From contig NC_091144.1 of NCBI RefSeq assembly GCF_041381155.1, forward strand, positions 29,878,980 through 29,942,979: a stretch of DNA of 64,000 bases, read 5' to 3'. This document shows, piece after piece, positions 1 through 64,000 of this stretch (the first letter of the stretch is position 1; the number at the start of each line of letters is the position of its first letter). Both the position numbers and the translations under genes were made by a program. A model generated the notes under the pieces. That model was given only the letters and a program-made list of their open reading frames with translations. It was not told the origin of the DNA and did no database searches. Source of the stretch: Argopecten irradians. Lineage: Eukaryota; Mollusca; Bivalvia; Pectinida; Pectinidae.

Positions 1-2300
1 CATTCACAACCCCCACCCCCCCCCCACTCCCCCATCACCACCCACCCACCCCACCCGCCCCCCCCCCCTTCCCCCACCCCCCCCCTACCCCCCCCCCCAC
101 TCCCCACCTCCCCCCCGCCCCCCACACCACCAACCCACCTCCCCCCGACCACCCGCCCCCCCCACCCCGCATCCCCCCCCCTCCCCCACCCCACCCCACC
201 ACCCCCCCTCCCCACCCCAACCAACCCCCCCACCCACAACCGCCCCCCCACCAACCCCCACCCCACCCCCACCATACCACCCCAACCACCCCCCACCGTC
301 AACCCCCCTCCCAACCCCAAACTCCACCACCACCCCAAACCCACACCCACCACCCCACAAACCCACCCCACACCACACCCTCCCACCCAACCCCAAACCC
401 CCTCCCCAACCACAACACCACCCCACACAACAAACCCGCCGCCCGACTAACACAAACCCCCATCAACCCACCCACACCAACCCCCACCACACCCAAACAC
501 CACCCCCACACCCCACACACACTTACAACCCCCCCCCGCACCCCCCACACCCCCCAACACCCCAACAACTGTACACCACTACAAACCCCGTCACAACCCC
601 ACCTCACCCCACACCCCCCCAACATAAACAAGCGCAAAACCCCAGCACCCCCAGCCCCCCACCCGCCCCCCCCCCACCAACTACCATTCCCAACCAACTC
701 AACCCGCCCAACGCCTCCCCCCAACCCTTCCCCCCCCAACAGACCTCCGTTTACCACCCCCACCCAAACCCCCCCACACACCAACCACCCCCACCAACCC
801 CACAGAGAACCACCCCACAATCGCCCACCAGATCCACACCACCCCCCACCCCAACCCTCCCACCACCCCCCCCCCTCTCCCCCCGAAACCCAGCCAAAAC
901 CCCAAACCAAAACCTACACCCGCCCCACCCCACCACCCCCCACCCCAACCCCACCCCTCACCCAAACTCCCTCTCCAACCACCCAACCCATCACCCTCCC
1001 AAACACCCAAACCCCCCCTACACCAAAAACCGACCCTGCCACTCAACACACTCTCACCCCCCACCCCCAACCAACCCCCACACACCCCCTCCTCACCCAC
1101 CCCCCCACGCCACCTCCCAAACCACCCCCACCCCCACCCCCCCACCACCACCACCCAACCACCACCATCCACAATCCCCCTCCCCCACCCACACCCCCCC
1201 CCCCCCCCCCCCGCCTAACCCCTACCACCAACCAACTCTACCCCCCCCCTCCCCCCCAACCACCCCCCCACCCCACCGCACCCGAATCCCCCCCCAAACC
1301 CACCCCACCCCCCCAACCCCCCACCCTACAACCCAACCAACCACCCCCCCTCCCCCCCGACGCCCACCCCCCCCCCGACCCCCCCCAAAAAAAACTCCCC
1401 CCCACTCCCCACACACGTCACAACCCCACACCCACAACCCAAACCCCCACCCCAACCCTTCAGCCCCCATCCCCCCACCTAACCCCCCCACCCCAACAGC
1501 TCACCCCCCCATCCCCCCCCGCCCAACCCCAACCGCCCCACCCCCTACCCCCCCCTCCCCCCTCCAACCATCCCACCCCCCCCCTACCCAGCCCCTCCCC
1601 AAACACCCCTGACCCCCAACCCCCACCCTACCCACCCAACGCCCACACCACCCAGACAACATCCTCCCCCCCACCACCATCCTCGCCTCCGTCCCAACCG
1701 CATCTCCAACCCCACCCACTACCCCGCGCCCCTACCACCCCCACGCCAACCGCCTTTCACACCCTCTCCCCCATCCATCTAATACCACAGCATCCCAACA
1801 ACGCCAACCCACTCGTACATCATTCAACCCCCCCACCGTCAACGCAACCCTCCTAAAACCCCCCCAGCCGCCACCACCCACGCGCACTCGTCCCCCTACA
1901 CAACCCTCAACACAAAACCCCCCCCACCCCTCCCAACCCCCCCCACCCATCTCACCACCTAACATCCGGACCCAACCACCTCCAGCACACCCCCCCCCAC
2001 CCCCCCCACTTCCTCCTCCACCTCAACTCCAAACACACACCCCCACCCCCCTCGCCCCCCCCCCCCCACCTCGCCCACCACCCCCCCCCCCCCCCACCCC
2101 CCCCAACCCACCATCTAACCCAACCCCCCCCACCCCAATCCACCCCCCTCCCAACACCCCCCCCAACCACGCACGACACACCCCACACCCAACCCCCCCA
2201 TCCCCCCCCCCCCCCACGAACACGACCCCAACCACACCCCCACAACCAACTGTGGTACCACACTAACTACACCCTTTCCCCTCCTAAGCCCAACATGAGA
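1..2300. repeat. A/C-only low-complexity tract
   Basis: The plus strand is almost entirely C and A, with long C runs broken by single A. G and T are very rare, so the minus strand is G/T-rich. No fixed repeat period is visible and it is not a CCCTAA telomere array. Long open frames exist on the minus strand only because stop codons are rare in G/T-rich sequence; their translations are just G, W and V, so none is a gene. It may be a base-calling or contig-end artefact, since real sequence appears gradually to its right, but a genuine amino/keto-skewed satellite cannot be excluded. Confidence 0.85.
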
Positions 2301-4740
2301 CCACACACCCCAAGCCCACACGTTCCCTAAGACCCCCATTAGAATACGGAGATGTCTTTTTGTAACCAACAGCCCAATACCAGTAGTCTAATTAGAGGGT
2401 AAGCTCCAGGTATAACCTCCCACCAACAGGTAAACCACCCCCCTCTAACCCACATAAACCTGAACCACAGATTCCACCTCCATCCCCACACAAGTACGCG
2501 CCAAAGCCCAATTCACAGGACCATTAAGAAAACAAACACCTCACCTAAAACCTAACAACAAACGACAATAAGTGGTGTTATAAAACCCCGCCCAACACAA
2601 CCGTAGTACCTCCAAGGGTTATACTAACTGACAAGACTCACCAACTCACGCAAGCTTAGCCAATGAACCCCATCCACCCCCCCCTCCCCACCCCCCCACA
2701 ACCACAAACCGACGACCAATCCCATTTACACCCACCCCACTCAAACACTTAACCCACAGACAGTCCAATCAGTTTATAAACCGTATCAAACAACTAAACA
2801 AGGTTATAGTCCAAAAAAACTCAAAAACTCAGTGAGAATTATATGTCCCCCCCAATTAGTCATAACAACCCTGCCCACCAGGGGGCCATAATGTATAAGC
2901 CACCCCTAACCCCAAGCGGGACCTGTATCATAAGCAAACCCCACCCGTTTCTGACGAACGGTATTTTTTGCCAATGCGTGGGGAGTCAACCACCACCACC
3001 CAATGTTTTAATGCCCCGACCCAGGTTATGCAATCTTGCCAAATTTGGTTACAATTATACCATGAAAATCTCAGGACTGTTCTAGGACCAAGTATCATTA
3101 TACAGTAATCCGGTCCCTTCATATTAAAACCTTTGACCACATCCTGGTATACCCAGTGCCTATCAGACCCCTTAATTTATATACCACTATTCCCCGAATC
3201 TACCCAACTTTGTTTCAGAGCCGACATTAATCTTGATACCCCACAATCTGTCATTACAGACCCCCTATTAGGTAAATCCCAGCTGATTTATAGAGGATTT
3301 ATACACTATCTTTCCCTTCAGTTGTTTCCATGCTCCCTCCTGTTACAATGGGGGTGTCGAGCCACCTGCTAATATAGATGTTCTATCCCCTTACCCCATG
3401 GATGTCTGCTGTCAGGCCAACTTTGGTTAGCAATCCATGCTAAACGTCTAGAACCAGTCAGCGATTTAGTCAGGAGTGTACCTCTATTATCACCTATTGA
3501 CTGGGCCCAGTCCTATCAGCCTGCTTATACATGTAGGCCAACCCCAGCCTATCATAGAGTTCTAATGTTCACTTGCCCCCCAAGATGCTGTGACCTAATA
3601 TTACCGGTTATAATGCATGCAGATCCTAGGACAAGTAGCGATGTTACTGAGGTTACCTTGATTTACCCTGTCTAATGGGCCCCACCCTAATGCCGGGGTA
3701 GATCTGCAAAATTTTTTATGTTCTACCAAGGATGTTTTTAACCAAAAATTTTGGTCTTCAGTCAATCTATAGTAAGATGAATCTCGGACAAGTACATGCA
3801 TTATGCGTGTGTCTTCTGCACTTACTTAGTTTAGCTCTTCCAAACAGTTCGAAAGGTAACACTGATACGCTCTGTACATAATGTGGACACGTGCCCGAGA
3901 CAGCCTGTTCGATATAAATACTACCAGTACCCACTAGTAACTTACCACAGTACCAATAACTAGTAAATCTACAATTTCTTATCTTCGGTTTTAATAAATC
4001 CCCTCTATCGAATTACCACCCGAAAACGCTGTACGAATAGAAGGGAAAACACTTGGGCACATTTGATTGTAGTGAGTGGAACAGTATATATATATATTCA
4101 AGAACAATATAATATTTATAATCCTAGCCTGGTCCAAATAACGAACAAGACAAGCTGAATGCTGTCTCACCAGAGCACTACGCCCGCCACCCGTATCCCC
4201 CGAAACAGACAATTTCATTATGAATCACAAGCTAGATCCATCATCAAGGCTAAGACATACAGAATTCATGTAATGCTGTGCATGCTCCACTTGAATTAAA
4301 AATGTTCAGTTCGGTAAATATGATATAAATTACGCGGAACTAAAAGAAAACACGCTGCCCAACTGCACCCCAAAATATATAACAGTAAAGTCGATAAACA
4401 CCCTCTATAACTTGCCAAATAAGACAATAACTCCCGCCTCTAAATCCGCTGCAGGAATGAGACCTCAAAAAAAAACAATAATTAAAATCAAAAATGAACA
4501 TGACTTATCCACCGATCCCTCCACTACCACTCCAAATATTACTAGGTAAAACTCATACATAAATCACTGGCCGTTTGGTTAACTGACATTACACATACAA
4601 TTAATATATTTTTACATTAAATGCAGTACACACACTACAAATGAACCCCGCCTAAGGGATCGTGGGGGCAATTTTTGATATACCACACGCAGGTCGTTCC
4701 CAAGCCCTCCCAGCCTAACCCCAACGGCTGGTTTTTGGCA
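2301..4740. other. Transition zone, no gene seen
   Basis: The A/C bias fades over this stretch. It is strong to about 2,800, weaker to about 3,700, and near background after 4,200. Short open frames occur on both strands, but none has recognisable motifs or splice context. There is no RNA gene, inverted repeat or mobile-element signature. The smooth gradient is odd for a biological boundary and fits declining sequence quality toward the left end. Confidence 0.6.
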
Positions 4741-5844
4741 CTTCTTGAGACTACGTTATCCCGAGGAGCGAACACCGCACCTGTGATCTCATACTAAAAG
4801 TCTTGTACGAATATGACCTATACGTACATACAGTGCTCAAATCAATTGATGATGTTGATCTTCGCCCAGTTGCCCTATTATTTTTTAATTCATTTGCATT
4901 TTCATTGTGTTCCCTGTCTGTACTAGACAAGATAAGCGTCACCTGGATTGGTATGAGACACAGATCTGCGAGCCCATTTTGGTGATGTCTATCCCCGTCA
5001 TTCATTGATGGGATGGCTTACCGTAGACATATCAACCCACTCGCACCCATCATCAAGTGTTGCAATAGACATCAGTAGAGCTCTGACAGCCACAGAGACA
5101 TACCCTGAATACGGCGAGGAATGATTGCGATTCACTCCGAGAACGGCTCACAGGCCAGGAGAAAGAAGGACTGTATTTCTTACCTTACAGCTGTACGTAT
5201 AACGAAGATCTATTCGGCAAGAATTGGCTAAAACGTAATGAAACATCTGAAATTTCAAACACCATGTACGGTTTCCGGTTTGTAGGATCCGAATCAGTCA
5301 CGATCTTGTGTAGAGAGTGCGTGTGTGTCCAGATGGGTATAAAGGAGATAAATGCGATTTGGTATGTTCTGTATTACTGGACCTTTACTTATCAGTCATG
5401 TGTTTTTATTTAATTAAGATAAATAGCAGCAATCATCCCGTGACAAATAAATATGCTGCCGCATACTAAATGATCAATAAAAGAAAATTAACAAACGCGA
5501 TCAATGCGTAATACAAGGTTTATTGCAAGCTATGACGTTCTCGTGTCGTGATTTACATTCAGTTTATCTTGAAAACAATAGGAAATAACGTGAACATTTG
5601 CCGGCATGATATCATCATCTGTAACGTGATAGAACATATTAGCAAATTTTATTTATTCTTCGACATTTTCATTGATATAAATGACAAAAATGTATGATAA
5701 TCAATGCTTAAGTATGTCTACTGTATTTTGAACGATGAACATTTAATTCGCATATTATAACATAAATTGACTACATCGGTTTACATGAAATAGAACTGCC
5801 ATACAAAGAGGAAGAGGACTAATCGTCTGTCAGATGACGTTACC
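4741..5844. other. AT-rich stretch without a supported gene
   Basis: Base composition is ordinary for the window. A minus-strand open frame of 84 codons (4,751-5,005) has no recognisable features. I see no transposon ends, RNA gene or long repeat. If the exon proposed at 5,845 is real, the last few hundred bases would hold its promoter and 5' UTR, but no TATA box or other core element stands out. Confidence 0.5.
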
Positions 5845-6813
5845 ATGGAGCAGGCCTCCGCATCCCTGGCTATTACCGATTCTCCGATAACTAGTACTGG
5901 TGGTGCTGAGCGTAAGTAAATAAACCAGATCGAAGATTTGTTTCACTGTTCGGTTACGATTAAGATAACATTTACTCTCTTGTTGAGATATATTACTGAT
6001 TTACATTTAATCTCTTGTTGAGAAATATTTACTGATGTACTTGTATACATAAAGTTAATATAATTTATCGAAATTAGCCTCCTATATCAATGGTCTTGGA
6101 GCATTTCCGTCATAGCTAAGATCTGATTAGTTCATAAATTATCAGAACAATATTTAAAGTGTTTTTAAATGTAGCATTTAAGTATCTTGTTAATCTGACA
6201 TGCTCTAAGAAAATATTTACCATTGATACTTGAAAATTTCGTTTTACTAAGTATAATGTAGACCCCATTTGCCATTTGATTTGAAAGCAATTTTTTGTTT
6301 GAAAGTAAATACTGAAAATAATACAAGATGTTTATTTTTTAATAAATATTTTTGTTTATTGCAGGTCTAAGATTGGGATTGTGTAATACCATCAGCTTTG
6401 TGGCTGCTGCAATTTCTTGTGTTGGTGAATGTAAAATTCACACGTGAATGATCGGTGAACTGTTCCGATATAATAACTCCCAAATTGTGGTAATGAACTA
6501 CTGCAATAGAGCATTATACATATTCACATTATAATAATAACCGTTAGATTTTGTCCATATTTCAAGTTCTGATTACAAATCAAATTAAATCTGACGATCG
6601 CTCCACTGGTTCACGTATTAATATACTCTCAACTGAATAAAATTTTACATTTAAACAATGATTTGTAATTGCTTTCTTTAAATTCAAAACTAATTTGAAT
6701 TACGAGAATTCTATTCATAATATTGTTAAATTAGATACTTTTTTTTTGGAAATTAACACTTTATTTATTTGAATTAAATAGTTCAGAAGGCGACGATAAG
6801 TGTAGTTATATTG
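5845..6813 (+). CDS. Possible 5' exons of an unidentified gene
   Basis: I do not recognise the product. An ATG in a strong start context (taccATGg) opens a 67-nt exon, 5,845-5,911, followed by a consensus donor GTAAGT. A second exon starts at 6,365 after a T-rich tract ending in CAG and runs to 6,424 or 6,430, where GTGAAT or GTAAAA could be the donor. A third short exon, 6,782-6,813, lies between AATAG and a consensus GTAAGT. Either exon-2 choice keeps one open frame through all three. The peptide begins MEQASASLAITDSPITSTGG and becomes hydrophobic (CNTISFVAAAISC, then ATISVVIL), suggesting a membrane segment. Later exons were not found. Splice-consistent frames this short can arise by chance, so this is a weak call. 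Confidence 0.28.
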
Positions 6814-7186
6814 GTAAGTTAATACGGTTATATAATTACGTAAACCATTTTTTTACTTTACAAAAAACATAATTTTATTGAATATACATGTTGAATATAT
6901 TACAGTGTTCCTTCATATTGGATACTTTAATTATTTTTTGTCAACAATTAAAATTTAAGTATGCTCAACATACATATCATTTCTAAACAACATCACGAAA
7001 ACCATTTAAATTTTAAATCAAAAAATCCTAAAACAACAATAGCCATAAAACACTACAAAACGTTAAGGAAAGTTAAGTGGTGCATACAACACATAAAAGT
7101 GTACATTAATTATATCTTATAATATTTTCAAATTTTATATATAGTTCGCAGTTTAATCGATGATGTGTCGGTTTGGTTTGGTTTAA
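6814..7186. other. Intronic or intergenic AT-rich DNA
   Basis: Nothing supported here. If the exons to the left are real, this would be intron. Confidence 0.5.
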
Positions 7187-7575
7187 TAGGTCATCGGAGC
7201 AAAAGGGTCAGGATGACATATTGTGAACATGCTTCGTCCGTCGTCGTATGATGTCAAACGTGCAGAAACACTTCTTCAAACAACCTCTTCTAAATAACTG
7301 AAAGGCTCAGTGTTCTCATATTATATATGTAGTATTGATGTGATAAAAGGCTATCATGTTTGTTTAAATGATAAACCGCCACTCAAGACCGTCACTGAAG
7401 GTCACAAGTATCAAAATGGCTAAACTCTTCAAACGACATCTTGTCAAAAACTAAGTGGCCTATATACCTGATATTGAGCCTGTGGTATGCTGGTATAAAG
7501 GGCTATCAAGTGTTTTTGGAACGAACGCGTTGACCTTCATTCAAGGTCACAGCTGTCAAATATAGCAGAAACTAA
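7187..7575 (+). repeat. Dispersed repeat, GGTCATC-headed, two internal units
   Basis: It starts with GGTCATC and an AGGGTCAGGATGACAT block followed by CATGCTTCGTCCGTCGTCGT, matching the head of the repeat at 23,420. Two diverged units of about 140 bp follow, each starting with a CTTCAAAC(A/G)AC block and ending near CAAGGTCAC or GAAGGTCAC. It is noncoding. The architecture is a conserved head plus tandem internal monomers. It probably belongs to a non-autonomous repeat group common in bivalves. Confidence 0.65.
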
Positions 7576-8389
7576 TATACATTACTTTAATATTTAGTTG
7601 AAGAAAAGTTAAACATGTTCAGTGTTTGATTCTGTCTTGCCCTACTGTATATGTTGCCTGTGCTGAGTTTTTTGTGAATTGTCAAATGACCGTTTAAAAA
7701 ATGGTCCTCTTTTTATGTTGAGTTATATCTAACGTCCTATAATACAGTAAGAGTCAATTAAAGCAATTGTTTGGAGATTTTACAAGACCAGAACGAGCTT
7801 ATGTCCATGCCGTGTACGTTTACTTATTAGTTGTGGTCAAACTTAAGCTTGTGGATGTTGAGTTTAAATGAAAATACAAATAACTTTTTAAAAATACTAG
7901 ATCACACATGAAAGCCCACGAAACATGGATTTCTCACAGGTTGTCTCAGTTATAGGTACGAAGCAAAGGAGTATTCAAGTAATTACCAAGAAATCACAAA
8001 ACGAACATATCGCAAATCTTCTTATCTAATAATTATTATAATTATTCACATACACATGTAAATTGCACAAGAGGCGTAACGGTGAATAAATGACCGTACC
8101 TGCTGTGTAGAGGAATAAATCCATTGGCAAAAAAAAACGAGACATGTGACTGCGAGAATAGGTCATTCTCAGGTAAACTAAATACATTAATCTGATATAT
8201 ACAAATTAATGAATATTTTGTCTTTCCAGTTACAAATAAATAAATGCTTTTACAAATAGCAATATGAGTGCTATCCCATGCTTAGTTTGAGAGAAGTTGA
8301 CAAAATTTTTGATCGTGCCCTTCAGACCCAAGGGGTCAGCCCAAGCACTTAAACAGTTTTCAGTCAGTACCCCATAAGGATGCTAGCAG
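7576..8389. other. No supported feature
   Basis: AT-rich sequence with no open frame, repeat end or RNA signature that I can support. Confidence 0.5.
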
Positions 8390-8500
8390 TCACATTTTGA
8401 TAAATTCCGATCAGCGGTTTTGTTCACGGACGGACAGACTGACTGACGGACATACGCTCATTTGGTTCTTCGGAGCGCAATAGGCGCAGCAGGTACATTT
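8390..8500. repeat. GGACGGACAGAC repeat terminus
   Basis: The stretch contains ACGGACGGACAGACTGACTGACGG, like the GGACGG-rich block at 15,030-15,080. It looks like the end of another dispersed repeat of the same class. Its other end is not clear; the CCCTTCAGACCCAAGGGGTCAG block at about 8,319 may belong to it. Confidence 0.45.
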
Positions 8501-9431
8501 CTGAACAACATTTTTTTCTCAACATATATGAAGATGATTTTGCATTTGACTATTTGATTAATTCTCAGCTGAATGTTAAAATAAACTTTAATTTACTTGA
8601 CAAACTTTTTCAAAATCATACTGGAGACAATTTGGTTCCTACTTAAAATTTCTGCCAATACATCACCTCCCGCTAAATTTCATATCAATTACCAGTAAAT
8701 CAAGTAATGTTTTTTATAAATGCAATAATTAACAGGGCTTTTTACGATCGTAAACATCGTTTATATTACATCTTTGATAACAGGTCTGAATATTACAAAC
8801 AACAAGACAGTTAAGCAAGGTTTATTCTTCAGACCAAATGTGTTCAAAAAACGATTGAAATGCTGTGTTGAAAAGCTGCAAAATAATTCTGGTTAACATT
8901 TAAACAGACTGGTAAATATGATTTAATATGTAATTTACATCACTTTCAATAAGTTGTTAAAGTCAAATTCTTTGTCGCTCCTCATAAGATCGTTTTTGGT
9001 TCTTTAAAATATTCATAAACAGATGCAACTTCAAACTTCCTGTCAGTCGTCATTACTTTAACTTACAAAAGAGTTCCGCAAATTTTTTTCAATCATCAGG
9101 AAACCGTCATTCACAAAGTGAATACATTTAAGGTAAGATAATTTTATGGAAGCAGTCAATTTGCCTCTACTTTCATGTATAAAATGTACATTATAAAGTT
9201 GATCATTGTTATTAATAAATAAAAGTTTTTTTCAATTTCTAACATTAAATAATGTTCTGAGCTTTATACATCTTGTTCTGAAAGTCTCATAAATCTCCTG
9301 TTCCATGGTGGACCGCGGACCCTATACATATAATCTTCCGTTTCTTCAGCGTTCTTGCGTTCGGTCTCTTCTCTCATTTTCGCATTGGCATTCTGTAAGA
9401 TCATTCGTCAGTTGAATTTACAAGAAGTAGG
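8501..9431. other. No supported feature
   Basis: AT-rich, noncoding. I find no inverted repeat or coding motif. Confidence 0.5.
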
Positions 9432-10345
9432 TGTGACTCCTAAAGCTGACAATGCAAATTTAAAAAATGTTCATTTGAGATTAAAAAAAAATAATGAAGA
9501 TTTTTTTTCAAAATTTGTTTCTGAGACAGCCCCTTGCGTTGCTAAGGACGGACAGACGCCATTTTGTTTGAACTCTGCTTGGATACGAGACGCCTACCGA
9601 CCCCTATATAAAGCGCGTGAATCGACACACGTGCGCTCAGTCATGTACATAAACACCTAGAAGTTGTCCACTGTGTATCACCTACTGATACATAAACAAA
9701 ACCCCTTATCTGTAAATGTGTGTAGGGCTTGTTTTAGCAAGCAAACGTCAACTCTTCTAAGTTGTCATTTAGATGTTTCACAAATTTAACTTTCCACACA
9801 AATGAATAGAAATCCTAATATTAATCCGTCCACATACATTTATCTCCACGCATACTATCGTACCCGATGTACTCGACTGTGCGTGAAATATCTAACGTAT
9901 ATTTTTAGTGTTTTATTAGCTCGTATTTGACATATATTGGGATCAAGCTGACAATATTACTTCAATGAAACATTGTCAGGTGAGTGCAGTGTTTATTTTT
10001 TTAGTTTAAACAATGTTATTTGCTATTAGAATTTCCGAGATTGTTTTTACATTATAATCAAAATGGATCTCGCACGTGGAAAGAAGGTATTAATCAATTC
10101 ATTACTTTTAATTCAACTGTATAGATCTATATATGATTCTTAGAGACTTTATATGAGAAAACATTGAAAGTACCAACCATTTTATTATTATGGCACGGCC
10201 TTAGATTACATGTAAATACGTCTTGGGTATAAAAACAGTAGATCTAGAGCCGGTCAGGTGTTAGTTTGTTACACCTTGAACAGCAAGCGTTCGACTGATC
10301 GCACGACGTGTGTGTGATTCACGCGCTTTATATATATTATTCCCG
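9432..10345. repeat. Element with inward-facing TATA boxes, copy A
   Basis: A left arm (about 9,432-9,650) ends in CCCCTATATAAAGCGCG followed by TCGACACACGTGCGC. The right end (about 10,290-10,345) carries the same block inverted (GTGTGATTCACGCGCTTTATATA). The TATA boxes therefore point at each other across about 650 bp. The left arm and most of the middle match 43,243-44,010 in reverse orientation, including blocks such as GTTTTATTAGCTCGTATT and TAAGTTGTCATTTAGATGTT. Both copies place a CACACGTG palindrome just after the TATA box. No convincing protein is encoded. A possible donor (CATTGTCAG|GTGAGT) near 9,980 is changed in copy B. The family is unknown; a DNA element with long inverted ends is one possibility. 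Confidence 0.6.
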
Positions 10346-10975
10346 ATTCTAATATTTTTTGCGGGCGTTTATATTCATTTAACTTCTTCCATCAAACTTT
10401 TACTAAATCTTCAAATATTTTTATGTCCGCTTTCAAACGTTTCCTGCCATCCTCTTCGTTTTGTTCCGGAACTACAAAAAATACCAAGTTGTTTTCACGC
10501 TGATATTCTGATATTTCCTGCAAAATTTCACATTTTAGTTTGATTAACTGTTCGCATTCAGCAATACGCTCCTCGAATTGTGCCATGATTTCACTGCAGC
10601 GAGTCTCAATTTACCGGTCGGCCAGGATACTTTTCTGGACTATACATCTACACGGACATCAGAACCACAGCGAGTCCGATTGAGACAAACTCTCAAATGA
10701 TGTTTTATCCATGTCCAAACACCGTGTACAGAAGTGATCGTGACACCGATCACACTTCAAAAGAATTGTCTTCTTTGCAAACAGGACAGTACATAGCTTA
10801 CATTTTAACTGTTAGTGATCAAATGTCCCACGGATCTTTGAAAACTTCCTTCGACGAAGGTTTCCGCTGGGAATCTGTCTCGGATCCCGATGTTGAAGCT
10901 GTTATCGCCCTGATTACGTTCCGTCGGTCCGACTTCCGTTTCGTTTTTTCTTCCTTTTCAAGGATTATCCACCAT
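10346..10975 (-). pseudogene. Decayed PHD-finger and coiled-coil protein, probable LINE ORF1 type
   Basis: On the minus strand an N-terminal basic, Ser-rich stretch (TASTSGSETDSQRKPSSKEV) is followed by a zinc-finger-like segment, CKLCTVL...LLKCDRCHDHFCTRCLDM...LWF then CPCRC. This has the Cys/His spacing and terminal WF-C..C of a PHD finger. A helical segment follows in the same frame: ERIAECEQLIKLKCEILQEI and on to DIKIFEDLVKV. PHD plus coiled coil is typical of the first ORF of some CR1/L2-like LINEs, but no reverse transcriptase lies beside it, so the parent element is uncertain. The reading frame is broken a few times, so it is not functional as read. Confidence 0.55.
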
Positions 10976-11029
10976 AAAAGTAAGAATTTTATACAAGCGG
11001 TGTATATTTATACGTTCTAGATCAATTTC

Positions 11030-12059
11030 ATGCTGAATTCAATGGATAAAAACCGTAAAAACGGTAAATATCGCTGATTTTTACCACGTTGGCTATGAAA
11101 CTCCCCCAAACACGACCGTTACCATAGCGTGACGTCATAATCACTTGGTAGCCCAGTATGCTACAGGCCAAATATATATGTACCTTGGGCTTTTCAGTCA
11201 TTGAGATGAAGTCGTTAGAATGACAAAATTACGAACGGCGCATAACGACGAATGACGAAGCATGATTATTATAGGTCATCCTGAATGGCGAAAATATAAA
11301 GAAGGTATAGATCCTTTTATTAAAAAAAACAAGGCTCAGTCTAATGAATTATTTGGTAATGGCGGTCAATTACCTCATTTGTGTTGTCGTAACCCTAATT
11401 GTTCTATTCATATTATGCTTCCATATACCCAAATATCAATGAAATGTATTTTCTTTTCATTTTCCATACTTTATATAGACATAAGTACATGGGTATTTAC
11501 AAAGGCTCCAAATAGAACTTTAGGTATTTCTTTACCAGTCCCCACAACTTTTAATATGCAAGCATTTAACAGATGAAAGACGCTTTTAAATATCTTTGAC
11601 CAAATGGAGCCAATATAATGCTGCTATCTAATCTTGACCTTCATGAAACAAATGGTTATTCAATCTTGTCTAACAAATGTTGATGACTTATAATGTGTCA
11701 CCAAGGCCTAGGAAGAAATTTAGTAACATTGAACTCGATCAGATAACCTGAACATCGCTCTTGCCCAAGATATTTTATTTATATATAAACTCAATGAAAC
11801 AATAAATAACAAATGAATGGATTCATAATTATTTGACCTGAATAAAATAACTGAAATATAGGATTTTTTTGTGATGTCACGGAGAAAAGGGCGGGATTAA
11901 GCTGCAGTCAACAGCGCGCTTTTTTCTGAATGGCTGTTGTGTATGGATAAGCATGACGGTATTATAATTTTGACCGCGAAATAACACACGGTAAATTAAA
12001 TGAGTGTAATCTGTCGTTATGGTTGATTTAATTCATCAAAGAAAATATTGTAAATATAT
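11030..12059. other. No supported gene
   Basis: A 104-codon plus-strand frame (11,262-11,576) has no recognisable motif and only moderate coding character. The CCGTAAAAACGG palindrome at about 11,050 is short. Nothing else is supported. Confidence 0.45.
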
Positions 12060-12195
12060 GGATTAACCTCTTACTTTGCTTACTTTTTGTACTTTATGAG
12101 ATGATAAACCCAATAGGGCAGTCGCTAAATTATACGCAATTTACTTCGTGCTCCATTGGACATCACATAAACTAAGCAAAGTAAGAGGTTAATCC
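12060..12195. mobile_element. MITE with perfect 23-bp terminal inverted repeats
   Basis: GGATTAACCTCTTACTTTGC... at 12,060-12,082 is matched without mismatch by its reverse complement at 12,173-12,195. The 90-bp core has no coding capacity. The size and perfect ends fit a young miniature inverted-repeat transposable element. No target duplication is clear, so the superfamily cannot be assigned. Confidence 0.75.
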
Positions 12196-12713
12196 CTAAT
12201 TAATATTTCGTTAGTAGCTTTATTTAGAATATAAATCCCAATTTCCCAGATAACACAAAAATCATCACATTTTAAGAATAACACAGAAATCTTCCAGTGA
12301 TCTGCGACTGAATTTCACGTTTAACTCATTTTTTTAATTATTTTTTTTTATGAATTCTATTAGCAAGTATTGAGCGAATAACGTTTATGCAACACAGCAG
12401 ATGGTGGTTCCTTCTACATCCAATCACTTGGTTAGTTTTATGATTTCAGATTATGTCCTGTGTTTGAAATGGTTGGATCTTTCGCACACTGAATGTTTAC
12501 AAGCAAACACTCACTAGTGTATTTAATTTTAAACTGAACTCATCAGACATTGTCACTTATTATAAACATACAAAATGACGCTTATTTCCCATTGCTGTGT
12601 ATAAAATATTTTGGAGTTTTACATGAATATAAATAATTTTTTATTTTTCCTAACGTGATAAGAAACAATACTCATTTACAGAGTTATAATATTTATAAGG
12701 TATCAGCTATTAG

Positions 12714-13646
12714 CCTGAACATCACTTTCATCAGCACCATCATCAACCTCATCAGCACCATCGTCAACATCATCAGCATCATCGCCAACCTCAATTTTTA
12801 CCATCGTCAACCTATTCATCACCATCGTTAACCTCATCATCACCATCGTCAACATCATCGTCAACTTCATCATCAACAACATCAGCACCATCATCATCAC
12901 CATCGTCAACCTCATTAGCACCATCGCCAACCTCATCATCACCATCGTAAACCTCATCATCACCATCGTCAACCTCCTCATCATCACGATCGTCAACCTA
13001 CCATCGTGAACATCATCAACCTCATCATCACCATCGTCAACCTCATCATCACCATCATCAGTACCATCGTCAACCTCATCAGCACCATCTTCAACCTCAT
13101 CAGCACCATCGTCAACCTCATCATCACCATCATCAGCACCATCGTCAAACTCACATCATCACCAACGTCAACCTCATCATCACCATCGTCAACCTCATCG
13201 TCAACCTCACCATCACCATCGTCAACCCCGTCAGCATCATCGTCAACCTCATCATCACCATCGTCAACCTCATCAGCACCATCGTCAATCTCATTAACAC
13301 AATCGTCAACCTCATCAATACTATCGTCAACCTCATCAGCACCATCGTCAACCTCATCATCACCATCGTCAACCTCATCAGCACCATCGTCTACCTTATT
13401 ATCACCATCGTCAACTTCCATCATCAACCTCATCATCACCATCCCCAGCACCATCGTTAACCTTATCATCACTATCATCATCCTCATCATCACTATCATC
13501 AACCTCATCATCACCATCGTCAACATCATCATAACCATCGTCAACCGCATCATCACCATCGTCAACTTCATCATCACCATCACCATCGTTGACCTCATCA
13601 TCACCATTGTCAACCTCATCAGCATCATCGTCAACCTCATCATTAT
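12714..13646. repeat. Minisatellite of trinucleotide-phased CATCACCATCGTCAACCT units
   Basis: About 930 bp built from ATCACC, ATCGTC, AACCTC and ATCAGC hexamers, combined in units of 12, 18 and 21 bp. Nearly all units are multiples of three, so several frames on both strands stay open for 60-220 codons (EVDDGDDEVDDG or MRLTMVMM on the minus strand). No start context, splice site or flanking coding sequence supports a gene. The regular phase can be explained by replication slippage of a trinucleotide-rich seed. Confidence 0.85.
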
Positions 13647-14345
13647 GTTCAATACAAAAATATAATTTCATATTTCATGTATATTTTTCTGATGATAGTC
13701 TAAAGTCTACAATCATAGTTGATATCCTTACGAACCGTATGCCGTAGGTTAAAGTTGTATGTGCCATAACTGCTAAAAAAATTGACGTTTTTTGCGTCAT
13801 AAACCATACCATCAGGTTTGTTGAATTAATTTGTGAACATTATTAAAATGCCTTCAGATGTCTTATAAACCTTAATTACAATACAGAAATTGTGTGCTGT
13901 AAAAACGTGTGTTTTCTATGAGTTATGTATATTTAAGTGGAACTTACATGGTGAAGCAACAAATTTGCTAATAGCTAATAACACCGTTAAAATGTGAAAT
14001 GAAGTTGTTGACCACAATTTGGCCTCATGGTTTGACTGAATGTACTTATTTCACTTCACTGTTGATGTAAATACAACAATGAGCTGATTTGAACTAGTAA
14101 AACAAGGACATAGTCATTCAGATCCCCGCCAATGGAGATATCAAAGCTGAAGTAAGTTTGATTGTGGAGACTTATGTGTATGAAAAAAACCAGGAAAAAG
14201 GAAGTTGAGCTAAAGAAAGATGGAGTATAACTCAAGTAGAGCGGGGGCTGCAATTGTTGAATCAGGTATACAGCCTTGGCATTTATATATTAGACTATAT
14301 ACACAAAGATGGGTTGAGTTTTGCAGTAACATTTACCATTTACCA
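13647..14345. other. No supported feature
   Basis: AT-rich, noncoding. The left margin of the tandem repeat that follows begins near 14,330. Confidence 0.5.
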
Positions 14346-15085
14346 TGATATTTTCAGCAATGTTACCATGGTAACGGAAAAAGCGCAAAAAATGAAAACC
14401 TAAAAATAGCAAAAGGTACTACTAGACCATAAAAAGAATGTGTCTATGAAGTTTTGTGGAAATATCTCTGCTGATTTTAGAGTTATGCTCCGGAAATGAA
14501 CCTGTTACAAAAATATGATATTTTCAGCAATGTTTCTATGGTTACAGAAAAAAGCACAAAAAGTGAAAACCTAAAAATAGCAAATGGCACTACTAGACCA
14601 GAAGACTAATGTGCCTATGGAGTTTCCGTTTATATATCTCAACTGTTTTTCCAGTTATGCTGCGAAAACGAACCTGGTACAAAAATATGATATTTTCAGT
14701 AATGTTTCCATGGTTACGGAAAAAGTGCAAAAAATGAAAACCTAAAATAGATAAAGGCACTACTAGACCATAAGAACAATGTGTCTATGAAGTTTCATGT
14801 AAATATCTCTGCTGGTTTTAGAGTTGTGCTCCGGAAACGATTCTTTACACACAAAAATCTGCCATTTTCAGCAATGTTTCCATGGTTACAGAAAAAAGTA
14901 CAAAAAAGTGAAAACCTTCAAATAGCAAAATGCACTACTAGACCATAAGACCAATGTGTCTATTAAGTTTCGTGGAAATATCTCTTCTGGTTTTAGAGTT
15001 ATGCTCCGTGAAACCATTCGTACGGACGACGATCGGACGGGACGGACGGACGACGGACGGACGACGGACGGAACCCATTTGTATA
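14346..15085. repeat. Tandem array of four ~172-bp units with GGACGG terminus
   Basis: Units start at about 14,347, 14,518, 14,688 and 14,862, each with the block TATTTTCAGCAATGTT (or a near variant) and each carrying CACTACTAGACCA(T/G)AA and AGAGTTATGCTCCG-like blocks. The last unit runs into a degenerate GGACGG-rich tract at 15,025-15,080. It is noncoding. Like the arrays at 16,140 and 23,415, it combines tandem internal monomers with a GTCCGT-type end, although the monomers share no obvious sequence. Confidence 0.75.
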
Positions 15086-16139
15086 TCCCCCCCCAACGAA
15101 CGTTGCATTAAAAGCACTGTTATTCTCAAAATGTTGGAAACTTTCTGGTAATGAATAACATATTGAAAGCGCCTCTTGATTCGTGAGTGAAATACGGCAC
15201 ATATATACTTTAATGCGCCATGAAATAACGGTGTATAATCCAATGTTTATAGATAGAAACAGCCTATCTGAATTCCCTTCAATCTTCACCATTATTAACT
15301 GGGGAATATTGTCATCACAGATAGCATTCATTTTCGTTGAAAATTTTAAACAAATGTTGTAGGGAAGCTCGGATATGTAATACGGAAAAAAGGTAGTAGT
15401 TCATTACTGTCCCCCTTTTTCCCTTTACTATCTCGAAATATATATCAAATATTCATTTTCGGATTGATAGCGTATACTCCATTTTATTGTTACGGAAGTA
15501 CGCTTGAGAGATTTGCAAATATTAATAGCACTTCTTCTTTTATTACTAATTGACGTTTTTTTATCATTTGTAACAAGGGCGATGTATTAATGTATACACT
15601 GTGTTTTAGCTTCCCTGCTATGTACGAATTACATTACTTTTATCAAGTTTTGCAATATGTTATTTTAATGTTATTGAGACGAGACATGAAAACCTTCATC
15701 ATCATTACGCAACCTAGTTTGAATAATTTACTACTAATGACGGCTTGATTTGGAAATAAAAAAATATTTTATTTTGCTTTTCAATGCTCAATCAGTACTT
15801 ATGCAACGAATTATTTTTATGATTTCTTCTCAAACTAAAATTAGAAACTCAAACTTTCCAATAATACTAAAATCGTCTGCTTCTGTTTTTGTTATAGAGA
15901 AAAGGTACCTTTTGCCATCCGCGGAGCATCTTTAATTGAATATTAAAAATTCAAACAAGTGGTAAATTCTAAAACAATTTAATTCAGGTTTTTATTAAAA
16001 TTGGCGCGATCTACTATACATGATAACCTGATGCGGCGTAGCTGGTTATTTTTCGCGTGTCAAAATTTATGCGAATAGGTTAGATCAAAAAGAGGGAAAA
16101 AATGAGCAGTCATTAGATGGTGGGCTATTCAAATCGCGT
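15086..16139. other. No supported gene
   Basis: A possible repeat end, TTTTTCGCGTGTCAAAATTT, lies near 16,050 and resembles common mollusc repeat termini. No coding sequence is supported. Confidence 0.45.
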
Positions 16140-16480
16140 TTTCGTCCGTAGTCCGTCCGTTAACTATTCTTGTTACCGATATTTCTCAGAAAGTACTAAA
16201 GTATCTTTTTTTCCAATTCGATATGTAGGTTTCCCTATGGCTCTAGTTTGATCATATTGCATTTTGGGACCGTTCGGTAAACAAGGTGGATGCCAGGTAG
16301 CCATCTTAGATTTTTGATCGTTAAAATTTGTTACCGCTAAATTACTGCAGATAAGTACTGAAATGGAGTATTTCTCAAATTACATATGTAGGCTATGCCC
16401 AAGAGCCCTAGTTTGTGCACAATCCATTAGCATATATCTTAATACCGAAATTTGCTTACAAGGTAACCAACTTTTTGTGG
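16140..16480 (+). repeat. GTCCGT-headed repeat with two diverged ~165-bp units
   Basis: It starts with TTCGTCCGTAGTCCGTCCGT. Two diverged units follow, each with a TTGTTACCG block, an AAGTACT(A/G)AA block, TATGTAGG(T/C)T and a CCTAGTTTG-like block. It is noncoding and shares the head-plus-monomers plan of the arrays at 7,187, 14,346 and 23,415. Confidence 0.55.
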
Positions 16481-17149
16481 TATTTTTGTGAAATTAAAAT
16501 TATGATAACGATAGCCCTTAGTTTCTCCAAAGAGTAATACTACAAGGATATCATGTTTTGAAAGTCTTCAAAACAACTCGGTTCTTTTTTCAAAGGATCC
16601 ATTTGTTGTTGCACATTTTTTGGTTCCAATTTGCGTTTGACCGTAAACGTGTAATCGAGTAAATCGATAGAAAGTGATGTACATATTCTCTAAGTCAACG
16701 ACAGTAAATCAGTATATATGCCACTAGACAAATTAAGAATTACTTTGTAATCGTAAATCGATTACAGTGAAAATTCACTGTGTAATCGTAATTACATTTC
16801 AATTACTTTATATCAATTATGAAGTAAAATTTGGCAGCCAGTATACTAAGTTTAGAAAGTGAGAGCGGTTCCACGTGGGGATATGATTGAAATGAAAAAA
16901 ATACGATAAAGACGTCGCAGATGTTTTTCAATCAACCATGGATCAAGTACCCGAAGGACATGATTTGAAAAGTGTACAAAGAACACTCAAGGCTGTGTAT
17001 CTTTTACCCAGAGAGTCGTGAATACTTGAACAGTATGTCTCCCCTTCCAATGTTGTTCAGTCTACGACAGTTAACAATTTGAATATGAACTCAATTCACA
17101 CTGGAAAAATCAGCCACAAAAGTATTTTATACACTGAAATGTTTTTTTA
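16481..17149. other. No supported feature
   Basis: AT-rich, noncoding, with no clear repeat end. Confidence 0.45.
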
Positions 17150-17860
17150 TAAATATTAAAGGTGTTAAGATAAATGAGCAAGTACATCTAATGGTCAATA
17201 TGCATAGGATGCCTTTTTATTCCTAGATGGTTCTCCTAGATCATTATCCAGTACAATAACAGAGTTTTAATAACTTTTATCTAGCCTCAGGTCTAATTTA
17301 AATATACATAAATGTCAGCTCATATGGACTGGAAATAAAAAATATTCCGATAAGATCCTGTGTCCTGAGCATCAGTTTAATTGGTCTTCTGAAAATTTTA
17401 AAGTGCTAGGGGTCCAGTTTTCACTCAATCTGGAAGTTAAATTGAAATTAAACTATAAAGAAAAGCTTTCCAAAATCAAAAGATTTCTTGGAATGTGGTC
17501 TAGAAGAAACCTTACTCTATTGGGGAAAATCACCATCATCAAAACATTTGCACTATCCTTTTAACCCATCTACTCTATAACTTTGCCCGAATCTCCCGAT
17601 AGAAAATGGTTAAATAAAATCAACGCAGTGTTCTATAGATTCATATAGGGATATAACCCTGATAAGATAAAACGTAACACTCTGATTCTGGATTTTATGA
17701 GGAGGGTGGATTAAGGATGATTCACATTGAAAGTTTTAATGCAAACTTAAGTGGATTAAAATAATTTTATAATGAAGTTGTGGATTGGCAATCTCTAGCC
17801 AAGATAACTTTATAATAAGTTTGGGGGTGAAAGGATGTGGAACCGGAGGAGATCCATTCA
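17150..17860 (+). mobile_element. LINE reverse-transcriptase fragment (L1/Tx1-like)
   Basis: Plus-strand translations, with frame changes, give IKGVKINEQVHLMV, then LDGSPRSLSSTITEF, LIWTGNKKYSDKILCP, FKVLGVQFSLNLE and KIKRFLGMWSRRNLTLLGKI. These align in order with the YADD-to-thumb region of the LINE at 38.2-42.8 kb (HIKGIDVDNVPILNVQYADD, LDGSERSLNESISELNN, TVWKRRSLTPIGKINVIKSL). The catalytic YADD region is itself decayed. Both the 5' and 3' parts are missing, so this is an old truncated relic of a related but different element. Several frameshifts and stops are present. Confidence 0.75.
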
Positions 17861-18803
17861 TCATTCCCACTTTCATACATAACTAGGCCTAGAACCTACA
17901 TCTTTATGTCGTGATACCTTATATTAAGGGAGGTAACTCTTAATACCACCCGGAAGTCAGTAATTTCACGCGAAACACAGTATCAACATGCTGGGACGTC
18001 TACAGGTGGCTCACTAAATATACAGCTAGCTTTACGTCTACACTTTGGTGGTAAATTTAATACATGTAGTCCGACTATTATCAGGTACGTGAACTGCGTA
18101 ATTTTTTATTTTTATATAAAAATTTACCCTGTTTCCAAAATCATGTTTGTATTGTTATTACCATTGTCTAGCACAAGAGGTCCCTAGGAGTCTAGTAAGC
18201 TTACCCTCTAGCCCTGGTTCGCTCTCCTTCAAGTAAATAAGCCTTACTTTCTCGCAGCAGTTCTAAGATAACAAAGTTACAAACTACGCGTTAACATGTA
18301 ATTTAAATAATTCTCTAGTACGTATCCTAAGTTCCTGTACAATTTTTTTAACAATTCAATGTAATCAAAAGTATTCACACCGATGAATGTTCAACATTGC
18401 CATACATGCAACTAAATGTAGTTCATATGAAATAATACAAAATTATATTCAGTTTAAAAATTAAATGTAATTGACACTATAATTATTTTGATTTGCTATT
18501 ATTTCTTTCCAGCAAACAGTTGGATTTATTCTAAAAAAGTGTCTGTTGAAGCTATACCGATGCTGTTTGTGTGATATTTCAAGTGATCCATTGCCATTGG
18601 GATTTATTTTTCTAAAGAAGTTAGTGTTGTTGATACTACAGACGAAGATCGGTGTATATCAAGTGGAATTCAAAATTGCAGCTAACAATCATTAGTTTAT
18701 TACTTTGTATCACAATGTATGCTAATTATAACAGACCAAGTTGACTGAAATTCTTAGAACTTAAATGTCAAGTCTGCTATAAACATACTATATATGTCAA
18801 GAC
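17861..18803. other. No supported gene
   Basis: GGGAGGTAACTCTTAA near 17,930 is a motif seen at the ends of several mollusc repeats. Otherwise this is AT-rich noncoding sequence that separates the LINE fragment from the next LINE. Confidence 0.45.
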
Positions 18804-18835
18804 TTTTTTGCCTTTTGTCACTGACATAGTAGGAT

Positions 18836-21800
18836 TTATATATTGTGTATCCTGGCAAGTGCAAGCAAAAAATTAAATTGTTTACACATCTTATTTTCTG
18901 GATAATAACCCAAAACTATATATTTCAGAGATCGTACATTTATAAATATTCCTATTTTATGAAGATTCATTGTCAGTTTATTCCAAAACATTTCCACATG
19001 TGTGCATTCTATGAAAAAATGTGTGTTGTCGTCAACCTTATAACAATATGGACACAATGCCGAATTTTCTATTCTCCACCTTTTCAGATTTTTTCTAGTT
19101 GGAATTATATTATGAATCAATTTCCATTTGAAAATTTTTAATGAATTGTCATGTAAATTTTTTAAATTAAATTTCAAAATTTCACAGAACTCATTGATAT
19201 CACACCGAACATGATATCTCAATTTTTATAATAGGTTTGGTTTTTCTATTTTATGATTAAGTAAGGTTTTATATAAGAATTTGTTTGTATGTCCATTCAA
19301 TACTTGAATTTCGTCTTTATTTTTACTTGGCTCTGTTCTTACTTGTGTTTTTCATTTTTCTATCCATGTTTTCGGTATTGATTTTTTTTATTTGATGAGT
19401 TCTGCAATCCAGTTTGCTTTGCAAACTAGTTTTTCATAAATGCTAGCATCATTTATTTTTCCCAGTTTCATCAAATAAATCTTTTATTTGTATTATATTA
19501 CTGTCGATCCAATTTTTAAAAATAATAGATTTACCCTCGTAAGTAATGCTGGAGTTACCCCATATTATCTCATTATGCACGTATGTTGGTAAAGCATTTC
19601 GCTCTTGTGATCTAAATTTAATCCAAGACTGTAGTATTTTCATATAAAAAACTGGGATCTCTTCAATATTATGTATCTTGAATATTAGCGAATTGTTACC
19701 AAATTTTATCATAATAGAGTTTAGTATTATTGTCCAGTTCGAAAAAGTATTTTTTGTGTCAAATAGTCTTTTCACCCATGTAATCCTAAGCATTTCTATA
19801 TGCGTTTCAATATCTCTTTATGTTCAAAACCCCCATTATCTATTTCATTTATCAGTACATTTCGCTTAATTTTGTCTGGTTTATCATCCATAAATACTCC
19901 AAATATTATTTTTTCCAGTGTCTTTATTTTATCACTATTTATATGTTGAACTGTTGCCTAGGAAAGTCAATTTAGAGTATGATAAATGCTTTTATTATAG
20001 TAGCTTTTCCAAATTAGTGTCAGTTTTCTTTTTTTTCCAGTTTTTTATGAGATAATTGATAGCATTTATATTTTTTTTTTTCCCAGTTCATTTGCTCTAC
20101 TTCTTTATTTTTAACACCAAAAATCACACCTAGAGACTTGATGTTTTCTCCTTGTCATCTTTATGCCATAAACCTCTTTTTTGTTCTTGTTTTTACCTAG
20201 CCAAAGACCTTGTGATTTTTCTTTATTAAGCTCAAGCCCAGAATGTATACCAAAGTTCTCAATTTCTTTTATTGCTTCTTTTATATCACTTGATTTTACA
20301 AATAATGTTGTATCATCTGCTAATTGGGAAATTTTTATTATTTTTCTTTTATTTTTAACCCCTTTGATGTTTTGGTTTTCTCTTATATTTATTGCCATAA
20401 TTTCAACTGCAATCACAAAGATCAAACAGCTCAATGGACAACCTTGTCTTATTCCGCGTGAGATTTTTTATATGTATCAGATACATAAATATTTGTTGGA
20501 AATACACCCGTATATATCATAGTACAGTGTCTGTACCCAAGAGATAAAAGATTTTCCAAAACCAAATTTGTCTAAAGCTTCTAGCATGAATACCCATTCA
20601 ATAGTATCAAAGGCCTTTTTAAAATCTAAAAATAAAATTGCGCTTACCTGTTCCAAATTTTTCAGCATAGTCTATCACATCTTGTATTTGTCGTATATTA
20701 AACCCAATAAACCTATTTTTGATGTAACCATTTTGATCTGTATGTATGTATAAATTTAGGCATTATTTTTTTCAATCTTTGAGCTAATACAAATGCTGCA
20801 ATTTATAGTCTATATTTAGTAAGGTGATCGGTCTCCAATTTTGTAATGAAGTTTCATCACCCTTTTTGTATATTAAAGAAAGTAAACCTATTTTTTGTGA
20901 CTCAGGACATTTCTCCTGCATAATACCCTTCATTTAAGGCGTTGATTAATCATCTCCAATAATACTCCAGAAATGCTCGTAGAATTCTACTGTTAGACCG
21001 TCTAAACCAGGGCTTTTATTTTTTTTCATATTTTTGATAGCATGTGTACATTCAGATTTTGATAGGGGTCCATCACAAATAGCTTTTTCCGATTCATTTA
21101 GGGTGTCTTGACAATTTGTATTTCTGAGATATTGCTTTATAGATTCTTCATTAGGATTTTTACTTTTGTATAGGTCTTCGTAAAACAGACGAATAACATC
21201 CAGAATTTTACTCTTTTTCGTTACTAATTTATTATTCTTGTCTTTAACCTTATGTATAACTTTTTTAGCTTGTCTTTGTTTTTCTAAGCCCAAAAAGTAT
21301 TTATTTGGTTTCTCTCCTTTTTTAAGTATTGACATCTTGACTAATTTGTTCACCCTGTGCTTTTGTGTTCATAATATTCTTCTATTTCTTTTTCCAATAT
21401 AAGGATTTGCTCTTCATTTTCTTTTTCTGATTTACTTTCATTTCTTTCATGAACCATTTTAAGTTTTTCTTCAAGGTATATAACTTTATCCTTCCTCTGT
21501 TTACTTAAATTTTTACAGTAACCAATTGTTGCTTCTTTAATTAGAATTTTTTATATAATCCCATGTTTGCCTTTTATTTAGATTACTCCTTCGACATTCT
21601 TTTTTCGCATTTACAATTACATTTTTTAATTTTTTCAGTATAGTTTATGTCTTTTAGCACACTGTTGTTCATTTTCCAAATTCCCTTTCCGCGTGTTTCG
21701 CCTACATTTATCAGTTTTAGTGATATAGCCATATGATCAGTTGAGCGTATCTGAGCTGGTCTTATATCACAGGAGTTAATTCTATTTAAGAAATCTTTTG

Positions 21801-22445
21801 CTATTAGCCAGTAATCTATCCTGCTTGCTTCTTTTCCATTTTTTTCTTCTCCAACTGTATTGTATTGTATTTGAGTGTTTACTTCGCCATATATCAATAA
21901 GATTAAATGATTTTAATTAGATCCGTCAGACCAAACACTGGTTTTCTATTTTTTGATATTATTTGTTTTTCTGTCAATTGGTTTTCAGAGTTTCATTGAA
22001 ATCTCCCCCAATGATATTTATTCCAACACTTAATTCATTTAAGTTTTCTTTTAATTTTTAAAAAATGCATTTCGTTTTATCGGCTCATTTGGTGCATAAA
22101 CATTTGTTAATGTATATGTGTTATTATTTATTTTCAAGATTAACATCAAAATCCTACCATCTTCAGACTTAAATTGATCTATCAAATTATAATGCACATT
22201 TTTATTAATATAAATTGAAACTCCTCTACTATCGCTTTTCCCAATACTATTATAGATGTGTCCATCATATTCTTGTTCTATCAAGGGGAATAACTCTAGA
22301 GTATAATGTGTTTCTTGTAGAAAAATTATGTCACATTTCTGTTGTTTAATATATTGTAATAGACGTTGTCTTTTAGATGAGTCTCTCAATCCCTGTGCAT
22401 TCATGAGAAATAAGAGATAAGATGGAAATTTTTTATACCATTCAT
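18836..22445 (-). pseudogene. LINE ORF2 remnant: endonuclease and reverse transcriptase
   Basis: Pieces in order on the minus strand are as follows. The APE-type endonuclease has FLMNAQGLRDSSKR, CDIIFLQETHY and TNVYAPNEP at 22,051-22,440, and RIDYWLIAKDF with RSTDHMAISLKL at 21,583-21,897. The reverse transcriptase has NKSPGLDGLTVEFYEHFW at about 21,000, LFLDFKKAFDTIEW at about 20,620 and QLADDTTLFV at about 20,315 (LADD in place of YADD). The C-terminal Cys/His segment, CPYCYKVDDNTHFFIECTH, is at about 19,040. The encoded protein would nick target DNA and reverse-transcribe the element RNA. At least eight frame breaks interrupt it. The NKSPG.DG and Cys/His tail signatures fit the L1/Tx1 group. 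Confidence 0.8.
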
Positions 22446-23414
22446 ATCTTGTTTTTTTTGTTTTTTTTTTAAAAATATATATATTATTATACTGTTTAAA
22501 ATGTATCTCTATTTTACATAAAATGTATGTAGTTTTGGTGTTGTATGTACACAAATAGATGTATATCTTTTTTATCCACATTTCAAAATTTGTTATCCCC
22601 TTTGGGGGTATCATACAGTCACATCCATGTATACTATTACAGCATGTATAGTTTACATTAATGTTCACATTACATTTTACTTTGATATAAAAATACCATG
22701 ATGTCATATATCCACTCATATATTGCATGTACATTAGTCCTAAATATTTACATGCAAAAACCTGAATTGGTAGTTTATTATTTACACTTTTACAAAACAA
22801 CTTTTGTTTTAACATTTTTACATACTTGTTTCTTTTGTTTTAAAATATTATATGTACATGCACATATTTGTTTTGCTAATTTGAAATATACACCCATTTA
22901 TAATGAATGCACTTTTGCCGTTTACACATTAATACCTTGTTAATATTTACACATAATTGTTTTGTTAGTTTCTTATATACATCCACACACTGCATGTATT
23001 TTGTATTTTACAAATTAACATTTTGCACAAACATAGTTTTCTTGATAATTTAGTATCGATATTCATACAATATGTATGTATGCTCACATTGTTTCTTACA
23101 AAAACCCACAACCTCAGTTCTAAGTCTTAATATGCAGAAAAAAACAAGTGTGTGATACAATCGTATATTCGAATGAAGAATAAGCATTTCATATATGCAG
23201 TTTAAAAATTCTATATACACATATACACTATTATATTACACACAAAGTAAACAATATACACATATACACTATAAAACGACACAAAGGTATACACATAGCT
23301 TTCATCACTTTATACCATTTACAACATAGGCTGGTGCTTACATGTACTATTTATATTGTCTCTATGTATACATATTTGCACCTACTAGTACACCTATGTA
23401 TGTTTCTGTTGCAT

Positions 23415-24809
23415 TTTTTTAGGTCATCTGACCCGAAGGGTCAGGATGACTTTAGTCATCATGCTTCGTCCGTCGTCGTGCGCCGTGCGCCGTCCGCCGT
23501 GCGCCGTCCGCCGTCCGTAACTTTTTCACATTTCAATCTTCTTCTCAAGTTTGACCAGTGGGATTGAGCTGAAACCTTACATGAAATGATCCTGACATGG
23601 TCCCGACAAAGTGTTGTTATTTTTCGGGTCGATCCGAAATCCAAGATGGCCGCCACAGCCGCCATCTTGAAAACACATTTTGAACTTCTTCTCAAGTTCT
23701 ACCAGTGCGATTTGGCTGAGACTTGCATGAAATGATCCTGACATGGTCCGACAAAGTGGTTGTTATTTTTTGGGTCGATCCGAAATCCAAGATGGCCGCC
23801 ACAGCCGCCATCTTGAAAACATCATTTTGAACTTCTTTCTCAAGTTCTACAAGTGCGATTTTGGCTGAAACTTGCATAAAAATGATCCTGACATGGTCCC
23901 GACAAAGTGTTGTTATTTTTTGGGTCGATCCGAAATCCAAGATGGCCGCCACAGCCGCCATCTTGAAAACACATTTTGAACTTCTTCTCAAGTTCTACCG
24001 GTGCGATTTGGCTGAAACTTGCATGAAATGATCCTGACATAGTCCCGACAAAGTGTTGTTATTTTTCGGGTTGATCCGAAATCCAAGATGGCCGCCACAG
24101 CCGCCATCTTGAAAACACATTTTGAACTTCTTCTCAAGTTCTACTAATGCGATTTTGGCTGAAACTTGCATGAAATGATCCTGACATGGTTCCGACAAAG
24201 TGTTGTTATTTTTCGGTCGATCCGAAATCCAAGATGGCCGCCACAGCCGCCATCTTGTAAAACACATTTTGAAACTTCTTCTCAAGTTCTACCGGTGCGA
24301 TTTGGCTGAAACTTGCATGAAATGATCCTGACATAGTCCCGACAAAGTGTTTGTTATTTTTCGGGTTGATCCGAAATCCAAGATGGCCGCCACAGCCGCC
24401 ATCTTGAAAACACATTTTGAACTTCTTCTCAAGTTCTACTTGTGCGATTTGGCTGAAACTTGCATGAAATGATCCTGACATGGTTCCGACAAAGTGTTGT
24501 TATTTTCGGGTCGATCCGAAATCAAAGATGGCCGCCACAGCCGCCGTCTTGAAAACACATTTTGAACTTCTTCTCAAGTTATACCGGTGCGATTTGGCTG
24601 AGACTTGCATGAAATGATCCTGACATGGTCCGACAAAGTGTTGTTATTTTTCGGGTCGATCCAAAATCCAAGATGGCCACCACAGCCACCATCTTGAAAA
24701 CACATTTTGAAACTTCTTCTCAAGTTCTACAAGTGCGATTTGGCTGAAACTTGCATGAAATGATCCTGACATGGTCCCGACAAAGTGTTCTTATTTTCGG
24801 GTTGATCCG
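23415..24809 (-). mobile_element. Tandem-repeat element nested in the LINE, 12-bp target duplications
   Basis: Nine units of about 146 bp each contain AAGATGGCCGCCACAGCC, a CTTCTCAAGTT block and a CATGAAATGATCCTGACAT block. They follow a head of GGTCATCTGACCCGAAGGGTCAGGATGAC and a GTCCGCCGTGCGCC-rich stretch. TTTCTGTTGCAT occurs immediately outside both edges (23,403-23,414 and 24,810-24,821), a 12-bp target duplication. The plus strand starts with a run of T, so read on the minus strand the element ends in a short A tail. It is noncoding. The A tail and long duplication suggest copying by LINE machinery. Confidence 0.75.
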
Positions 24810-25123
24810 TTTCTGTTGCATCTTTTTTTGAACTTTTCCAGGTCAAAATTATTGAACCAAATATAATCTTTTGTTCATGGCAACCATGATAATATGATAT
24901 TGACGTGAATATTTCCAGGTCAAAATTAAACAAAATGATATATGAATATTTTTAAAGAATTTCTCATGTTTATACATTTTTTTTTTTATATGTTTAATAT
25001 TTCATATCTGTTGATTTTTTTATCAAATAAAACTTTCTTAACAAATTTTATTTGTTTTTTAACTTATTTTACTTACTTAATTAAGTATTGACTAATTACT
25101 GAGGAGGGTGCTTTGTACTGTCT

Positions 25124-25742
25124 CTATGCACTTGTACTTGCATCTTTGTTTTTTTTTTTTTTTGCAGGACCATCCTCCAGTGGAGAAGGTGGGGTTCTAC
25201 CCTGGTGTTTTACAGTATTTGTCCTTTGATTTGTGGGAGTGTTCTCATTGTTCACTTTCATGAAATCTTCAAGGGAAATTTTTTTTGACCTTTTTTCCCT
25301 TAGACCTTTTAGCCCTTTTCTTCCTGCGTTGTGTTTTACTTGCACTCGCGCGCGAGGGAGTCTCATATGGTCTAATTGCATCATCAGATGTATCACTGTC
25401 TCTGCTGTCATCTGTGGATGTACTCGAGTAATTGTTAATATCATTGTCATTGGTTACCGGTGCTTCATGCACTATGTCATTGCCTTCGAATTCGTGGAGG
25501 TCTTGTCGAATTTCCTCTTCTGTCTGGAGAAGAGAGAGACATTCCATCATACGATGCCCTGACATATTACACTGTCGGCATACCCATGAATTTATACAGT
25601 CTCTTGCTACATGGCCTGTTTGCAAACACTTTTTGCAGTTCATGGTGTCGGAGTTAGTGTTGTGCCCATCTGGTTTGGGCTGTTCAGCGTGGAACACTAA
25701 TGCATTATATCTTCCGATTTTCATGTACGGTTTATCATAATT
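25124..25742 (-). pseudogene. LINE ORF1 remnant with zinc knuckles
   Basis: The first readable segment is NYDKPYMKIGRYNALVFHAE, followed by the Cys/His segment CKKCLQTGHVARDC and then CRQCNMSGHRMMEC, two CCHC-like knuckles. After that come an acidic, Ser/Thr-rich stretch and a strongly basic tail (KTQRRKKRAKRSKGKKVKK). After one frameshift it continues as ISLEDFMKVNNENTPTN to a stop near 25,124. ORF1 proteins of this kind bind the element RNA. The N-terminal half is absent, and a stop lies just upstream of the first readable codon. Confidence 0.75.
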
Positions 25743-25745
25743 TCA

Positions 25746-26123
25746 TATCACAGTTTTTACTGACTGACCAACCACGGATGACTCGAATTCCTCATTATAT
25801 TAACCAGGTTAACTGCAGCTCGAAATTAAGAGGATTTACTATATATTTCATTGTATTAAACAAAACATGTTGTGAAATATTTAATATCAAATTATCAATG
25901 CTTGATTGGTAAGATCATGAATTACGCCATTTGTATCGAAAAAATTGTTAAACAAATCATAAATGATTAATAATTAGTATTATGCTTATTTTACGCAAAC
26001 CTTTTTATTCACTTACCCATATTCCCCTTCGATTATTTCACGTTCTCGTTACCATAGCAATTGCGCTTCATTGCTTTGTCTACTCACTACTCAACAACAA
26101 AACATATTATATTGTGATGGTCT
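25746..26123. other. No supported feature
   Basis: Short AT-rich spacer between the LINE and the foldback element. Nothing recognisable. Confidence 0.5.
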
Positions 26124-26129
26124 TTCTCG

Positions 26130-26713
26130 TACGGAAGCCGTCTGGCGCCACACCAAAAAATGTATTTATTGTGTTCCCTCACAATACTATTGTGAGGCCA
26201 CACAATATTATTGTGTTCCCTCACTATCTTATTGTGAGGCCACACAATAATTATTGTGAGGGAACACAATCTTATTGTGAGGCCACACAATGCCATTGTG
26301 AGGCCACACAATCTTATTGTGAGGGAACACAATCTTATTGTGAGGCCACACAATAATTATTGTGATGGAACACATTATAACTGTGAGGTTCCCTCACAAT
26401 AATATTGTGTTCCCTCACAGTAATCATTGTGTTCCCTCACAATAATTATTGTGTGGACTCACAATAAGATTATGTTCCCTCACAATAAGATTGTGTTCCC
26501 TCACAATAATATTGTGTGGCCTCACAATAAGATTGTGTTCCCACACAATAATATTGTGTGGCCTCACAATAAGATTGTGTGCCCTCACAATAAGTATTGT
26601 GTGGCCTCACAATAAGATTGTGTTCCCTCACAATAGTATTGTGTGGCCTTACAATATTATTGTGAGGGAACACAATAAATATATTTTTGGTGTGGCGCCA
26701 GACGGCTTCCGTA
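26130..26713. mobile_element. Foldback element made of tandem CACAAT...ATTGTG palindromes
   Basis: The ends are inverted repeats of about 52 bp: TACGGAAGCCGTCTGGCGCC...GTGTTCCCTCAC on the left, and the same inverted on the right with one substitution and one indel. TTCTCG lies directly outside both edges (26,124-26,129 and 26,714-26,719), a probable 6-bp target duplication. The inside is a chain of roughly two dozen 15-bp palindromes, CACAAT-NNN-ATTGTG, separated by TTCCCT or TGGCCT (or their complements). Spacer orientation mostly reads AGGGAA/AGGCCA in the left half and TTCCCT/TGGCCT in the right half, switching near 26,390, so the whole element can also fold as one long hairpin. It has no protein coding capacity. 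Confidence 0.8.
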
Positions 26714-26719
26714 TTCTCG

Positions 26720-27389
26720 ATTCAAAATAATCATTTTCATTTTAGCGTTAAGAAATTAACTTAGCGTATTTGATGTATAGTATATTAAATGCATCCATGA
26801 TTCAGTTTTAAGGTGTTATTTTGCAGCTCTAAATCAGTTACCATAGTAACCAGACGAAATAAGCATAAATTGGTATACATGTAATTTTCAAATTTGATTA
26901 TATTTACTCTACTTTTTATATAGCTTCATGTTTGAAGATACATCGTTAGGAGAAATGTAAAGTTTGTTCGTGAACGCGTTTTATGATTTTGTGATAAAAA
27001 TTTATCCCATTTGCACAATTTGATGCATGTGTAGGACATCAACTGCAATATAACAATCATATTAATGGATGTATTCGATATTTGAAATGCAACAATTTAA
27101 TCGCTATATAACAGAGTGGGGTAGACGGTGTTTTTACGACAATGTCGGCGATTCATGCCATTTTCCGATTTTTATTTCATAGAGGTATGAAGAAGACGAA
27201 TCGGCAATCAGAAAATCGGAGTTTGTAGATTACTTCCATTTTAATGAATTAAAATTTGAATCCATGACGGAAATACAGGTTTTTAATCTTCTTAATAACA
27301 GCAAGGTGACTTTGTTTACATTCACTTTTTGAGCTCGTGTCATCTGTATCAGCTGTTCATTGTACGCTTGGCCTGGTGTAAGCACTAGT
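26720..27389. other. No supported gene
   Basis: AT-rich sequence with no open frame or repeat terminus that I can support. Confidence 0.5.
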
Positions 27390-27598
27390 GTACGATGACA
27401 TATCTGCCGACATGGCGACATATTTGTGTTGATTGTCGTGGCAACTGCTCAGCACTTGCCAACACGTTTTGTCATTTTACTCGTTTGGCAACTTCTTTAC
27501 TAGTGTAACTGTTTTGTCATCCATATTGGCGAGTGTCTGGCTTTTGGGACAATTAATATTCCATACCGATATCAAGCCGAGTTTGACGCTGTACAGGT
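27390..27598 (+). repeat. Left arm of an imperfect inverted-repeat pair
   Basis: The arm holds GTACGATGACAT, TGTGTTGATTGTC, TTTTGTCATTTTACTCGTTT and CAAGCCGAGTTTGA. The same blocks appear in the same order on the minus strand of 28,345-28,608. The copies differ by several small indels. The pair could be the long ends of a decayed DNA transposon of about 1.2 kb, or two inverted copies of one repeat. Confidence 0.65.
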
Positions 27599-27816
27599 CA
27601 AGGGGTCGCGGTGGCCGAGTGGTTAAGATGTCCCGACATATTACCACAAGCCCTCCACCTCTGGGATGCGGGTTCGAATCCCATGTGGGGCAGTTGCCAG
27701 GTACTGACCGCTGACCGGTGGTTTTTCTCCGGGTACTCCGGCTTTCCTCCACCAACAAACCTGGCACGTCCTTATATGACCCTGGCTGTTAACAGGACGT
27801 AAAACAAAAACAAAAA
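27599..27816 (+). mobile_element. tRNA-headed SINE, MetaSINE-like
   Basis: The tRNA-like head has an A box (TGGCCGAGTGG, 27,612-27,622) and a B box (GGTTCGAATCC, 27,671-27,681), as needed for RNA polymerase III transcription. The central block GGTTTTTCTCCGGGTACTCC followed by GGCTTTCCTCCACC matches the kind of conserved centre described for MetaSINEs. The 3' end is GTAAAACAAAAACAAAAA. CTGTACAGGT flanks it on both sides (27,589-27,598 and 27,817-27,826), a clean 10-bp target duplication, so the insertion is probably complete and fairly young. It landed in the left arm of an older inverted repeat. Confidence 0.88.
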
Positions 27817-28319
27817 CTGTACAGGTGTGATGATTAAATGACCTTTGAAACCATAGTAATATTTTACGACACTTTTCTTGGTAGAATCATTGATTGGTGA
27901 CGAAGACTAAGGGTTTATACACTAAAGCAGTCTGTGGCTAATGTTGACGTTGGAATGAAAGTAAGCTTTTTGTGAAGTACCTCAATATAGGGTAAAGGAA
28001 AGTTTAATACTCCTGTTTATTCATCTTTACAAATATCGGGTATTATGTGGAAACTTGGGTTTTCCCTAGGTAGGGCCATATAATGAGAAATTTAGGTGAG
28101 CTGAATGCCTGCATTAAATTCGGCTGTGAATTTAGCTTCACTCCTAAACTGATAACCAGTCTCTAGAATATTGGGAGAAAAAAATCAATGAAAATTGGCT
28201 CGATTGTGTTGTCTCTACTACATGTCTGATTAAATTTCAAACTAGGGGCAGATAATCTTGTGAAGAGGACCTCTTATTAACAACTATGGGTATGTTATTT
28301 GTATATAACTGTAATCGCC
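27817..28319. other. Spacer between inverted arms
   Basis: Noncoding. A small imperfect hairpin (TTTAGGTGAGCT...AGCTTCACTCCTAAA) lies at about 28,090-28,150. No transposase remnant was recognised, so the enclosing inverted repeat has no visible coding partner. Confidence 0.45.
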
Positions 28320-28608
28320 TTTGTCTTAATGAAGTTTCGTTAAATATCGTTTTGGTTTCAAACTTGGCTCGCTATCACTGTGGAATGTTATGGTAATTGT
28401 CTCAAAAGCGAGACACTGTCCAATACGACTGATATAGGCCATGCGTAAGGATGGCAAAACAGTTGCTCTAGTAAAGCAGTTGCCAAACGAGTAAAATGAC
28501 AAAAAATGTTGCAAGTATTTTTTTTACTGAAGTAGTTGCGATGACAATCAACACAGATGTGTGTCCAACAGTTTAGCAAAGTAGTTGCCATATCGGCTTA
28601 TATGGGCC
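28320..28608 (-). repeat. Right arm of the inverted-repeat pair
   Basis: Read on the minus strand it repeats the blocks of 27,390-27,598 (GTACGATGG, TGTGTTGATTGTC, TTTTGTCATTTTACTCGTTT, GAGCCAAGTTTGA), with an extra insertion of about 25 bp before TGGACAGTGTCTCG. It has no SINE in the matching position, so the SINE arrived after the arms separated. Confidence 0.65.
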
Positions 28609-30386
28609 ATCGTACTGGTGAGGTCTTATCATAATAAAACTGCGTTACCTGGAAAATCAAGTGGCCGGACAAGTAACAACACATTTTACTACAGCACATA
28701 GGACTATACTAATAATCAACTGAACAAGGACATTCCATTATTATCAATACATACAAATATATAAAATATGGCGAGCAAAAATTAAAACTACGGGCGAGTT
28801 TCATAATATCTCATATGAAATTAAAACAACTTTAAGACACTTTTTATTTACAATAATTACAAAAACCTACTTTTAAAAGAATCGGACGTCAAAATATATT
28901 ACAATCTAGCGGAGGCCGCCATTTCGTCCTGCCGTCCTCGAAATTATGAAGTCACGTCTTTTTCCCTGACGACATTTTATTGACGACAGTTCCTGTCTTG
29001 ATGTTTTATATGTATGTTAGTTTATGTGATAGTAAATAAAGATCAGGTTTCTGTTGGGTATTTAATCATTTATCCGCCTACGACTGCAATTGAAAAAATA
29101 GATTGATACAGGGTACATTCCCGGAATGTATGACGTTGTACGCATTGCTTAGTTTCGTATTCCCTTTGATTGCAGCTGTTGCGAGTTATCTCCCTTAATG
29201 GAATAGAAAAGAAAAAAAAATACTGTTGTATTAAATAACTGTGAACAATTTTGATTTCGACAAGTACATTGATACCAGACAAGTACTTTATTTGTTAAAG
29301 CTAAAGAACCAGGTAACCTGGGGCCCTAAACATAACTATTATTGAGCCTTAAGTTAGGATTAACACGAATAGCGTTGGACCATAGCGTACTTACATTATC
29401 AACCCTGTGCAATACAAAAACAACAACAACAACAACAAAAAGATAAAATAAAAAGAGACAAATTTTTCTTTGGCAATGTTTTTATGTCAAACACATCTTG
29501 TTAAGTATATAAATTGGTACAACTTTATTTAATAATATGTGCAAAATATCGTAATGTTTATAAAATCTCTTATTGAATATAAAAGATATCGTCTATATTA
29601 TATCTGAAGGATGTATTCTTCTGAGGTTTCAGTGATCAAAAAAGTTATGAGATTTTCAAATATAGTTTATCAATATCTGTAGCAAGTTGCCAGATGCAAA
29701 TTTTGTCAAAAAATTACATTTCTATTTTCAGCCGATTTTTTTATACAGGAATTTTAAGAAATGGCCCATTTGGCGGCCATTTTGAAATTGTGTCTTTTTC
29801 CTCTTGAGTAGAGCCCCAGTTTAACCATTTTTTACTGAAATTGTCTTTACCTAAATCATCACTGCACCAGCATTTATAGCTGTATCGAGCTTAATTTTGC
29901 TGTTAATCTTTACTAGGTTCGTGGTTATTAAAATATTGAGTATTATTGTGTGAAGTGATACGCTTTTGTCACTTTATATTTACATTTAATGGTAATTTGA
30001 GCACTTTTATTTTTTACTCTAAAATACTGAAAAATAACACATATTCAATTGGGGCAAAAAAGTAAGCACACTGACCCCCCATTTTTCTGCCTAATTTAAA
30101 AAAGAACAACCCATTCCCTATTGATATGCAAAATATTAACAAAAGTTTAATATCACAATTGTTTCTATAAAGGGTTAAATTTGGCAAAAGCGGCTGAAAA
30201 TGGTCATTTTGTAGCTCAAAATTAAGGGGTAGGGGTATAATATGTTGTTATTCTGAGAAAAAATATCAGTCTTATTAATCAAAACTTGTATATTCTTAAA
30301 GAAGACTACAGGAAAATAAATTCTTCAAACTTCCATACATATCAAACATCTCATTAGGAAATTATGGCTTTAAACTCTTGTGTATA
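28609..30386. other. Noncoding DNA with two dispersed-repeat fragments
   Basis: A block at about 28,905-28,960 (GCGGAGGCCGCCATTT, GTCCTCGAAATTATGAAGTC) resembles 58,300-58,345. A block at 29,100-29,205 (GAATGTATGACGTTGTACGC, GTTGCGAGTTATCTCCCTTA) resembles 37,830-37,930. A (CAA)n microsatellite lies at about 29,411-29,437. No gene is supported; the 70-codon frame near 29,070-29,282 overlaps the repeat. Confidence 0.5.
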
Positions 30387-32078
30387 CACTGCCCTTCAAA
30401 AGTTCTGTTACAACTCTCTTAATTCTGCATAAAATTATTTTTGACAAAATGATTGGGGATAGAAATTTTTTGTCATTTGTTTTAAATGACGTAAAGAGGG
30501 ATAATGCTACTTTGGTGTTTTAACACAAATAATTTTCCTAATAATGTCCTAAAAAAGGCTTTTATTAATAATTCAATTATTTCAAATTTTAAACATACCA
30601 ATCAAATGCCTAAAAATAGTAAAAGAAACTCACATATGGACAGTATTTCCATGGAAATTTAATTTAAAATGACAAAATCAATCACTGCTCACCATGTGTC
30701 ATCATTTTTGTTATTCTTAAAGTATGATTTAATTATGAAAAAAATTCATGTAACAAAATGCAGCGATTATCTAGAGAAGACCGTTTCCAGTGTGTGTTTT
30801 TTACCATCGTAATGGTGTTCCGGCGGCACAAACTGCAACGATACTTGGAACTAGCAGGTAAGTGATCATTGTTTTCCTTGAAACTTTTGAGGATTTTGCA
30901 ATTCACAATTTGGTATGCAGTTTAAAGTTTGACCATTTCTCTTTTGTTACAGACAGAACGTGTACAGGGCTATTAAAATATTCCAGGATACGGGTAACTA
31001 CGAGATTCGGGAACGTTCTGGTCGGCCACGTATTTCTACGGATTGGGATGACAGATTGCTAGTCCGGGCCAGTCTAAGAAATCGTAAGCAGACCGTTCCT
31101 AAACTTCGAACTGGATGGATCCAAACTGGTGTTGTGGCATCCAATACAACAGTGAGGAGAAGATAACACAATGCAGGGTTGAAGAGTTGTTTTGCTGCCA
31201 AAAAAAACCACTCTTACCCATCGTCAGAAGAGGTTGGCATTTGCACAGAATCACGCAAATTGGACCTGGGTGGACTGGTCAACAGTTCTATGGACTGATG
31301 AGTCAAGATTCATTCTCTTCCAAACAGATGGCAGAACGTATGTGAGAAGAAGAGTGAATGAACAATTACATTACGAGTGTGTAGTGCCTACAGTTAAGTT
31401 TGGTGGGGGTGGTGTGACGGTTTGGGGCGCTATGTCTTTCCGAGGGACTGGATACTGGATATCTTACTCCTTTGAAAGGAAATCTCAATGGAATAAAGTA
31501 CATTGACATTTTAGAGAACAGTGCAATACCATCAGCACATCTGCTAGGCTACGGTAACTTAACTTTTTCTTCCAAGATGATGGTGCCCCATGCCACAGAG
31601 CCCGTATAGTAACTGAATGGAAGGATGAAAACAATATTCAGTCTTTGGAATGGCCCCCACAATCCCCTGACCTGAACCCAATTGAAAACCTGTGGAGAGA
31701 TCTTGGTATGGAAGTCCGCAAGCACAAGTGCGGAAACCTTGGGGAACTGGAAGCTGCATTGCAGCTAGCATGGGATGAGATACCTGCTAGAAGATGTAGA
31801 ACATTGATCAGAAGTATGCCTGACCGCATACAGGCAGTACTTAGAGCACGTGGAGGATATACCAAATATTAACAGAATAACAAGATTTTTTATTTTCAAA
31901 AAATATTCCAATTTCATTACAATACATGAACTCAGGGCCATTGCATTATCATGAAAAATTGTAAAAGTATTTGGACAATAAAATATTCACGTGATAACTA
32001 AATGAATATTGAAATTATTTTGTTTTTTAAATTTATTTATAAAAAATGCATGTGTAACAGAACTTTTGGAGGGCAGTG
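30387..32078 (+). mobile_element. Tc1-type DNA transposon, full length, broken
   Basis: The terminal inverted repeats are CACTGCCCTTCAAAAGTTC... at the left and its inverse, with one difference, at the right (...GAACTTTTGGAGGGCAGTG). TA flanks each end (30,385-30,386 and 32,079-32,080), the target duplication expected of the Tc1/mariner superfamily. The length of 1,692 bp is typical. It encodes one transposase (see 30,758-31,872) with several frame breaks, so it cannot move on its own, although both ends are intact and could be recognised in trans. Confidence 0.92.
30758..31872 (+). pseudogene. Tc1-family DD34E transposase, decayed, with an apparent intron
   Basis: It starts MQRLSREDRFQCV, and a one-base loss shifts the frame in a T run. 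The DNA-binding part continues YHRNGVPAAQTATILGTSR, then QNVYRAIKIFQDTGNYEIRE and the GRPR motif. Between TSR and QNV lies a 95-bp stretch, 30,858-30,952, with a consensus donor (CAG|GTAAGT) and a T-rich acceptor (TTTTGTTACAG). Removing it restores the protein. The catalytic residues are visible: D in WTDESRF (31,297), D in QDDGAPCH (31,579), and E in PIENLW (31,684), with exactly 34 residues between the last two. A frame disturbance lies between about 31,450 and 31,560 and another near 31,160. The C-terminus ends ...VLRARGGYTKY. It would cut and paste the element at TA sites. Confidence 0.88.
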
Positions 32079-32080
32079 TA

Positions 32081-32576
32081 TGGTCAAAACGGCAAAAATC
32101 CCCAAAAATCTAAGATTTTGTCAACTTGGTATCTTTGAGTGACAATAGCTAAAAAACAAGCACACCGAAATATGTTTTTTCTTCCATTTTCTTGTATGGT
32201 ATGAACTCCTATTTCCAAAAATCTATATGAGAAAAAAATCAATACAAGAATATTTTGACTTCTCAGAGGTGTACATCCTTAATATTTACAGTTTGCACTG
32301 ACATGGACTCAATAACCATGCGTTCTAGTATTATCATTATCAGTGTATAATGTTAGCACAACACGCGCGGCGATTCTATTGTTACGTGAATAGTCGATGA
32401 CGTAGCAACGTGGGGTCATGACCCCACTTTTGGCGGGAACATATGAATGACTCGATTCCAATCAGCTGGTCAACCGAATTCGTTGACGATGACGGGAGAG
32501 AGAAAATATGGGTATTTGAATAAAAAATATGCAACTGCAGCGGGAAAAATATTCATTTACTAGAAAACTGTAAATA
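32081..32576. other. No supported gene
   Basis: AT-rich flank of the transposon. No open frame or repeat end is supported. A T/A-rich stretch with CACGCGCGGCG at about 32,360 is the only locally CG-rich piece. Confidence 0.45.
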
Positions 32577-32721
32577 TAAGGAATAGATGTTTATTTTTTT
32601 GAGGTTATGAGGGTATAATGATAATGGAGCCCGTGTAAAGTTTATGTAACCTGGCTTCGCCGGGGTTATATAATTTACACGTACTCTCATAACCTCAACA
32701 AAATAAACATCTATTCCTTAA
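32577..32721. repeat. 145-bp palindromic foldback sequence
   Basis: AAGGAATAGATGTTTATTT...GAGGTTATGAG on the left is mirrored by CTCATAACCTC...AAATAAACATCTATTCCTT on the right. The centre is the short hairpin AACCTGGCTTCGCCGGGGTT. A 16-base segment near 32,615 is unpaired. It is noncoding and lies just beyond the stop codon side of the minus-strand B-box gene at 32,862, so it could fall in that gene's 3' UTR. It resembles a foldback MITE. Confidence 0.75.
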
Positions 32722-32861
32722 GTGTTGTCCTATCTTGAATGTATTTTAGATCCACCTTGTTCCGTTAACACATTTCAAATTGACTAGCCATATATCAACA
32801 ATGTTGTTTGAGTTTGGATATAAAGTCACCATTCAAGGTTTTCCGGATTATAGACCAAACT

Positions 32862-33692
32862 TTAATTCAATTGAGGATTTGATGGTGGAATGTAAATCGC
32901 ATTTCGTCTTGATCTCTTGTTTGATAAAACTTCAGTGTCAACCATTTGCATATGGTCTAGGAATCTGTCCTCTGTCAAATTACTTTCGGATGGAAGAATT
33001 TTAGTAAGACTATTCGCCCCATGGAAATTGCCGCTTGTTGAATCTTTCTGCACCTTTGGAGGCGCGTTAGCTGGTAATAGGTCATGAACTGATTTACGAG
33101 AACTCACACATTTTTTCCGCAACACAATGTCTGACGGATTGTTAGGAATGCCAGCATTGTTTTTAAACGCTTCATATTGTGCCTTGGTGTCGTTCCGAGC
33201 GTTCTGTTTGCATTCTCCCATCTTGGTATCAGGAGTACGATTTTCCCTTTCCAGTTTCGCAATATTTGCGGTTTCATCAAAAACCTGTACAGCGGTACCA
33301 GATTGCAACACATGTTTACATTCTTCAATTTGTTCTATGGCACTGTCGTACCTTTTCTGGAGTTCCTCCTTATACTTCAAAGACTCTCTGTTTTGTATTT
33401 GGAGACGGCTTCCAATTGATTTTATTTCGTTTCTAATTGTGACCAGTGTTTCTCTTTCTGTGTCGTTAATAAACTTCTGAATGCGTGATTTCCTTTGAGG
33501 CAATATATCTTCCAGTTCCATCTGTTTATGACCGTGGTGGATAGAAATGCTACATCTTATACAAATGAGTTCCTCGCAGCATGAACAGTATAGCACTACG
33601 TCTTTTTGTCTATGAAGAGGACATTTTGGATCTCCGTGTGGCCTGACAGCTATCTGGCCTATCCGGGTTGGTAGTTGGACGCTGGAAGTCAT
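32862..33692 (-). CDS. Short RING-less B-box protein (TRIM-like), 276 aa
   Basis: It is a single uninterrupted frame starting MTSSVQLPTR. A B-box type 2 zinc finger lies at residues 24-55, with ligands C24, H27, C36, C39, C44, C47 and the HHGH group at 52-55. A coiled coil follows to about residue 130, ending CKHVLQSGTAVQVFDE, a segment shared with the other B-box genes here. The coil is about 50 residues shorter than in the genes at 50,556 and 60,493. Instead of a beta-propeller, a 130-residue polar tail ends SRRNAIYIPPSNPQLN. A recognisable version of that tail (SSRRNPISI) occurs in the decayed copy at 44.0 kb, so the short form is probably ancestral to both rather than a fresh truncation. 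No RING is present, so ligase activity is unlikely; a cytoplasmic adaptor role is an inference from the family. Confidence 0.8.
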   Translation of the reverse strand: MTSSVQLPTRIGQIAVRPHGDPKCPLHRQKDVVLYCSCCEELICIRCSISIHHGHKQMELEDILPQRKSRIQKFINDTERETLVTIRNEIKSIGSRLQIQNRESLKYKEELQKRYDSAIEQIEECKHVLQSGTAVQVFDETANIAKLERENRTPDTKMGECKQNARNDTKAQYEAFKNNAGIPNNPSDIVLRKKCVSSRKSVHDLLPANAPPKVQKDSTSGNFHGANSLTKILPSESNLTEDRFLDHMQMVDTEVLSNKRSRRNAIYIPPSNPQLN

Positions 33693-34166
33693 TATATCAT
33701 TTCAATGTACTTCTGATATTCAACTGTGTACAATCTCCCTTCCTTCCGAACAGTAGTCACCCTACAACACAAACACATATAATTCGGTATGAAGCACGAG
33801 CTCCTGATATTGGACACATAAATTCACCTGCTTTTTAAACGTCTCCAGTTGCAGAGACTATATATTATACCGATACCTGACTGACATTATATCAATAAAT
33901 ACTATCTTGTTAAAGCCCCATTATGTTTTTGGGTGAAAAAATATCGTCATAAAGTACCAAACTTTGCTGAATACTAGAGCATATATCCTTATGAAAATAT
34001 CCGCTAATAAAAAATGCCCAACATTTCCATGTTTTTAAAAAGCAATAGAAAACCCCTCTTCAAAGAGGGGGAAATCCGTAGTTCCGCCCCAGAGCCAAAA
34101 CAATCTAGTACGCATGCGTAGGCACAAAAAAGTGGAATTTCCCTAACAAACTTCAACACATCGTGC
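33693..34166. promoter_or_regulatory. Upstream region of the short B-box gene
   Basis: The first 60 bp upstream (CAACTGTGTACAATCTCCCT...CGAACAGTAGTCA in plus orientation) are recognisable again at about 37,285-37,325 beside the decayed copy, so part of the 5' UTR or promoter was duplicated with the gene. No TATA box is certain. A GAAAACCCCTCTTCAAAGAGGGG hairpin lies at about 34,049-34,072. Confidence 0.35.
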
Positions 34167-34713
34167 ATGGCGAACGCACTGAAGACTCGCCAAATACGTG
34201 TCAGCGAACACACATGGGTCCGTTCTTCACCACGTGTACGTTCCTTCAAACAACGACAATTTAGCGATCAAAATGCATTGTTCGATCGCGATCGACTGCA
34301 CGTTACGATCCCACGCATTCCACGCGTGGACCTACAAATACATCTTGTACATGCATGTATTTACATGTATTTTCTATATAAAATTAGGCTAAAACTATTC
34401 AAAAAGTGTTTGTTCTTGAATGGAAAGCAAGCAATTAACAAAATTATAATTACAATGGTATTTGCTGATCTTATTATTTTGTAATAAAGATTTATAGATG
34501 CCTATAGTGTCTAATCTAGCTTTATTGAAATGTACATCGAAATCGAACAGTTTGTGTACATCGAAACCGAATACACGTACGTTTGTGTTACCTGATGAGG
34601 CCTCCCACGGGGTGACTCGCCAAACTCGTAAACAAATGAAAGTAAACACAAACACGCCATGACGTTACCTGCTATATAGATATTACACTTTGTTTCTTTT
34701 TATAATAATACAG

Positions 34714-35379
34714 CGATGTATACATACATACATACGAAGTCTGGAAAGCCTACATGTTCTACTCCATCGAAGACCGATCGCGAACACGAGACAACAGGGT
34801 CAACGACATTATCGGATATATCAATGACAAGTGATCATGATTATGAATTACTAACTGAGTACAATCCACATTGTAGCATAAGATCATTATTATGAACTTT
34901 GTAATTACTACATGCACAAATATATATACATAATATATGTTTATGCTACATGTAAAGATACATGTATATGAACCACAGGTGTTTGGATCTATAGACTTTT
35001 TTTTCTCTCTATATATATACATGTACAAATGTATATGTAATACTGTGTCAATATATAAAGAGAGAAAACTGTCTATAGAGCCAAACACCAGTGCATGAAC
35101 CACATATGTAGGCCAATGTGATGCATTTTTATCTTATAATTCATTGCATGCACGGGACAGGAAAAGGAATGCATGTACAAAATGTAGAATAGTTTGGTTT
35201 GATTGAATAGTACTAATTAAAAAAATGGAGTATAAAAACAGTCCGTTAATGATTTCTATACAGTTCATCAAGTGAAGAAGATCTGGTGGAGAAGTATACC
35301 AAAACAGCTAAAGAAAACCTGGATCAGTCCTTCATTAAAAGAAGAGAAAATGGGGCAAATATCCGTTTAGATAAGACTG
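34714..35379 (+). CDS. Possible exon pair of an unidentified gene
   Basis: I do not recognise the product. An exon at 34,714-34,858 follows a good acceptor (TTTCTTTTTATAATAATACAG) and encodes a polar stretch with KSGKPTCSTPSKTDREHE and SDISMTSDHDYELLT. A second exon at 35,264-35,379 follows TTTCTATACAG and encodes SSSEEDLVEKYTKTAKENL then DQSFIKRRENGANIRLDKT, ending at a possible donor GTAAAG. Joining them keeps phase and gives LLT-D-SSSEED. The first donor (GA|GTACAA) is weak, which lowers confidence. The putative 405-bp intron holds a small inverted repeat (34,978-35,094). An open CpG-rich stretch beginning with ATGG at 34,167 could be an upstream exon. Composition looks coding, but there is no homology support. 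Confidence 0.3.
34978..35094. repeat. Small inverted repeat flanked by a 10-bp direct repeat
   Basis: GGTGTTTGGATCTATAGAC...TTCTCTCTATATATA is mirrored by TATATAAAGAGAGAAAAC...CTATAGAGCCAAACACC. ATGAACCACA stands on both sides (34,968-34,977 and 35,095-35,104). The structure fits a MITE with a target duplication, although the right edge is not symmetrical with the left. Confidence 0.6.
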
Positions 35380-37144
35380 GTAAAGTCTTAGCAGGCATCA
35401 CGAACTTATTTTTTCTCACATATTCTATTTAGCGCATAAACTTTTAGACTTGCTCCATAAATCGAACTTTTCCTATGAAAACAAATGGGCTGAATACTAA
35501 TAAACATAATTCGCGTTCAGCGTAAAATGGAATGCACACTCGTGAAATTAGAGAAATTTCAGTTTCAATTCCCTTTTCCTTTTTACTACGTACATGTAAG
35601 AATTACGTACCGACGGCAAATGATAGTCCACCAGGTAGTATCAAGGGTCAAAATGATATATGTTGTGTCTTTTTAATGATGAAACTCTAATAGTCTGACA
35701 ATATTTATATCCCCTTAGTTCACTCTAATACTGACGTTTGTACTAATATAAATGCGAGTCTTTGATTAGTTTAATTCGCTCCGTGTACACAAAATTGTAG
35801 GCCTATATTTAAAAATGCCCATACGATAATTAAGACTCATGCACCTGGTAATCACTACTTGATGTATATAATGATCCTTTTCATACACGAACGTAATCGA
35901 AAACATTTAATCAGTTAATTATACAGAAATGAAATCTCGACTGGTATCGGTATTAGCGTCGATTCCAGCGTCGATTCCAGTGATCTTTCATCTATATGTA
36001 CATGCATACTATCACATATTTCATACACGAATATCGTTATAAAATACCCAAAGAATAAATAGAAAGCAGTTATAATACATGTATATAAAAAGCTATTATA
36101 TTTAGTCCACCTCTTTACGTACATTTATATGTTCTAAGTATTTAGATATACTGTGCTCTCCTTACTCTCAAATTATGAAAAAATTGGTAGTATCATGGTA
36201 TTTATTTATCTATATATAGTTTTGGATTAATACTGTATTTATCTCAAATTATTACACGAGAGGAAAGAAAATCAACCGATCATCACCAAAAATGACACGG
36301 CCACGTGTTTATATTTGTACGATAAAATACCCCATATGGTGCCCCATGTATGCATTTCACTATTTAAATCCACTATTTTTCGATTAATACGTATTTTGTA
36401 TTAAGCTTTATATAAACTAAATGTAACCTTTGACAGGACACATTTATAATCAGTGAAATCTAATATGTATCATATACAAAATGTATACTAAAACAATTAT
36501 AGAACATTGTTTTGTTCACCGTTTCCTCAAAACTGCCCTCTGTCTCGGCCATGCTTGTTTTGTTTACTATATCCGGGTATCGAACATCTACGTATACACG
36601 AAGTATTTTTAACTATGCAAATCAACCCGTTCTATTTTAAGAATTCTTTACTAATTGATTATTGCGTAATTATCTTCATTGGAAAGAAACCAAATGAAGA
36701 ACCTTTGATAAGGGATGTGTAACGACTTGTTTCGCTACGACCGCAGTCATTAGCGTAGAGTAAGTACGTGTTAAATACGCTTATGCAAACAAACGTATAA
36801 CAGATATCGTATTTAATTAGATTGTAACAATATCATGCATGATGTTGTACATTATAAGCGCGTATAGACACTACAATCGGGTATTGCGTTCAATATCATG
36901 TGTCAAGGTCATTGTTGCCTTTGCTGGGAAACGAAGAATACTAAATATTCGTAAAACAATATTAGAATGTTAAATATTAGATTCATGTTAAGCTTACCTG
37001 TAAAGCCTTCTCCCGCTGTGTGGTTGATTCCGTTTGTTTACTTATATGTCAATTATGGAAGCACAGCACACATATGAAATATTCCTTCACCATTTCGCCG
37101 TTGTTACACGGTCATTTTGCCATTTTGACAATGTCATCTGTCGT
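35380..37144. other. No supported gene
   Basis: AT-rich. The longest open frames (36,507-36,722 plus; 35,915-36,124 minus) have no motifs. GATTCCAGCGTCGATTCCAG near 35,960 is a short tandem duplication. Nothing else stands out. Confidence 0.45.
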
Positions 37145-37325
37145 GGATGAATTCATCGCAGTTTGAACGCTACAACACCACGTCTATGTAGAAGATATTC
37201 AGTAGCTCTCAGGCCTATTTGAGTTGATAGCAGTTTGCTGAAGGTTATCGTATCAGCTCAGAAAGGTCATATCTGACCTATGAATGTGTACAATCTCAGC
37301 CTCGTCAGAACGGTAATCGGTATTT
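37145..37325 (-). pseudogene. Decayed 5' fragment of a B-box gene
   Basis: Blocks such as TGTGTACAATCTC...GTCAGAACGGTAATC, AGCTCTCAGGCCTAT and CTACAACACCACGTCTA align in order with the start and upstream region of the gene at 32,862-33,692 (TGTGTACAATCTC, AGCTATCTGGCCTAT, AGCACTACGTCTT). Only about the first 40 codons and the 5' flank remain, heavily diverged. It is the same orientation as the intact gene, about 3.6 kb away, which fits an old tandem duplication. Confidence 0.55.
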
Positions 37326-38227
37326 GTTTATAAAAACGAGTACATAAATCAGTACAAGCACACAATCTTTATGAAGATCTTACAGCGTGAATGCAAATTG
37401 TCCGATCGCCAGGTGTAATATAGCCACGCCTCGTGCCCGCAAACGCACGTGTACCTGGTCATGTCGGAGCAAACGTAGTAGCATACACAATATCAAATGC
37501 AAAGTCACGTGCGTTTTGATTGACAGCTTGTGACCGTCAATTATCTCCAGCTAAAAAAGATAACGATGAATCTTAGGTATACATAAATATGTCCGACCCG
37601 CAAATACTACACGTGTAATATATCACAGGTATTGTAGTCATCACTATGTGTCAACGTAAACAAAATAAAAAATATACGTAAAACGAAAGTAGAATCTCGA
37701 ATAATAATTGTATTGTAAACATGTCTGTGTTGATTTCTTTCATCGCTTGGTTGATTTCTTTCATCGCTTGGTTACCACTCTATTCAAAACTCCAGTAACG
37801 ACTATAGGTGAAAAACTGGACCAATACAGAGTAAATTCTCGGAATTCATGACGTCATACGCATTGCATAGTTTCGTTTGCACAATGAATTTTGTCGTTGC
37901 GAGTTATTTCCCTTAATGTACTAGATTGATAGACTGTATCTATCCGTCATCAAACTGAATTAACTAGCGAAATAATTGCTATATGTTCGTACCTCCATCA
38001 GGGCCTTGTTTTCTGTTTACCCTTTTTCAAAATTGCTCCGCTCCCTACCGATTATTTTCAAAATTTAATTGCCGAGAAAATATTATATCATTGAACTGGT
38101 GCACTACGACATTTACCTTGGCTAATATATAGGTTCCGTTTACAAAACTGTGCGTCTGTGGTTAATATTGCATATGAGATATACATCTGGCCAACGTATC
38201 GGCTAATAACAAAACGGTAAGAACATT
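37326..38227. other. Noncoding, with a dispersed repeat and a short tandem duplication
   Basis: A 21-22 bp unit (TTGATTTCTTTCATCGCTTGG) is duplicated at about 37,731-37,774. The block 37,830-37,930 (GGAATTCATGACGTCATACG, GTTGCGAGTTATTTCCCTTA) repeats 29,115-29,200. A CpG-containing stretch near 37,400-37,460 has no supported gene. Confidence 0.5.
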
Positions 38228-38427
38228 AGTCACATGTTTTTTTTTTTTTTTTTAATTTTTTATTTTCAAACATTTTACACAGTATATATAAATGGACACT
38301 AACACACAAACACTTGCATATGCACTCATTCACAATACTTAAAAACATCAAATTGTACTTTATGAGACATCCATAAAAACATATATTTACCATTAATAGC
38401 AAACCATAACGCACATATATGCATGCT

Positions 38428-38570
38428 CTCACTCTCTCTCTCTCTCTCTCACACATACACACACACACACACACACTCGCATACATACAGACAGACAGAC
38501 AAGACAGACAGACGGACAGACATACTAAAGAAGAAAGATAAGAAGAAGAAGAAGAAAGAAGAGGGAGGAG
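38428..38570. repeat. Compound microsatellite in the LINE 3' UTR
   Basis: (CT)n, (CA)n, (CAGA)n and (AAG)n follow each other directly. The block lies between the ORF2 stop and the A tail of the minus-strand LINE, so it either belongs to the element's 3' UTR or expanded there after insertion. Confidence 0.8.
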
Positions 38571-38967
38571 GTACCGTTACACATACACTATATTATAGTT
38601 TAAATATATTATATTAAATAAAAAAATAAATAAATTGTTCTGAAGAATCGTGCTGATCGGCTACATAAACCGGTTAACCCTAACCAAAGATAAAAAGAAA
38701 ATTAAAGTAAGTTAGCAGTAGTAAAATACTAAGTGAAAGACTAGGGTAAAGGTATATACTTAAAGGTCTAATAAAGGTTTCCATTTCCTCCAGCCTATTT
38801 CAAATTGCCTTTTAATATGGTCACTTTGACTAAAAAACATATATTTTTGAACTAAAAAATTATCCTTAATTACATTAATAAGAGCATTGATATTTAAAGA
38901 GTTGCTAAGACATCTGGTTTTATAAATGTAATGTTTCATAATTATCAAAATTTCATTGTCAACAGAG

Positions 38968-41900
38968 CTACAATTTTGTATAAACTATTCCAAAAAGAAA
39001 TGAATCTTTATTATATGCAAAAGGAATAAACAATAAATCTAATAAAGTTTCAAAATTTTGAAGCAGAGTTTGCACCTCTTTGCATTCCCATAGGCAATGT
39101 ATAATTGTCTCCCTTTCTATATTACATAAAGTACACATTGGACTAGGATTTATTCCTATCTTATGAAGGAAGGTATTAGTAACTAATATATGATGAATAA
39201 TTCTGACTTGAAACCATATCAATTTGGAATTTTTTGTTACCTTAAATGGAAGAGTATATATTTTTAACCACATTTCTGTATCAAAGTTAAAGCTCAAATT
39301 CCATTTTCTAGTACCTGTTGGAGTTGTAGATGGAGTTATGATAAACCTATAGAAGTCTTTCACACCCTTTTTGCTTTTAAAGAAAATTTCTAATAATTGT
39401 GGTATAAAAGGGTATGAAAGTTTTCTCTGGTTTTATTTCGAGATTTCTTAAATAGTGCTTTATTGACAATATTAGTCCATGGTATTGTAAAAAATTAGTA
39501 TCTATTCCAAATTTTTGTATAAATTCGTCAAAAGAAAGAAAAGTAAAATTGTCAGAATTTTTCATCAAATCATTTAAAATTACAATACCTGACCTAAACC
39601 AATTGGGGTAAAAAACAAATTTATTTATCAATTTTAATATCATTGTTGTACCAGAGAGGTGTTTTGAGGATACACTCTTGTCTATTTAGCCTCATATCTT
39701 CAGAATAATTTAATTTATCCCATGCTTTAAAGACATCTTTCCAAAATTGATTACGACATCTGGATATACACAATTTTACATAATCCTTCCCACAATTATA
39801 TATCTTATTTAAATCTAGAGTTGACTTGAGGATCAGATACCATTTGCCTGAAGACGAAAATAATCTTCTAACCCATCCTAACTTTAATGAATGGATGAAA
39901 GCATACAAGTCAATCATCTTAAGCCCACCATCTGCATATTTTTGAATCATAACATCTGATTTGATCTTATGGCATTTACCATTCCACAAAAAATCGAGTA
40001 ATAAAGAATTTATTGTAGCTAAATATTTTTCTGGTGGGTTTGGTAGGGTTATAAATAGATAGTTAAGTTGCGAGATCAATAAAGATTTAATAACATTGAT
40101 TTTCCCAATTGGAGTCAAGCTCCTCCTCTTCCAAACAGTAAGAAGTGACTTGAGTTTTACAATTTTTTTGTCAAAATTCATTTTTGGTATCTGATCTAAA
40201 TCAACTGAAAATTCAACCCCCAAAAAATGTAAATCTGGTTTTCCCCCACTGTAAATTCAAATCTGGCCTATATGTTACATTACTGTATTTATAGCTCCCT
40301 AACCATATAACTTGTGTTTTACTAGTATTAATATTTAAACCTGAAATTTTTGCATAGTTATTCAACTCAGATATAGACTCATTAAGAGACCTCTCTGACC
40401 CATCTAGTATTAAACCAGTGTCATCTGCATATTGCACGTTCAAAATTGGTACATTATCTACATCAATGCCTTTAATATGATTATTATTTCTAATTCTTGC
40501 AGCTAGAACTTCTGCACATATAATAAAAATGTAGGGAGCTATTGGATCTCCTTGACGACAACCTCTTTCTATACTGATACGTTCCGATAAATTTCCCCCT
40601 TGATTAATTGAAGAATATACATTATTGTTAAATAATTTTAACCACTTTCTTATTTCTGGTCCAAAGTTAAAATAGTTAAAAACTTTATCAATAAATCTCC
40701 ATGAAACGGAGTCAAATGCCTTTTCGAAATCTACTAACATCAACATACCTGGAATATTTAAATCTTCAACATATTGCATTACATCATACACTGTGCGGAT
40801 ATTTTCACCTATATACCTACCAGATAAAAAGCCAGTCTGATCTTCATTGATAATTTTATCTAAAACTGTTTTGATTCTTTGTGAAATTACCCCTGGAAGC
40901 AATTTTATATGTAATATTTAAGAGTGTAATTGGCCTCCAGTTTTTTAAGAAGTGGCGTGGCTTATCTCCCTTGGGAATACACACAATAATTCCATGTCTT
41001 TGGGTAACTGAACATTGACCTACTAAAAAACCATGATTTAAAGAGCGCACAACAAAACTACCTAAATTCCTCCAAAAAAACTTTAAAAAAATTCTGAAGT
41101 GAAACCATCTGACCCTGGACTCTTATTATTTTTCATACCTCTTAGAACTTTTCCTGCTTCCTCAAACGTTATCTTACCCTCTAAGCTATCTGACTCAGTA
41201 TTATTTAATTTTGGAATATTACAATTTTCTAAATGTACTTCTAAGTCAACGTTATCAGTCTCCCTAAACTTATAAAGATTTTCATAAAATAATCTTACTT
41301 CAGACAGGACTTCCTCTTGTTTAGTTATAATATCTCCATTATCTTTTTGTATTTTAGGTATGATCTTAGAAGTGAAATTTCTGTTTTCTAAATTAAAAAA
41401 ATATGATGTTGGTTTCTCCCCCTCCTCAATCCATTTTGCCCTTGATCTAATTAGACTGCCCTTAACTTTTTTAACACGTACAGCTTCCAACTCCTTTCTT
41501 AATCTATCTAATTGTTCATGGTCAGGATCAGTTTCCGCCTCTAGTAATTCAATTGAAGTCTTAAGATTATCCTCAAGTATACTAGCTTGTTTTTTCCTAA
41601 AAGATGAATATGATATAGATCTACCCCTTATTTCCATAAGTAATGTTTCAAGAAATAATTGATCATTTATTAAAAACTGTATATCACTGTTAGAAATATT
41701 TTCAATAGAATTAAAATTATACACAGGTAAACAGTACTGCAGCTTGACCTCCTCAATACAAGTTTTAATCATTTCCAGATATTCAGATTCAAATAATAAA
41801 GAGTTGTTAAATTTCCAAAGTCCCTTCCCTTTTTTAAATTCATTCAAAGTCAAAGATAATGTTGGAATAGAATGGTCAGATCTATAACCCGGTTCAATTC

Positions 41901-42566
41901 TGGACCTATTAACACTAGAAAGAAGAGTTTCGGATATTAAAAAGAAGTCCAGTCTTGCTTGTTTTATAGGATTTACTTTTCTCCAGGTATAGCGCCTAGT
42001 ATCTGGATGGTGCTCCCTAAAAATGTCAATTAAACTATAATTTTGAATGATTTCCAAGACTTTATTTCTGGCTGCAGGATTATTCACATGTCTATAATTA
42101 TTATCGTAGTCTAAATTTGGTTCTACAACTAAGTTGAAATCTCCACATATAATAATATTATCATTCCCAAAGCCATTGACCGTGTCTATAACTAAGTCAT
42201 AAAAGCTTGGTGTGTCCTGGTTTGGTCCATATAAAGAGATAAGTGTTGTTCTGGACCCATCAATAACTATATCAAGAGCAAGAAAATTACCACTCGAGTC
42301 CCTTTTTTCTTTATAAACTTTAAATTCAAAGTTATTATTCAAAAGGATTGCCACGCCACGTGCATTAGATTTAAAAGAACTAAAATATGTGTGATACCCC
42401 CACTCGTTTTTAATAATTTGTTCCTGTTCAGGAGAAAAATGAGTGTCCTGTAAACAATATATACTATATCGTTTATCTCTTAAATAAGAAAATACGTCTT
42501 TCCTTTTGACCCTGTCACCCAACCCCTGACAGTTCGCGATAGCACCGTGATGTCATTGGTGTTCAT
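38968..42566 (-). pseudogene. LINE ORF2: endonuclease, reverse transcriptase, Cys/His tail
   Basis: The likely start MNTNDITVLS is in another frame from the main endonuclease segment (ANCQGLGDRVKRKDVF...), so one shift lies near 42,540. The endonuclease shows CLQDTHF, LISLYGPNQD, IICGDFNLV, RLDFFLI and YRSDHSIPTL. The reverse transcriptase shows NNKSPGSDGFTSEFF, GIIVCIPKGDKPRHF, LVDFEKAFDSVSW, RGCRQGDPIAPYIF and an intact YADD at 40,420-40,431. The C-terminal CTLCNIERETIIHCLWEC is the zinc-binding tail of this group. Further shifts lie near 41,070, 40,900, 40,215, 39,630 and 39,370. The long intact endonuclease half (over 470 codons) suggests moderate age, younger than the LINE at 18.8-25.7 kb. 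Confidence 0.88.
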
Positions 42567-42840
42567 GATATCATATGTGTAACCAGATGACTTGGCACCT
42601 CCCAACAAAGAGAAAGTAGAACATAAAGAAAGAAAAAAGAGTAAAGGAGAAGAAGAAGGTAAAACATACAAACCATGGTCAGAGAATAGTGACTCACTAT
42701 CCACTACACACCTGCTCACAACCAAAAACACACCGACCGTCCACTACACACCTGCTCACAACCAAAAACACATCGGCCGTCGACTACACGTGTGCCAAAC
42801 CGGAAATAACAGAGTGGAGATAAAAAAAAGTCACATGTTT

Positions 42841-43242
42841 AGATATATAAAAAAGTCCTATAGAATATACGTAAGATATACGTAAAAAACGAAAGGACAT
42901 ACTTCATTCTTCGCGTCTATGAAAATGATTGTCCTTTCGCTTTTTTTTGTTTTTTTGTTTTTTGTTTTTGTTTTTACTTTATAGACGTTGATTTTTTAAG
43001 ATTATGCAAAACTAATCTCTAACTCTAACCAATGAACATGAGTGTAACAAATAAAATAATTATAAAGTGATACCTAATGAAAAATATTAATTTTGATATA
43101 TATTTTTTTAAAGTTTGAATGTATTTCAAATCAACCTTGCTTTGCTTGCCCTACATCTGGACAATAATGTTTTCATAAAAAATTATCAAATTAAAGTCGT
43201 CATTTGCATTTTGATATGCGTCTCTGTACATATTACCACCCA
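42841..43242. other. Noncoding spacer
   Basis: A small hairpin (CGAAAGGACA...TGTCCTTTCG, 42,890-42,939) is followed by a T-rich run interrupted by G (42,940-42,977), which looks like an inverted (AAAAC)n-type tail of a retroelement relic. No gene. Confidence 0.5.
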
Positions 43243-44010
43243 AGACCTTAAAGCTGACAATGCAAGTTAAAAACATGCATTTGAAATTTAAAAAAAAATA
43301 TTAACGAAATATTTTTTTCCAAAATTGTTTCTGAGACATCCCCTAGTTATCACAGTGTGGTATCTAAGGAAGTGGCAGCCATTTTTTCTTTTGCTCTGCT
43401 TAGTAACCTTCACTGGCCAACCCCCTATATAAAGCACGGGACACTTGACACACGTGTGTCATTCTTAACATGTCTTGTCTCAGATACACATGCCCCGATA
43501 TTGGAAATAACAATATCAAATTGAAAATAAACATTGCACTAACCTGCCAATATTTCATTGAAGTAATAGATGAATGTGTTGTCAGCTATATCCCAACATA
43601 TGTCCAATACGAGCTAATAAAACACTTCAATTTACACGAAGTTTTACATGTACATGTACATCGACACGTGTGTGTGATAGTTGTCGCTCGTTCGGGTCAG
43701 GTACGTAGTCACGTGTATACGGTCAGTTGAGTGCATCGGGTACGATGACATACGTGGAGATATGTGGACGGATTATTGTTTGGATTTCTATTCACTTGCG
43801 TTGAAATTTTATTTTGAGAAACATCTAAATGACAACTTAGAGGAATTGACATGTTAATTGCTAAAAAAGGTCCCATATAGTTTTACAAGTGAGGGTTTTG
43901 TTCACCTATTTGTAGGTGATATATACTGTGGAATGCTAGGTGTATAGGTACATGAATGAGCGCACGTGTGTCGATTCACGCGCTTTATATAGGGGTCGGC
44001 GAGTCGTTGT
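43243..44010. repeat. Element with inward-facing TATA boxes, copy B
   Basis: Reverse-orientation relative of 9,432-10,345. The full arm is here on the left (43,243-43,480), ending CCCCCTATATAAAGCACG...ACACACGTGTGTC. The right end keeps only the TATA block inverted (CGATTCACGCGCTTTATATAGGGG, about 43,971-43,996). The middle shares long blocks with copy A. An 86-codon open frame from 43,470 is not conserved in copy A (a stop interrupts the equivalent), so it is not a conserved gene. Adjacent on the right is a decayed B-box gene. Confidence 0.6.
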
Positions 44011-44019
44011 CAGACCTTA

Positions 44020-44313
44020 ATTTAATTGTGGATTTATAGTGAAATGCTAATCGGATTTCGCCTTGAACTCCATTTTGGTAAAAACCTAAGAGTCAACAAT
44101 TTGCCTATAGTCAATGATTCGTCCTCCGTCTATCCACTTTAAGAGTAAACCATTTCAGCGGAACTAAAATGTTCTAATTTTCGTTCCTAGCTTTGACTTG
44201 TGTGCTTTGCTTTGTGACAATATCTCTTCCCATTTCACGGAATTAATGGTCTACCGTTATGGATGAAAACACTACATTTAATACAAACGAGTTAACCGCA
44301 ATTCTAACAGTAT
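44020..44313 (-). pseudogene. Decayed short-form B-box gene, split by a transposon
   Basis: On the minus strand the C-terminal part reads SSRRNPISI, matching SRRNAIYIPP of the gene at 32,862, and the B-box end reads through blocks like CTACATTTAATACAAACGAG (compare CTACATCTTATACAAATGAG at 33,548). The middle is shortened. The B-box sequence breaks off at ACAGTATA, where the 3.8 kb element begins, and resumes at 48,156 with TATAACACTACTTC...GTCTATGAAGACG, compared with AGTATAGCACTACGTC...GTCTATGAAGAGG at 33,588. The gene was therefore interrupted by that insertion. It is decayed throughout and not expressed as a protein. Confidence 0.65.
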
Positions 44314-47300
44314 AATAATGGAGCGGCTAAGGTCGATTTTTCGGCAAAATCGTTCAAAGTTTGAAAAAAAGCATGAAATTTTGCATATGGCTTCTTTAGG
44401 ACATAAGGTTTCAGGAAAAAATGGACCCCAAAAAATCATGGCCCCTAGCGGCCGCCACATTGGTTTTCAAAATGGCCGCCAAAAACCACCTTCTGTGACC
44501 CATAACTCACGTTCTATACCAGCTAAACCCAAACTTTAAACGTCTTCACCCACATTATTGATACTTAGTATCATTCTGGTAGTGTTAAACTTCATGTAGA
44601 AGGACCGCCATTTTGTACTTCAAGATGGCCGGCAACGTTGCGAGCTATATCTTCATATATCATGTATTTAAATGGATAAGCTGACTTTAAGCAAATATAG
44701 TGAGAGTTCTTATATTTGTGTAGTGTTTGATACATAAATATTTTGATTCTTATTTTAATTTCAACATGATCGCCATTTTAAAATCCAAGATGGCCGTTTA
44801 AATTAAAGTTGTTTCCGTTTTTCACTCTGTAAATGATCGAGCAAAAAATCTAGTTAACAAATGTTGATATATATGAAATGCCTTAAATTGCAACTCTGCA
44901 GGCGTCATCAGAGGATCATCGTTCATAAGCTTTATCGAATGCTCAACTGGAACATCCTCAAAGTCGCAAGTCAACAGCGATTGACCAAATCACTGCCCAT
45001 TTGCAGATAACACCTAACTCATACCTTGTCACTTCTACTGCGATTAATAGGGCGCATTCTCTTCTGTTTTTGACAGTAAATCCAGTTGATTTCTTGTCAC
45101 TACCCATTACTTTCAGTGTTGGCAATAGCTTTTAAGTTGAACGTGAAGGAAACAGGAACACCCATTCCTACATTCTAGGGTATTAGTATCTTCTACCAAA
45201 ACTTAATACTTCGTCTTTCTCCTTTCAAATCCTTCCTCATAGCGTAACTACTTTGGAACTGTCAAGTCATCCATAACCATTTGATAACATCTAGACACAC
45301 ATTTCACCTTACGGTGTCTGAGAACACAATCCACCTTATTTCTCATGTGTATGTATAAATTCCTTCTTTAGATCATACAGACGTCTGTCATCCCTATCTG
45401 CCTTTAGCAAATTTGATGAAAGTGTTTTCTTTCAGTGGCGAGGGCTTCTTTGGGTTTTTTTTCTCGTTTCATAATGTCTGTCTATTTACTTAGCGCCTTG
45501 TCATGGCAACCGCTATACTATTTTAAAGAGCTGGGGTTGTAGAACACCAGAGAGTTCTTGGTGGCACAATCAACAGCCTGCGCTATCGGTCCCGTTTTTT
45601 GTCATATATCGACGTCAACCAGAACTAAATTCGGCAAAGTTCAAGATGACCAATATCTGACTAAGTTAGTTTGCTGTCTATGTGGTCCTAATATTGTTTA
45701 TACTCTCTATCATATCCATTATTTACACTTAGTTTGAAGGCTTATTGTTCTTCTGTTGCGATATATTTTCACCAAGTACTTGGTGCCGTATGCATGTTTT
45801 ACTGACGGTGGCTATGCGTTTTAGGTGGATTTAGTTTGCACATACTGCACTAGTTTAATTCAACTCCATCATCTGTCTTGCATTTGCCAGCTTCATCTCC
45901 GGTAATGGGATTGGGAGTTCTAGCTCGGAGGTTCAGCTAACATTGGTAAAGGTATGACTATCTTCGCAAGGACTTGTTTGGGGTTAATTCTAGTGCCACT
46001 ACTGTAAAACTGACAGACGTGCCACAAGGGGTAATGTCAGACGAGGTAGACATTCAATCTTTGGTGGCAAAACCTTGCCATGAACTTACTTGGAGTCCTT
46101 CCTTAAGTGGAGTCTCCTGATGATGGAGTCATTCGGGATTACATCGAAGCAGTTTCTCTGACATTTTATCTGATTATTAACAATAGAGGGAATATCTTCC
46201 CCTGAATCCACATCAAATTGCCTGAGATGCGGTTGACGGCCGGGCATGAACGTGGTTATGCAATATAAGTACGACCATCTCATCCATGAAGCCTCCTTTG
46301 GAAGACGAATCCCAAATGATAGCCTTGTATTAAGTACTTCTGCCTGCAGGTCTGATATTTCTCCATCACACCAAGTATCTCTCAGATGACTGCCATAGTG
46401 ATTTTGGTTAAATGTTTTCTGATAATTCCCTGGCTGTGGTTAGGAATAGAGGGATGATATCATCCATATGCATTAAATAGTTTCAGTCATAATACACCAT
46501 TTGAAGCCTTGAATGCCTTCTTGCTTTAGCCAAAATATATCCGTTAGCCGCCATGAATATTTCCATTCTTCTGGCAAATAATATCTTACATTCCACTTTC
46601 ATAAAGGAGATGATCCTCAATTGGTTTTGAGGAAACACCTGCTCTGCTCTCTACAGTTTATCAGATAGCATACATGTATCTTTCTTCCGAATGACATTAA
46701 TGAGTATCTACAGTATCTTCTATAAGTTTTTATCACATCTTGCATTTGTAGACAGTATAAAGTATACCAATCGGTTATTGTGATGATGTAATGAAAATCT
46801 CCTTCAGAAAAGGTTATTTCCAATTACATGATAAGACGATTTCACAGATCAATTTGTGATGTTTTCTCTAATTAAATATGAACTTACATTTTGTGTTAAA
46901 AAGTCTCTGCCCAAGCCTCATGTTAGAGTTAAAGCACTGAGTTCTTGTATGAATGTTATTTCCATAATGGCAAATATTGCTATAGTGTAGAATGTGATTC
47001 TATAACTATAATTTTCTTTAGGCATGAAAATGGATGTGAAACATGAATGTTTTTCAAGCTGCTGTACACAGAAATAGTTAAAGGTCCGATACCTGTCCAA
47101 AAGGATGAAATGATAAGGACGACGTCGGGGATCATACACGACCCGCTTTTTGGAAGTTAACGTTTTCATTCAATTCATCTATTCATATTGATTTAGAGAA
47201 TAATGCTAAGTGTAAAATTTACAGAAGTTAATAACATTTGGGACTCAAGTTTTAAAGTAATGTTTCATAAATTATCAGCCGTTCCGGTTAACTTATGTAC

Positions 47301-48157
47301 ATTTAATTAAATGCTTCCGGTCATCTTGAATTTCAGATTGGCGGCCATTTTGAAAACTAAATAAGAATCGAATTGTTTTGTAACGAAAGCTACAAAAAAT
47401 AGATACTCACTGTATTTGCAGGTGTCTTATTTGCTTAAAGTCAGCTTAGGCAATCATTATATTATTATAATATACAGATATACATGTAGACACATGTTGT
47501 AAATTTGGCGGCCATCTTGGAATGCAAAGTGACGGTCTTTCTACATGAAGTTTAACACTACCAGAATGATCCTAAATATCTATGATAATAAGTACCAATA
47601 ATATGGGTGTAGACGTTTAAAAATGTTGCTTTGATTTTTTGTTCGATAATTTACAGAGTGAAATTTGGAAACAAATTTAACTTTAACGGCCATCTTGGAT
47701 TTCAAAATGGTGGTCAAGTTGAAATTAAAATAAGAATCAAATTATTTATGTATCAAACACTACACAAATATAAGTACTCTCACTATACTTGCTAAAAGTC
47801 AGCTTATCTATTTAAATGCATTATATATAAAGATACAGCTCGCAAACTTGGCGGCCATCTTGAAATATAAAATGGCGGTCCTTCTACATGAAGTTTAACA
47901 CTACCAGAATGTTCCTAAGCGTCAATAATATGGGTGTAGAAATTTAAAGTTTGGGTTTAGCTGGTATAGATCGTGAGTTATGGGTCACAGAAGGCGTTGT
48001 TTGGCGGCCATTTTGAAAACCAATATGGCGGCCGCTAGGGGCCATGATTTTTCGGAGACCATTTTTTCCCTGAAATCTTATGTCCTGAAGAAGCCATATG
48101 CAAAGTTTCATGCTTTCTTCAAACATTGAACGATTTCCATGCTTAGCCGCTCCACTA
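44314..48157. mobile_element. 3.8 kb element with ~550-bp inverted ends
   Basis: ATGGAGCGGCTAAGG...ATCGTTCAAAGTTTGAA at the left is mirrored at the right (...CTTAGCCGCTCC), and similarity runs about 550 bp inward on each side through blocks such as GTGTTAAACTTCATGTAGAA and AATAAGAATCAAATT. The right arm carries an additional diverged 350-bp copy of its inner part (about 47,285-47,640). TATA, or TATAA, stands at both edges, a probable short target duplication. The arms are rich in CCAAGATGGCCG. The 2.4 kb between them contains only decayed coding tracts. The superfamily is unassigned. It split a B-box pseudogene. Confidence 0.7.
45980..46560 (-). pseudogene. Unidentified decayed coding tract inside the inverted-repeat element
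   Basis: The clearest piece reads, on the minus strand, LNTRLSFGIRLPKEASWMRW then CITTFMPGRQPHLRQFDVDS and IVNNQIKCQRNCFDVIPNDS, ending LHLRKDSK. Less clear pieces lie on both sides, including EDVPVEHSIKLMNDDPLMTP near 44,910. I do not recognise the family. It could be the remains of the element's own transposase or of a captured host gene. Several stops and shifts interrupt it. Confidence 0.35.
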
Positions 48158-48215
48158 TAACACTACTTCTTGAGTCTATGAAGACGTAGGTTGTTATATT
48201 TGTTGCTGCTGTTCC
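48156..48215 (-). pseudogene. Second part of the split B-box pseudogene
   Basis: Continues the B-box sequence interrupted at 44,313: AACACTACTTC...GAGTCTATGAAGACGTAGG aligns with the stretch of the intact gene that encodes PLHRQKDVVLYC. It is lost into a dispersed repeat shortly after. Confidence 0.5.
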
Positions 48216-48600
48216 TACTGCATGATCGTAAAAGGCAACTAAATGTAGGACCTAATTATTTCTCTACTTCTAAACCTTACCGACTTGTGGCCTTCGTTCA
48301 AACGCTCATTCCTTTGACGTAGGCTCTGGGTTTTGTCCTCTTGTCAAAACACACCATAGTCTATAAAAGTGGTAGTTTCTGCTCCTGCTCAGTGCTCAGC
48401 ATATTGGGAGTGAGACGACTTGTTTGCCCTTTGACAGTATAATGTGATCGGAACGGGGTGTGCTTGCTTGATGCCGTTGTGTAAGATACCGCTATAAAAA
48501 GGACAAAAGTTTCACTATATCACAACGAGGCCGTCCTTAAACGACACTTGCTGTTGAATCTATTATACCAAACCAAATTGCTTTACGTCCTATTAACACT
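48216..48600 (+). repeat. Dispersed mollusc-type repeat (GTAAAAGGCAACTAAAT family)
   Basis: Blocks ATCGTAAAAGGCAACTAAAT, CTCTTGTCAAAACACACC, GTGGTAGTTTCTGCTCCTGC and AGTATAATGTGATCGG occur in this order. From memory they match a repeat that is common in gastropod and bivalve genomes. A short decayed relative (TAGTCTATTAAATGGTGGTA...CTTCTCAGCTGCC) is at about 52,640-52,682. It is noncoding. Confidence 0.5.
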
Positions 48601-49793
48601 ATATATAGTTATACTGCAATGTCGGGAGAAAATAACACACACAAACTCCCATGGTAGCGTTGATTAATTTAATATATGCAATATCTATATATTTACACTT
48701 GCTAGGCTTGTTCACTATATGCAAATACTAGCCGAATTTGTTTACCATAACTGCATGGTAACATTGAAATTTGAACTTGCGTATGAAAATGTTCTTTGCA
48801 ACGTAAAGGGTTACTTTTTTAAAAGAAACATGGCTTTGTTTTTTATCATTTTGACGCAACATTACGTGTATATTGTTGTTTTTCATAGAATTACGGAAAA
48901 AAATAAACAATATATACATGTTTTATGTTTATATATGATACAAACATTTTTTTTAAATTAAAAATTGTATAAAGAAACCGGAAAAAATATCCAGACCGGG
49001 GCGACGTGTAGTGCTGTCATTTTTGTTAAAATGATAGATGTCAAATGTAAACATTACCTCTGTCTCTGTGTTCGTCCTACGATCGAGTCTTTGGAATGGA
49101 CGGGCGTGAGACCTTCTGACAGAGGTCAGTTTTAAACATATCCTCTTGTCTTTGTTTTTTGAGAATTTAATTATGTGTATTATAAAACATGCACCGCTAG
49201 TAATTCACGTGATGACAGTTACGCGTCACCACAAATACATTGTATCCATCGAACACAAGTGAAATTGTTCAATCTATCGATGGCGATGGATCTAAGCGTA
49301 GATTATATAATCACATGGCTCCCAAGGATGTAATATCGTCAAGTCAGACGACAATCCCAAACACATTGAGCTACTTGAACACCGATGTTTTGACTACTTC
49401 GGTAAACTCCAGTGTGTAAGCGTGCGTCAGCTTCGCCTCGCTGCACAATAAAGGTCACCGAGTTCACACATGTGGCCGAGTACAAATTATTTATGTCATT
49501 ACGCCATATATTAACTGTAGCAAAATTGAATATATATTTAAAGTTCTGATCTGATTACATAAAATTATCTCTGAAATTTACTTTGTTTGTCATGTTTATT
49601 TTACAATAAAATATTGAACTTTCTTGTCGTCGCGGATGAATAATTCTACGTAACGTGAAAAGTCATCATTCGCTGTTCAATTGAGTAAGCTCCTCCCACT
49701 TTTGACCGACTTTTTATTGAATTATTACGTCACTTTCAAATGGCGATTTTAATGCATAAAATATAAATAAAAAAGTCGTGTGAGTGTAAATAT
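48601..49793. other. No supported gene
   Basis: Open frames near 48,719-48,961 are AT-rich and without motifs. A short ATG frame at 49,031 ends after 34 codons. Nothing supported. Confidence 0.45.
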
Positions 49794-49933
49794 AGGGGTT
49801 GGATTTCGTTTTTATGTTAACCATGCGTGTATGGTGCAATTCCATTAAGAATATATTCAATATGGGGCGCTATTCTTAGAGGAATTGCTCCATACAAGCA
49901 TGGTTAACATAAAAACGAAATCCATTCCCTACA
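49794..49933. repeat. 140-bp palindromic foldback sequence
   Basis: GGATTTCGTTTTTATGTTAA CCATG on the left is mirrored by CATGG TTAACATAAAAACGAAATCC on the right, with further pairing inward (CAATTCC...GGAATTG; AAGAATA...TATTCTT). It could fold into one long hairpin with a small loop. It is noncoding and resembles a MITE. It lies upstream in sequence of the 3' end of the minus-strand B-box gene. Confidence 0.75.
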
Positions 49934-50555
49934 TGAAAAGTAATTCTTACAGGTAACACATCTTTCCCGAATATAAACGCATAACTATTGAGTACCACGT
50001 CAACGGGGATAACCTGTCTTACCTCTACACAGCACTAACACTGTCCGTCGTGCTCCACTGAACGCGTACACACGTCACAACTAAGGGATACTGAGTCACG
50101 AGCATTACATTGTACAATACTACCATATATTCAAAACAGCAAAGTCTCTGAATGTCAATAAACATCTATACAAACTGTCTATTCATTTTTAATGTTTTAA
50201 TGCATTATTTCAATTTGACATATGACACTAAAATAAAAATAAAAATTGAACTATTAACTTGAATTGCTTCTTTCAGCTTTTATTTCTTTGTTCTTGGTGT
50301 TAATACTCTAGCTCCGATAAGTTTCAATATTCAAACAAATATGTATTGTTTGTCTTTGTCAATCAAGCTGGAAAAACACTATTTTGAAAACGTAGAAAAC
50401 ATTTTAAAAGATTTAGTCTCAAGTAACTGCTGTGAATGCATTAATACAATGATAACATTATTTACTACATTTTTGTTTTATTTTAAGAAAACATTTACTC
50501 TGTGTACCTTTATATCCTTTGCCATGAACATTTCAATTGTGTTTTCTGAGTACAC
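49934..50555. other. Probable 3' flank of the next B-box gene
   Basis: On the minus strand an AATAAA (plus TTTATT, 50,279-50,284) lies about 270 bp beyond the stop codon and could serve as the polyadenylation signal. An AT-rich plus-strand frame (50,341-50,667) overlaps it and is not credible. Confidence 0.4.
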
Positions 50556-52040
50556 TTACGTTCTGAAATACGGATACTTAACAGTCTTAATATCCGACTT
50601 CTTTCCCCGAAAAAGCATTCTTTTCTTTTCTGCAACTGCAGAAATCCACAAAACATCGTCTGACTGAAGTCCGATCGTTGTTATTCTTTTTTTCTCTGTG
50701 TGTATAGTTCTTACGTATTGTCCTGTCCCAGTGACCAACTGTACAGCGTTGTTGGACGTTGAAACTACAAGATTCCCTCTGCTGTCATAAACTGCACTGC
50801 AAGGAAAGTCAGTTCCTGTTCCGTTGTAGATAAACTTGAATCTGAGTTCCTGGTCATATAAAATGATATTCCCAAACCAGGCATCGTCATCAGAGTTGTA
50901 TCTTCGTAGAACTGCATAGTTATCTATGACGGGACACTGTGAAATAGATCCGGATTCTACATATTCGATTCCCTGTTGATCTATGTTTACAAAGGTTGAG
51001 ACAACTTTTTGTCCTTCCGTTGTGTAAATTGTTATTTCATTGTGTGAGCCGACCACCACATGTTCACTCTTTGAGATGCAGATGCACAACGGCGACGAAT
51101 CAGTTGTAAAGCGTCTTACCGGATACTTGGTTCCTGCAAGGACTTCGTAAATAGATGTATCGTCTTCACAGGAAAACCAGACACAGTTTGTCTTTGGTGA
51201 TAGGGTACAGCAGCTTATGGCACTTGTGTGTTTTATTTTCTGCTGGATTCGTCCTTTGAAATCTACCAATTGCATCTCATTGGATGAGGAATTGCTCAGC
51301 CACATCCCAGATGGCGATGGGCAGATTGACGTAACTTCAGATTTATGCTGGAAGTGCAGTTGTACCTGCGACTGGCTTGTTGTGGTAGACAATTGACCCA
51401 ATATCAGTTTCAGCTGATCTATAACTAATTCACGGGGACGAAATTCCACATCATACAATACTGGATCTGTCGGAAGTTTGGGGACGAAATCAGAAACGCA
51501 AGACGCTTCATCATATACTTGGACGAATGAACCCGATTGTAACACATGTTTAACTGTTTCCAGCTTGTCTGAAAGAATTTTGAATCTTTGTTCCAGCTCT
51601 TCCTTATACTTCAGCAGCAATTTCTTATTTTGATCTCGAAACTTGCCACTTTCACTCAAAAACTCCTGAATAATAATGTCGACTATGTTTTTACAATCTG
51701 CTCCTTGTTGCTTGATATGTTTGTCAATATCCTCAAAGTCTGATTCATTTTGAGTCAACATATTTTCCACTGATCTTAACTCCGTCTTTAGGCGAACCAG
51801 AATATTATTTTCCGTGCTGGTTATGCAGTCACTAAGAACAGCTTTCTTCTGTATTGTTATATCCAACAGTTCAACCAAACTGTGACCATGGTGATCTGTA
51901 ATACTGCATGTAATGCATATCAGACAGTCACACTCCGAACAATACAAAACTACATCCTTTTGTTTATGGATAAAACACTTAGCGTTCCCCTTTTCTCTGA
52001 CGGGCATCTGGCCCTTTTGGAAGGCTACGTCTGAGGCCAT
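50556..52040 (-). CDS. RING-less B-box, coiled-coil, beta-propeller protein (TRIM-like), 494 aa
   Basis: A single frame. I chose the start at MASDVAFQ because all full-length members here share an in-frame YKMAS, with AAAATGG context. The B-box 2 finger spans residues 22-53 (C22, H25, C34, C37, C42, C45, H50/H51, H53). The coiled coil runs from about 55 to 175 and ends VKHVLQSGSFVQVYDE. From about 235 to the end are repeated strand patterns such as GMWLSNSSSNEMQLVDFKG, NCVWFSCEDDTSIYEVL, VYDSRGNLVVSTSNN and VLWISAVAE, typical of the NHL-like propeller of TRIM2/3/71-type proteins. With no RING, it may bind partners or nucleic acid through the propeller rather than act alone as an E3 ligase; that is inference. 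It is divergently arranged with the pseudogene at 54,062. The frame is intact, so it may be functional. Confidence 0.88.
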   Translation of the reverse strand: MASDVAFQKGQMPVREKGNAKCFIHKQKDVVLYCSECDCLICITCSITDHHGHSLVELLDITIQKKAVLSDCITSTENNILVRLKTELRSVENMLTQNESDFEDIDKHIKQQGADCKNIVDIIIQEFLSESGKFRDQNKKLLLKYKEELEQRFKILSDKLETVKHVLQSGSFVQVYDEASCVSDFVPKLPTDPVLYDVEFRPRELVIDQLKLILGQLSTTTSQSQVQLHFQHKSEVTSICPSPSGMWLSNSSSNEMQLVDFKGRIQQKIKHTSAISCCTLSPKTNCVWFSCEDDTSIYEVLAGTKYPVRRFTTDSSPLCICISKSEHVVVGSHNEITIYTTEGQKVVSTFVNIDQQGIEYVESGSISQCPVIDNYAVLRRYNSDDDAWFGNIILYDQELRFKFIYNGTGTDFPCSAVYDSRGNLVVSTSNNAVQLVTGTGQYVRTIHTEKKRITTIGLQSDDVLWISAVAEKKRMLFRGKKSDIKTVKYPYFRT

Positions 52041-54061
52041 TTTGTATGTACGATACACTAGGTCTGTAAATGTAAAACTGCTATTAAGACATGACTCCGA
52101 CTTCTAAGCTAAAACTCATGGATGAATTCATTCGGCTGATTGTAAACACTATTATTATCCGACGACGAATGCATGTACACCTATACATTGCAAAATCTTT
52201 TCATATCTACTGGCGTAATAATTGAATTGAATAACGTTCTGAGCACATCCCCGAATACGGGTCAACACTACAATAAGTTGTCTCTGACGATAGCTCTACC
52301 TGTGTATACTATCACATGATCTCGAGACAGAAGTAGATAATAGACAATAATAAATTTTAAATACCTCATTAATCAGATCAACTACTATGGATTACGTCTA
52401 CAACCTTGCATTGCTATCTAGATGAACTACGATGTTTTAAAACCGTAATACATTATAACCTTACCATCTAACTACACTTTTGTGAAAACAAATATATCAC
52501 ATTGCACTGATTGTTGTTTTGTAAAGTTGTTATGATCAAAGTTATTCATACAACGACAAGATATGCATTAGGATTCGATCATATTCTCGTTGGACAACTA
52601 TGAAAAAGACATTGAGTTCTTTATCTTGGCTAAGACACACTGTAGTCTATTAAATGGTGGTACAGTACTTCTTCTCAGCTGCCAGTAAAAAGAAATTATG
52701 ACGAGTGTTTTGCCAGTTGTCAGTTGGTGTAAGTCCAGTTGGAGTGTGCAGTTCGGTATCATTGTCAATATGTTTCAGTAAGAAAGTATTATAAACTGTT
52801 AAAAGTGATTCCGCTATCACAAGGAGACACAAAACGGGCAAAACTTATTGAATTTGAAAACGTGTTCTTAGATAATCAGGCGTTAAATTGTATCTACAAA
52901 TAAAAAACAAATTTTGGGGTTTGGGGCTGCCACTGTCTTTTATATCAAGAAGCAGAAAAGTAGACGCCATCATTTGACGTGCTTTTGTGACCCTCGAAAG
53001 TGGTATAGGCCTTTTGCCGCGGATGATATGCACTTCCTCGAGTTGATAAATCACCGAATCCAACTGAAAACAGGTCGATATTTGTATAATATCAACCTAT
53101 AACGGCCAATATACCCTTCCGAGCATTGTTACCTCCCGTAATGGGATGGTGTTATTCATTCATTTATTTATACATAATTACTATTTTTATTCACTTAATA
53201 CTGCTACTAAAACATGTCATATATGTGTAGTATTTTTGAGGCTACACTACTATAAACAAATGTGTCCATCTTTACTAGAGTATTTGTAAACAAAAACCCC
53301 TAATTAACAAACGGAAATACTAAAAACTATTTATTATTATATTTATCATGACATGTTCTCCTAAATGCATTACTACATATATTTTTTTAATTTAAGTGCA
53401 GTATTAATTGCTAAAACTGATCATTGTCTAATATAGACCCCTGTTTATTCCGGCATGACTGTAAGGCATTTGTCTTCTTTATTTATCGTAATTAAAACCT
53501 GTACAATACGGAAATCTGGTTAAAGCTACCGGCCAAAATACTGGTCGCGGTTAAATCCGATTTAGAGCAGTCATACTGTGTCCCTTTACACAATTTGAAC
53601 CACAAATGACTTTTATGTAACTGTTTACATCGAGTATGTTGACTAATATATAAATGCCAGGGACAGCTTGGTACCAACTGACATGCCTTGTAAAAAGTAT
53701 CCACGTGCACAAATTCATGTATAGTTCTATAAATCATATTCAAGTGAAAATGCTATTTACTAAAAGCCCATAAAATTTGCAACAAAGTTAAATAGATTCA
53801 ACATAAATCAGCGTTAAATACAATCATCATTTTATATGTCTTATCGGCTTCTTGACTAGGGCCATTTGAGTCGTTCAAGATAGACAATAAAATGATATTG
53901 GATTTTAGGGCCTGTAATAATATATATATAACAAGGAAGTAATACAAGATTCAGAATGGGTTTTTTGTTTTTTTGTTTTTGTATTTGGCCATGCGGGGCG
54001 GGCAGAGATTACATTCAAGAACTAGATCTGAGGTACAACATGTTGATATTTGACATATAAA
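52041..54061. other. Intergenic region between divergent B-box genes
   Basis: It should hold the promoters of both genes. No clear TATA box is placed. A decayed dispersed repeat is at about 52,600-52,682. The 72-codon minus-strand frame at 52,845-53,063 has some coding character but no motif. A T-run interrupted by G (53,960-53,983) resembles a retroelement tail. Confidence 0.45.
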
Positions 54062-56080
54062 ATGGCATCAAGCAAACCAATAGGAACAGCAGACGGTCAG
54101 TGTTCCGTCAGGAAAAAGGGCGACTCAAGATGTTCCCTTCATAAATCTAAGGAGTTACTGCTATACTGTTCAGACTGTGATGAACTTATTTGTATTGTAT
54201 GCAGCATTTCCACCCACGAAGGACATAGTCAAATGGAATTGACTGACATATTACAGAATAGGAAATCAGAACTTGAAAGTTTCATCAGTGACACAGAAAA
54301 TATGACATTTTATCAAATCAAGGAGGAACTTCAGTCAGTTGAAATCATGTTGAAATCAAGACATCACACGAATGATTATTTGTTGAAGTATAGAAAGGAA
54401 TTGCAGGAAAGGTACGACAATACTACCGTACAGGTAATTGAATGTAAGCAAGTATTACTATCGGGTACCCCAGTACAGGTGTATGATGAAGTTTCATCTT
54501 TACATAAAAAGGTCCGTGAACCACCACCAGATAAGGTTTGTGAACCCTCACCAGATGAGGTCCGTGAATCATCACCAGAGAAGGTTTGTGAACCACTACC
54601 AGAGAAGGTTTGTGAACCCTCACCAGATAAGGTTCGTGAATAATCACCAAAAAAGGTTTGTGAACCACTACCAGAGAAGGTTTGTGAACCATCACCAGAG
54701 AAGGTTTGTGAACCACCACCAGAGAAGGTTTGTGAACCACCACCAGAGAAGGTTTGTGAACCACCACCAGAGAAGGTTTGTGAACTACCACCAGAGAAGG
54801 TTTGTGAACCACTACCAGAGAAGGTTTGTGAACCATCACCAGAGAAGGTTTGTGAACCCCCACCAAAGAAGGTTTGTGAACCACTACCAGAGAAGGTTTG
54901 TGAACCATCACCAGAGAAGGTTTGTGAACCACCACCAGAGAAGGTTTGTGAACCACTACCAGAGAAGGTTTGTGAACCATCACCAGAGAAGGTTTGTGAA
55001 CCACCACCAGAGAAGGTTTGTGAACCACTACCAGAGACGGTTTGTGAACCACTACCAGCGGAGGTTATATATGTTCGTGAACCATCACCAGACAAGGTTT
55101 CTGAACTTGTACAAGAGGAGGTCCGTGAACGACCACCAGAGGAAGTCCGTGAACCACCGCCAGGGAAGAAATATGAATCGCCGCAATCGATATTTAAGAG
55201 ACCTTCTATTCAGACGTCAGGCGGATCAACTCCAAAAGACCACATTCTTGGCGAGCCTACTGTACAGGTACGGTTTCAGACTCAAAATCCCTGTAGTGTA
55301 ATAATTCCGGTGTCATCAGGTGTTTGGACCGGCGATTGTGACTCAAGAGAAATAACTCTAGTTGACTTCCGGGGTCATAGGAAGCAACACATCAAACACA
55401 AAAACCGCATACAATGTATGGCCATATCACCAACCACGAGCAATGTTTGGTTTGCCTGTTTTAAGGATTCCGCAATTTATGAAAAGATATCGGGATTGAT
55501 CACCCCAGTCAGCCGCTTTGAATCCGAGTCATCAAATTTAAGCCTCTGCATGACACTGGATTAACAGGTCGTGGTAGGTTCACTTTACAATTTAACAAAA
55601 TATTCAACAGATGGTCAAAATGTGGCCACTACACATTTCAGCAAGGAGTTGAAAAACTTACATGGTCTTGTGCCAAGATCAATATCACAGTGTCCAAAAT
55701 CAAAAGACTTTGCAGTTTCGTTAACATGCAAGCTAGAAGATAGTGATTCCCGGCAAGGAAAGCTTGCAGTGTATGACCAAAACCTCTGCTTTAAGTTTTC
55801 ATACAACGGAGAGAATGAGAATATCCCTTTGAAGGCGGTATATGATAACAGAGGAAGTTTGGTAGTTATTGTCGAGTTTCTCGGCGTATCTACCGTACAA
55901 GTGTTGACGTCTACAGGTCAGTTGATGAAGACAATACACATAGAGAAAACGGATCAAATAACGGATATAGGGACTCGGGATGGTCTCTTGTGGATTTCCG
56001 TGATTTCGGGAAGGAGCCGACGGTTTAGAGGAAACAAAAATTTTTCAATCAAAGTCACCCAATACTACAAGGCATGGTAG
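54062..56080 (+). pseudogene. B-box/propeller gene with an expanded 8-residue repeat and two in-frame stops
   Basis: The start MASSKPIGTADGQ aligns with its relatives. The B-box occupies residues 24-55 (C24, H27, C36, C39, C44, C47, H52, H55). The coil lacks the ~50-residue middle segment, as in the gene at 32,862. Codons 150-368 are about 27 copies of KVCEP(P/S/L)PE. The propeller follows from about codon 415 (SSGVWTGDCDSREITLVDFRG) to the end (FSIKVTQYYKAW). The whole length stays in one frame. Two TAA codons interrupt it: at 54,641 in repeat unit 6, one base from the TCA seen in unit 3, and at 55,562, where relatives have a sense codon. The rest is well preserved, so inactivation looks recent. 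The first 193 codons could still make a B-box plus coil protein. Confidence 0.8.
54509..55165 (+). repeat. 24-bp coding minisatellite, about 27 units
   Basis: The unit is AAGGTTTGTGAACCACCACC AGAG with variants (CCATCA, CCACTA, CCCTCA; GTCCGT for GTTTGT at both edges). It spans 657 bp, which is 27 x 24 plus a 9-bp irregularity near 55,065. Edge units are more diverged and inner units nearly identical, as expected for slippage or unequal exchange. Because the period is a multiple of three, antisense frames of 200 or more codons are also open; they are shadows. A higher-order pattern of 72 bp (PPPE, PLPE, PSPE) is visible in the right half. Confidence 0.88.
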
Positions 56081-56124
56081 AATGTAAAGAACAGAATGGA
56101 ACGAAATTACTGAATAAACGATAC

Positions 56125-56240
56125 AGGGACTCGGGCGGAGTTTCCATGTTTTCGGGAACGAGATGATGGCTTGTAAGGAAAATAACTTTTAAACTTCTAT
56201 CAAAGTCATCCAATACTAGAAAACTTGGTAGAATTTTTGT
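56125..56240 (+). pseudogene. Decayed duplicate of the 3' end of the B-box pseudogene
   Basis: Blocks GGGACTCGGG(C/A), TTTCCATGTTTTCGGGAA, TATCAAAGTCATCCAATACTA and CTTGGTAGAAT repeat 55,970-56,083 of the gene just upstream (GGGACTCGGGATGG, TTTCCGTGATTTCGGGAA, AATCAAAGTCACCCAATACTA, CATGGTAGAAT). It therefore includes the old stop codon region. It is either a local tandem duplication or the last trace of another paralogue. Confidence 0.65.
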
Positions 56241-56623
56241 TATTGAATGGTGTAACATTCTGTTCAATTCGGAAGATACTCAAGAACTGGGAAGACCTTA
56301 TAAGAGAGCATGATGTGATTCGTACTTATCACTTCTCTGAGGATGATAGCAAATATGCTTATGAGATCTCTTCCGTTTCACCCATTTTCCTGAGTAAATG
56401 GTATGTTCTCTAATGTAAGGAAATTACTTGGTGAGTTATTTACTGTAAACCAACTTGCAACAGTGTATTTTGCGGGACTTAAATTTTGAGGACTTTTCAT
56501 CGCGATTTAAGTTCAAAGTTCAGAATAATATGGTTCTACTTTAGCTGTGCTCAGAGCAACTTCATGAAATCTCATCTACGCGAACATAAGTGGGCTTACA
56601 GTTTGCGAATAGAGATACTACTA
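56241..56623. other. No supported feature
   Basis: Short AT-rich stretch. The 62-codon frame at 56,225-56,413 overlaps the decayed duplicate and has no motif. Confidence 0.45.
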
Positions 56624-56828
56624 CAGTGGAATCCAATTAAATATGGAAGTCCTTGGGGAAAGGGAAATCTATTCAAATTATCCAGTTTTCAACATAACCA
56701 ATGAGAAACACTATGGATATGTGGGAGCAAGGTTTATAATTCCTTTTAAAAGCAGTTATCTAATATAACCTATTTCGAATTAAGCAGAATTGCGATATAA
56801 CCTATTTCAAATTAGGTGGGTTCTACTG
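56624..56828. mobile_element. MITE with pogo-like ends
   Basis: CAGTGGAATCCAATTAA at the left and TTAGGTGGGTTCTACTG at the right form imperfect inverted ends (CAGT(G/A)GAA(T/C)CC), flanked by TA on both sides (56,622-56,623 and 56,829-56,830). AATATAACCTATTTCGAATT and a close copy occur in the right half. The ends and TA target fit pogo-type non-autonomous elements of the Tc1/mariner superfamily. It is noncoding. Confidence 0.65.
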
Positions 56829-56830
56829 TA

Positions 56831-58714
56831 TACACACATACATGTTTAGTGTTAGTTCGAGTTTAAATACTTGTCGTTAGGTACATTGACATTTAGTCTT
56901 GATTCATTTATCATCTATTCCTTTCAATCAATGCTATGAACCTTTTGTTCAATTTTATGTATTCTTACCTTATTTGGGGTTGCGTTGGGGATGTGTTTGT
57001 TCGACGAGGGTTTAATGTATTACCTAGTATTGGTAGACGTCTGATGGTGTTGTCAAGCGTGTGTCTTAAGCATCTTGTACAATCGCAAAAACACATCATA
57101 CGCTTAAACTATTCTGATTTGCCAAATGCACCGTTTGAACAATTTTGCTTGGTGCTATCATAAACAGGTTAGTTTAAGTTTTGTAAATATATGACATGTA
57201 CATACTATCTATATTTTTAAAAGAAGTAAAGTAAGCATTTAAGCAGATTCATTATCGTACAGCTTAACGTGTTTTGATTCATAAATATTCCTTGTAGGGT
57301 AGTGGTAGACTGGACACCAGACCCTAAGTTAACATTATCAAGCCATTTTGCAGTGAAGTGTTTGATATTCTAGAGAGAGGTGACTAATCTATTTATAGCA
57401 TATAGTTTTACCTATTTCTGACAATAGCCATAATAAGAACATCCTGTGTGTATATAATAACCATGACAATGTTATATTATAGGGAAATTCTGAGCGTGTG
57501 GTCATTTTTTAGGTACTTTAGTTGTTTATGTGCGTTCCTTTCAACAGAAGTATTTATGAATATGGTTCGTAGATGATAGATTTATGTAGTCATTATGCTG
57601 AAAATAATTGATTATAGATTTTGTAATATTTTCTCATTCATGACCATCTCTGAGTATACTCTCAACAAAATATTGCTTGTGTTGTTTCCTTTTATTTAAA
57701 AAATCGTTTCGTGTTTCTCATGGTTCGCCTCGTACTAAAACGTATATATCCACATATGGCTTTGCACATTGTGCACACAACGGTTTTAATTTACTCATCA
57801 AAGCCAGGGGACAATGTAATGTCGACATTAACAATATATGTTTGTCTGAGAGAACTATCTTATTTTTAGTAAACAGAAACTTAGCTAGTAGTTAAAGTGC
57901 ATAATAGCAATCGCTTTACTGTATGACAGGTGATGTGTGGATAGGTTAGATATTGTGTTTGCTTTTGTTTCACCTGTTTTGTATGTTTGTATATATGTCT
58001 AAACTGAAAAGCCCTAAGCAATAAAGAACTAGAACTTGTCTGACATGTTTTCACTACTGCATACTTTAAGGTAGCTTTGCGTGTATACTATATATATAGT
58101 ATCTTCTTAAGTGAGTGTTCATGTTATGAAATGAGTCTGATTAGATTGTTTTGTTTATTATAATCATTGCAAGTTTTGACTAGCAAAAATTTAGATCGGG
58201 ATGGGTTTTATAAAATCTCTTTAAAATACTTTTCATCACTTTACTACAACAGCCTATATTTGACGAAGAATATCAATGTCAAAATGTGTAGCGGAAATCC
58301 AGTAGAGGCCGCGATTTTATCACGACGTCCTCGACTTATGACGTCACGTCATTGCTACAAATATTGCATGGATTAATGTGCTCTAGTTTATAATATTTAA
58401 TCCGAGTTATATTGCATATTGCATATTGCACGAAACCGATAATAGTGATATACATTTAAGCAAACAATTTATAGGGCTAAGGGACTGGATATCAGGCGAA
58501 TTATGGATAAATCTTTTATATATCCCGTTCGGTAACCTGGCTACGATACAGGGTATATCATTCATTTTGAGACAAATTGTTTATCAGACTTTGTAGATTT
58601 TACACCTGTTTCTTTCTTAAAAAAGAGCTGTATATGACATAAGTAGATATAAATAAATAGAAACTTTATTTATTTTACATCGATTGAGAAACAAATTATA
58701 CAACTTATATAAAT
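56831..58714. other. No supported gene
   Basis: Open frames at 56,936-57,163 and 57,677-57,895 lack motifs. The stretch 58,300-58,345 (GAGGCCGCGATTTTATC, GTCCTCGACTTATGACGTCACG) resembles 28,905-28,960, so a dispersed repeat fragment is present in both places. Confidence 0.45.
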
Positions 58715-58898
58715 TACTCTCGATGGCCCGGATGTAAGCGCGCGAGGTGTCTTAGTGAGGGAGGAAACCGGAGTGCCCGGAGAAAACCCACATGATCGGT
58801 CAGGTGACCCCTGACCTTTTCACGTCCGTGCCAGGGATCGAACCCCGGCCGGCTAGGTGAAAGGCGAGCGGCTTAACCACTACACCATCCGATCACCC
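58715..58898 (-). mobile_element. tRNA-headed SINE, MetaSINE-like, second copy
   Basis: On the minus strand the head has an A box (TAGTGGTTAAG, 58,882-58,872) and a B box (GGTTCGATCCC, 58,844-58,834). The central block GTGGGTTTTCTCCGGGCACT, then CCGGTTTCCTCCC, matches the SINE at 27,599. The tRNA-like heads differ between the two, so they are different families sharing a centre, which is the defining feature of MetaSINE-type superfamilies. The 3' boundary and target duplication are unclear. Confidence 0.8.
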
Positions 58899-60492
58899 AA
58901 GGACACAAGTCGTTAGTTATATAATAATTTTGATTTATTTCATATAAGACTTTTTCTATTGCAACTTCCAATTTATAACCCCTATTAATGCAAATACGAA
59001 CGCCAATAATAAGAATCCCAATTTAGACTCAGAATCGCCAATTATTAATCAAAGGAAAATTAAAAGCAAAACATACATGTGTACGAAGACTCCTGAATTG
59101 TACAAACGACTAGAACCACAAGTTTCCGAAGAGTAAGCGTCATTTCCAACAATGCAGAATATCGACAGTCAAAACCTCCGCAGCAATTTAGATGGTAAAC
59201 ACCAACAGTCATACCAGCCATAAAAGAAGTCACTGAACAAGTCTTGAATTGAATTTTGAATATTTATAAGTGAAATCATGGTGTCAAAACGTTAAACTTC
59301 GCCGTAGTCTTCGTTCAAATTACAGCTGTAAAGTTTGTGTTGTTGATTTATTCGTCAATATTCATAATTCATCATTTTAGTCTTAATAATTTATTCCTGA
59401 AATATTTGACCAACCAATATTTGAGCATGTAAATAAAGCTTCAACCATTTAAAATTTAAACCATCACAACAAAGAAATGATGTAAATAAAAAAAAAATGA
59501 AAAAATATTATTTCCACATAAGAAAAACTCTAGTCAAAAACTATTTAAGGAACCATAACAGTAACAACAATATTGTTGCGACATCTTGCAACACAACAGC
59601 TAAAACGAGTATAAAAACGAATTACTTTTGAATATATGTTCTTAGAATTTGCAATGTAAAGGATACCGTGATGATGCTATCACTAAATAAAATGTCAACC
59701 ATTTGAAAAAATGAGATATCCTTAATTCAAGAAATATTTGAAACACGGCCCCGATAAGATAGATTAATCTAAATAGTACACACACAATTTGTTAAAAGTA
59801 AAAGAGTTTTATAACTGATAAATGTAGTTTCTGGAAAATAGAGTATCCTTTATTTTTATTTATATATATTAGACATGATTTACATCGTTTTGAAATTGTG
59901 TTTATTCAATCATAAACTGAATACTGACTGCAAAGCAAACTATGCATCGCTTAGGTAATGGTGATGATATTATATATTGCAAACAAACACATCATTCTGA
60001 TTATATGTGCATATTATACCATCATATATTGTGACATTTTCTAGTTGAAACATAATAACAATAAAAAGAAATTCAGTAATCTATAGAAAAATGAATATTG
60101 ACCCAATTCATCTTTGCATGAACACCGCCGCCTTTTAGTAAACACGGATGTATCACATAGCGTTAGCTTGTAATTTAAGATACTCCAGTATACACGGTAA
60201 CATCAGTGAGATTTGTGTAACATCAGTGAGATTTGTGCAGCCAGCATTCTGCTTCACTCAATGTTCTAAAGTAGGACATTGTTAACGGGTGAATGATTTT
60301 CTGCATACCAGATGGTGTTATGTATGTAAATGTCGCCATTTTGAAATTTTCTCTTCGGTGTAACGGAAGGACAAAAAAGCTCCAAATGGATCGCCGTAGA
60401 CTGACGGATTACAGATACACATTTTATCCGCAAAGGGACAAGTGTAAAATAGGTCATTTTGAATTGATTCATAAGTGAAGTTAGCGTACAAA
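58899..60492. other. Intergenic, upstream of the last B-box gene
   Basis: AT-rich. GTAACATCAGTGAGATTTGT is directly duplicated at about 60,198-60,237. No TATA box or other promoter element is certain. Sequence up to 60,492 contains the in-frame AAGTTAGCGTACAAA leader before the chosen start. Confidence 0.45.
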
Positions 60493-62061
60493 ATGGCTTC
60501 AAACGTGTCGCTGGGGGACCGACATGGTCAGGTACATGTCCCTCGTAGGCCCAAAGGTGATCCGAAGTGCTCTGTTCATAGAACTAAGGAGGTGGTATTG
60601 CACTGTTCGGACTGTAATGAACTTATCTGTATCACATGTAGTATTTCTACCCATAACGGACACAGACAAGTGGAACTGACTGACATAACATCACGTGAAA
60701 AATCTGTGCTTCAGGATTATATAAATACCACAGAAAAAACTACTCTTCTGCATATCCAACAAGAAATCGTGTCAGTTGAGAGTAAGATAACTGAAAATGA
60801 CACAGACTTTGAGGAACTTGAACAGAAAGTGAAGGACCATGGTGAAGCCTGTAAGAAACAAATAGACACCCTTACGGAGGAATTCGTGTCTAAAAGTGTA
60901 AAGTTTAGGGAAGAAAACAGGGATTTACTGATCAAGTACAAGAAGGAACTCGAGGAAAGACAAACATTTCTTCTTGAACACATGAAAGAATGCAAACAAG
61001 TATTACAGCAAGGTACGTCCATCCAGGTCTACGACACAACGGTCAATATTCCCGATAACGTTTCCGAATTTCCAGCAGAGCCAACGTTATGTACAGTCGA
61101 TTTTCGTCCTTGTCAGTCAATGACTGAACAGATGAGAACGGTTTGGGGTATTTTGGACATATCTACCCTTCTTGCGAGCGGAGTGAAACTTTGTGAGAAA
61201 ACTCTTGATCAACCTGTTGTGCGACCAAAGTTCCAACGCCCAATGGAGTGTACCTCAATCAGTCCAGGGTCGTCTGGTGTCTGGTTGAGTGACTGCGAAT
61301 CAAAAGAGATGCTGCTGGTGGACGTCGAAGGTCGAATCAAACAGAAGACAAAGCACAATGGTGATATACATAGTATCACCTTGTCACCAAACTCAGGCAA
61401 TATTTGGTTTTGTTGTGTAGACGATTTGTCTATTTACGAAGTCCTTTCAAACGGAAAAGAACTTGTAAAACGCATTACGACCAATTCGTTACCAGAACGA
61501 ATCTGCATATCAAAAGAGGAGAATGTTATAGTTGGCTCAGGAATCAACATCACAATCTACACAACTAATGGTAAAGTGACGGCTACCTCGTCTGTCAGCA
61601 AAGAACTTCAGAAAAAAGGAACCGTCACTCCAGGATCCGTCTCACAATGTCCAGTAACTAGTCACATTGCAGTCACATACATGTATCAATCAAAAGAAGA
61701 TACGTCTTGTGGAGTGTTGCATGTATTAAACAAAGACCTCATATTACAATTTGTCTATGAGGGAACGGAGTGTGATCTTCCACGGAACACAGTCTATGAC
61801 AGCAGAGGGAATCTGGTAGTGGCTACTTTTAACAAGAAAGTGCAGCTTGTCAGTGGGACAGGACATTATATCAGGACTCTACACGTGGAAAACATAAACG
61901 GAATAGGGTGCATAGGGATTGGGATGGGTGATGTGTTGTGGATTTCTGTACTTTCAGAAACGAAAAAATTGTTCGCACGTACCACAAAATCAGATATTAA
62001 AACCATCAAGTACTACAAAACCCGAAGAACGTATGACATTGGATATAACTCTGCATCATGA
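60493..62061 (+). CDS. RING-less B-box, coiled-coil, beta-propeller protein (TRIM-like), 522 aa
   Basis: A single intact frame. The start MASNVSLGDRHGQ is preferred over an ATG six codons upstream because the relatives share YKMAS. The B-box 2 finger has ligands C26, H29, C38, C41, C46, C49, H54 and H57. The coil is full length (about 60-180: DFEELEQKVKDHGEACKKQI, EFVSKSVKFREENRDLLIKY, CKQVLQQGTSIQVYDT). The propeller begins near 265 with SSGVWLSDCESKEMLLVDVEG and continues with NIWFCCVDDLSIYEVL, VYDSRGNLVVATFN and DVLWISVLSETKKL. The tail YKTRRTYDIGYNSAS is longer than in its relatives. It is closest in layout to the gene at 50,556. It is likely a cytoplasmic adaptor or sensor; the specific ligand is unknown. 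No frame damage is seen. Confidence 0.88.
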   Translation: MASNVSLGDRHGQVHVPRRPKGDPKCSVHRTKEVVLHCSDCNELICITCSISTHNGHRQVELTDITSREKSVLQDYINTTEKTTLLHIQQEIVSVESKITENDTDFEELEQKVKDHGEACKKQIDTLTEEFVSKSVKFREENRDLLIKYKKELEERQTFLLEHMKECKQVLQQGTSIQVYDTTVNIPDNVSEFPAEPTLCTVDFRPCQSMTEQMRTVWGILDISTLLASGVKLCEKTLDQPVVRPKFQRPMECTSISPGSSGVWLSDCESKEMLLVDVEGRIKQKTKHNGDIHSITLSPNSGNIWFCCVDDLSIYEVLSNGKELVKRITTNSLPERICISKEENVIVGSGINITIYTTNGKVTATSSVSKELQKKGTVTPGSVSQCPVTSHIAVTYMYQSKEDTSCGVLHVLNKDLILQFVYEGTECDLPRNTVYDSRGNLVVATFNKKVQLVSGTGHYIRTLHVENINGIGCIGIGMGDVLWISVLSETKKLFARTTKSDIKTIKYYKTRRTYDIGYNSAS

Positions 62062-63836
62062 AGTTTCTCCCGATGAAAATGTGGATCCCCTGTTTGACTT
62101 GTGATGTGATACAAAGGGGATACGAGTACTACTATTCCATAGACTGTGAAAGATAACCCAAATAGATAGACAGATCTTCCCGGGAAAAGCTTAACGGCAG
62201 CAAATACCGCGCGGTAGTCATTCTTCACGTGTAACAGACGGTAAAGCTCGGATAATGACATCTATCTTATGCAGGTACGGAAAGTTTTGAATATGAATAG
62301 TCTGCTGATTGTGCGCGAGGAGAGGTAAACAGACATATTAGGCCATGTACAGGAATCGTACGAAATTAACAGTAAATGTAAGTACACCGTAGAGTACTAC
62401 AATCGTTACAACTGTGCTCAACTTATGAAGTTTGTGAAACGTTTTGTAAAATATATCTATCCCCAAGCGATAGTTTGTTGATGTGATATTGAGGTGAAAA
62501 TATAACATAAACACCAAAAGCTGTATGGTACTCTGTCCTAAAGTGAAACCTTAAGACAATTCATCATCTTACCGAGGTAAAAGTATAACAGAGCGCTGAC
62601 ATGTCTTCACTTCCTGTTATATCACAAGTTATGATAAAGCGACATTTTTAACACAGGCACTAGTACTGTAAGTAATTATCTATCAGTGTGTGGGTGTGAC
62701 GGGGAATTATGCTGTGTATAGAACGAATATCACAGTCTACTATACCTTTCGGCCAGATAAGAAAGGTTTCCAGTTTTTTATGTGTATAAATGCATTTATA
62801 TATGTTTTGTCCAAAACAAACATAACGACAATACTTGATATCTACCGTACCGCTCACTTGCCGTGTAATTTTCCTTCGAAAATACCTACAAATTAATATG
62901 TGAAAAAAATGATATAATTTAATATTTCATACGATTCAATTTCAATGCATAGTAGGTAAATGATGTAAAACAAGTACGATAAAATGCATACATTTTAATA
63001 ATGGTTTGCATAATTATTATTTTGCTTCATTAGCAGTAATAGGCACCAATTGTAGCTCTAAAGACGACATCGTTATGTCTAAAAGTCTTCTGAAGCTACT
63101 GCAGCTATGTTGTATATAGATTGATATCAAACTCTGGTACATTGTTAATATGAATTACTAATATATCGAAAAATGTGCGCACCTGTTATTATAGTCATGG
63201 TGTGGTTAGTTTTGAAAGACAATGACGTGATATCACTTGTGTATCAATGACATGGCAGGTTGTAGGTAGTCGGTGTCTATAAGTGTCCAATGGTTGTCGG
63301 AGTGGCTATTTCACAGCGCTACAGCTAGTGTATTGGGGAAATAGCTCTAATGTAGTCTGTGAAAAAGGATAATCCAAAGATGATATTTTCTATATACTGA
63401 TTTATTACAGTCGGGTGCGGAGCGGAGAAATATCCAACTCTACACTTCCAAACCTAGGCCTAAAGTGAATATACAAGTAATACAAAATGATAATATACAA
63501 AATATACAGGAACAAACATGTAAACAGCACTTAGTCTAAACGTGATATACAATAGTCGCTAATTAACTGACGCAGGCATTACCGGTATTGAGAACTGCTA
63601 AGAAGGATTAGCTAAAAGAAACACAGTTAAATACGTTAAAGCAATACATCACTATAAAGAAAAAGCTATTATTTTCAAAATGAAGCTTTGTATTTTACTT
63701 CTAAACATAGAATATTAAGTATGTTCGAGTAGATTAAAACAAATAAATAACATCACAAATGTCCGAATAGGAACCTGTCATAAACCGCGTGACAGTTTGC
63801 TCCCTCCTTTAATAAGACACGTCCTCGTGTCGCATA
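62062..63836. other. No supported gene
   Basis: AT-rich. The right part (from about 63,400, where plus TTTATT at 63,401-63,406 gives a minus-strand AATAAA) could be the 3' UTR of the minus-strand gene at the window edge. Nothing else is supported. Confidence 0.45.

Positions 63837-64000
<164 letters not shown>

Follow-up and report, generated by a model that had tools for sequence, protein, structure and literature searches.

The window, by which we mean the whole 64-kb stretch of DNA analysed here, holds a 584-bp insertion at 26130–26713, among genes and repeats of several kinds. Four B-box zinc-finger reading frames lie on both strands (32862–33701, 50556–52103, 54047–54643 and 60475–62061) and probably represent a locally expanded gene family; B-box proteins make up 4 of the 8 translations in one Pfam set from the window. 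The B-box frame at 54047–56080 (+) contains a 24-bp repeat of about 23 copies (54509–55066), corresponding to an 8-residue repeat, KVCEPPPE and variants, and is interrupted by a stop codon within the 24-bp repeat and by one more ahead of its end. Pieces of LINE-type endonuclease and reverse transcriptase are also present. Together with the B-box proteins they indicate an animal genome, and the style of the B-box cluster suggests that it may be a bivalve's. Repetitive sequence includes about 2.2 kb of extremely C-rich, low-complexity DNA at 1–2300 (GC skew -0.716 over the first 4 kb); a 146-bp tandem repeat at 23527–24809 (8.7 copies, 92% match), which forms a satellite neighbouring the insertion; an inverted repeat at 27467–28504 with 56-bp arms, whose outer ends are about 1 kb apart; and inverted repeat pieces about 3 kb apart at 44570–47741, the longest of 99 bp (44742–44840 and 47643–47741), which are perhaps another DNA transposon.

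The 584-bp insertion has near-identical inverted ends and is flanked on both sides by TTCTCG, a perfect 6-bp target-site duplication that can be read directly (Table 1). An earlier note on this DNA had placed a foldback element at these positions and held that it moved as a unit; the boundaries are correct, and the inverted ends together with the perfect duplication support the claim of movement. The end sequence of the element is TACGGAAGCCGTCTGGCGCC, its ends start TACGGAAGCCGTCTGGCGCCACACC, and its terminal letters are TACGG..CCGTA, with TA at both ends. The parts of the ends that lie outside the internal array, 38 bp on the left and 37 bp on the right, match at 36 of 38 alignment columns; of the two columns that differ, one is a gap. 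Ends of about 52 bp, which had been described as clean, do exist but are not clean: of 53 alignment columns 50 are identical, gaps account for two of the other three, and the perfect part extends over 25 bp in the gapped alignment or 30 bp without counting gaps. When the 20-base end was matched against the window with up to 3 mismatches allowed, the sole matches were the two ends of this element, and no second copy of the element was found in the 64-kb window. The element has an observed/expected CpG ratio of 0.27, compared with 0.73 and 1.04 for the flanks tested, a difference that may do no more than mirror the sequence of the units. We also considered whether the insertion had occurred near a unit-like word, as a word in the left flank, ATTGTGATGG, is also found in unit 10; outside the element, the window has 81 places at which one of its 10-mers begins, the flank's own included, and the coincidence is meaningless.

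Table 1. Features of the insertion, in window coordinates
Feature	Position	Strand	Basis
Left target-site duplication, TTCTCG	26124–26129	+	Read directly; same as 26714–26719
Left terminal inverted repeat (38 bp, array excluded), TACGG.. end	26130–26167	+	36/38 columns against the reverse complement of 26677–26713, 1 gap column
Array of 24 ATTGTG-N6-CACAAT units at intervals of about 21 bp, linkers of 3 or 4 nt	26168–26676	.	Unit list, spacing, Tandem Repeats Finder
Left foldback arm, 271 bp, 11 units	26130–26400	+	Column identity with the reverse complement of the other arm; centre placed by pairing
Right foldback arm, 313 bp, 13 units	26401–26713	-	Gapped global self-alignment; fold, with a local extra hairpin; unit count
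Right terminal inverted repeat (37 bp, array excluded)	26677–26713	-	Alignment with the left end
Right target-site duplication, TTCTCG	26714–26719	+	Read directly

The core of the element is built from 48 half-sites, 24 ATTGTG and 24 CACAAT in strict alternation, of which 42 are exact and 6 carry one mismatch. These form 24 units ATTGTG-N6-CACAAT, in which N6 is mostly TTCCCT or TGGCCT, or the reverse complement of either; Tandem Repeats Finder reports a period of 21 with 24.0 copies at 26167–26678. Read in the alternative register, the half-sites give 23 CACAAT-N-ATTGTG palindromes, and both half-sites are exact in 18 of these, 14 of which are 15-mers. Length is constant in the 18-bp register ATTGTG-N6-CACAAT, where the spacer is 6 nt in 23 of the 24 units and 9 nt in one (unit 11, beside the centre). 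The earlier count of about two dozen palindromes is correct, as is their spacing near 21 bp (mean 21.36 bp), whereas the statement that every internal unit is a 15-bp palindrome applies to 18 of the 23, with a gap of 3 nt; the other five have a gap of 4 nt and are 16 bp long. The window contains 23 matches to CACAATNNNATTGTG with up to 2 mismatches, 18 of them inside the element, compared with 7.8 ± 2.7 in shuffled sequences; none of 100 shuffles reaches 23.

Spacer orientation changes along the array, A-type N6 being present in 8 of the 10 units on the left side of unit 11 and in 1 of the 13 on its right (Fisher 7e-4, with unit 11 left out and counts entered by hand from the unit list); the spacers flip at the midpoint, as had been proposed, but without a clean switch. 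Units 1 and 24 mirror each other, so that unit 3 alone breaks the symmetry. Divergence from the consensus amounts to 5 of 276 cells in the half-sites and 4 of 138 cells in N6, and the linkers show 11 edits in 74 cells, each compared with the nearest of four allowed linkers. The nominal Fisher values for linker variation (3e-5 against the half-sites and 3e-3 against N6, unit 11 being omitted from the half-site and N6 counts) are only a guide, since the cells share ancestry and are not independent. The low variation of the half-sites suggests either that the units are under constraint or that hairpin loops change faster.

After orienting the units, and with unit 11 left out, AAG comes after 7 of 10 TGGCCT-type units and before 7 of the 11 TTCCCT-type units with a linker ahead of them; AAT or AATT follows TTCCCT-type units in only 6 of 13. 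This order of linkers suggests that the repeat is partly a 42-bp pair, TGGCCT-type plus TTCCCT-type, loosely kept. Self-identity is 0.85 at a lag of 106 bp over 26168–26370, pointing to a putative block duplication. We envisage the core as a minisatellite of a 21-bp palindromic unit, arranged partly in 42-bp pairs, that may have been amplified by slippage or unequal exchange and then duplicated in inverted order, perhaps by hairpin-templated copying.

Nearly the whole element is an inverted repeat with little unique middle, and the inverted repeats contain tandem repeats, the 24 units, as in foldback elements. An odd half-site, ACTGTG at 26380–26385, is mirrored by CACAGT at 26416–26421, and their pairing places the centre of the foldback near 26400, about which the two arms are unequal in length and in unit number. 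When each arm is compared with the reverse complement of the other, 81 of 86 columns are identical in the outer parts and 116 of 125 in the inner parts. As a single-strand RNA the element folds end to end at -420 kcal/mol, compared with -145 ± 6.6 kcal/mol in 100 shuffles (z -42; none as low). With DNA parameters, the energy is -273 kcal/mol unrestricted and only -123 kcal/mol when pairs span at most 40 nt, so a free strand would favour one long hairpin over a row of small hairpins. The two modes of folding suggested in the earlier note, one long hairpin and a row of small ones, are both possible on paper, but they are not on an equal footing.

Since each unit is palindromic, a tandem array of such units pairs with itself in any order. 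Arrays in which units and linkers were permuted and randomly flipped, the ends being kept, fold at -252 ± 10 kcal/mol against the observed -273 kcal/mol (DNA parameters), and 0 of 60 are as low; permutation without flips likewise gives 0 of 60 arrays that fold as well as the real one, and flipping without permutation gives 2 of 60 that fold at least as well. The strength of the hairpin is largely a by-product of unit palindromy, with a smaller arm-scale symmetry on top: the arms carry a real inverted duplication beyond the palindromy of the units.

The termini suggest a superfamily; for non-autonomous DNA transposons, duplication length and terminal letters are the customary guides. According to the relevant sections of one survey (PMC10045372), TA..TA termini are found in every complete IS3EU family, with duplications that are usually 6 bp long, GingerRoot families share the 6-bp duplication and end mostly in TA..TA, and Polinton is also a group with 6-bp duplications; fungal IS3EU elements, in the portion cited of a second report (PMC12730594), have terminal inverted repeats (TIRs) of more than 30 bp and the ends TAYGG..CCRTA. 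The present element has TA..TA termini, TTCTCG twice at its single insertion, and TACGG..CCGTA ends on TIRs that agree with the fungal form (36 of 38 columns, including one gap column). It is short and non-coding, with TIRs and a duplication, traits that MITEs combine with a high copy number; the window holds no second copy. An IS3EU transposase is an IS3/IS481-like DDE enzyme, encoded by the element itself or by a partner with the same ends. No sign of a transposase was seen here: the three reading frames that lie mainly in the element (124, 88 and 93 aa, among the ORFs of at least 80 aa listed around it) gave no Pfam match above a curated cut-off, in a run that covered 16 distinct translations from the window. 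A scan of the window for TA ends, a 14-bp TIR and a 6-bp duplication returned this element only; a lax rule of this kind (TA ends, a 6-bp duplication and a 14-bp TIR in which up to 2 mismatches are tolerated) gives a hit in 4 of 10 random sequences, and the superfamily case therefore rests on the longer TIR, whose 25-bp perfect start makes the element a much stronger case than the lax rule does. Termini and duplication are those of one insertion. Based on these termini, the element appears to belong to the IS3EU superfamily, and we propose that it is probably a foldback/MITE form of an IS3EU-type DNA transposon, non-autonomous, with a minisatellite core and moved by a transposase from elsewhere. 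A transposase supplied in trans would move the element by its ends, leaving the 6-bp TTCTCG duplication as expected for the class, and the array would most simply be an expanded minisatellite carried along.

Other reports bear on the occurrence of IS3EU outside complete elements. Two oyster satellites are labelled DNA/IS3EU in a satellitome table (PMC8268682), and in Tribolium one half of the satellite TCAST10 is similar to an IS3EU element according to the section cited (PMC5844308), which suggests that IS3EU sequences are present in molluscs and in satellites. A survey of bivalve transposons, by contrast, does not mention IS3EU in its main text, where 17 superfamilies were looked for and IS3EU was not among them (PMC10294476).

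Compared with known systems, the element shares with IS3EU, together with GingerRoot, the TA..TA and TAYGG..CCRTA ends, the 6-bp duplication and a TIR longer than 30 bp, as far as the published sections go; unlike IS3EU, no transposase was found in it and its core is a palindromic minisatellite, which we did not find described for IS3EU. The earlier note knew of no named family with this inner structure: in the literature searched, Repbase and Dfam aside, we likewise found no description of a palindromic 21-bp array in an IS3EU-type element, but the ends and the duplication point to a named superfamily, IS3EU. We regard an IS3EU-type element with a palindromic array as an unusual version of an element type that is already known. 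Galileo and the Foldback elements of Drosophila also have long, internally repetitive inverted repeats, and in the passages available the repeat numbers of Galileo F copies differ between the two TIRs, as they do here; Galileo differs in that it belongs to the P superfamily and has TIRs of more than 1 kb with F-group repeats of about 210 bp, as described there, whereas the units of the present element are 21 bp and palindromic. Tetris of Drosophila virilis is likewise a non-autonomous foldback element with tandem repeats within its TIRs, but its units are 220 bp, its duplications are 8–10 bp and its authors place it in Mutator. Among bivalve MITEs, those of the pearl type (CvA, DTC84) are non-autonomous and modular with short internal tandem arrays, and DTC84 has a palindrome near the repeat junction; unlike the present element, they carry satellite-like monomers, up to six, and the sections cited describe no foldback of palindromic 21-bp units (PMC5139131).

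Searches for relatives returned little. The first 16 bases of the end matched 16 stretches in viral contigs, all of at most 18 exact bases, or 19 of 20 in one, and with no array, and these were taken as chance; a relaxed 25-position end pattern had 0 matches, and three array or unit patterns had 0 matches each in viral contigs. In genome contigs, the array pattern identified one locus, in the cyanobacterium Plectonema radiosum (L017:4306–4515), where ATTGTG-N6-CACAAT units also recur every 21 bp, nine of them exact; unlike the array described here, that array is direct, with all nine spacers TCGGGT in one orientation. Among repeats of at least 15 bp in L017 4000–4900 there were no inverted ends at that array, the sole inverted repeat (4249–4279) being its own hairpin. 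We take the Plectonema radiosum array to be convergence. Among the matches listed when published papers were searched with the element sequence, the two 10-letter end words were the sole hits, and the longer words were in none.

Alternatively, the insertion could be a foldback element of another superfamily (Mutator or P, to which most named foldback elements belong, or an unnamed one). We regard this as distinctly unlikely: the duplication is 6 bp and not the 8–10 bp used as a mark of Mutator-type foldback for Tetris, and the TACGG..CCGTA ends fit IS3EU. Chimeric reads can produce long inverted repeats, and a folded read could in principle have created the arms as an assembly or sequencing artefact; this is extremely improbable, since the two arms are not alike, one having two units more than the other and point changes setting them apart, and since the element is bordered on either side by an exact 6-bp duplication. 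A putative RNA role, in which read-through from either side would yield a long, nearly perfect hairpin to be processed into small RNAs by cutting, is favoured by the low energy of the RNA fold given above. It is nevertheless very unlikely in our estimation: the strength of the fold comes mostly from unit palindromy, and no match to a known RNA or tRNA was found in the window (Rfam at gathering score; ARAGORN).

The remaining alternative concerns the repeats themselves, which the earlier note had likened to cooperative protein-binding arrays. In a dense array, each palindrome could bind a dimeric protein, either a transposase or a host factor, and the spacing of about 21 bp would align the sites on one face of the DNA, raising transposition or recruiting the factor; we hold this only tentatively and consider it rather improbable. 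It is consistent with half-sites that vary less than the linkers, with an N6 length fixed in nearly all units while the linkers are 3 or 4 nt, and with the mean spacing. There is also a precedent, in that the tandem repeats within the long TIRs of Galileo contain sites bound by the THAP domain of its transposase, according to the passages cited of PMC3688188, and by analogy with Galileo the repeats have a putative role as extra transposase-binding sites; for Foldback and Phantom elements, the same source leaves open whether the repeats bind transposase or raise transposition. Against a binding array, the contrast between half-sites and linkers could come from mutable loops of small hairpins, and the few N6 differences from the consensus extend the low variation beyond the half-sites. 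What the terminal 32 bp has in common with the units does not exceed chance: the longest common word is the 7-letter GCCACAC, and 22% of 2000 shuffled ends reach 7. A shared end/unit motif, as in Tetris, was rejected on this ground, which leaves no link between the units and the terminal site. A SOX dimer site was likewise rejected; the published SOX18 dimer motif has similar inverted ACAAT/ATTGT half-sites, but these are 5 nt apart in the text available (PMC6265484), whereas the gap here is 3 nt in 18 of the 23 palindromes and 4 nt in the other five. The units also resemble the symmetric lac operator (a sequence that occurs in published papers), which matches 23 of them, unit 11 being left out, at 13–16 of 18 positions in the better orientation. 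We know of no LacI-type repressor in animals, and the resemblance is treated as coincidence. A broader form of the proposal is that the body of an IS3EU-lineage element was rebuilt into a 24-site palindromic array that is itself functional, as a putative platform for transposase or host protein or as a hairpin that copies itself in replication; the half-sites and the length of N6 would then be conserved, and the linkers could change freely. We consider this unlikely.

We return to the preferred reading, a non-autonomous IS3EU-type foldback element with a minisatellite core. If this is true, IS3EU joins P and Mutator as a lineage in which the foldback form with internal repeats arose. The element also illustrates how far a foldback can be a by-product, because tandem palindromic units are self-complementary without arm-scale design. 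Copies with different unit numbers, if they exist, would allow a natural comparison between repeats that promote transposition and repeats that simply build up.
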